Positions 1 through 35,628 of a stretch of DNA of 35,628 nucleotides are shown one piece after another. The DNA is from Sphingomonas sp. 32-66-10. GTDB taxonomy: Bacteria; Pseudomonadota; Alphaproteobacteria; Sphingomonadales; Sphingomonadaceae. Both the position numbers and the translations under genes were made by a program. A model generated the notes under the pieces. That model was given only the letters and a program-made list of their open reading frames with translations. It was not told the DNA's origin and searched no databases. Numbering within the stretch: the first letter of the stretch is position 1; each line of letters begins with the position of its first letter. Location: NCBI GenBank assembly GCA_002280565.1, contig NCEF01000018.1:1-35628 (forward strand), in the 5' to 3' direction.

Positions 1-155
1 CGCTGCTGGCGCCGAGCGAAAAGCAGATGCTTGAGGATCTCGTCGCCGCCGCGCTCAACGATGCCCGGGCCAAGGCGGATGCGGCGGCGTCGGCGGAAAT
101 GTCGAAGCTTTCCAGCGGGATTCCGCTACCGCCGGGCTTCAAGCTGCCGTTCTGA
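1..155 (+). CDS. YbaB/EbfC family nucleoid-associated protein, C-terminal part (5' end outside window)
   Basis: Only about the last 50 codons are present; the first complete codon begins at position 3 and the TGA is at 153-155. The visible end reads [20 protein letters not shown] and finishes with the proline-rich tail PPGFKLPF. Such an end is typical of the YbaB/EbfC family of small dimeric DNA-binding proteins, usually about 105-110 residues. The conserved stretch after the missing domain (leucine-rich helix with NDA, then a Met-rich and Gly/Pro-rich tail) supports the call. In many bacteria this gene follows dnaX and precedes recR; here recR lies about 21 kb away. Confidence 0.75.
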
Positions 156-180
156 GATCCTTCCCCTACATTTCACAACG

Positions 181-206
181 GGAACAATGGCTTTTGCCCC
201 GGCGTT
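181..206 (+). promoter_or_regulatory. Candidate EcfG (general stress response) promoter
   Basis: GGAAC at 181-185, a 17-nt spacer, then CGTT at 203-206. This matches the GGAAC-N16/17-CGTT pattern known for alphaproteobacterial EcfG sigma factors. It lies 33 nt before the ATG at 239, which would leave a short leader containing the GGGAGA ribosome site. Seen in sequence; activity is inferred. Confidence 0.6.
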
Positions 207-238
207 GGGCCGCCAATGTTCCTGTTGGGAGATGAGAG

Positions 239-529
239 ATGGCTGAAGAACGGATCGTCGAACGCACCGATGGCGTGACGGCGGAGCGCGTGACCGAGCG
301 CGATGGTGGAGGTACCACCACGGTGATCGAGCGGCGCGGTGGCGGCGGCGGGCTGATCCTGGGGATCATCGCGCTGGTGATCGTGGTCGTCGGCGCCTTC
401 TACTTCCTGAGCAACAACTCCGAGACCCGCAAGGACGCGGCGATCACCGAAGCGGCGCAGGCCGTGGGCGAAACCGCCGAGAAGGCCGGCGACGCGATCG
501 ACGAGGCAGTTCCTGCCGAAAAGAAATAA
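239..529 (+). CDS. Small single-pass membrane protein, probable stress-regulated
   Basis: Ninety-six residues. The N-terminal third is charged and cytoplasmic in character, with repeated ERV/TERD patterns, then a GGGGG hinge. One strong membrane helix follows (about residues 39-57, GLILGIIALVIVVVGAFYFL). The C-terminal 40 residues form an Ala/Glu/Lys-rich amphipathic helix (AAQAVGETAEKAGDAIDEAV) like those of late-embryogenesis or YtxH-type stress proteins. A GGGAGA ribosome site lies 6 nt before the ATG. The gene is alone between the YbaB end and a convergent mtgA, and carries an EcfG-type promoter. I do not recognise a named family; a role at the envelope during stress is inference from promoter and composition. 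Confidence 0.75.
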   Translation: MAEERIVERTDGVTAERVTERDGGGTTTVIERRGGGGGLILGIIALVIVVVGAFYFLSNNSETRKDAAITEAAQAVGETAEKAGDAIDEAVPAEKK

Positions 530-537
530 GACCCGCT

Positions 538-563
538 CGCCCTTCTTCCGTGTAGGAAGGGCG
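538..563. repeat. Hairpin after the small membrane protein gene
   Basis: CGCCCTTC at 538-545 pairs perfectly with GAAGGGCG at 556-563 across a 10-nt loop. It starts 8 nt after the stop at 529. There is no T-run, so it may be a weak terminator or a dispersed palindrome. The rest of the convergent gap to 691 holds a second hairpin (637-660) and a CTCCC/GGGAG pair at 671-685, with no gene that I can support. Confidence 0.5.
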
Positions 564-636
564 CAGGGAGGGCATGGCGGGTCGACAGACGTTTGCCACT
601 TCGGCGATCCGTCATGCCCTCTCCCTGGAGTCGTTT

Positions 637-660
637 TGGGCGCGCAGACACGCGCGCCCA
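637..660. repeat. Perfect 9-bp hairpin between convergent genes
   Basis: TGGGCGCGC at 637-645 and GCGCGCCCA at 652-660 are perfect inverted copies with a 6-nt loop. The element sits 32 nt beyond the stop of mtgA (minus strand). A T-run lies on the wrong side for a mtgA terminator, so its role is unclear. Confidence 0.5.
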
Positions 661-691
661 CGCCCAACTTCTCCCGTTCAGGGAGGGGCGT

Positions 692-1519
692 TCAGCGCAC
701 GCAGGCGTCCAGACCGTCGCGCTGGACAACGCCGATACGCGCCGCGATCGAATTGCCATAGCGGCGGGTAAAGCCCTTGGGGGCGGTGGCTGCGCGCTTC
801 TTGGGCAACGGCAGCACGGCGGCGATCCGCGCCGCCTCGGCGCGGGTCAGGTTGCCTGCGCCCTTCTTGAAATAGCGTCGCGCACCCGCTTCGGCGCCAT
901 AGGTGCCGATGCCGGTCTCGGCGACGTTGAGGTACACTTCCATGATCCGCCGCTTGCCCCAGATCGTCTCGATCAGGACGGTGAACCACGCCTCCAGCGC
1001 TTTGCGGAAATAGCCGCCGCCCTGCCACAGGAACACATTCTTCGCCGTCTGCTGGCTGATCGTCGATCCTCCGCGCAGCACCTTTCCACCCTGGGCGTTG
1101 CGCAGCATTGCTGCCGCGATGGAATCATAGTCGAACCCGGAATGGGAGCAGAAGCTGCTGTCCTCCGCTGCGATTGCGGCGCGCGCCATGTCGGCGTCGA
1201 TGCGCGAGAGCGGCACCCATTTCTTGGTCACGCCATGGCCGGTGAAAATGTCGCCCATCATCGTCAGCGTGAAGGGCGGGGGGACAAAGCGGTAGAGCGT
1301 GACCATCCCCACCGACACCAGCACGAACGCCAGCGCACCCTTGAACAGCCAGCCGAGGATGCGGCGGCCGATCGGTTTGCGGGGTTTGGCGGGCTTCACG
1401 GGCTGAATGCCGATTCCGTCGAGATGGCCAAGGTCGGGTAGCGGGCGCGGGCCGAGCGGCGGGCCCGGGCGCGGCGCACCCGGCGCCGATCCGCCCGTTC
1501 CAGTCGTGTCCTGTGGCAC
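692..1519 (-). CDS. mtgA: Monofunctional biosynthetic peptidoglycan transglycosylase
   Basis: Polymerises lipid II into glycan strands at the periplasmic face of the inner membrane (glycosyltransferase family 51, without a transpeptidase domain). A proline-rich cytoplasmic N-terminus of about 50 residues precedes one membrane helix (about 54-76). The GT51 motifs are all present: AAEDSSFCSHSGFD with catalytic Glu119, GGSTISQQTAKN, and KRRIMEVYLNVAE. The length, 275 residues, is slightly above the usual 230-250 because of the long N-terminus. The start is GTG with GGGGAG just upstream; the spacing is short, so a small error in start is possible. It follows rpoH by 19 nt on the same strand and probably shares its transcript. 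Confidence 0.92.
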   Translation of the reverse strand: MPQDTTGTGGSAPGAPRPGPPLGPRPLPDLGHLDGIGIQPVKPAKPRKPIGRRILGWLFKGALAFVLVSVGMVTLYRFVPPPFTLTMMGDIFTGHGVTKKWVPLSRIDADMARAAIAAEDSSFCSHSGFDYDSIAAAMLRNAQGGKVLRGGSTISQQTAKNVFLWQGGGYFRKALEAWFTVLIETIWGKRRIMEVYLNVAETGIGTYGAEAGARRYFKKGAGNLTRAEAARIAAVLPLPKKRAATAPKGFTRRYGNSIAARIGVVQRDGLDACVR

Positions 1520-1538
1520 CTGCTCCCCAGTCGACCCG

Positions 1539-2307
1539 TCAGCCGACGGTCAGCAACCGGCGGTCGCCCGCCAGGCGCATCATCGCCTTTTGCAGCTTTT
1601 CGAACGCACGCACCTCGATCTGGCGGACGCGCTCGCGGCTGACGCCATAGACCTGCGAAAGCTCTTCCAGCGTCTTGGGATCGTCGGTCAGCCGGCGTTC
1701 GGTCAGGATGTGCTGCTCACGCTCGTTGAGCTCGTCCATCGCCTCGATCAGCATGGAGTGGCGGACGTCCGCCTCCTGCGCTTCGGCGACGACCTCGTCC
1801 TGCAGGGCGCTGTCGTCCTGCAGCCAATCCTGCCACTGGCTCTCGCCATCCTCCCGCATCGGCACGTTGAGCGACGTGTCGCCGCCCATCGCCATGCGGC
1901 GGTTCATCGACGTGACCTCTTCTTCGGTCACACCGAGATCGGTGGCGATCTTCGCCAGATCCTCGGGCTTGAGGTCGCCATCCTCGAACGCATCGAGCTT
2001 GGCCTTCATCCGGCGCAGGTTGAAGAACAGCTTCTTCTGCGCGGCGGTGGTGCCCATCTTCACGAGGCTCCACGAACGCAGGATGAATTCCTGGATCGAG
2101 GCGCGGATCCACCACATCGCATAGGTGGCGAGGCGGAAGCCGCGATCGGGCTCGAACTTCTTCACGCCCTGCATCAGGCCGATATTGCCTTCGGAAATGC
2201 TCGGGCGCGAGGATCGGAAACTTCTTGATCTCCGCCAGATAGCGGTTGAGGCTAGCCTCACCACCTAGGGCTGGGATCGTCGCCGGGACGTTGCTTCCGC
2301 GGGCCAT
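1539..2307 (-). pseudogene. rpoH: Heat-shock sigma factor RpoH, disrupted by internal deletion and frameshift
   Basis: RpoH directs RNA polymerase to heat-shock promoters. The first 36 codons, from an ATG at 2307 with AAGGGAG 9 nt upstream, give MARGSNVPATIPALGGEASL and then NRYLAEIKKFPILAPE, a normal RpoH N-terminus. At about 2198-2200 the sequence jumps straight to ISEGNIGLMQGVKKFEPDRG in a different frame. From there to the stop at 1539 all later RpoH motifs are intact (RLATYAMWWIRASIQEFILRSWSLVK, the RpoH box region QKKLFFNLRR, region 4 GVSRERVRQIEVRAFEKLQK). Compared with the family (about 290-300 residues), some 45 codons are missing, including the AHKLVTSHLRLVAKIAMGYRGYGLP part of region 2.1. 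The loss is not a multiple of three. As written, no full-length sigma factor is made; the first frame runs on to about 1717. This may be a real lesion, or an assembly or sequencing artefact. Confidence 0.85.
2247..2260. repeat. 14-nt perfect palindrome in the rpoH N-terminal codons
   Basis: TGAGGCTAGCCTCA is its own reverse complement. It contains the rare tetranucleotide CTAG, and a second CTAG (CCTAGG, 2264-2269) lies 3 nt away. In rpoH mRNA it could form a 5-bp stem with a CUAG loop about 15-20 codons after the start. Function unknown. Confidence 0.6.
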
Positions 2308-2389
2308 GGTCACTTACTCCCTTTGTCTGGGCTTCCCCCCTTTAGCGGCGGGGATGCCGGTCGACCCTCCGTTTGGACGAGTCAGATGC

Positions 2390-3337
2390 TTATACGATGA
2401 GCTTATCCATCAGTTCCTGCATGTCCGCAGGCATTTCGCTATCGAACGCCAAAGCGTTACTACTGATAGGATGGATGAACCCCAGCCGGGCGGCATGCAA
2501 GGCCTGACGGCGGAAACCCATGGTTTCCAATACCTCCCGATGTTCTTTTTTCGTTCTGCCATAAACCGGGTCGCCGATCAACGGGTGACCGAGCGACGCC
2601 ATGTGCACGCGCACCTGGTGCGTGCGGCCGGTTTCGAGCCGGCATTCGACCAATGCTGCCTCATAAAGCGGCTTCAGCAGCGTCCAGTGGGTGACCGCGC
2701 GCTTGCCACCCGGCTGGATGGCAATCTTTTTGCGGTTTTGCGGCGAGCGCGCAAGCGGCGCATCGACGCTTCCGCCTGACGTTTTCGGTCGGCCGGAGAC
2801 GATCGCCTGGTAGCGGCGGTCGATCGAGTGATCCTTGAACTGGCGGGCCAGGCCGACATGCGCGCGGTCGGTCTTGGCCGCGACCATCAGGCCGGACGTA
2901 TCCTTGTCGATGCGATGCACGATGCCGGGGCGCGCGACTCCGCCGATGCCCGACAGGCTGCCCTGGCAATGGTGGAGCAGCGCGTTGACGAGCGTGCCGT
3001 CGAAATTGCCCGCGGCGGGGTGGACGACGAGGCCCGCCTGCTTGTCGATGACGATCAGATGTTCATCCTCGAACACCACGTTGAGCGCGATCTCCTGCGC
3101 TTCGTTATGCGCGGGTTCGGGTTCGGGGACGATCAGCGTAAACGTCGCGCCGCCGGGCGCCTTTTTCTTGGGATCGCGGATCAGGCCATCGGGGCCGGTG
3201 ACATTGCCGGTGGAGATCAGCGCCTTGATCCGCTCACGCGACAGCGTGGGGAGCGCATCCGCCAAAGCCCGGTCGAGCCGCCAGCCAGCTGCTGCATCCG
3301 CGATCCGCGCTTCGAGTGTGGCTACCCCCCGGTTCAT
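2390..3337 (-). CDS. rluD: Ribosomal large subunit pseudouridine synthase D
   Basis: Converts uridines 1911, 1915 and 1917 (E. coli numbering) of helix 69 in 23S rRNA to pseudouridine. The 315-residue protein has an S4-like RNA-binding domain (about 15-75, LDRALADALPTLSRERIKALI) and a RluA-type catalytic domain. The hallmark HRIDKDTSGLMV carries catalytic Asp144, and LETGRTHQVRVHMASLGHPL is the conserved C-terminal catalytic motif. It lies 82 nt upstream of rpoH on the same strand. Its start is only 12 nt from the divergent M67 peptidase start, so the two promoters must overlap. RluA, RluC and RluD are similar; length and motifs fit RluD best. Confidence 0.9.
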   Translation of the reverse strand: MNRGVATLEARIADAAAGWRLDRALADALPTLSRERIKALISTGNVTGPDGLIRDPKKKAPGGATFTLIVPEPEPAHNEAQEIALNVVFEDEHLIVIDKQAGLVVHPAAGNFDGTLVNALLHHCQGSLSGIGGVARPGIVHRIDKDTSGLMVAAKTDRAHVGLARQFKDHSIDRRYQAIVSGRPKTSGGSVDAPLARSPQNRKKIAIQPGGKRAVTHWTLLKPLYEAALVECRLETGRTHQVRVHMASLGHPLIGDPVYGRTKKEHREVLETMGFRRQALHAARLGFIHPISSNALAFDSEMPADMQELMDKLIV

Positions 3338-3349
3338 TGCTGTAGAGAA

Positions 3350-3748
3350 ATGGGAATGGCTTTAAGGATTTCAAGCTGTGTTATCGCACTAATCCACCAC
3401 GCGGCGGCGGATGCCGCGCCACTGGAGGCGTGCGGGCTGCTGTTCGGCGATGGTGCGGTCGAGCGGGCGAGCGTCATCGCCAACGTGTCAGACGATCCGG
3501 CGCGGCGGTTCGAGATCGATCCGGGCGCGCTGATCGCGGCGTTGCGGGCGGAGCGTGCGGGCGGGGACAGGGTCATCGGCTATTGGCACTCGCACCCGTC
3601 GGGCGATGCGACGCCCTCCGTGACCGATGCGGCGATGGCGGCGGCGGATGGGAAGCTGTGGCTGATCGTCGCGGGCGAGACCGTGACCGCGTGGCGCGCG
3701 GGGCCGACCGGGCTGCATGGGCGGTTCGAGCGGGTGGAACTCGCCTGA
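3350..3748 (+). CDS. M67 family (JAMM/MPN+) metallopeptidase
   Basis: A 132-residue single-domain JAB1/MPN protein. It has the glutamate motif LEACGLLFG (Glu26) and the zinc-binding HSHPSGDATPSVTD (His80, His82, Ser90, Asp93), so the full JAMM metal site is present. Bacterial members of this size are related to Mec+/CysO-type peptidases that release small sulfur-carrier proteins, but no sulfur-carrier or ThiF-like partner is visible here, so the substrate is unknown. ATG codons at 3350 and 3356 are both possible; neither has a strong ribosome site. It is divergent from rluD and convergent with the SDR gene. Confidence 0.85.
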   Translation: MGMALRISSCVIALIHHAAADAAPLEACGLLFGDGAVERASVIANVSDDPARRFEIDPGALIAALRAERAGGDRVIGYWHSHPSGDATPSVTDAAMAAADGKLWLIVAGETVTAWRAGPTGLHGRFERVELA

Positions 3749-3766
3749 CCGGAACGAAGAAGCCGG

Positions 3767-3787
3767 GCCCCGGCGCAAGGCCGGGGC
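3767..3787. repeat. GC-rich palindrome between convergent genes
   Basis: GCCCCGGC (3767-3774) and GCCGGGGC (3780-3787) flank a GCAAG loop. The core resembles the larger inverted elements at 22233-22337 (CCCCGGCCTTGTGCCGGGG) read on the other strand. It probably belongs to the same dispersed palindrome family and may also act as a bidirectional terminator for the genes ending at 3748 and 3796. Confidence 0.6.
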
Positions 3788-3795
3788 GACGGGGA

Positions 3796-4557
3796 TCAAT
3801 GCTGCGCGCCCTTCACCATCGCAGTCAGTTGCGCGAGCGTCGCGTCGAAGCGGCCTTCGGCCTCGGCATTGCGGAGCGGCTTAACACGCTCGACCAGGAT
3901 TTCCTGTGGCGTCGGTGCCTCGCCGAACAGCGCCATCACCTCGTCGGCGAAGTCGTCGAGCGGCTGATAGGCGGCACGTTCGCGCTGGCCGGGGGTGAGG
4001 TCGGTCTGGACGGCGGGCGGGGCGAGTTCGATCACTTCCACCGATCCTGCCAGCGCGTCGCGCAGCGAGAGGGTGTAGCTGTGGATTGCCGCCTTGGTCG
4101 CGCTGTAGGTCGCGGCGATGATCAAAGGCACGAAGGCGAGGCCGGAGGTGACGTTGACGATTGCCGCGTCGTCCTGCGCCTTCAGATGATCGACCAGCGC
4201 GTTGGTCAGGCGGATCGGGCCGAGCAAATTGGTGGTGATCGTCGCCTCGGCATCGCTCAGGTCGCGGCGCGCGGACAGATCCTCGTAACGCATGACCCCG
4301 GCATTGTTGATCACGACATTGAGCGCCGGGTGGGCGGCGATCAGGTCGGCGGCGAAGGTCTCGATCGCTTCGGCGCTGTCGATGTCGAGCGTCATGGCGT
4401 GCATGTTCGCGCGACCCGCGATGGCGGCGTCGAGCGCGTCGCGGCGGCGGCCGGCGACGATCACGGTATTGCCCGCGTCGTGCAGGCGATGGGCGAGCGC
4501 CTCGCCGATGCCCGACCCGCCGCCGGTGATCAGGATGGTGTTGCCGCTGTGTTTCAT
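3796..4557 (-). CDS. SDR family oxidoreductase
   Basis: A 253-residue classical short-chain dehydrogenase. It has the Rossmann motif TGGGSGIG (11-18), NNAG (84-87), catalytic Ser138 and the YSATK motif with Tyr151 and Lys155. The basic GRRR after the second strand suggests NADP(H). The substrate cannot be told from sequence; the DltE-like arrangement is common in uncharacterised reductases. The ATG at 4557 is chosen because GGAGA lies 6 nt upstream; a second ATG at 4569 has no ribosome site. It is divergent from an HxlR regulator, a frequent arrangement in which the regulator controls the oxidoreductase. Confidence 0.88.
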   Translation of the reverse strand: MKHSGNTILITGGGSGIGEALAHRLHDAGNTVIVAGRRRDALDAAIAGRANMHAMTLDIDSAEAIETFAADLIAAHPALNVVINNAGVMRYEDLSARRDLSDAEATITTNLLGPIRLTNALVDHLKAQDDAAIVNVTSGLAFVPLIIAATYSATKAAIHSYTLSLRDALAGSVEVIELAPPAVQTDLTPGQRERAAYQPLDDFADEVMALFGEAPTPQEILVERVKPLRNAEAEGRFDATLAQLTAMVKGAQH

Positions 4558-4659
4558 CTGCGTCTCCATGGGATGTGGTGACGGGGATTTAGCGGCGCGC
4601 TATCGTATCGAAAGAAGGCACCCGAAAGATTTATACTTACCGAAAAGAGAGTGTGGGCG

Positions 4660-5037
4660 ATGGGCAATGGCGAGTGGCATGCGAGCGATCCGCGCGTGGA
4701 TGCGCTGGTCTATGACCTGATCGGCGCGGTCGCGGACAAGTGGACGATGCTGTTGCTCGAAACGCTCGATGAGGGCGGTGAGATGCGCTTCACCCAGATT
4801 TCGCGTGCGATTCCGGGGATCAGCCAGAAGATGCTGACGCAGACGCTGCGGCGGATGGAGCGCGACGGCTTCGTGACGCGCACGGTGCATGCAGTGGTGC
4901 CGCCGCGCGTGGACTATCGCCTGACGCCGCTGGGCGACAGCCTGGGTGAGGCGTTTTGTGGGGTGTGGCATTGGGCCGAGGCGAACCTGGACGCGGTCGG
5001 CGTTGCGCGCGCCGGGTTCGACGCGCGCGACCGATAG
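4660..5037 (+). CDS. HxlR family transcriptional regulator
   Basis: A 125-residue winged-helix protein. The pattern ALVYDLIGAVADKWTMLLLE, then FTQISRAIPGISQKMLTQTL and RRMERDGFVTRTVHAVVPPR, is diagnostic of HxlR. The upstream GTG at 4651 is in frame, but the ATG at 4660 lies about 8 nt after AGAGAG and is preferred. TATACT at 4632-4637 may be a -10 element. The likely target is the divergent SDR gene, 102 nt away. HxlR proteins often sense aldehydes, quinones or redox state; no conserved sensing cysteine stands out near the N-terminus. Its stop is one base from the stop of the convergent serine hydrolase. Confidence 0.88.
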   Translation: MGNGEWHASDPRVDALVYDLIGAVADKWTMLLLETLDEGGEMRFTQISRAIPGISQKMLTQTLRRMERDGFVTRTVHAVVPPRVDYRLTPLGDSLGEAFCGVWHWAEANLDAVGVARAGFDARDR

Positions 5038-5038
5038 A

Positions 5039-6313
5039 TCAATCCCCCTTCGGTCCCAGATAGTCCGCGCCATACACCGCCTTGCGGATATCGGTGTGGA
5101 GCGTGCCGTCGAACGGGAAGGTCTGGACGAAGAACACCACCGCCATATTGTTGGCGGGATCGACCCAGAACAGCGTGCTCGCCGCGCCGTCCCAGAAGAA
5201 TTCGCCGACCGCGCCGCGGTTGCGGTCTGGGGTCGCGGGGCGGGCGGTGCGGACGGCGAAGTTGACGCCGAAGCCGCCGTCGATCTTGCCCATCAGCCAC
5301 TCGCGTTCCTTGATCGCGGGGTCGAGGTGATCGGTCGCCATCAGGCGGATCGTCGCGGGCTTGAGCAGGCGCGCACCGTCCAGTTCGCCGCCGTTCAGCA
5401 GCATCCGGGCAAAGCGCATATAATCGTCGATCGGCGCGACGATCCCGGCGCCGCCCATCGTCAGCGGCACGCCGGGGAAGTTGCGCTCACGCATCGCCGC
5501 ATCGGGCTGGCGGGCCATGCCGGTCGGGCCCTTCACATAGGTCGCGGCGAAGCGCGGGAGGCGATCCATCGGCTGGTGCCAGCCGGCCTCGCGCATCTTC
5601 AGCGGATCGAAGATGTGCTGCTGGACATAGTCGGTGAACTTCATGCCGCTCAGCCGCTCGACCAGCAGCGCCTGGACATCGACCGACACGCTGTAATGCC
5701 ATTCGGTGCCGGGTTCGGAGAGCAACGGCACCTTGGCGAGGCGGCGACCGAACTCCGCAAGCGTATTCTGCGGGTTGAGCGGATCGGCGGCGGCGAACGC
5801 CTTGTGCGCTGCGGTCGGGCCGTCGCCATAGGCGAAGCCGGCGGTGTGGCGCAGCACGTCGCGGATCGTGATCGGACGGCTCGCGGCGCGCCACAGCGGC
5901 TTGCCATCGGGGCCGGTGCCGTCCTGAACCTGCATATTCGCGAAATCGGGGAGATAGCGCGCGAGCGGATCGTCGAGGCGGAACTTGCCCTGCTCCCACA
6001 GCTGCATGAGGGCGACGCCCGTCACCGGCTTGGTCATCGAATAAATCTGCACCAGCGTGTCGCGGGCGAAGGGGCGGGCGGCCTCACGATCGGCGACGCC
6101 GCGCGCGGCGAAATGCACCTCGCGCCCGTCCTTCCACACCAGCACCGACCCGCCGACCGCGCGACCATCGGCGATCATCTTGGCCAGCATCGCGTCGATC
6201 CGCTTGGTGTCGAGCTTCACCGCGTCGGCAGGCGCTGCGCGGGTCTGGGCGAGCGCGGGGGCCGCCGTCGTGGTGAGTGCAAGTGCCGTCAACGCTGTCA
6301 TCCAATGCCACAT
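5039..6313 (-). CDS. Secreted serine hydrolase, beta-lactamase/esterase (class C-like) family
   Basis: A 424-residue protein with a cleavable signal peptide (hydrophobic 5-20, AAPALAQ cleavage context). The family nucleophile motif is SMTK (Ser92, Lys95). The tyrosine motif is YSV (Tyr207) rather than the YxN of true class C beta-lactamases, as is common in family VIII esterases. The C-terminal FFWDGAASTLFWVDP occupies the position of the third (KTG-like) box. A periplasmic esterase or peptidase is more likely than antibiotic resistance. GGGAG lies 7 nt before the ATG at 6313. The gap to divergent chpT is about 100 nt. Confidence 0.85.
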   Translation of the reverse strand: MWHWMTALTALALTTTAAPALAQTRAAPADAVKLDTKRIDAMLAKMIADGRAVGGSVLVWKDGREVHFAARGVADREAARPFARDTLVQIYSMTKPVTGVALMQLWEQGKFRLDDPLARYLPDFANMQVQDGTGPDGKPLWRAASRPITIRDVLRHTAGFAYGDGPTAAHKAFAAADPLNPQNTLAEFGRRLAKVPLLSEPGTEWHYSVSVDVQALLVERLSGMKFTDYVQQHIFDPLKMREAGWHQPMDRLPRFAATYVKGPTGMARQPDAAMRERNFPGVPLTMGGAGIVAPIDDYMRFARMLLNGGELDGARLLKPATIRLMATDHLDPAIKEREWLMGKIDGGFGVNFAVRTARPATPDRNRGAVGEFFWDGAASTLFWVDPANNMAVVFFVQTFPFDGTLHTDIRKAVYGADYLGPKGD

Positions 6314-6415
6314 CCAGAGTCTCCCAATCGATTTGCCGCGGACGCTAGCGGCGAATGGCCCGCTTGCGAAGAGGGTGCGCTTGCAGCGGCGGCGCGGCTG
6401 GGCCAAAGGGGAGCC

Positions 6416-7060
6416 ATGAACATTTCGCCGACCGATTTTGCCAGCCTGCTCTGCTCGCGCCTGTGCCACGACCTGTTGAGCCCGGTGGGCGCGCTCAACA
6501 ATGGCCTTGAGCTGCTCGCCGACGAGCACGACCCGGAAATGCGCGCGCGCTGCCTCGAACTGCTGGCGGAGAGCGCGAAGGCGAGTGCGAACAAGCTGAA
6601 ATTCTTCCGCCTCGCGTTCGGCGCGGCGGGCGGGTTCGGCGATACCGTCGACACGCGTGAGGCGCAGGCGGCGATCGACGGCCTGTTCGGCGACAATCAC
6701 CGCGTGTCGATCGGCTGGATGGTCGAGGACCCGGTGCTGCCCAAGCAGGTGATCAAGGTGCTGCTCAACCTCGCGCTGATCGGCGGCGATGCGCTGGTGC
6801 GCGGGGGCCAGCTGGATATCGGTGCCGAAGCGCGCGACGACATGGTCGAGATCGTGGTGCGCGCGCAGGGGCCGCGCATCGTGCTGGACGGCGAACTGCG
6901 CGGCGCGCTGAGCGGCGATACCGGTGATTCTCCGGTCACCCCCCGCGCGGCCGCGGCGTATCTGGTGCATCAGCTGGTGACGCAGGGCGGCGGCGAGCTG
7001 CAGGTGTCGCCACCCGACGCCGACGTGCTGCTGTTCGGGGCAGCGTTCAAGGTCGCCTGA
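6416..7060 (+). CDS. chpT: Histidine phosphotransferase ChpT
   Basis: ChpT passes phosphate from the hybrid kinase CckA to the response regulators CtrA and CpdR in alphaproteobacteria. The 214-residue protein opens with [20 protein letters not shown], the ChpT helix containing the phosphorylated histidine (His18). It keeps the two-domain layout: a dimerising helical bundle (about 1-75) and a degenerate ATPase-like fold with no ATP-binding motifs. AGGGG precedes the ATG at 6416. The stop overlaps the start of trhO by one base (TGATG), so the two are translationally coupled. Its presence implies a CckA-ChpT-CtrA pathway in this organism. Confidence 0.88.
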
Positions 7061-8004
7061 TGCGCGAAGTCCGCGTCGCGGCGCTGTACCAGTTTACCCG
7101 GTTCGACGATCCGGCGGCCATCAAGGGTCCGCTGCTCGACCTGTGCGTCGCGCAGGGGGTGAAGGGCACGTTGCTGCTCGCCCGCGAAGGGATCAACGGG
7201 ACGATTGCAGGGAGCGAAGCGGCAATCGACGCGGTGCTAACGCATATCCGCGCCTTGCCCGGATGCGATGTGATCGACGTCAAATTCTCACACGCCGCCG
7301 CGATGCCGTTCCACCGGATGAAGGTGCGACTGAAGCGCGAGATCGTGACGATGGGCCAGCCCGACATCGATCCGCTTGCCGGGGTCGGCCATTATGTCGC
7401 CCCGTCCGAGTGGAACGACCTGATCGCCGATCCCGACACGGTGCTGATCGACACGCGCAACGATTATGAGGTGGCGATCGGCACCTTCCGTGGCGCGATC
7501 GATCCCAAGACGCGCAGCTTCAGCGAGTTTCCCGACTGGTTCCGCGCCAAGCGCGCGGAGATCGAGGCGGCGGGGCGGACGCCCAAGATCGCGATGTTCT
7601 GCACCGGCGGCATCCGCTGCGAGAAATCGACCGCCTTCGCGAAGGCGGAAGGGGTGGAGCAGGTCTATCACCTCAAGGGCGGCATTCTCGCCTATCTCGA
7701 ACAGGTGCCGCAGGACGCTAGCCTGTGGGACGGCGAATGCTTCGTGTTCGACGAGCGGGTGGCGGTGAAGCATGGCCTTGCGGTCGGCGAGCATGTCCTG
7801 TGCCGCGCGTGCCGGATGCCGGTGAGCCCGGAAGCGCGAGAGTCGGCGGACTATGTCGAAGGGGTGAGCTGTCCCGCCTGTATCGGCACCCGCACCGATG
7901 AACAGCGCGCCAGCTATGCCGAGCGGCACCGCCAGGCGCTGATGGCGGCGGCGCGGGGAGAGGCGCATGTCGGGGCGGTGTTTCCGGAGCCTGACGCTGA
8001 CTGA
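7060..8004 (+). CDS. trhO: tRNA uridine(34) hydroxylase, rhodanese domain (YceA/TrhO)
   Basis: TrhO makes 5-hydroxyuridine at tRNA position 34, a step towards cmo5U or mcmo5U wobble modification. The 314-residue protein has an N-terminal acylphosphatase-like/UPF0176 domain ([15 protein letters not shown]) and a rhodanese domain (about 115-215) with the loop [11 protein letters not shown] (Cys181, Cys187). A C-terminal cysteine pair set ([12 protein letters not shown]) follows. All are typical of this family. The ATG overlaps the chpT stop. The last 38 nt overlap the next gene's start. Confidence 0.9.
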
Positions 8005-8608
8005 CCCGATCCTCTACAGCTTCCGCCGCTGCCCCTATGCGATCCGGGCGCGACTGGCGCTGGCGGTAAGCGGGATTGCAGTCGAGCATCGCGAGGTGAA
8101 GCTGCGCGACAAGCCGCCCGAAATGCTGGCCGCCTCGCCCAAGGGGACGGTACCGGTGTTGGTCATGCCCGATGGCCGGGTGATCGACGAGAGCATCGAC
8201 ATCATGCGCTGGGCGCTGGCGCGGAACGATCCCGAAGACTGGCTGGCGGGCGACGACGCGGCGTTGATCGCGACCAATGACGGGCCGTTCAAACACCACC
8301 TCGACCGCTACAAATATCCCGAGCGGTTTGCGGCGGATGACGTGGATCATCGCGCGGCGGGGCTTGCGATTTTGGATGGTCTGGAAGCGCGGCTGGGTGA
8401 GCGGGCGTTTCTGAGCGGGGAGCGGTTCGGACTGGCCGATGCGGCGATCCTGCCGTTCGTACGGCAATTCGCGGCGGTGGATCGGGCGTGGTTCGCCGCG
8501 CAGGATTTGGCGCGGGTGCAGCGGTGGCTGGAGGCGTTTGTCGGGTCAGCGCTGTTTGAGCGGGTGATGGTGGCGCGGGAGGTTTGGCGGGGTGGGGCCC
8601 ATGCGTGA
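7967..8608 (+). CDS. Glutathione S-transferase-like protein
   Basis: A 213-residue protein with a thioredoxin-fold N-terminus ([20 protein letters not shown], Cys22) and the glutathione-binding loop [20 protein letters not shown]. An all-helical C-terminal domain ends near [11 protein letters not shown]. It resembles the YibF/YfcG-type or glutaredoxin-like GSTs. The ATG at 7967 overlaps trhO by 38 nt. If the start is wrong, the protein could begin near TDPILYSF, since that is where the fold starts. It is probably cotranscribed with trhO. The substrate is unknown. Confidence 0.82.
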
Positions 8609-8617
8609 CACTCTCGT

Positions 8618-8640
8618 CGTCCCGAATTTGATTCGGGACG
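8618..8640. repeat. 10-bp perfect hairpin with TTG loop
   Basis: CGTCCCGAAT (8618-8627) and ATTCGGGACG (8631-8640) form a perfect stem directly after the stop at 8608. It is followed by a second stem, AGCCTTG (8670-8676) with CAAGGCT (8685-8691). There is no T-run. These are likely dispersed palindromes placed between convergent genes. Confidence 0.65.
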
Positions 8641-8718
8641 GGGCTTGTCTTCTCTAACGTCGAAAAAGAAGCCTTGGCCCGGTTCAAGGCTGGGCTGACG
8701 ATGGGAGGGCGCGCTGAA

Positions 8719-9120
8719 TCACTCGGGTGGCGCGGCACCAGAGCCGCGAAACTGGATCGCCGCTCCCTTCGCTTCGGCCACGCGCTTGAACACCCGACCG
8801 CGCGCGTCATAGACGATCGCCAGCTTGCCCGCCGCGGTCCAGACGACGTTCATGAAAATCGATCCGTCCATCCCGGCGGTGGCCTTGCCATGGTCGCTGT
8901 CCGCCACGAACACCTCGACGGCATCGGATTGGGGTTCGCTTGCGCGGCCCACCCGAACGATGGTGGCGAAGCCGGTGGCGGCGCCGCAGCTGCGAACCTC
9001 GGTCGCCGCATAGCGGTCGCTGCCGATTTCGCGGGCGACTTGCAAAACCTGCGTGTCGCAGGCGGGATCGATGCCGCATGCCGATAACAAGAGAAGCGAA
9101 GCGGGCAGCACGAGGCGCAT
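8719..9120 (-). CDS. Hypothetical lipoprotein
   Basis: A 133-residue protein with a lipoprotein signal (MRLVLPASLLLLSAC, lipid-modified Cys15). Three further cysteines (PACD and VRSCGAA segments) could form disulfides. The remainder reads as beta-strands (FATIVRVGRA, AVEVFVADSD, GSIFMNVVWTAAGKLAIVYD). No known domain is recognised. Two ATGs stand in tandem at 9120 and 9123 without a clear ribosome site. It is convergent with the GST-like gene. Confidence 0.72.
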   Translation of the reverse strand: MRLVLPASLLLLSACGIDPACDTQVLQVAREIGSDRYAATEVRSCGAATGFATIVRVGRASEPQSDAVEVFVADSDHGKATAGMDGSIFMNVVWTAAGKLAIVYDARGRVFKRVAEAKGAAIQFRGSGAAPPE

Positions 9121-9231
9121 CATGTGACGCTAGCGCCCGTCGCTGGACGTGCAAAGCGCCATGTCACTGCCGGCACGGCGCTTGACCCTGGGTACCATCA
9201 ATCGACACATTTGTTACGATATCAGAATGAG

Positions 9232-9254
9232 TACCGCCGTTATTGCTGGCGGTA
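9232..9254. repeat. Inverted repeat in the leader of the RodZ-like gene
   Basis: TACCGCC (9232-9238) and GGCGGTA (9248-9254) flank a 9-nt loop, about 40 nt before the ATG at 9293. It is AT-rich on both sides compared with its surroundings and could be an operator or an mRNA hairpin. Nothing else in 9121-9292 is firmly identifiable; TTGACC at 9182 has no good partner. Confidence 0.4.
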
Positions 9255-9292
9255 ACCGTTTTCATTAGCCGGCGCTCCAAAGGATCTCCGCA

Positions 9293-9631
9293 ATGTTGAC
9301 CGCCGAACTCGCTCGTCCCGCACTTCCCATGGACCTGGGTGACATCGCTGTCGCGCCGGGGGCGTCGTGCGGTGCGCTGCTGGCGGCGGCGCGCGTCGAG
9401 CGGGGGCTCGAACTGAGCGACATCGCGCGGGTCACGCGCTTTTCGGAAGCGTTCATCGCGGTGATCGAGGCGGAGGACTATGCCGAATTTGCCGCGCCGA
9501 TTTACCTGATGGGCGCGGTGCGGGCCTATGCGCGGATCGTAGACCTTGATGCAGAGGTGTTGGTCGAGTTGCTGCGCGGCGAGATTGCCGCGCGTGAGAT
9601 CAGCTGGCGGCGGAGTGGCTGGCTGGCCTGA
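9293..9631 (+). CDS. Short RodZ-like helix-turn-helix protein
   Basis: A 112-residue protein. Residues about 26-95 form an XRE/RodZ-type HTH: GALLAAARVERGLELSDIAR, then a recognition region VTRFSEAFIAVIEAEDYAEF and the fourth-helix signature IYLMGAVRAYARIVDLDAE. In RodZ this domain binds MreB and is followed by a membrane helix and a periplasmic part. Here the protein stops right after the HTH with no membrane segment. It may be a cytosolic regulator or a truncated RodZ relative. It is transcribed alone and is convergent with the dual-HTH regulator, with a 20-nt gap. Confidence 0.75.
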   Translation: MLTAELARPALPMDLGDIAVAPGASCGALLAAARVERGLELSDIARVTRFSEAFIAVIEAEDYAEFAAPIYLMGAVRAYARIVDLDAEVLVELLRGEIAAREISWRRSGWLA

Positions 9632-9651
9632 CGCGCGGGTGCCGCTCCCCG

Positions 9652-10614
9652 CTACCCCGCGTGCGCGAGTTGCGCCACGTCGGGGCTCTGACGCCAGGGG
9701 CGAGGGCGGCGAAGGACATGGTCCAGCGCGGTGCAGCCAATTCCGCAGCGGTGCCGCTCGACCCGGGATAACAGGGTCGCGGTGCGTCCTGCGATCAGCT
9801 CCAGCGCCTCGACATAGGGGGTGCTGGTCAGGAAATGGTCGGATGCCCGCACACCGTTGCCGCGTCGCTCGAACAGATTGGCTTGCTCCGCATCGGATAC
9901 GAGCCGGTAGACGGTCGAGCGGGAAATGCCGAGCAGCCGCGCCAACTCGGCCATCGGCACGAATGCGCGTTCGGTAGCGTCCGGCACCGTATCGACCCGC
10001 GCGAAGGGGGCCGTGCCCGGGGGCTGTTCGTTGAGATGCGCAACGCTCGCCGAACAGACGAAATGGACCAGCAGCAGTTCGGTAAAACGCAGTTGGAAAT
10101 GGTTCGACGTGCCGGCCATGATCAGAAACAGGTCGAGCGCGGCGAGCGTGCAGCTATTGTCGCAGGCCGCAAAATCCAGCGATTCTGCGTCGGTCGCGCC
10201 CAGCGCCTCCATCGTCGCGGCGGCACGACGCAGCCTCCGGCCCAGATCGACGCACCAGTCGGCCAGCGCGCGGGGCATCGGTTCGGGCAGCGCAACTCCG
10301 CCGCTGGGGCCGATGGTGAGCCAGCCCAGATCGGCCATGCGCTGCACATTACGCCGCGCCGTTTCAAAGGGAAGGCCGAGCGACGCGGCGATCGCGTTGA
10401 TCGACGGGCCACGCGCAACCGCCGGGCCGCGCATCTTGCGATCGATCATGTCGCGCGTGACCGAAATCAGGATGGGGATGCAGACCGTGCGCGCACGGAC
10501 AAGTTCGGCCGGGAGTCGGTTACCCAGATCGAGGGTTGCGGCAAACACCTCTTCACCAAGCACGCGCGTGACCAGTCGGCAATTGAGACGCATCCGGTCA
10601 AGTCGCGTCGACAT
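9652..10614 (-). CDS. Putative transcriptional regulator with two helix-turn-helix segments
   Basis: A 320-residue protein not assignable to a named family. The first HTH is at about residues 71-100 (SINAIAASLGLPFETARRNV, with the wing-like MADLGWLTIGPSGGVAL). A second, Crp/LysR-like HTH is at about 221-252 (MAELARLLGISRSTVYRLVS, then ANLFERRGNGVRASD). The helical middle part (125-195) is Ala/Leu-rich with three cysteines. The ATG at 10614 is preferred because GGGGG lies 6 nt before it; ATG at 10620 abuts that run. It is divergent from the chemotaxis operon across about 260 nt and may control it; this is inference from position only. Confidence 0.7.
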   Translation of the reverse strand: MSTRLDRMRLNCRLVTRVLGEEVFAATLDLGNRLPAELVRARTVCIPILISVTRDMIDRKMRGPAVARGPSINAIAASLGLPFETARRNVQRMADLGWLTIGPSGGVALPEPMPRALADWCVDLGRRLRRAAATMEALGATDAESLDFAACDNSCTLAALDLFLIMAGTSNHFQLRFTELLLVHFVCSASVAHLNEQPPGTAPFARVDTVPDATERAFVPMAELARLLGISRSTVYRLVSDAEQANLFERRGNGVRASDHFLTSTPYVEALELIAGRTATLLSRVERHRCGIGCTALDHVLRRPRPWRQSPDVAQLAHAG

Positions 10615-10695
10615 CGTCATCCCCCATCCGGCAAGAGATGAAGCCTTGCCGACCTCGAGACACTCTTGATCCTATTTTGAGTATAGGCATTTTTG

Positions 10696-10711
10696 CGGAG
10701 TAGGGACTCCG
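10696..10711. repeat. Inverted repeat in the regulator/cheA intergenic region
   Basis: CGGAGT-AGGG-ACTCCG is a perfect 6-bp inverted repeat. Imperfect symmetry extends outwards (TTTTTGC on the left, GCAAATA on the right). A second small repeat, CGCGG-AAATG-CCGCG, is at 10729-10743. These lie between the divergent dual-HTH regulator and cheA and are plausible operator sites. Confidence 0.4.
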
Positions 10712-10816
10712 TGCAAATACGGGAGTAACGCGGAAATGCCGCGCGGCGACCGCGTTGGTTGCATTCGTTACTTGGCGCGTCCGGCCCGAGGATATTCGGT
10801 CTGCACGGGTTGCGTC

Positions 10817-10831
10817 CTAACCGCCTGTTAA
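10817..10831. promoter_or_regulatory. Candidate CtrA-binding box upstream of cheA
   Basis: CTAA at 10817-10820, 7 nt, then TTAA at 10828-10831. This matches 7 of the 8 fixed bases of the TTAA-N7-TTAA CtrA consensus. It also contains a direct repeat of TAACCG spaced 11 bp. It lies about 40 nt before the likely cheA start. Motif seen; binding inferred. Confidence 0.45.
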
Positions 10832-10872
10832 CCGTGCCGGTGCCATGACCGCAGGGAGGTGTGGGGGCGGCT

Positions 10873-13182
10873 GTGGACGATCTGCTACAAGAATTCATTG
10901 CCGAGACGCGCGAAACGCTGGAGGCGCTGTCGGGCGAGATCGTTGCCTGGGAGGCGTCGCCGCAGGACCGCGAGCGCCTCGATGCCATTTTCCGCTTCGT
11001 CCATACGGTAAAAGGCAGCTGCGGCTTCCTCGATCTGCCACGGCTCGCGCGCCTCAGCCATGCAGCTGAGGATGTGCTGGCCGATGTGCGGGCGGGTGAA
11101 CGTGTGCCGGACCGTGGCCTGGTCAATGCCGTGCTGGGCGTGGTCGATCGGATCGGCGAGATCGTTGAAGCGATCGATGCGGGCGCCGCGCTGGACGATA
11201 CCGAAGAGGATCTGCTGATTGCCGCGCTGGCGGGCGGTTCGGCCGAAGTGGCCCAGCCGACGGCTCCGGTGCCGCAGCGCGCACAGAGCCGCAGCGTGCG
11301 GCTCAATGTCGACCTGCTCGACCGCATGATGAGCGGCATGTCCGACATGGTGCTCGCGCGCAACGAGTTGTCGCGCCGGTTGCGCAGCGCCGAAGTCGAT
11401 CCGCAGGTTGAGGCCGCGCTGGAGCGCATGTCGGCCACCGTTGCCGACCTGCGCGACACGGTGACGCGCACGCGGATGCAAAAGATCGATGCGCTGTTTT
11501 CCGCATTGCCGCGCATGGTGCGCGATACGGCGGCGGGCCTGGGCAAATCGGTGCTGCTGCATGTCGAGGGCGCCGAAGTCGAGCTCGACCGCGAGATGAT
11601 CGAGGTGCTGCGCGATCCGCTGGTTCATATCATCCGTAATTCGATCGACCATGGCATCGAGCATCCGGCCGAGCGGCGCGCGGCGGGCAAGCGGGAAAAT
11701 GGCCGCCTGACCGTCTCCGCGCGCCAATCGGGCAACCAGATCGTGGTCGAAGTGTCCGATGACGGACGCGGGATCGATGTCGAGCGGGTGATCCGCAAGC
11801 TGGCGGACAATGGTCGCGACGAGCGCGAACTGCGTTCGCTGGGCGAGCGTGCCAGGCTGGCGCTGATCTTCGAACCCGGCCTGTCGACCAAGGACGTGGT
11901 GACCGAGATTTCGGGACGCGGCGTCGGCATGGACGTGGTGCGCGCGGCGATCGAACAGATTGGCGGGCGCGTCGAGCTGCACAATGATCCCGGTCGCGGC
12001 CTGCGCATCCTGATCCATGTTCCGCTGACCTTGTCGATCATTCCGACGATTGTGGTCGGGGCAGGGGGTCAGTCCTTCGCGATCCCGCGTCAGGCGATCG
12101 AGGAAATTGTCAGCGAGCGGAGCGACGCGATCCGCGTCGATCGTATCGGTAGCGCCTGGGTGGTCACGTTGCGCGACCGGCGGCTGCCGATGATCGTGCT
12201 CGCCGATCAGCTCGGCCTCACCCCGGTGGCCACCGGTGGCTATCCGATGGTTGCGATCGTCAGCATGGGCGAGGGCAGCTATGCGCTGCGCGTCGACGAT
12301 GTGCTCGACAATGAGGAATTGGTGATCAAGCCTGCCGCGCCCGCGATCATGGCGACGGGCATCTATGCCGGACAGACCTTGCCCGATAGCGGCTGCCCGA
12401 TGCTGTTGCTCGATTGCGCGGGGCTCGCGCGCGACGCCGGGCTGCACTTTGAACGGGTGCGCGAGGTTGAGGTCGAGGAGGAGAACGCGGCGCTCGACGA
12501 CGGCGCACTGGCCTTGGTCTTCGCCGATCTGGACGGCGCGCGACGGGCCGTGCCGCTGGAGGTGGTCGACCGGATCGAGAAGGTCGGCGCGGGTGCGATC
12601 CATCGCAGCGCGGGCCGCCTCCGCCTGACCATTGATGACCGGATCGTGCCGGTCGCGGCGGTCGATGGCGCCGACGTCAAACGCACCGGATCGATCCTGC
12701 GCCTGCGCGACGGGATCAGCGAGATTGCCTATGCCATCGCCGAACCGACCGATATCGTGCCGATGCCGGCGGAGATTGCGCCGGCGACAACGCCCGGCCC
12801 CGTGGCGGGCGTGGCGTTGATCGATGGCGAGCCGGTCGAGCTGCTCGATCCGATGTGGCTGTTTGGCGAACATGGTGAGGCCGATGCCGATGGCGCGATC
12901 GCGCCGCTCTGCCTGTTGGGTGGTGGCGACACGGGCTGGCTTGGCACCTTCGTCCAGCCGTTGCTGGAGGGTGCGGGCTATCGCGTCGTCAGCACGCTGG
13001 CCCCCGGCGAGGCGGCTCAGGTCGTGCTCACGCTGGATGCGGAGCCGGAAATTGGCGCAGCGGCACCGGTCGTGCGGCTGCGCAGCCGCAAGCGGGGCGG
13101 CAGTGACGGAACCATCTATCGCTATGATCGCGCGGCGCTGCTCGGCGCGATCGCCGCAGCGGCACAGGGAGGCATGCGATGA
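10873..13182 (+). CDS. cheA: Chemotaxis histidine kinase CheA with C-terminal degenerate receiver
   Basis: CheA autophosphorylates under receptor control and passes phosphate to CheY and CheB. For the 769-residue form, the order is: HPt domain (1-105, HTVKGSCGF with His44); linker; dimerisation helices (about 143-205); HATPase (about 210-385, N-box HIIRNSIDHGIEHP, DDGRGID, GRGVGMDV); CheW-like domain (about 388-520); a second, weaker CheW-like segment (about 540-660); and a tail (about 678-769). The tail reads like a receiver domain (LCLLGGGDTGWLGT, GAGYRVVSTL, IYRYDRAALLGAI) but lacks the acidic pocket and phosphoacceptor. There is no CheY-binding P2 domain. GTG at 10873 is preferred because GGGGG lies a few bases upstream and it gives MDDLLQEFIAETRETLE; GTG at 10861 abuts GGAGGT. 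Confidence 0.92.
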   Translation: MDDLLQEFIAETRETLEALSGEIVAWEASPQDRERLDAIFRFVHTVKGSCGFLDLPRLARLSHAAEDVLADVRAGERVPDRGLVNAVLGVVDRIGEIVEAIDAGAALDDTEEDLLIAALAGGSAEVAQPTAPVPQRAQSRSVRLNVDLLDRMMSGMSDMVLARNELSRRLRSAEVDPQVEAALERMSATVADLRDTVTRTRMQKIDALFSALPRMVRDTAAGLGKSVLLHVEGAEVELDREMIEVLRDPLVHIIRNSIDHGIEHPAERRAAGKRENGRLTVSARQSGNQIVVEVSDDGRGIDVERVIRKLADNGRDERELRSLGERARLALIFEPGLSTKDVVTEISGRGVGMDVVRAAIEQIGGRVELHNDPGRGLRILIHVPLTLSIIPTIVVGAGGQSFAIPRQAIEEIVSERSDAIRVDRIGSAWVVTLRDRRLPMIVLADQLGLTPVATGGYPMVAIVSMGEGSYALRVDDVLDNEELVIKPAAPAIMATGIYAGQTLPDSGCPMLLLDCAGLARDAGLHFERVREVEVEEENAALDDGALALVFADLDGARRAVPLEVVDRIEKVGAGAIHRSAGRLRLTIDDRIVPVAAVDGADVKRTGSILRLRDGISEIAYAIAEPTDIVPMPAEIAPATTPGPVAGVALIDGEPVELLDPMWLFGEHGEADADGAIAPLCLLGGGDTGWLGTFVQPLLEGAGYRVVSTLAPGEAAQVVLTLDAEPEIGAAAPVVRLRSRKRGGSDGTIYRYDRAALLGAIAAAAQGGMR

Positions 13183-13613
13183 GCGAAGACCTGTTCCTGA
13201 TCGCGCAGATCGCCGGGCAATCGGTGGCGATCGACGCCAATCAGGTCGAATCGGTGGTCGATATCGGCAATATTGTCGCCGTGCCGCGGGCGCAGGGGCA
13301 TGTCCGCGGGCTTGCGGCGCTGCGCAGCAGGGTGGTCACGGTCATCGATACCCGCGCGGCGCTGGGGCTGGAGCCAGGTGAGGGGGCAGGCGGTCGCGCG
13401 GTGATCACGCCGGTCGACGGCCATCATTATGCGATGCTGGTCGATGCGCTCGACGATGTCGCGCCGTTCGTGTCGCAACCGCTGGCAGCGGGCGTGCCGC
13501 TGTCGGGCATGTGGCAGCAGGCCGGCCGCGGGCTGATCGAGCGCGACGGCGAACCGATCCTGACCATCGATCTGGCGGCGCTGGTCCCCGGACTCGTTGC
13601 GCCGACCACATGA
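13179..13613 (+). CDS. cheW: Chemotaxis coupling protein CheW
   Basis: CheW links receptors to CheA. The 144-residue protein is a single CheW domain: LFLIAQIAGQSVAIDANQVE, the VPRAQGHVRGLAALRSRVVTVID motif and the closing LIERDGEPILTIDLAALV. Its ATG overlaps the cheA stop (ATGA), so the two are translationally coupled. It is a little shorter than E. coli CheW (167) but complete in pattern. Confidence 0.9.
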   Translation: MSEDLFLIAQIAGQSVAIDANQVESVVDIGNIVAVPRAQGHVRGLAALRSRVVTVIDTRAALGLEPGEGAGGRAVITPVDGHHYAMLVDALDDVAPFVSQPLAAGVPLSGMWQQAGRGLIERDGEPILTIDLAALVPGLVAPTT

Positions 13614-13686
13614 TCCGCAATTAACGACCTACTTACGTATTTCTTCCATATTGGCATCAGTTCCGCAGAACCGGGAAGTGTCTCGT

Positions 13687-14052
13687 ATGAAAACCTGCCT
13701 CGTCGTCGATGACTCCAAGGTGATCCGAAAGGTCGCCCGGCACATCCTCGAGACGCTCAATTTTGAAGTACGCGAAGCCGGCGATGGACGCGAGGCGCTC
13801 GAGGCGTGCCTTGAGGCATCGCCCGACGTGGTGCTGCTCGACTGGAACATGCCCGTGATGAGCGGGATGGATTTCCTGCGCGCGCTCAAGGACAGCGGCA
13901 TCGCCAGCAAGCCCAAGGTCGTGTTCTGCACCACCGAGAACGGCATGGCCTATATCCGTGCCGCGATCGAGGCGGGTGCCGACGAATATGTGATGAAGCC
14001 GTTTGACCGCGAAACGCTGGAGAGCAAGCTCCAGATCGTCGGCGTCGCTTAA
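13687..14052 (+). CDS. cheY: Response regulator CheY
   Basis: A 121-residue stand-alone receiver that, when phosphorylated, acts on the flagellar motor. Conserved residues are present: Asp8 and Asp9, phosphoacceptor Asp52 (VVLLDWNMPVMSG), Thr82/Thr83 and Lys104 (YVMKPF). GGAAG lies about 9 nt before the ATG at 13687. A 73-nt gap after cheW, relatively AT-rich (TTAACG, TACGTATTTC), may hold an internal promoter. cheB follows 13 nt later. Confidence 0.9.
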   Translation: MKTCLVVDDSKVIRKVARHILETLNFEVREAGDGREALEACLEASPDVVLLDWNMPVMSGMDFLRALKDSGIASKPKVVFCTTENGMAYIRAAIEAGADEYVMKPFDRETLESKLQIVGVA

Positions 14053-14065
14053 GGAACAAGTCCCA

Positions 14066-15124
14066 ATGTCTGGCAGCCCCCTCGCGGCCGGCATCCAGCC
14101 GGATCCGCGCGACGATGTCGTTCGCATCCTGATCGTCGATGATTCGGCGGTCGCCCGCGCGGTGCTGGCCCGGATGATCGAAGGGATGCGCGGCTTTGCC
14201 GTGGTCGGGGCGGTCAGTAACGTGCCGGGCGCGCTCACCTTTCTGGCGTCGAACCGCGCCGATGTGATTCTGCTCGATCTGGAGATGCCGGGTGTGCACG
14301 GTCTGACCGGCCTGCCCGACCTGCTGGTCGCGGGGCAGGGGGCGAAGATCCTTGTCGTCTCCTCCGCCGCCGAACGCGGTGCTGCGGCCGCCGTTCAGGC
14401 GCTGGCGCTGGGTGCCGCCGACACGCTGGTCAAGCCGGGCGTAGGCAGCTTTGCCGGAAAATTCGCCGAAACGCTGGAAGAGCGACTGACGCGCCTCACC
14501 GATCGCGCGGGCGAACTGGTCGGGCCGAGCGGTGCGCCGCGCGTCGTACCGCAGGAATTCGATATCGTCGCAATCGGTGCCTCGACCGGCGGCATCCACG
14601 CGCTGAGCCAGATGCTGCGCGCGATCCCGCCGAGCTTCGAGGTCCCGATTCTGGTGACCCAGCATCTGCCTGCGTCGTTCATGAGCTATTTCGCCGCGCA
14701 GCTTGCGGTGCTGGCCGGGCGACCGTGCGAGGTGGCGGAGGATCATATGCGCGTGCGCCCCGGCCGGATGCTGGTCGCGCCCGGCCACGCCCATATGCGT
14801 TGCGTCCGCACCAGCGACGGGGTTGCGATCCGCCTGACCGATGAGCGCGCCGTCAGCGGATGCATGCCGTCGGTCGATCCGATGCTGCAATCGGTGGCAG
14901 AAGTTTATAGCAAGCGTGGCCTGGGCGTGATGCTGTCGGGCATGGGCCGCGACGGATCGATCGGCGCGCGCAGCCTGATCGACGCGGGCGGCGCGATCCT
15001 GGCGCAGGATCGTGCCAGCTCGGTCGTGTGGGGCATGCCCGGCGCGGTCGCAGCGAGTGCCAGCGCGGTGCTGCCCCCCGACGAGATCGGCCGCATGGTC
15101 GCCAGCCAGCGGCGGCCGCGCTGA
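14066..15124 (+). CDS. cheB: Chemotaxis protein-glutamate methylesterase CheB
   Basis: CheB removes methyl groups from receptor glutamates and is activated by CheA phosphorylation. The 352-residue protein has a receiver domain (20-140; Asp25, Asp26, phosphoacceptor Asp71 in LLDLEMPGVHG, Lys123). The methylesterase domain follows, with catalytic Ser173 (GASTGG), His200 (TQHLP) and Asp296 (SGMGRDG). AAGGA precedes the ATG. The receiver keeps HGLTGLP where many family members have DGLEFL. Its stop overlaps the cheR start (TGATG). Confidence 0.93.
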   Translation: MSGSPLAAGIQPDPRDDVVRILIVDDSAVARAVLARMIEGMRGFAVVGAVSNVPGALTFLASNRADVILLDLEMPGVHGLTGLPDLLVAGQGAKILVVSSAAERGAAAAVQALALGAADTLVKPGVGSFAGKFAETLEERLTRLTDRAGELVGPSGAPRVVPQEFDIVAIGASTGGIHALSQMLRAIPPSFEVPILVTQHLPASFMSYFAAQLAVLAGRPCEVAEDHMRVRPGRMLVAPGHAHMRCVRTSDGVAIRLTDERAVSGCMPSVDPMLQSVAEVYSKRGLGVMLSGMGRDGSIGARSLIDAGGAILAQDRASSVVWGMPGAVAASASAVLPPDEIGRMVASQRRPR

Positions 15125-15984
15125 TGAGCGCTGCCCAGCCCTTTGCTTCGTCCGGCGCGATCAACATTATCGGCGCACTTCTCGAACAGCGCACCGGCCA
15201 ACAGATCGCCGCCAACCGCGCGTGGCGGATCGAAACCGCGCTGAAAACCGTGCTGCGCGCACATGAGCTGACCAGCGTAGATCAGCTGATCGCGCGCCTG
15301 ACGACCACCCCCTCCGGGCCGCTTGCCGATGCGGTGGTCGATGCGCTGCTCAACAACGAAACCTCATTCTTTCGTGACACCGGTGTTCTGGAACTGGTGG
15401 TGGAAGCCGCAGCGGCGATCGCGGCCGAGCAGCCGGGGCGTCGGCTGCGCATCTGGTCGGCAGGCTGTTCGACCGGGCAGGAGCCCTATTCGCTCGCGAT
15501 GCTGTTCGAGGAAGCCTATGTCACGCGCGGCCTGCCCTTTCCCGAAATCGTCGCGACCGACGTATCGGCGGCCACGGTCGACCGCGCCCGCGCGGGGCGC
15601 TTCTCGCAGTTCGAAATCCAGCGCGGCCTGCCGATCCGGCGGATGATGACCTGGTTCAATCAGGACGGGACCGAATGGGTCGTGCGTCCCGAACTCGCCC
15701 GCCGCGTCCAGTTCCGCCGCCACAATCTGGCGCAGGACGCCGCGCCGCCGGGGAAGTTCGACCTGATCCTGTGTCGCAACGTCCTGTTTTACTTCCCACC
15801 GGCGATGCGCAGCCGCGCCTATCAGACGCTGCGCAGCGCGATCCGCGACGGCGGGGCGCTGTTGCTCGGTGCGGGAGAAACCGTGATCGGCCAGACCGAT
15901 GCGTTTGCGCCATGCGGCCGGATTCGCGGTCTGTATCGCGCCGACAGTGGACAGCGCGTCCCACAGGCGACCGCGTTCGGCTGA
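15124..15984 (+). CDS. cheR: Chemotaxis protein methyltransferase CheR
   Basis: CheR methylates receptor glutamates using S-adenosylmethionine. The 286-residue protein has the N-terminal helical domain ending in LLNNETSFFRDTGV. The SAM-binding motif is RIWSAGCSTGQEPYSLAM, followed by IVATDVSAATVDRARAGRF and LILCRNVLFYF. All are standard for CheR. Its ATG overlaps the cheB stop by one base. No methyl-accepting receptor gene lies in the window, so the receptors must be elsewhere. Confidence 0.93.
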   Translation: MSAAQPFASSGAINIIGALLEQRTGQQIAANRAWRIETALKTVLRAHELTSVDQLIARLTTTPSGPLADAVVDALLNNETSFFRDTGVLELVVEAAAAIAAEQPGRRLRIWSAGCSTGQEPYSLAMLFEEAYVTRGLPFPEIVATDVSAATVDRARAGRFSQFEIQRGLPIRRMMTWFNQDGTEWVVRPELARRVQFRRHNLAQDAAPPGKFDLILCRNVLFYFPPAMRSRAYQTLRSAIRDGGALLLGAGETVIGQTDAFAPCGRIRGLYRADSGQRVPQATAFG

Positions 15985-16039
15985 CACCGGGTTTCAACCG
16001 GCTTGCGTTTCGGCGCGCATCGCCGCATCCCTGCGAGCC

Positions 16040-16747
16040 ATGCAGGACCGGGCCGAGCTCAACATCATCGACGCGCCATCGCCCAATTTCGGCGAACGGC
16101 TGTTACCGGTCAGCATGATCGTGCTGCACTATACCGGGATGCGCAGCGCGGAGGAGGCGATCGAGCGGCTGCGCGACCCCGAGTTCGGCGTCTCCAGCCA
16201 TTATCTGGTGGCCGAAGACGGACAGGTCGTGCGCATGGTGCCGGAGGACAAGCGCGCCTGGCACGCCGGCGGATCGCACTGGCGCGGGGTGACCGACGTC
16301 AATTCGGCATCGGTGGGGATCGAGATCGTCAATCCCGGCCATGAATATGGCTATCGCCCCTATCCCGACGAACAGATCGATGCGGTCATCCGCCTCGTCG
16401 CCGATATCAAGGACCGCTACGGCATCACGCGCGGCAATGTCGTCGGCCATTCGGACATTGCGCCCGCACGCAAGCAGGATCCGGGCGAGCTGTTTCCGTG
16501 GGGCAAGCTTGCGCGGCTGCGGCTGGCGCTGCCCCGTCCGACCAAGAATCTGATGGACCCGGGCTGGACCGATGGCGGCTTTCTGCTCGCGCTCGAACGC
16601 TTCGGCTATGATGTGCGCGATCCGCTGGCGGCGACGGTGGCGTTTCAGCGGCGCTTCCGGCCCGAGCTGATCGACGGCACGATCGACGCCGAATGCCGGA
16701 TGTTGCTGCTCGCGCTGCTGTTGCCCAAACCGCAAGGCGACGACTGA
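16040..16747 (+). CDS. N-acetylmuramoyl-L-alanine amidase (AmpD/AmiD, amidase_2) with peptidoglycan-binding domain
   Basis: Cleaves the bond between MurNAc and the L-alanine of peptidoglycan or of anhydro-muropeptides. The 235-residue protein has zinc ligands His30 (IVLHYTG), His137 (VVGHSDI) and Asp147 (KQDPGELFPW), and the conserved FGVSSHYLV and VGIEIVNPG motifs. The C-terminal 65 residues resemble a PG-binding_1 domain (ALERFGYDVRDPLAATVAFQ, then RRFRPELIDG). No signal peptide is seen at this start, favouring a cytosolic AmpD-like recycling role; an AmiD-like envelope role cannot be excluded. The ribosome site is weak. The stop overlaps the next start. Confidence 0.87.
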   Translation: MQDRAELNIIDAPSPNFGERLLPVSMIVLHYTGMRSAEEAIERLRDPEFGVSSHYLVAEDGQVVRMVPEDKRAWHAGGSHWRGVTDVNSASVGIEIVNPGHEYGYRPYPDEQIDAVIRLVADIKDRYGITRGNVVGHSDIAPARKQDPGELFPWGKLARLRLALPRPTKNLMDPGWTDGGFLLALERFGYDVRDPLAATVAFQRRFRPELIDGTIDAECRMLLLALLLPKPQGDD

Positions 16748-18147
16748 TGTTCCGCAACGTGCCCGAAGGGGCGCCGGTGCTGACCGCCGCCGCGATGCGC
16801 GCGGCGGAGGAGCGGGCGATGGCCGCCGGGTCGAGCGTGACCGAACTGATGGAGCGCGCCGGGACGGGTGTCGCCGAATGGGTCCACCGCTTGGCGGCGG
16901 GCAGCGAGGTGCTGATCCTGTGCGGGCCGGGAAACAATGGCGGCGACGGCTATGTCGCGGCGCGGGTGCTGGCCAGCCGGGGCGTGCCGGTGCGCGTGGC
17001 GGCGTTGGGCGAGCCGAAGACCGAGGCTGCGGCTGCGGCACGGGCGGCGTGGGGCGGGGGCGTGGAGGCTCTGACCGACGCGACCGAGCCTGCGCCCGTG
17101 CTGGTCGATGCGTTGTTCGGAACGGGGCTGGCTCGCGCGCTCGACCCGGAGCTGGCGGACATCGTCAACGCACTGGTGGTGCAGGCGGGGCTGTCGATCG
17201 CCGTGGACCTGCCGAGCGGGGCCGAAACCGATGGTGGCGGGAGCTTCGGGGCGGCGCTTGCCGCGTTCGACGTGACGCTGGCGCTGGGCGCGCTGAAGCC
17301 TGCGCATCTGTTGCAGCCCGTCGCGCAGCAGTGCGGGGCGGTGCGGCTGGTCGAGATCGGGCTTGGCGAAAGCGAGACGCCGGTGCGCACGCTGGCGCGG
17401 CCGCGGCTCGCAATGCCCGGGCCGGATGCGCACAAATATTCGCGCGGCATGGTCGCGGTCGTCTCCGGCCCGATGCACGGCGCGTCGGAGCTTGCGGCGC
17501 GGGCGGCTTATCGCGCGGGGGCGGGCTATGTCCTGCTGCTGACCGGCGGCTTGCCGAGCCCGCCGCACGCCATTGTCCGCCAGCGGTGGAGCGCAGAGGC
17601 GCTGGACGACAAGCGGATCGGCGCGGTGGTGATCGGGCCGGGGCTGGGTCGCAACGATCGCGCGCGGGAGAAGCTGGATGCCGCGCTGGCGAGTGATCGG
17701 CCGCTGGTGATCGATGGCGATGCGCTGCACCTCCTAGACCTCGCCACGCTGAAGGATCGCGCTGCGCCGGTGGTACTGACCCCGCATGCAGGCGAGTTCG
17801 ATGCGCTGTTCGGCAAGGGACAGGGCAGCAAGATCGAGCGCGCGCTGGATGCTGCTGCGCGCTCGGGCGCGGTGGTGGTTTTCAAGGGTGCGGATACTGT
17901 GATCGCGCGACCCGATGGCTGGGCGAACATCGCGCCGCTGGGCAGTCCGTGGCTTTCGGTCGCCGGGACTGGCGATGTGCTGGCGGGGGCAATCGCCGCG
18001 ATGCTGGCGCAGGAAAGCTGGGACCCGCTTCGCGCCGCGAGCAACGGCGTGTGGCTGCACGGGCAGGCCGCGCGGCTGCTCGACCGCTGTTTCCTCGCCG
18101 ATGAACTGGCGGATGCGCTCCCGCAGGCCTATGAGCGTGCGCGATGA
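16747..18147 (+). CDS. nnr: Bifunctional NAD(P)H-hydrate epimerase / ADP-dependent NAD(P)H-hydrate dehydratase
   Basis: Repairs damaged NAD(P)HX: the N-terminal half interconverts the R and S forms, and the C-terminal half dehydrates the S form. The 466-residue protein has a YjeF_N domain (about 1-210; GPGNNGGDGYVAARVL, VDALFGTGL, AVDLPSGAETDGG). A ribokinase-like domain follows (about 225-460; HKYSRGMVAVVSG, VIGPGLGRND, VLTPHAGEFDALFG, VVFKGADTVI, AGTGDVLAGAIAAML). Both active-site sets look complete. It overlaps the amidase stop and its own stop overlaps the following methyltransferase start. Confidence 0.93.
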   Translation: MFRNVPEGAPVLTAAAMRAAEERAMAAGSSVTELMERAGTGVAEWVHRLAAGSEVLILCGPGNNGGDGYVAARVLASRGVPVRVAALGEPKTEAAAAARAAWGGGVEALTDATEPAPVLVDALFGTGLARALDPELADIVNALVVQAGLSIAVDLPSGAETDGGGSFGAALAAFDVTLALGALKPAHLLQPVAQQCGAVRLVEIGLGESETPVRTLARPRLAMPGPDAHKYSRGMVAVVSGPMHGASELAARAAYRAGAGYVLLLTGGLPSPPHAIVRQRWSAEALDDKRIGAVVIGPGLGRNDRAREKLDAALASDRPLVIDGDALHLLDLATLKDRAAPVVLTPHAGEFDALFGKGQGSKIERALDAAARSGAVVVFKGADTVIARPDGWANIAPLGSPWLSVAGTGDVLAGAIAAMLAQESWDPLRAASNGVWLHGQAARLLDRCFLADELADALPQAYERAR

Positions 18148-19340
18148 GTGAAGACGAAACGATCGTGCGGATCGCCGCACGCGGGGATGGGGTGACGGCG
18201 GACGGGCGGCATGCCGCGCTGGCAGCGCCGGGGGACCGGCTGCGCGCCGATGGCTCAGTCGCGCGCGGGCCGCGCCATGTCGAGCCGCCGTGCCGCCACT
18301 TTCCCGAATGCGGCGGGTGCCAGCTCCAGCATCTCGACGATGCCGCCTATGCCGAGTTTCTGACCGGGCGGATCGCCGGGGCGCTGGCGCAGCACGGCCT
18401 GACCGCCGAGATCCGCGCGCCGATCCTCTCACCGCCACGCACGCGCCGCCGCGCAACGCTGCATGCCGAGCGGCGCGGGCGGCAGGTGCATCTGGGCTTT
18501 ACCGAACAGGCGAGCCATCGGCTGATCGACGTCCAGCAATGCGAAGTGCTCGATCCCTGGCTGTTTTCACTGCTTCAGCCGCTGCGCGGGCTGCTTGCAT
18601 CGCATTTGCCGCCGAGCCGGCGGGTCAATGTCCACCTCGCGCTGACCGATCAGGGGCCGGATGTCCTGGTCGAGGGGTTGGTGACCGACAGCCTCAAGGC
18701 CGTCGAGGCGGTGACCGCCTTCGCGATGCGCCATGCGCTCGGGCGGCTCAGCGTCGATGACGGAATGGGGCCGGAGGCGCGTTGGGAGCCCGATCCGGTG
18801 ACGGTGACATTCGGCGGCGTCGCGGTGCCATTCCCGGCCGCAAGCTTCCTGCAGGCAACGCCCGAGGGGGAGGCGGCGTTGGTCGCATCGGTGCGTGAGG
18901 CTGTCGGTGGGGCGAAGACCATCGCCGACCTGTTCGCCGGGCTCGGCACCTTCACCTTCGCGATGGACGCCAAGGCCAAGGTCTATGCCGGCGAGGGCGC
19001 GCGCGACGCGATCCTGTCGCTCAAGGCCGCGGCCGGACGCGGACTGCGTCAGGTGTTCGCCGAGCATCGCGACCTGTTCCGCCGCCCGCTGACCGCGAAG
19101 GAGCTCGACCTGTTCGACGCAGTGATCCTCGATCCGCCGCGTGCCGGGGCGAAGGAACAGGCGGTCGAGCTGGCGGCGAGCAAGGCGCCGGTGATCGCCT
19201 ATGTCTCGTGCAACCCGGCGACCTTTGCGCGCGATGCCGAGGCGCTGGTCAAGGGCGGGTATCGCCTCGATTGGGTGCAGCCGGTGGGGCAATTCCGCTG
19301 GTCGACCCACGCCGAACTGGCGGCGCGGTTCAGCCGCTAA
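18144..19340 (+). CDS. Class I SAM-dependent RNA methyltransferase, RumA/RlmD (TrmA) family
   Basis: Probably forms 5-methyluridine in 23S rRNA (RlmD/RlmC-like) or another RNA. The 398-residue protein has a short TRAM-like N-terminus (about 5-45). The 4Fe-4S cysteines are C50, C56 and C59 ([15 protein letters not shown]) plus C133 (VQQCEVLD). The SAM motif is [15 protein letters not shown], and catalytic motifs [15 protein letters not shown] and [12 protein letters not shown] contain the nucleophilic Cys. Its ATG overlaps the nnr stop (ATGA). Its TAA overlaps the TAG of convergent truA. The exact target uridine cannot be read from sequence. Confidence 0.88.
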
Positions 19341-20077
19341 GGATAATCCGCGCGCACGAAATACAGCCCGTCCGACGGCGCGTTGAGGCCGAGGCGGGCG
19401 CGGTCCTTGGCCTCGAGCGCGGCGCGCAGATCATCGGCGCTCCACTGGCCGCGCCCGACCATCGACAGGCACCCGACCATCGACCGCACCTGATGATGCA
19501 GGAACGAGCGCGCCGAGGCGTGGATCGCGATCTCGTCGCCCTCACGCACTACGTCGAGCCGGTCGAGCGACTTGAGCGGGCTGGCCGATTGGCAATGGAC
19601 CGATCGGAACGTGGTGAAATCATGCGTGCCGACCAGAATTTGCGCGGCATCGTGCATCGCAGCGGCGTCAAGCTCGGCGGGGACGCGCCATTTCAGCCCC
19701 GCGTCGAACGTCAGCGGCGCACGGCGGTTGACGATGCGATAGACATAATGGCGCGCGACGCAGGAAAAGCGCGCGTGCCAGTCTTCGGGCACCACCTCGC
19801 ACGCCAGGATCGCAACTGGCACCTTGCGGAGGTGCGCATTGAGCGCCTCCATCAGCCGGAACGGGGCGATCTCCTTCTCGATCTCGGTATGCGCGCGCAT
19901 GCCGAGCGCGTGGACCCCGGCATCGGTGCGCCCGGCGGCGTGGACCAGCGCATCCTCCCCGGTAATGCCGTGTAGCGCATCCTCGATCGCCCCCTGAACG
20001 CTGGGGCCATGATCCTGATATTGCCAGCCCATGAAGGGGCGGCCGTCATATTCGATGGTCAGCGCGAAACGAGTCAC
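19337..20077 (-). CDS. truA: tRNA pseudouridine(38-40) synthase TruA
   Basis: Modifies uridines 38-40 in the tRNA anticodon arm. The 246-residue protein starts with GTG ([20 protein letters not shown]) and has the catalytic motif [14 protein letters not shown] and the later [13 protein letters not shown]. The GTG overlaps the fmt stop (GTGA), fixing the start and showing translational coupling. An upstream in-frame extension of the reading frame is only fmt sequence. Length is normal for the family. Confidence 0.93.
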
Positions 20078-20985
20078 AGCCGGGTCCCGGGAGGAATCGG
20101 GAAGCCGTTGAGCAGTTCGCGCGTGGTGACGACGCCGCGACCGGCGCGCTGGACGCGGGTGGGGCGGATGGCGCCGGTGGCGCAAGCGATTGTGAGTTGG
20201 TCGTCCACGATCATGCCCCTCTCCCCGCAAGCGGAGAGAGGGAAAAGGTCGGCCGCCAGCACGCGGATCCGCTCGCCGTCATGCTCGAACCACGCGCCCG
20301 GCGGGTTGAAGGCGCGGATCTGCCGTTCGACCGCGTCGGCGGGCTGGGTGAAGTCCAGCTGCGTTTCCGCCTTGTCGATCTTCGCCGCGTAGGTGACGCC
20401 CTCCTCCGGCTGAGCCGCCGCCGGATGCCCGTCAAAGTCGCCCAGCACCTGCACCATCAACCGCGCGCCCATCGCTGCCAGTTCGGTAGTCAGCTCGCCC
20501 GCGGTCTTGCCGTCGATCGGCGTGCGCCCCTCGAGCCGCACCGGGCCGGTGTCGAGCCCCGCCTCCATCTGCATGATCCCGACGCCGGTCTCCGCATCGC
20601 CCGCCAGGATCGCGCGCTGCACCGGCGCCGCGCCACGCCAGCGGGGGAGCAGCGAGCCATGGACGTTGAGGCAGCCGAGGCGCGGGGCCTCCAGCACGCT
20701 CACGGGCAGGATCAGGCCATAGGCCGCGACCACCGCGACATCGGCGTTCAGCGCGGCAAAGGCGGCGACCGCGTCGGGGTCCTTCTTGAACGACAGCGGC
20801 GTGCGCACGTCGATCCCCAGTTCCTCCGCCCGGGCGTGGACGGGGGAGGGGGTCAGCGCCTTGCCGCGCCGCCCGCCGGGACGCGGCGGCTGGCTGTACG
20901 CCGCGACGACGTCGTGGCCCGCTTCGACCAGCGCATTGAGGGTCGGCACCGCGAAATCGGGAGTGCCCATGAAGATGATCCGCAT
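20074..20985 (-). CDS. fmt: Methionyl-tRNA formyltransferase
   Basis: Formylates initiator Met-tRNA. The 303-residue protein begins [16 protein letters not shown] at 20985 and contains the formyl-transfer motif [35 protein letters not shown] and the C-terminal domain ([15 protein letters not shown]). In the C-terminal domain a near-perfect palindrome (20217-20242) is read in frame as [10 protein letters not shown], where relatives have ordinary strand sequence. The reading frame extends 20 codons upstream ([20 protein letters not shown]), but that part is another palindrome and is not conserved protein. It is divergent from recR and coupled to truA. Confidence 0.93.
20217..20242. repeat. Palindromic element inside fmt
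   Basis: CCCTCTCCCCGC (20217-20228) and GCGGAGAGAGGG (20231-20242) are inverted copies with 11 of 12 bases paired and a two-base AA loop. It resembles the CCTCCCC-type palindromes between genes at 23432 and 27195. It lies fully within the fmt frame and leaves that frame open. Confidence 0.75.
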
Positions 20986-20988
20986 GAA

Positions 20989-21015
20989 GCCCCCTTCGCC
21001 GCTTGGCAGGGGGGC
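20989..21015. repeat. Imperfect palindrome between fmt and recR
   Basis: GCCCCC at 20989-20994 pairs with GGGGGC of 21009-21015, with an inner GCC/GGC pair around GCTT. It directly precedes the fmt start (20985) on the minus strand and lies 24 nt before recR, so it occupies the shared promoter region. Confidence 0.5.
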
Positions 21016-21038
21016 AGGCAAGCCCCTATGTCGCATCC

Positions 21039-21635
21039 ATGGCATCGCCCGAGATCGAAACCCTCACCCAAGCCCTGTCGCGGCTCCCCGGCCTTGGCCC
21101 GCGATCGGCGCGGCGGGCGGTGCTGCATCTGCTCAAGAAGCGCGAGACCGCGCTCGACCCGCTGCTGCGCGCACTGGAGGCGGTGAGCGAGCGGCTCGCG
21201 ACTTGCTCGACCTGCGGCAATGTCGATACGACCGATCCGTGCGCGGTGTGCGCCGACCCGCGTCGCGATACGCGGCAATTGTGCGTGGTCGAGGAAGTGG
21301 CGGACCTGTGGGCGCTGGAACGCTCGCGCCTGTTCCCCGGCAAATTCCATGTGCTTGGCGGCAAGCTCTCGGCGCTCGACGGGGTGCGGCCCGAGGATCT
21401 GGCGATCGACAGCCTCGTCACACGCATCGCGGCGGGCGGGGTGGATGAGGTCGTGCTGGCAATGAACGCGACGCTCGAGGGGCAGACGACCGCGCATTAC
21501 ATCGCCGAGCGGCTGGAGGGCTATCCGGTGCGGCTGACCCAGCTGGCGCACGGCCTGCCGGTCGGCGGTGAGCTGGATTATCTCGATGAGGGCACGCTGG
21601 CACAGGCGCTGCGCGCGCGGCGACCGGTGGCGTGA
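21039..21635 (+). CDS. recR: Recombination mediator protein RecR
   Basis: RecR works with RecO/RecF to load RecA at gaps. The 198-residue protein has an N-terminal helix-hairpin-helix ([20 protein letters not shown]). The zinc finger is C56-x2-C59-x8-C68-x2-C71. The Toprim domain contains [13 protein letters not shown], and the end is typical ([18 protein letters not shown]-type, here [10 protein letters not shown]). ATG at 21039 starts just before the conserved region; the ribosome site is weak. In other bacteria it sits with dnaX-ybaB; here it is divergent from fmt. Confidence 0.93.
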
Positions 21636-21678
21636 ACCAAATCTTGCGACTGGACCGCCAAATCACTAAATTGGTGTG

Positions 21679-22206
21679 ATGGCTATTCTCCCTATCGTCG
21701 AAGTTCCCGATCCGCGTCTCAAGACCGTCTCCACCCCCGTTGAGACGGTCGATGACGAGTTGCGCGCGCTGATCGCCGACATGTTCGACACGATGTACGA
21801 TGCGCCCGGCATCGGCCTCGCCGCGATTCAGGTTGGCGTGCCCAAGCGCGTGATCGTGATGGATTTGCAGGAAGAGGAAGACGAGGAAGGCAAGCCGATC
21901 AAGGCGCCGCGCGTCTTCATCAACCCCGAAATCCTCGACCCCGCCGAGGAAATGAACACCTATACCGAGGGCTGCCTGTCGGTCCCTGATCAGTTCGCTG
22001 ATGTCGATCGCCCGGCGACGTGCCGGGTCAAGTGGTTGGACGAGCACGGCAACGCGCATGACGAGCAGTTCACCGGCCTGCTCGCGACCTGCATCCAGCA
22101 TGAGATGGACCATCTCGAGGGGATCGTGTTCCTCGACCACCTCTCGCGCCTCAAGCGCCAGATGCTGATGAAGAAGCTGGAAAAAGCGCGCCGTATGGCG
22201 GCTTGA
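21679..22206 (+). CDS. def: Peptide deformylase
   Basis: Removes the formyl group from nascent N-terminal methionine, the counterpart of Fmt nearby. The 175-residue protein has all three motifs: [10 protein letters not shown] (45-54), EGCLSVP (metal-binding Cys99) and QHEMDHLEG (His141, Glu142, His145). The acidic insert [14 protein letters not shown] at 64-77 is longer than in E. coli but common in alphaproteobacteria. ATG at 21679 is preferred over GTG at 21676. It follows recR by 43 nt. Confidence 0.95.
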
Positions 22207-22232
22207 TCGTTCAGGCGACCATCTAAATAATC

Positions 22233-22337
22233 GTCACCCCGGCCTTGTGCCGGGGTCCACGCATCATCGCATCCAAAGCTCGAGCCGCTTGCTTCGCGCT
22301 TGCCGCCCGGTGGACGCCGGCACAAGGCCGGGGTGAC
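22233..22337. repeat. Paired inverted palindromic elements between def and nitronate monooxygenase
   Basis: Two 28-nt arms, 22233-22260 and 22310-22337, are inverted copies of each other with a single mismatch, separated by 49 nt. Each arm is itself palindromic (CCCCGG-CCTTGTG-CCGGGG type). The layout is like a REP pair or BIME, or a small MITE. It fills the 145-nt gap between convergent genes. Confidence 0.75.
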
Positions 22338-22351
22338 GAGGTTGCTTTAGG

Positions 22352-23335
22352 TCAAGCGGTCCAACCGCCGTTCGACAGCCCCGCAATCCGCGCCTTTGCC
22401 GCGCGATACTCCGCGTCAAGCCGGTCGATGAAGGTCGCCACCGGCTGAACCTCGCGCACCACACCGATACCCTGGCCCGATCCCCAGATGTCGCGCCATG
22501 CCTTTGCCTTGGAATTCCCGCCCGAGCCGAAGTTCATCTTGCTCGGATCGCTCTCGGGCAGATTGTCGGGGTCGAGCCCCGCCGCCTCGATCGACTGGCG
22601 CAGATAATTGCCGTGCACGCCGGTGAACAGATTTGTATAGACAATATCGGACGCGCCGCCGGCGACGATGCCCTGCTTGTAATCCGCCTCGGCATTCGCC
22701 TCTGCCGTCGCGATGAACGGCGATCCGATATAGGCGAGGTCCGCGCCCATCGCCTGTGCGGCGAGGATCGCGCCGCCATTGGCGATCGATCCCGACAGCG
22801 CGATTGGGCCGTCGAACCAGGCGCGCGTTTCCTGCACGAAGGCGAATGGGCTGAGCTGCCCGGCATGGCCGCCCGCGCCGGTGCAGACGAGGATCAGGCC
22901 GTCCGCGCCCTTCTCGATCGCCTTGTGCGCGAAGCGGTCGTTGATGACGTCGTGCAGCGCGATACCGCCCCAGCTGTGCACCGCCTGATTGAGCTGCTCC
23001 TGCGCGCCAAGCGAGGTAATCACGATCGGCACCTGCCATTTGCCGCAGGTGACAAGATCCGCCTCAAGCCGGTCGTTCGAGCGGTGAACGATCTGATTGA
23101 CCGCATAGGGCGCGGCCGGGCGATCCGGATTGTCGCGGTTCCACGCGGCCAGCTCCTCGGTAATCTGGTGCAGCCATTCGTCGAGCTGGCTCTGCGGCCG
23201 CGCGTTGAGCGCGGGGAACGAGCCGACGATGCCGGCCTTGCACTGGGCAATGACCAGTTCGGGACCGGAGACGATGAAGAGCGGGGACCCGATGACGGGG
23301 AGCCGCAGGCGATCGAAGAGAGCGGGCAGGGCCAT
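22352..23335 (-). CDS. Nitronate monooxygenase family flavoprotein (2-nitropropane dioxygenase-like)
   Basis: A 327-residue FMN-binding TIM-barrel protein. It starts LPVIGSPLFIVSGPELVIAQ and shows KAGIVGSFPALNAR, ICTGAGGHAG-type phosphate loop (LVCTGAGGHAGQLSPFAF), IALSGSIANGGAILAAQAMG and YIGSPFIAT. These match the class I nitronate monooxygenase family, which oxidises alkyl nitronates such as propionate-3-nitronate; many members have untested substrates. It lies downstream of the gamma-carbonic anhydrase-like gene on the same strand, with a palindrome between. Confidence 0.87.
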   Translation of the reverse strand: MALPALFDRLRLPVIGSPLFIVSGPELVIAQCKAGIVGSFPALNARPQSQLDEWLHQITEELAAWNRDNPDRPAAPYAVNQIVHRSNDRLEADLVTCGKWQVPIVITSLGAQEQLNQAVHSWGGIALHDVINDRFAHKAIEKGADGLILVCTGAGGHAGQLSPFAFVQETRAWFDGPIALSGSIANGGAILAAQAMGADLAYIGSPFIATAEANAEADYKQGIVAGGASDIVYTNLFTGVHGNYLRQSIEAAGLDPDNLPESDPSKMNFGSGGNSKAKAWRDIWGSGQGIGVVREVQPVATFIDRLDAEYRAAKARIAGLSNGGWTA

Positions 23336-23431
23336 ACCCGTTTCATAGACGAACCGAATTGCGTGTCCAGATGCTTTACGTAAACGGCAAGGGGTGCCGT
23401 ACCGAAAATTCTAAACGACCACCGGTTCTAT

Positions 23432-23451
23432 CCTCCCCCTTGCGGGGGAGG
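23432..23451. repeat. CCTCCCCC/GGGGGAGG hairpin
   Basis: An 8-bp perfect stem with a TTGC loop, 7 nt beyond the stop of the minus-strand gene ending at 23459. On that strand it may act as a terminator, but no strong T-run follows. It belongs to the same type as 27195-27222. Confidence 0.65.
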
Positions 23452-23458
23452 GTTTGAA

Positions 23459-23983
23459 TCAGTCCACCCGGCGCAACCCGGCACGAAACCGCCGCTGCCG
23501 CTCGGCATAATTCTGCGCCGAATACAGCAGCCCGGCGCGAGTCGTCGCGTCGACCTCACGGATCGCGCGGGCGGGGCTGCCGACGATCAGGCTGCCGGGC
23601 GGAAATTCCTTGCCCTCGGTCACCAACGCACCCGCACCGATCAGGCAATCGTCGCCGATCACCGCGCGGTTGAGGATGATCGCGCCCATGCCGATCAGCA
23701 CGCGATTGCCGATGGTGCAGCCGTGCAGGATCGCGTGATGCCCGATCGTGCAATCCTCCCCGATCGTCAGCGGCGCGCCCGGGTCGGAATGGAGCATCGC
23801 TCCTTCCTGCACATTGCTGCGCGCGCCAAGCAGGATCGGCGTATTGTCTGCGCGGATCACTGCGCCGAACCACAGGCTCGCCCCCGCCGCCAGCCGCGCA
23901 TCGCCGATCACGTCCGCGCTCGGCGCGACCCAGGCATCGGGATCGATGTCCGGGCACAGGTCTTCGAAAGCATAGATGGGCAT
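23459..23983 (-). CDS. Gamma-carbonic anhydrase family hexapeptide-repeat protein
   Basis: A 174-residue left-handed beta-helix protein. Hexapeptide repeats run from about residue 20 to 140 (VIGDARLAAGASLWFGAVIR, IGEDCTIGHHAILHGCTIGN). The three zinc-ligand histidines expected of gamma-carbonic anhydrases are present (His65, His82, His87). YrdA/PaaY-type members often lack strong anhydrase activity, and some are thioesterases, so activity is uncertain. ATG at 23983 is chosen because GGGAGA lies about 7 nt upstream; an in-frame ATG at 24055 adds 24 non-conserved residues. Confidence 0.88.
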   Translation of the reverse strand: MPIYAFEDLCPDIDPDAWVAPSADVIGDARLAAGASLWFGAVIRADNTPILLGARSNVQEGAMLHSDPGAPLTIGEDCTIGHHAILHGCTIGNRVLIGMGAIILNRAVIGDDCLIGAGALVTEGKEFPPGSLIVGSPARAIREVDATTRAGLLYSAQNYAERQRRFRAGLRRVD

Positions 23984-24035
23984 GCGGCTCTCCCGGTCGC
24001 CAAGCGAATCGGCTTCAGTAAAATCGGACGGGGGC

Positions 24036-24060
24036 GGAACGTCCGGCGATTTCAACCGTA
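24036..24060 (+). promoter_or_regulatory. Candidate EcfG promoter for the GlsB-type gene
   Basis: GGAAC at 24036-24040, a 16-nt spacer, then CGTA at 24057-24060, one base from the CGTT consensus. It is 46 nt before the ATG at 24106. Genes of this family are common members of general stress regulons, which supports the assignment. Confidence 0.5.
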
Positions 24061-24105
24061 GTGCATGTAACTCGGCCGTGCCGGGACGGATATGGGAGAC
24101 ATCGG

Positions 24106-24378
24106 ATGATCAACTTAATTGTACTGCTGATCGTGGGCGGTGTGCTTGGCTGGCTGGCCAGCATCGTGATGCGTACGGACGCCCAACAGGGCATTTTCCT
24201 CAACATCGTGGTCGGCATCGTGGGCGCGCTGCTCGCTGGTCTGCTGATCACGCCGATGATCGGTGGCGCGTCGATTACCGACGGGTCGTTCAGCCCGATC
24301 TCGTTGCTGATCTCGTTCCTGGGCGCAGTTGTGCTGCTCGGGATCGTGAACCTCGTTCGTCGCGGCTCGGTCGGCTAA
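24106..24378 (+). CDS. GlsB/YeaQ/YmgE family stress response membrane protein
   Basis: A 90-residue protein with three membrane helices (about 2-18, 30-50, 60-80) and the family pattern: start MINLIVLLIVGGVLGWLASI, middle GIFLNIVVGIVGALLAG and end FLGAVVLLGIVNLVRRG. These small transglycosylase-associated proteins are induced by stress in many proteobacteria; the molecular role is unknown. GGGAGA is 7 nt before the ATG. A strong terminator follows. Confidence 0.9.
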   Translation: MINLIVLLIVGGVLGWLASIVMRTDAQQGIFLNIVVGIVGALLAGLLITPMIGGASITDGSFSPISLLISFLGAVVLLGIVNLVRRGSVG

Positions 24379-24409
24379 CGGACACTTCATTCTACCCTTC
24401 CCAAGCCCT

Positions 24410-24442
24410 TACGGGGTGGCCATCCGGCCGCCCCGTATTTTT
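24410..24442 (+). terminator. Rho-independent terminator after the GlsB-type gene
   Basis: TACGGGG-T-GGCC (24410-24421), loop ATCC, then GGCC-G-CCCCGTA (24426-24437), followed by TTTTT. The stem is 12 bp with one wobble pair. It lies 31 nt after the stop at 24378. The T-run overlaps the stop of the convergent small membrane protein gene. Confidence 0.85.
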
Positions 24443-24662
24443 ATGCGGCAAAGGCGGGAAGGCCGGGTATCGAAACGCCGAACAGCAGCGCGATGCCCAC
24501 TGCACCGCACAAGGCGGCCAGCGTCGAGGACATCGAGAACAGGCCCCAGCCGACTGCGGTCACCATCGCCGGGTTGGGCCGCGCGGCGCGGCGATTCTGC
24601 TCGGCCGAAATGAGCACGAAGCCCGTCAACAGGCCGTAGATGAACACCGAAAATTCAAGCAT
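24441..24662 (-). CDS. Small two-helix membrane protein, unknown function
   Basis: A 73-residue protein with two hydrophobic segments (about 4-19 and 36-62, WGLFSMSSTLAALCGAVGIA) separated by the basic loop EQNRRAARPNP. No family is recognised. The ATG is at 24662; the ribosome site is weak. Its stop lies within the T-run of the terminator at 24410-24442. It is divergent from the CoA-transferase operon, across 209 nt. Confidence 0.65.
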   Translation of the reverse strand: MLEFSVFIYGLLTGFVLISAEQNRRAARPNPAMVTAVGWGLFSMSSTLAALCGAVGIALLFGVSIPGLPAFAA

Positions 24663-24808
24663 GTGAGTCTGATCCCGCCCCCGGAAACCGATCGCATGCT
24701 ATCGGGCATTGGTTAACGCTTCAACGCCGCCGACCACGTATTTGCCGCAGCGCAGCGTTCATTCGTCGCAATGCAGCGGAACAAAGTTGAAAGTTGGTTC
24801 AGGTTCGC

Positions 24809-24838
24809 TTGACCGCGCCGACCCCCCGCGACTATCGC
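24809..24838 (+). promoter_or_regulatory. Possible sigma-70-type promoter for the CoA-transferase operon
   Basis: TTGACC (24809-24814), 18-nt spacer, TATCGC (24833-24838), 33 nt before the ATG at 24872. The -35 matches 5 of 6 bases of TTGACA; the -10 is weak. The rest of 24663-24871 shows nothing else I can support. Confidence 0.35.
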
Positions 24839-24871
24839 CCGGCTGACAGGGGCTAGGAGAGACTCGCGGCG

Positions 24872-25585
24872 ATGAACAAGCTGTACCCGACTGCCGAAGC
24901 GGCGCTTGAGGGCCTGCTGCACGACGGCATGACGATTTGCGCGGGCGGCTTCGGCCTGTGCGGCATCCCCGAGCGGCTGATCGACGCGATCCGCGACAAC
25001 GGCGTCACCGGCCTGACCATTGCCAGCAACAATGCCGGCATCGATGGCGAAGGGCTGGGCAAGCTGCTCCGCACGCGCCAGGTCGCCAAGATGATCTCGT
25101 CCTATGTCGGAGAGAACAAGGAATTCGAGCGGCAATATCTGGCGGGCGAGCTGGAAGTCGAGTTCTGCCCCCAGGGCACGCTCGCCGAGCGCTGCCGCGC
25201 GGGCGGCGCCGGCATCCCCGGTTTCTACACCAAGACCGGCGTCGGCACGAAGGTGGCCGAGGGCAAGGAGGTCAAGGTGTTCGATGGCCAGGAATATATC
25301 CTGGAACGCGGCATCCGCGCCGACCTCGCGATCATCAAGGGGTGGAAGGCGGACGAGGCGGGGAACCTGATCTTCCGCAAGACCGCGCGCAATTTCAACC
25401 AGCCGATGGCGACCGCCGCCAACATCTGCGTCGCCGAGGTCGAGGAGGTGGTGCCGGTCGGCAGCCTTGACCCCGATGCGATCCATCTGCCCGGCATCTA
25501 TGTGAAGCGGATGATCATCGGCGCCCCCTATGACAAGAAGATCGAGTTCCGCACGGTCCGTCAGCGGACCAGCGAGGCGGCGTGA
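24872..25585 (+). CDS. 3-oxoacid CoA-transferase subunit A
   Basis: With subunit B it moves CoA from succinyl-CoA (or acetyl-CoA) to a 3-oxoacid such as acetoacetate. The 237-residue protein has the glycine-rich start [20 protein letters not shown] and the family motifs [36 protein letters not shown] and FYTKTGVGT. It is closest to the ScoA/SCOT type (succinyl-CoA donor). AGGAGA lies about 12 nt before the ATG. The stop overlaps the GTG of the inserted HAD gene, which separates it from subunit B. Confidence 0.9.
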
Positions 25586-26529
25586 GCCGGTTGCGCGCCC
25601 TGCTGGCGCTCGGCGTAGCGGGGCTGCTGTGCGGCGGATGCGTCGCGGCGGCGATCCCGATCGTCGCGGGCGGATCGATCGCGGGCAAGCGGCTGCTAAA
25701 CGGCGATAAGCCGGAGCCCGAACCCGTTGCTACCGCGACGCCGGCCCCGGTCGCGGCCACGCCCGGCGATGCAACCGCAACGCTGGCAACGCCCGAGGCG
25801 CGCGCACTGGCGCTGCGGCTTTGGGCATCGGCGGCTGCGTCTTCGCCCGCTGCGCCGGTCTCGGCGGAATCCGCTGCAGCGTCGCTGCAGGCCTATCAGT
25901 CGCTCTGGGCCTATGTCGAACGCCAGGTCGCAGCGCGCAAGGCGGGGGAGGCGGTGCGTTCGGTGGTGCTGGCCGAGGGCGCGACGCTCGACGCGCCGCG
26001 CTATGTGCCGTGCGAGGCAAAGCCGTTCGCGATCCTGTTCGACCTGGATGAAAGCGCGGCTGGCAGTGACCCCGATGCGCGCTTCCGCCGCTGGATCGGC
26101 GATGGCAGCGATCAGGTCAGCGCCGTGCCGGGTGCGGTCGAAGGGATCGACGCGCTGCGCCGCGAAGGCGTGCAGGCGATTTTCACCAGCGCGCGGCGAC
26201 CCGCCGGCAACAACGCGGCCGCGGCGATGCTCGCCAAGCTCGGCTTTGGTGAGTTCGTGCCGGGCAAGACGCTGATCCTGCGTGGCGGGGAGCCGCCGAT
26301 CTCGGGCGATCAGGTGCGCCGCACCGTTGCCGCCAGCTATTGCGTCGTCGCGATCGTTGGCGATGCGCTGGGCGACTTCAGCGACAGCTTCGACGCGGCG
26401 GACGCCGCGCGCAGCCGTGCCGCCGCGACCGAGACGATGGTCGCTCCGCTCTGGGGCGCGGGCTGGTTCCTGCTGCCCAACCCGGTGCGCAGCACCGCGA
26501 CGACGACAACCGAATTGCGCAAGGAGTAA
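25582..26529 (+). CDS. HAD-superfamily acid phosphatase-like lipoprotein
   Basis: A 315-residue protein with a lipoprotein signal ending LLCGGC (Cys20) and an Ala/Pro/Thr-rich linker (45-100). The HAD domain follows (about 140-290). Motif I is [10 protein letters not shown] (Asp154, Asp156), motif [10 protein letters not shown] (Ser203), and motif IV GDALGDF (Asp261, Asp265). This resembles class C/e(P4) acid phosphatases, but motif I ends in Ser where DLDET is usual. GTG at 25582 overlaps the stop of subunit A, and its stop carries the ribosome site (GGAG) of subunit B, so it is embedded in that operon. A link to CoA or nucleotide metabolism is only an inference. Confidence 0.78.
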
Positions 26530-26533
26530 GAGG

Positions 26534-27184
26534 ATGCCCTGGACCCGCGACGAAATGGCCGCGCGCGCCGCAATGGAATTGCAGGACGGTTTCTACGTCA
26601 ATCTCGGCATCGGCATCCCGACCCTGGTCGCCAACCACATCCCCGACGGGGTCGAGGTGACGCTCCAGTCGGAAAACGGCATGCTCGGCATCGGCCCGTT
26701 CCCCTATGAGGGCGAGGAAGACCCGGACCTGATCAACGCCGGCAAGCAGACGATCAGCGAGCTGCCGCAATCGGTCTATTTCAGCAGCGCGGACAGCTTT
26801 GCGATGATCCGCGGCGGGCATATCGACCTGACCGTGCTGGGCGCGATGGAGATCAGCCAGACCGGCGACATCGCCAACTGGATGATCCCGGGCAAGATGA
26901 TCAAGGGTATGGGCGGCGCGATGGACCTGGTCGCCGGGGTCAAGAAGATCATCGTGGTGATGGAGCATAATGCCAAGGACGGCAGCCCGAAATTCATCCC
27001 CGACTGCACGCTGCCGCTGACCGGCAAAAATGTCGTGGACATGATCATCACTGATCTGGCGGTGTTTCAGCGCGTCGACCATGACTCGCCCTTCCGCCTG
27101 ATCGAACTGGCCCCCGGCGTGACCGCGGACGAGCTCGCGGCGAAGACGACCGCGCACTACGAGGTCGCGCTGGCGACTGCGTGA
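26534..27184 (+). CDS. 3-oxoacid CoA-transferase subunit B
   Basis: Partner of the subunit A encoded at 24872. The 216-residue protein carries the catalytic glutamate in [12 protein letters not shown] (Glu47) and family motifs [51 protein letters not shown] and [20 protein letters not shown]. It is complete and of normal length. The ATG is 4 nt after the HAD stop, with GGAG upstream. A hairpin at 27195 ends the operon. Confidence 0.92.
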
Positions 27185-27194
27185 TGCGCTAGGA

Positions 27195-27222
27195 CAATCC
27201 TCCCCCTGGCGGGGGAGGATTG
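27195..27222. repeat. Perfect 12-bp hairpin ending the CoA-transferase operon
   Basis: CAATCCTCCCCC (27195-27206), loop TGGC, GGGGGAGGATTG (27211-27222). It lies 10 nt after the stop at 27184 and 3 nt before the stop of the convergent membrane protein gene. It is probably a bidirectional terminator and a member of the CCTCCCC palindrome group. Confidence 0.75.
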
Positions 27223-27225
27223 CTC

Positions 27226-27765
27226 TTAATGCCGCCCCGCCTGTCGGAACAGTGCCGCAGCGACCAGCCACAGCGTCCCGAAAAAAGCTGTGACCCCGAT
27301 CGGAAATCCCTGACCCGTCGCCCAGATATAGAGCATGACGCCGATCTGGGTCGCCGCTGCCAGCGCCGCAGCCACCGCCATAAAGCGCGCCCGAAACCCA
27401 CCGATCAGGCTGCCCGCCACTGCAACCAGCGGCACCAGAAAGAACAGCGCGTTGACCGGATTGCCCTCATCACCGACGATCCCCACCGCAAGATTGATCC
27501 AGATCGTCAGGAACGACGCTGCCAGCGCGATCCCCATCCCTGCGCGATAGGTCCAGGCGGGATGGGCCCGCACCGTCAGCTCCACCGCCAGCCCAACACT
27601 GCCGAACATCAACGCCGCGAACACAAAGTCGCCGACCGTCCAGTTGACCGCATCGGTAAACTGCATCGCCACCGCCGGGGTCAGCATCAGCGCCGCGATG
27701 CCGCCCCATCCAATCAACCGCCACGGGTTGCGCCACACGCCGCCACTCTTCGCTTGTTCAACCAC
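27226..27765 (-). CDS. Multi-pass membrane protein, unknown function
   Basis: A 179-residue protein with about five hydrophobic segments (LIGWGGIAALMLTPAVAM, FVFAALMFGSVGLAVEL, MGIALAASFLTIWINLAVGI, NALFFLVPLVAVAGSLIG, and MAVAAALAAATQIGVMLYIW). GTG at 27765 is chosen because GGAGG lies 8 nt upstream; the in-frame extension to 27870 has no such site and crosses the start of the divergent gene. No family is recognised. It is divergent from the membrane-anchored winged-helix regulator and may be its target. Confidence 0.75.
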   Translation of the reverse strand: MVEQAKSGGVWRNPWRLIGWGGIAALMLTPAVAMQFTDAVNWTVGDFVFAALMFGSVGLAVELTVRAHPAWTYRAGMGIALAASFLTIWINLAVGIVGDEGNPVNALFFLVPLVAVAGSLIGGFRARFMAVAAALAAATQIGVMLYIWATGQGFPIGVTAFFGTLWLVAAALFRQAGRH

Positions 27766-27856
27766 GTGCTTGCCTCCATGAATTGCCGATACCCGTCCCT
27801 GGCCCGGCCCGTGGGTGAGCGGCATGAGCAAGATCTGAGGCTTCGCTGAAATCGCC

Positions 27857-28957
27857 ATGGAATCGGCCATCTATCGTTTCGCAGGCTTCGAGCTCGACAC
27901 CGCCGAGCGCCAGCTGCGCCGCGACGGGGCGGACGTGCCGCTCAACGCGCGCTATCTCGACGCGCTGATCCTGCTGGTGCGCGCACGGGGCCAGCTGGTG
28001 ACCAAGGACCGGTTCATGGACGCGGTGTGGCGCGGCATTCCGGTGACGGACGAGGCGCTGACCCAGTGCATCCGCACGTTGCGCCGGACATTGGGCGATG
28101 AGGCGGGCGATCCGCGCTTCATCGCGACGGTGCCGAAATATGGATACCGTTTTGTCGGAACGGTCGAGGGGGAGGGGCCCGAACCGCCGCACCCGCCGGT
28201 ATCGCCCGCACCGACAGCGCCGCAGCCACTGCCTGCGCAGTCGTTGATATGGCGGATGGGAACGACCGGCGCGGCGGGGGCGGTTGCGGCTGGAGTGATC
28301 GGCGGGCTGACCTATGGCGTGCTCGGCGCGACGCTGGCTGTCCCCGCGCAGAGCGGGGCGCTGTCGTTCGTGCTGGTGCTCGCGTGCATCACCATCGCCG
28401 TCGCCGCGATCGGCGGTGGGGCGGTCGCGTTTGGCGTCGCGGCAGCGGTGCAGCGCGGCGGTGCGCGGTCGCCGCTGGTGATCGTCGGTGGCGCGCTTGC
28501 CGGACTGATCGTGGGCGCGGTGGCAAAGCTGCTCGGCATCGACGCCTTTGCCCTGCTGCTCGGTCGCGCACCCGAAGGGATCACCGGCGCGCCCGAGGGA
28601 GTGGCGCTGGGAACTGCGGTCGGGCTGGCATTCTGGATCACGACGCGGCGCGCGGACAGCACCAAGCGCCATGCCGGGCTCGCCGGAATGCTCCTTGGCG
28701 CAGCGGCGGGCCTGATCATTGCGCTGCTCGGCGGGCGACTGCTGGCCGGAAGCATCGACGTGCTGACCCAGACGATGGACGGCGCTCGGCTCGACCTCGG
28801 CCGGATCGGCGCGCTGTTCGGCGAAACCGGCTTCGGCCTGCGCAGCCGGATCGTAACGAGCGTCGCAGAGGGCGCGCTGTTCGGTGGCTTCACGGCGGCG
28901 GGGCTGTGGCGCGGCGTGGCTGCCCCACCGGTTGATCAGCCGGAACTGCACGACTAG
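27857..28957 (+). CDS. Membrane-anchored winged-helix regulator (CadC/ToxR-like N-terminus)
   Basis: A 366-residue protein. Residues 5-105 form an OmpR/PhoB-type winged helix: [56 protein letters not shown] and [13 protein letters not shown] proline-rich linker (110-135) follows. The rest holds six or so Gly/Ala-rich hydrophobic segments separated by short basic loops (about 138-335). Known CadC/ToxR proteins have one membrane helix and a periplasmic sensor; a multi-helix part suggests sensing within or at the membrane. It is divergent from the membrane protein gene and 61 nt upstream of a SulP transporter. Confidence 0.8.
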
Positions 28958-29018
28958 GGACAGGCGCATCGCTGCGTCGCAGCACATTCCGACCCCGCTC
29001 AACCGAGGAGGCCGTTCT

Positions 29019-30521
29019 ATGGCCGATGTCCATATGTCCTTTGCCTCGAACGTCCGCCGCGACTGGCTGACCAATCCGGGGCGGGAGATTGTGTCGGGCC
29101 TCGTCGTCGCGCTGGCGCTGATCCCGGAGGCAATCGGATTTGCCCTAATCGCTGGCGTGGATCCCAGCGTCGGCCTCTATGCCAGCTTCTCGATCGCGGT
29201 GATCATCGCGATCACCGGCGGGCGTCCGGGCATGATCTCGGCGGCGACGGCGGCGGTGGCGGTGCTGGTCGGGCCGCTGGTGCGCGATCATGGCGTCGAA
29301 TATCTGTTCGCCGCGACGATCCTGATGGGTGTGTTTCAGGGCATCGCCGCGCTGCTGCGGCTCGACCTGCTGATGCGGTTCGTGTCGCGCTCGGTCATCA
29401 CCGGCTTCGTCAACGCGCTCGCGATCCTGATCTTCATGGCCCAGCTGCCGCAACTGATCGGCGTGGGTTGGGAGACCTATGCGATGGTCGCGGCGGGGCT
29501 GGCGATCATCTATCTGCTCCCGCGCATCACCAGCGCGGTGCCGTCGCCGCTGGTGGCGATCGTGCTGCTCGCGGCGGTGACGATCGGCACGGGGATCGAC
29601 GTCAACACGGTGGGCGAGATGGGCAAGTTGCCGGAGGCGCTGCCGATGTTCCACTGGCCGCAAGTGCCGCTGACCTGGGAAACGCTGCGCATCATCGCGC
29701 CCTTCTCGCTGGCGATGGCGGCGGTCGGCCTGCTCGAATCCCTGCTGACCGCGCAGATCGTCGACGACATGACCGAAACGCGCTCGGACAAGCAGCGGGA
29801 AACGCTGGGGCAGGGGATTGCGAACTTCTTCACCGGCATGATCGGCGGCATGGGCGGTTGCGCGATGATCGGCCAGTCGGTGATCAACGTGAAGTCAGGT
29901 GGGCGCCGCCGCCTGTCGACCTTTGCCGCGGGCATCTTGCTGCTGATCCTGATCGTCGTGCTCGGCCCGTGGGTGGCGCAGATCCCGATGCCGGCTTTGG
30001 TCGCGGTGATGGTGTTCGTGTCGGTCAGCACCTTCCGCTGGCAGTCCTTTGCCGACCTGCGCGTCCATCCGTGGCAGTCGAGCGTGGTGATGCTGGCGAC
30101 CGTCATCATCGTCGTGTGGACGCATGACCTGTCGATGGGCGTGCTGGCGGGCGTGTTGCTGTCGGGCATCTTCTTCGCTGGCAAGGTGCGTCAGCTCGTG
30201 ACGGTCGACACCGCGCTGAGCGCTGACGGACGCACCCGCAGCTACACGATCGGCGGCCAGATCTTCTTTGCTTCGACCGACCGGATCATGGAAACAATCG
30301 AGTTCCGCGAAGAAGCGGTCGAGTTGGTGACGATCGACCTGACCCAGGCGCATTTCTGGGACATTTCGGCGACCGGGGTGCTCGACAAGATCGTCCTGCG
30401 GCTGCGCGGCGAGGGCAAGCAGGTCGAGGTGATCGGCCTCAACGAAGCCAGCGCGACGCTGGTCGAACGCTATGGCGAGCATGACAAGCCGTTCGCGTCG
30501 CTCGGCGTCGTGGGGCACTGA
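29019..30521 (+). CDS. SulP family anion transporter (sulfate permease-like) with STAS domain
   Basis: A 500-residue inner-membrane transporter. It opens [20 protein letters not shown] and has the SulP pattern of 10-14 helices ([59 protein letters not shown]). The cytosolic STAS domain follows at about 395-500 ([20 protein letters not shown]). The substrate could be sulfate, bicarbonate or another anion. GAGGAGG lies 8 nt before the ATG at 29019; the longer in-frame extension to 28884 overlaps the previous gene. It probably shares a transcript with, or is controlled by, the membrane-anchored regulator. Confidence 0.88.
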
Positions 30522-30572
30522 CGGCCGCGCGGTTTTGCGCTAAACTCGCACAGAGCGTGCAGGAGAGGGCCG

Positions 30573-31022
30573 ATGCCGAGTGTCGTAAGCAATCCGGGAT
30601 CGAGCTGGCTGATCGCCGCCGCCGCTTTGTCTGGAGCGGCTGCCCTGCTGCACCTCGGCTGCATCGTCGGCGGGCCGGACTGGTATCGCTTCTTCGGGGC
30701 GGGCGAGGGTATGGCGCGGGCGGCGGCACGGGGCGATTTGCGACCGACGCTGATCACGCTTGGTATCGCGACGGTGTTGGCGGTCTGGGCCGCCTATGCC
30801 GCGTCGGGGGCGGGGCTGATCTCGCGGCTGCCCTTGCTGCGGACCGCATTGGTGGCGATCACCGCGATCTACCTGCTCCGCGCGCTCGCCTTTGTGCCGC
30901 TGCACTTCTGGAAACCGCAACATAGCGACACCTTCGCGATCTGGTCGTCGGCGATCGTGCTGGTTTACGGCGTCGTTCACCTCGTCGGCATGTTGCGCGC
31001 ATGGCGGCACCTCGCTCCCTGA
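30573..31022 (+). CDS. Four-helix membrane protein, unknown function
   Basis: A 149-residue protein with four hydrophobic segments (about 12-32, 60-80, 88-108, 122-142). The N-terminal half contains LLHLGCIVGGPDWYRFFGAG, a pattern I have seen only in uncharacterised integral membrane proteins. AGGAGAGG lies about 6 nt before the ATG. It follows the SulP gene by 51 nt, so cotranscription is possible. Confidence 0.75.
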   Translation: MPSVVSNPGSSWLIAAAALSGAAALLHLGCIVGGPDWYRFFGAGEGMARAAARGDLRPTLITLGIATVLAVWAAYAASGAGLISRLPLLRTALVAITAIYLLRALAFVPLHFWKPQHSDTFAIWSSAIVLVYGVVHLVGMLRAWRHLAP

Positions 31023-31097
31023 GCCAAGCCGCGCTTCGCCTCACAAAATGTCGCCTGCGCTTGCCCCTGCGCAACAAAGGCGTATGGGGGCGGCATC

Positions 31098-32546
31098 ATG
31101 GCCAGCAAACCACTCACGCTTTACGAGAAGATCTGGGCCGCGCACGTCGTCGAACGGCGTGAGGACGGCACCTGCCTCATCTATATCGACCGCCACCTCG
31201 TCCATGAGGTGACCAGCCCGCAGGCGTTTGAGGGGCTGCGCGCCGCCGGTCGCCGCGTGCGCCGCCCCGACCTGACGCTCGCGGTGCCGGACCATAACCT
31301 GCCCACCACCGCGCGGGTCGATGCGGCGGGCAACCGGCTCCCCATCGCCGATCACGAGAGCGCGCAGCAGCTCGCCGCGCTCGAACGCAATGTCGCCGAG
31401 TTCGGCATCGACTATTTCGGTGCGACCGCCCCCGAACAGGGCATCGTCCATGTCGTCGGCCCCGAACAGGGCTTTACCCTGCCGGGCACGACCCTGGTGT
31501 GCGGCGACAGCCATACCTCTGCCCATGGCGCGCTCGGTGCGCTCGCCTTCGGTATCGGGACGAGCGAGGTCGAGCATGTGCTGGCGACCCAGACGCTGCT
31601 GCTCAGCCAGTCGAAGACGATGGAGATCCGCGTCGACGGGACGCTCGGCTATGGCGTAAGCGCCAAGGACGTGATCCTCGCGATCATCGGCAAGACCGGC
31701 GCTGCGGGCGGTACCGGCTATGTCGTCGAATATACCGGCGACGTGATCCGCGCTCTGTCGGTCGAGGGGCGGCTGACGATCAGCAACATGTCGATCGAGG
31801 GCGGTGCGCGTTCCGGCCTGATCGCGCCCGATGAGACGACCTATGCCTATCTCAAAGGGCGTCCGATGGCGCCACAGGGCGCGCAATGGGAACAGGCGCT
31901 GGCATGGTGGCGCAGCCTGCCGAGCGACCCGGGCGCGGTGTACGACCGCGTGGTGACGCTGCAGGGCAGCGACATCGCCCCCTCGCTCACCTGGGGCACC
32001 AGCCCTGAGGATGTCGTGCCGATTACCGGCGTGGTGCCCGATCCCGACGGCTTCGCCGACCCGTCGAAGCGCGTCGCGGCGCAAAAGTCGCTCGACTATA
32101 TGGGCCTTACCCCCGGCACACGGATGCAGGACATTGCGGTCGAGAATATCTTCATCGGCAGCTGCACCAACAGCCGGATCGAGGATCTGCGCGCCGCCGC
32201 CGCCGTGGTCAACGGGCGCAAGGTTGCCGACGGTGTGCGGCAGGCGCTGATCGTCCCCGGATCGGGGCTGGTCAAGCGTCAGGCCGAGGCGGAGGGGCTG
32301 GACCGCATCTTCACCAGCGCGGGCTTTGAATGGCGCGAGCCGGGCTGTTCAATGTGTCTCGCAATGAACCCCGATAAGGTGCCGCCGGGCGAGAGATGTG
32401 CTTCCACTTCCAACCGAAATTTCGTAGGACGTCAGGGTCCGGGCGCCCGGACGCATCTCGTTTCGCCGGCGATGGCGGCGGCGGCGGCGGTAACCGGGCG
32501 ACTGACGGACGTGCGGGACCTGATGGGGGCCCAGGCGGGGGAATGA
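31098..32546 (+). CDS. leuC: 3-isopropylmalate dehydratase large subunit
   Basis: With LeuD it isomerises 2-isopropylmalate to 3-isopropylmalate in leucine synthesis. The 482-residue protein is of the aconitase family. It has [31 protein letters not shown], and the 4Fe-4S cysteines in [13 protein letters not shown] and in [12 protein letters not shown], plus the substrate loop [27 protein letters not shown] lies about 6 nt before the ATG. A small ORF separates it from leuD. Confidence 0.95.
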
Positions 32547-32549
32547 CCG

Positions 32550-32678
32550 GTGAAGCGCGTATTGGTGGCATTGATCACGGGCACGATCCTCAGCGGCGCT
32601 GCGGCGGTCTATTCGACCATCAGCGGCCCGGTCGGCGAGGCGCGGGCGAGCACGCAGGCCGTCGCGCCGGTGCGCTGA
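32550..32678 (+). CDS. Small ORF between leuC and leuD (possible membrane or exported peptide)
   Basis: Forty-two residues starting with GTG 3 nt after the leuC stop, with GGGGGA about 7 nt upstream. It reads [20 protein letters not shown] then a short polar tail ([20 protein letters not shown]). The positively charged start, hydrophobic core and AAA look like a signal peptide or single membrane anchor. No family is recognised. The overlapping frame from ATG 32543 gives an Arg/Gly-rich sequence and looks like a shadow. The next 100 nt to leuD hold only its ribosome site (CGGAGC). Confidence 0.5.
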
Positions 32679-32778
32679 GCGCCGCGCACGGCACGTTTCT
32701 GAATATCGGGTTGAAGACGGGGCGCCGCAGCAGCGCCGCCCGCGACTTCGCTCGCTTCAACGACATCCGGAGCTGAAC

Positions 32779-33408
32779 ATGGACCCCGTCCGCAAGGTCG
32801 AAGGGCGCGCCTATCCGTGGGGCGCCAAGAATATCGACACCGACATCATCATTCCCGCCCACTGGCTCAAGACGATCAGCCGTGAGGGCCTTGGCAAGGG
32901 CGCGTTCGAAACGGTGCGCGCGCAGCCGGGCAACATCTTCGATGACCCTGCCTATGCCGGATCGCCGATCCTGATCGCGGGCGATAATTTCGGTTGCGGG
33001 TCGAGCCGTGAACATGCCGCCTGGGCGCTGAAGGACATGGGCATCACCGCCGTGATCGCGCCGAGCTATTCGGATATCTTCTCCGGCAATGCGTTCAAGA
33101 ACGGCATCGTCGCGGTAGTGCTCCCGCAGGAGGCGATCGACCGGCTGATCGAGGTCGCGAAGACCGATCCCGTGACCATCGACCTCGAGACGATGACCGT
33201 CACCACGCCGTTTCAGGACCGCTTCACCTTTGAGATGGACCCGTTCCGCCGCGATTGCCTGATGCAGGGGCTGGACGAGGTCGGTCTGACACTGGCAAGA
33301 GATACCGCAATTTCGAAATATGAGTCGATGGTCGCCGACGCGCGGCCTTGGCTCAAGAGGGAGAGCGGTGATGCGGGCGTTGTTGTCGAAGGAAGTCGGC
33401 GGACCTGA
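32779..33408 (+). CDS. leuD: 3-isopropylmalate dehydratase small subunit
   Basis: Small (swivel) subunit partner of LeuC. The 209-residue protein has [20 protein letters not shown], the hallmark [20 protein letters not shown] and [17 protein letters not shown]. It ends with about 15 residues ([17 protein letters not shown]) beyond the usual end at ADARPWL; this tail overlaps the next gene by 38 nt. CGGAG lies about 7 nt before the ATG. Confidence 0.94.
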
Positions 33409-34372
33409 AACTCTAATGATGGGTGAGCTGCCGGATCCGGTGGCGAAACCCGGTGAGGTGGTGGTCGCGGTCAAGGCCTGTGCGATCAACTTTCCCGATG
33501 TGATCATCATCGAGGACAAATACCAGTTCAAACCCCCGCGCCCGTTCGCGCCGGGCGGCGAAATCGCCGGCGTGGTGGAGTCGGTGGGGGAGGGCGTTAC
33601 TGACCTCAAGCCCGGCGACCGCGTGCTCGGCTCGACCGGCTGGAACGGCCTCGCCGAAAAGGTCGTGGTCGAGCGCCGCCGCCTCTATCCGCTGCCCGAC
33701 AGCAAGAGCTTCGAACAGGGCGCGGCGCTGTTGATGACCTATGGCACCAGCATCCATGCGCTGCTCGACCGCGGGCATCTGAAGGCGGGTGACACGCTGC
33801 TGATCCTCGGCGCGGCGGGCGGCATCGGCCTGTCGGCAATCGAACTCGGCAAGGCATTCGGCGCGCGCGTCGTCGCCGCGGTGTCGAGCGACGAGAAGGC
33901 GGCGGCGGCAAAGGCGGCGGGGGCAGACGAAACCGTCGTCTATGGCCGCGCCCCATTCGACAAGGAGGCGTCCAAGGCGCTGGCGGAACAGTTCAAGGCG
34001 GCGGTCGGGCCGGATGGCGCCAACGTCATCTATGACCCCGTCGGCGGCGACTATGCCGAACCGGCGCTCCGCTCGATCGCGTGGGAAGGACGCTATCTCG
34101 TCGTCGGCTTCCCGGCGGGGATCCCGAAACTGGCGCTCAACCTGACCCTGCTCAAGAGCTGCGACGTCTGCGGCGTGTTCTGGGGCGCGTTTGCCGCGCG
34201 TGATCCCAAGGCCAACGCCGCGCATGTCGACCATCTGTTCCGCCTGTGGGAAGAGGGCAAGATCAACCCGCATGTCAGCGAAGTGTTCGCGTTCGAGGAT
34301 GGCGGCAAGGCCATCGCCAAGCTTGCCGACCGCGGCGCGATCGGCAAGCTGGTGGTGCGGGTGGCGTCTTGA
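33371..34372 (+). CDS. NADPH:quinone oxidoreductase family protein (zinc-independent MDR)
   Basis: A 333-residue medium-chain dehydrogenase/reductase of the quinone oxidoreductase type. It begins [20 protein letters not shown], with [20 protein letters not shown] and [20 protein letters not shown]. The Rossmann motif is [20 protein letters not shown], then [20 protein letters not shown]. The zinc ligands of alcohol dehydrogenases are absent. GAGGGAGAG precedes the ATG at 33371. It overlaps the end of leuD and so is translationally coupled, though its role in leucine synthesis is not evident. Confidence 0.9.
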
Positions 34373-34376
34373 GTTT

Positions 34377-34435
34377 GTTTCAGCAGAGCTGAAACGGCGG
34401 CGGCACCGGCCCGCTCCCGCTTCAGCGCAGCTGAA
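34377..34435. repeat. Two related hairpins between convergent genes
   Basis: GTTTCAGC-AGA-GCTGAAAC (34377-34395) and TTCAGC-GCA-GCTGAA (34421-34435) share the core TTCAGC-N3-GCTGAA. They occupy the 87-nt gap between the oxidoreductase and pstS stops. No T-runs follow, so they may be repeats with a termination or mRNA-protection role. Confidence 0.6.
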
Positions 34436-34459
34436 TCCAACGTTTAATCCCCGCCACGC

Positions 34460-35491
34460 TCAGGGCAGGTCTGCGCGCTCCACCACATAGCCATTGGCAA
34501 TCGCCTCGGCCGCACGGCGCCGCACCTTGTCCGGCGCGGGGATCAGGCCGCGCTCGGTCAGCGGGCCGTTCGGTGCCCACATTGTGGCATAGAGCTTCAG
34601 GAAGTCCTGCAGCTCGGGCATCGCGTCGAGGTGCTTCTTCTTGACGTAGAGATAGAGGCTGCGCACGCCCGGATATTTCCCGTTGGCGATATCCTGATAG
34701 GTCGGCGTGACCCCGTCGATCGGCGCGCCGTGCAGACGCGACCGGTTCTTTTCGAGATAGGAATAGCCGACCACGCCGACTGCCTGACGATTGCCGGCCA
34801 GCCCCTCGACGATCAGATTATCGTCCTCGCCCTTTTCGACATAGGCGCCATCGGTGCGGAGCGTCCGACAGGCCGCACTGAACAGCGCGGGATCGGGGTT
34901 GGTCTTCAGCTCCTTGGCCGCCGGGTTGGCAGCAATGCATCCGGGTTCGAGGATCAGCTCGACAAAGGCTTCGCGCGTCCCGCTCGTCGATGGCGGGCCG
35001 AGCACGGTGATCGGCGTCGCGGGCAGGGCGGGATTGACGTCCTTCCACGTCTTGGCGGTGTTGGGCTTGCCCATCGGGTTCGCCGCAAGCGCCAGATAGA
35101 CGTCCTTGCGCGTTAGCGTCAGCTTGGGGCCGTCATTGGATTCGGCCATGGCAATGCCGTCGAGCCCGATCGGCACTTCGATGATGTCCTTGACCCCATT
35201 GGCCTGGCAGGTGTCGAATTCCTTGGCGTGCATGCGGCGCGATGCGTTGACAATGTCGGGATATTTCCCGCCCACGCCTTCACAGAAGCGGACCATGCCG
35301 CCGCCGGTACCGGTGGATTCGACCACCGGCGTACGGCGTCCCTCATCCTGCTCGACAAAGGCCGTCGCCACCGCCTTGGTAAAGGGCAGCACGGTCGAGG
35401 AGCCGACCACCGTGACCGCGCGCATCGATGTGCCGTCGCACGAAGCGAGCGTGACAGACGCGAGTGTAAGCAAACCAAGCCGTTTCAGCAT
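34460..35491 (-). CDS. pstS: Phosphate ABC transporter substrate-binding lipoprotein, PstS family
   Basis: Binds phosphate in the periplasm for the PstSCAB importer. The 343-residue protein has a lipoprotein signal (LASVTLASC, Cys18). The phosphate-binding segments are [38 protein letters not shown] and [14 protein letters not shown]. The end ([19 protein letters not shown]) is typical of the alphaproteobacterial PstS-like group. GGAGGAA lies about 7 nt before the ATG. The partner genes pstC, pstA and pstB are not in the window. The 137 nt beyond its start show no identifiable gene. Confidence 0.9.
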
Positions 35492-35628
35492 CGCCGTTCC
35501 TCCCTATCCCAACGCGCACAGGGGGAGCGCCAACCAGCCGCATCCGCCACGCGCCTTGCAAATCCACGCAGCCCGATAATCTCCGGTGTCAGGTCATGTG
35601 TCGCGACAGCGCGCCATGCCGCGCCGCC

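Follow-up and report, generated by a model that had tools for sequence, protein, structure and literature searches.

A 137-bp gap in rpoH of a Sphingomonas draft genome and its very probable origin in assembly or library preparation

The rpoH gene carried by the window, the whole stretch of 35,628 nucleotides of Sphingomonas sp. 32-66-10 that was analysed here, lacks 137 bp that its relatives possess, and this gap is very probably an artefact of the assembly or of the sequencing library of the draft genome and not a biological lesion. The reading in which the assembly dropped these bases is favoured because blunt deletions recur across unrelated housekeeping genes elsewhere in this assembly, the frame-breaking ones being unseen in the related genome G228. 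The first-pass annotation of this DNA had left three explanations side by side, namely a second RpoH, a recent lesion, and a loss of bases during assembly; the last is the best supported by the present comparison, a recent lesion is disfavoured, and the second RpoH is not supported.

The Lesion in rpoH

The gene lies on the minus strand at 2307-1539, with the ATG at 2307-2305 and the TGA at 1541-1539. Its 5' part (2199..2307, minus strand) comprises the start codon and the first 36 codons, plus 1 nt, in the normal frame, while the 3' part (1539..2198, minus strand) holds what remains of region 2, continues through region 4, and ends with the stop codon, all in a frame that differs from that of the start. 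The two parts meet at a deletion junction at 2198..2199 (minus strand), placed with a 1-nt ambiguity, where the 137 bp of the relatives are absent. The gene is covered by two open reading frames, both on the minus strand, of 241 aa (1539-2264) and 198 aa (1717-2313).

The size of the loss was obtained from the spacing between two conserved anchors, measured in the window and in 13 loci of the same genus. The interval measures 52 bp in the window against 189 bp in 12 of the 13 loci, L045 having yielded no match to the anchors; therefore, 137 bp are absent from rpoH. In blastn comparisons the break falls at the identical base against all four of the relatives G228, G239, G262, and G261. The loss affects 46 codons, of which 45 are missing entirely, the other 2 nt belonging to one more, and 137 leaves a remainder of 2 on division by three. 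The first-pass annotation had described a normal RpoH N-terminus joined to another frame near 2198-2200 and had put the loss at about 45 codons or 130-137 nt; the break found at 2199/2198 and the loss of 45 whole codons plus 2 nt bear out both statements, and the alignment with rpoH of relatives that it had proposed returns the same 137-bp loss against genomes of the genus. The junction is clean sequence whose flanks both match the relatives, and no N letters were found in the stretches of this genome that were checked. The DNA identity of rpoH to its relatives is 95% for G228 and 94% for G239, values that belong to comparisons between species.

The order of the genes around rpoH is the same in G228, G239, G262, and G261 (blastn), and the neighbouring proteins were compared with those of G228. 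The genes labelled rluD (2390..3337, minus strand) and mtgA (692..1519, minus strand) by the first-pass annotation are intact, as it had stated: the former has 95% protein identity over residues 1-315 of 315, and the latter 96% over residues 9-275 of 275.

Some other differences in length occur along the window. The space between mtgA and rpoH (1462-1539) holds about 1.29 kb of additional sequence in G262 and G261, which is not found in G228 and G239. At 24770-24782, outside called genes, the window is without about 795 bp that G228 and G239 share; a 193-aa open reading frame of G228 within this segment has no match in the window. At 6300-6377 G228 is longer by about 781 bp, and G239, G262, and G261 are without the extra sequence, which looks like an insertion in G228.

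Remaining Parts of the RpoH Protein

Pfam profiles recognise regions 1.2, 2, and 4 in the intact copy of G228. In the 241-aa open reading frame of the window, they match region 4 and positions 27-69 of the Sigma70_r2 profile; the first 26 positions of the latter remain unmatched, in agreement with the partial loss of sigma region 2 already noticed at first pass, and no match to Sigma70_r1_2 was obtained in this frame. The loss thus reaches part of region 1.2 too, which that description did not mention. Region 4 is complete (Sigma70_r4, profile positions 1-50 of 50, 70.1 bits).

The RpoH equivalog model TIGR02392 has a curated cut-off of 323.1 bits, which the intact RpoH of G228 exceeds with 365 bits and the window gene misses, scoring 262.7 bits in the genome search and 264 as the 241-aa open reading frame. 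With the sigma-32 subfamily model NF005143, whose cut-off is 241, the same 241-aa frame passes at 287.8 bits. The window gene is recognised as that for RpoH (sigma-32) by its neighbours, by the rest of region 2, by region 4, and by a DNA identity of up to 95% to its relatives, and departs from it in the 137-bp loss, in the broken frame, and in the missing part of region 1.2 and beginning of region 2. Its assignment to the alphaproteobacterial rpoH1 group is taken from PMC4843759 and not from a tree.

Similar Deletions in Other Genes of the Assembly

The contigs of this genome that were sampled amount to 600,312 bases, i.e., 22% of the assembly, and the references were stretches of G228 (about 10 contigs; 100% complete) and of G239 (one contig). 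Genes were called in each genome and aligned to the other genomes, with a threshold of at least 40 bp for a deletion. Among 355 genes of G228 placed in the genome under study, 11 carry such a deletion, and in eight of these the frame is broken. Besides rpoH (137 bp against G228 and G239 alike), the eight include leuA, which lacks 74 bp (76 against G239) together with its likely start, a BaeS-like sensor kinase (155 bp against both references), an M28 peptidase (109 bp net; 106 against G239), and an RDD protein (44 bp; net 44 against G239), whereas proB (139 bp), ksgA (79 bp), and rarD (100 bp) were compared with G228 as the reference. Since five of the eight lesions (rpoH, the kinase, the peptidase, leuA, and the RDD protein) recur against G239, they are losses in this assembly and not insertions in G228; the G239 stretches do not reach ksgA, rarD, and proB, and for these three genes an insertion in G228 would also account for the difference.

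In the matched reverse control, where genes of the present assembly were placed in G228, none of 359 is frame-broken and two have in-frame deletions. Further controls gave frame-breaking deletions in 0 of 296 genes of G239 placed in G228, 0 of 221 genes of this assembly placed in G239, and 1 of 293 genes of G228 placed in G239. The one-sided Fisher test yields p = 0.0036 for 8/355 against the matched reverse control and p = 5.8e-5 against the four controls pooled, although the pooled controls overlap in their genes and so lack independence. When the lesion is restricted to 25-90% of the gene length, four of the eight are kept against none in G228.

A second sample of 10 genes overlapping G228 contained two deletions, of 69 and of 138 bp, lengths divisible by 3, for which G228 is the sole reference, so that an insertion in that genome could equally explain them. 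The 69 bp are gone in frame from dnaE (L262, contig C72, at about 3093), with 1-nt homology at the junction; the lost segment is conserved and aligns with Escherichia coli Pol III alpha of solved structures, and it is hard to believe that a replicative polymerase would be functional without it. The ten gene deletions, these two and the eight frame-breaking ones, span 44-155 bp.

The eight do not comprise the in-frame differences of at least 40 bp, namely one of 114 bp, a segment that G239 lacks as well, one of 51 bp, and a third, of 45 bp net, that lies upstream of an MFS domain. Likewise uncounted is a difference of 58 bp at C43:6614. It was seen against G239 and, when the search started from the gene of this assembly, as an insertion in G228, but the run from G228 to this genome gave no single deletion of at least 40 bp there. 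Gaps of about 100 bp in intergenic DNA, seen between the genomes, were also excluded from the lesion count.

Two repeat families of about 80 bp (L093:4262-4342) and about 135 bp (L096:19018-19153) were encountered in G228 on both strands and in many places; they look palindromic and dispersed, and their size is similar to that of the intergenic gaps.

Junctions, Codon Constraint, and Error Signatures

Microhomology is limited to 0-1 nt at all of the 11 junctions inspected, which are those of the eight frame-breaking deletions, of the 69- and 138-bp deletions, and of the one upstream of the MFS domain; recombination between repeats is consequently unlikely. Apart from that of rpoH, junctions were placed at C43:85258, C43:44229, C43:40014, C61:97382, C80:107499, C41:46890, C41:17570, and C72:3093. 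For rpoH itself, a repeat-mediated deletion was considered and rejected on the 1 nt of microhomology at its junction.

The eight frame-broken genes do not stand apart in their codon constraint, their dN/dS values against G228 lying between the 3rd and the 83rd percentile of 343 intact genes; in particular, rpoH has a dN/dS of 0.026, at the 3rd percentile of this set. Frameshifts of 1-2 bp (within 25-90% of the gene length) are found in 4 of 355 genes of this genome and 6 of 359 in the control, and genes with nonsense codons only number 5 and 10, respectively, so that neither class is elevated. Natural gene decay would be expected to raise both small frameshifts and nonsense genes; a natural pseudogene was rejected on the lack of an excess of small frameshifts and stops and on an omega in the normal range. 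The approach does detect signatures of error, as seen from the load of small indels in conserved genes of the single-contig genome G239, where 293 genes carry 24 insertions and 10 deletions of one or two bases, which look like uncorrected sequencing error.

A different irregularity concerns rpoD, which is split between the tail of contig C42 and the head of contig C43 (L075/L076) even though it is covered: the two ends overlap by 195 bp inside the gene with 6 mismatches, as in the assembly of mixed strains.

RpoH in the Genome, the Genus, and the Order

The assembly has 2.68 Mb in 83 contigs, is 83.33% complete and 0.97% contaminated, and is probably a metagenome bin. A search of this genome for RpoH returned four matches, which are the damaged rpoH, the two pieces of rpoD (C42 and C43), and one weak sigma-like protein; no second rpoH was found in the assembly. 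The missing 137-bp stretch, taken from G228 as a query run without a positive control, found no match in the genome either. As to the same deletion in other genomes, among the matches listed that of every other genome begins at query position 118-138, at or near the junction. A 42-base pattern beside the rpoH junction gave no match in the contig scan, but it does not span the junction and has no bearing on the deletion.

In the genus, RpoH exceeds the family cut-off in 289 of 295 genomes, and the genome of the window, included in this count, is one of the six below it. The other five are heterogeneous: in G180 the gene is divided between two contigs, in G251 it forms two adjoining pieces on a single contig with a broken frame, in G199 it is truncated by the contig end, and no piece of rpoH is recognisable in G007 and G225. 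Two RpoH matches at E <= 1e-60 appear in only one of the 295 genomes, G255, which consists of 400 contigs with 6% contamination. In the survey PMC4843759, rpoH1 alone is described for the Sphingomonadales examined; this finding does not extend to the whole order, since seven genomes from other families (G025, G026, G028, G032, G034, G038, and G040) have a second RpoH-like protein with 265-283 bits.

Alternative Explanations

A real and very recent deletion, produced for example by blunt end joining, may have inactivated the only rpoH of cells that survive at moderate temperature without a heat-shock sigma factor, and this is the least improbable of the alternatives, albeit unlikely. It would account for the clean junction with flanks matching the relatives, and end joining also yields junctions with 0-1 nt of homology, such as those observed here. 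The absence from the assembly of a DnaK above the family cut-off in the model search points the same way: the sole match to the DnaK model is a 566-aa Hsp70 relative below the cut-off, at L251:1270-2970 (contig C29). Against this, DnaK may sit in the unassembled part of a genome that is 83% complete. Tolerance of the loss has a precedent in Caulobacter, where PMC5760092 describes a DnaKJ depletion strain that, supplied with DnaKJ, formed colonies without rpoH at 15-30 °C and none at 37 °C, and where reduced sigma-32 activity, including its complete loss at low temperature, suppresses the loss of DnaKJ. By analogy with these suppressors, a free-living Sphingomonas lineage could have truly lost its only heat-shock sigma factor and perhaps DnaK as well, which is very improbable; should it prove true, the lack of RpoH in a free-living alphaproteobacterium would come as a surprise. 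Against a real deletion stands that seven other genes are frame-broken in the same manner and dnaE has an in-frame loss, that all eight frame-broken genes look constrained, and that it is improbable for a single lineage to have acquired so many lesions very recently with no additional small frameshifts.

Two further explanations accept the lesion as real and scarcely deserve credence. A second RpoH could make it tolerable, given that seven genomes of other families in the order have one and that part of the present genome is unassembled; yet none occurs in the assembly, two strong matches seem confined to G255 within the genus, the survey cited above reports rpoH1 alone in the Sphingomonadales that it covers, and the gaps in the other genes would stay unexplained. 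It is just as hard to credit that the gene works as a sigma factor of 241 aa devoid of regions 1.2 and 2.1. An open reading frame that starts from an internal GTG at 2264 does keep the 3' frame and passes the sigma-32 subfamily model, but the product falls below the RpoH equivalog cut-off, has no match to region 1.2 and none to positions 1-26 of the region 2 model, its first 22 residues are shifted-frame sequence, and such a form is not seen in the relatives listed in the anchor comparison.

Probable Assembly or Library Artefact and Its Implications

An artefact of the assembly or of the library remains the preferred reading of the 137-bp gap. The gap would be one of a set of blunt losses scattered across the assembly, of 44-155 bp in the cases seen, in which two flanks that did not truly overlap were presumably joined, perhaps where a stretch was weakly covered or variable between strains. 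The missing bases would be present in the cell, whose rpoH is most likely of the usual, undamaged form and functions like that of the relatives. A k-mer assembler does not typically fail by making blunt joins that lack an overlap, and this is the weak point of the artefact reading; in addition, the number of events is small (8 against 0).

That errors of assembly can create false pseudogenes is documented (Cooley and Wright 2024, PMC11017572). In that work, as in the genome described here, conserved genes seem broken and the rate is unequal between assemblies; its abstract concerns frameshifts and internal stops, whereas the present ones are blunt deletions of 44-155 bp, with small frameshifts not raised.

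In practical terms, when a core gene seems to be lost from a draft genome, the loss needs to be weighed against the rate at which similar lesions occur in that assembly. Here, a rate of 8 per 385 kb of gene sequence would correspond, if 90% of the genome is assumed to be coding, to about 50 frame-breaking gaps genome-wide, and gaps in such number would distort the lists of lost functions drawn from this Sphingomonas genome.
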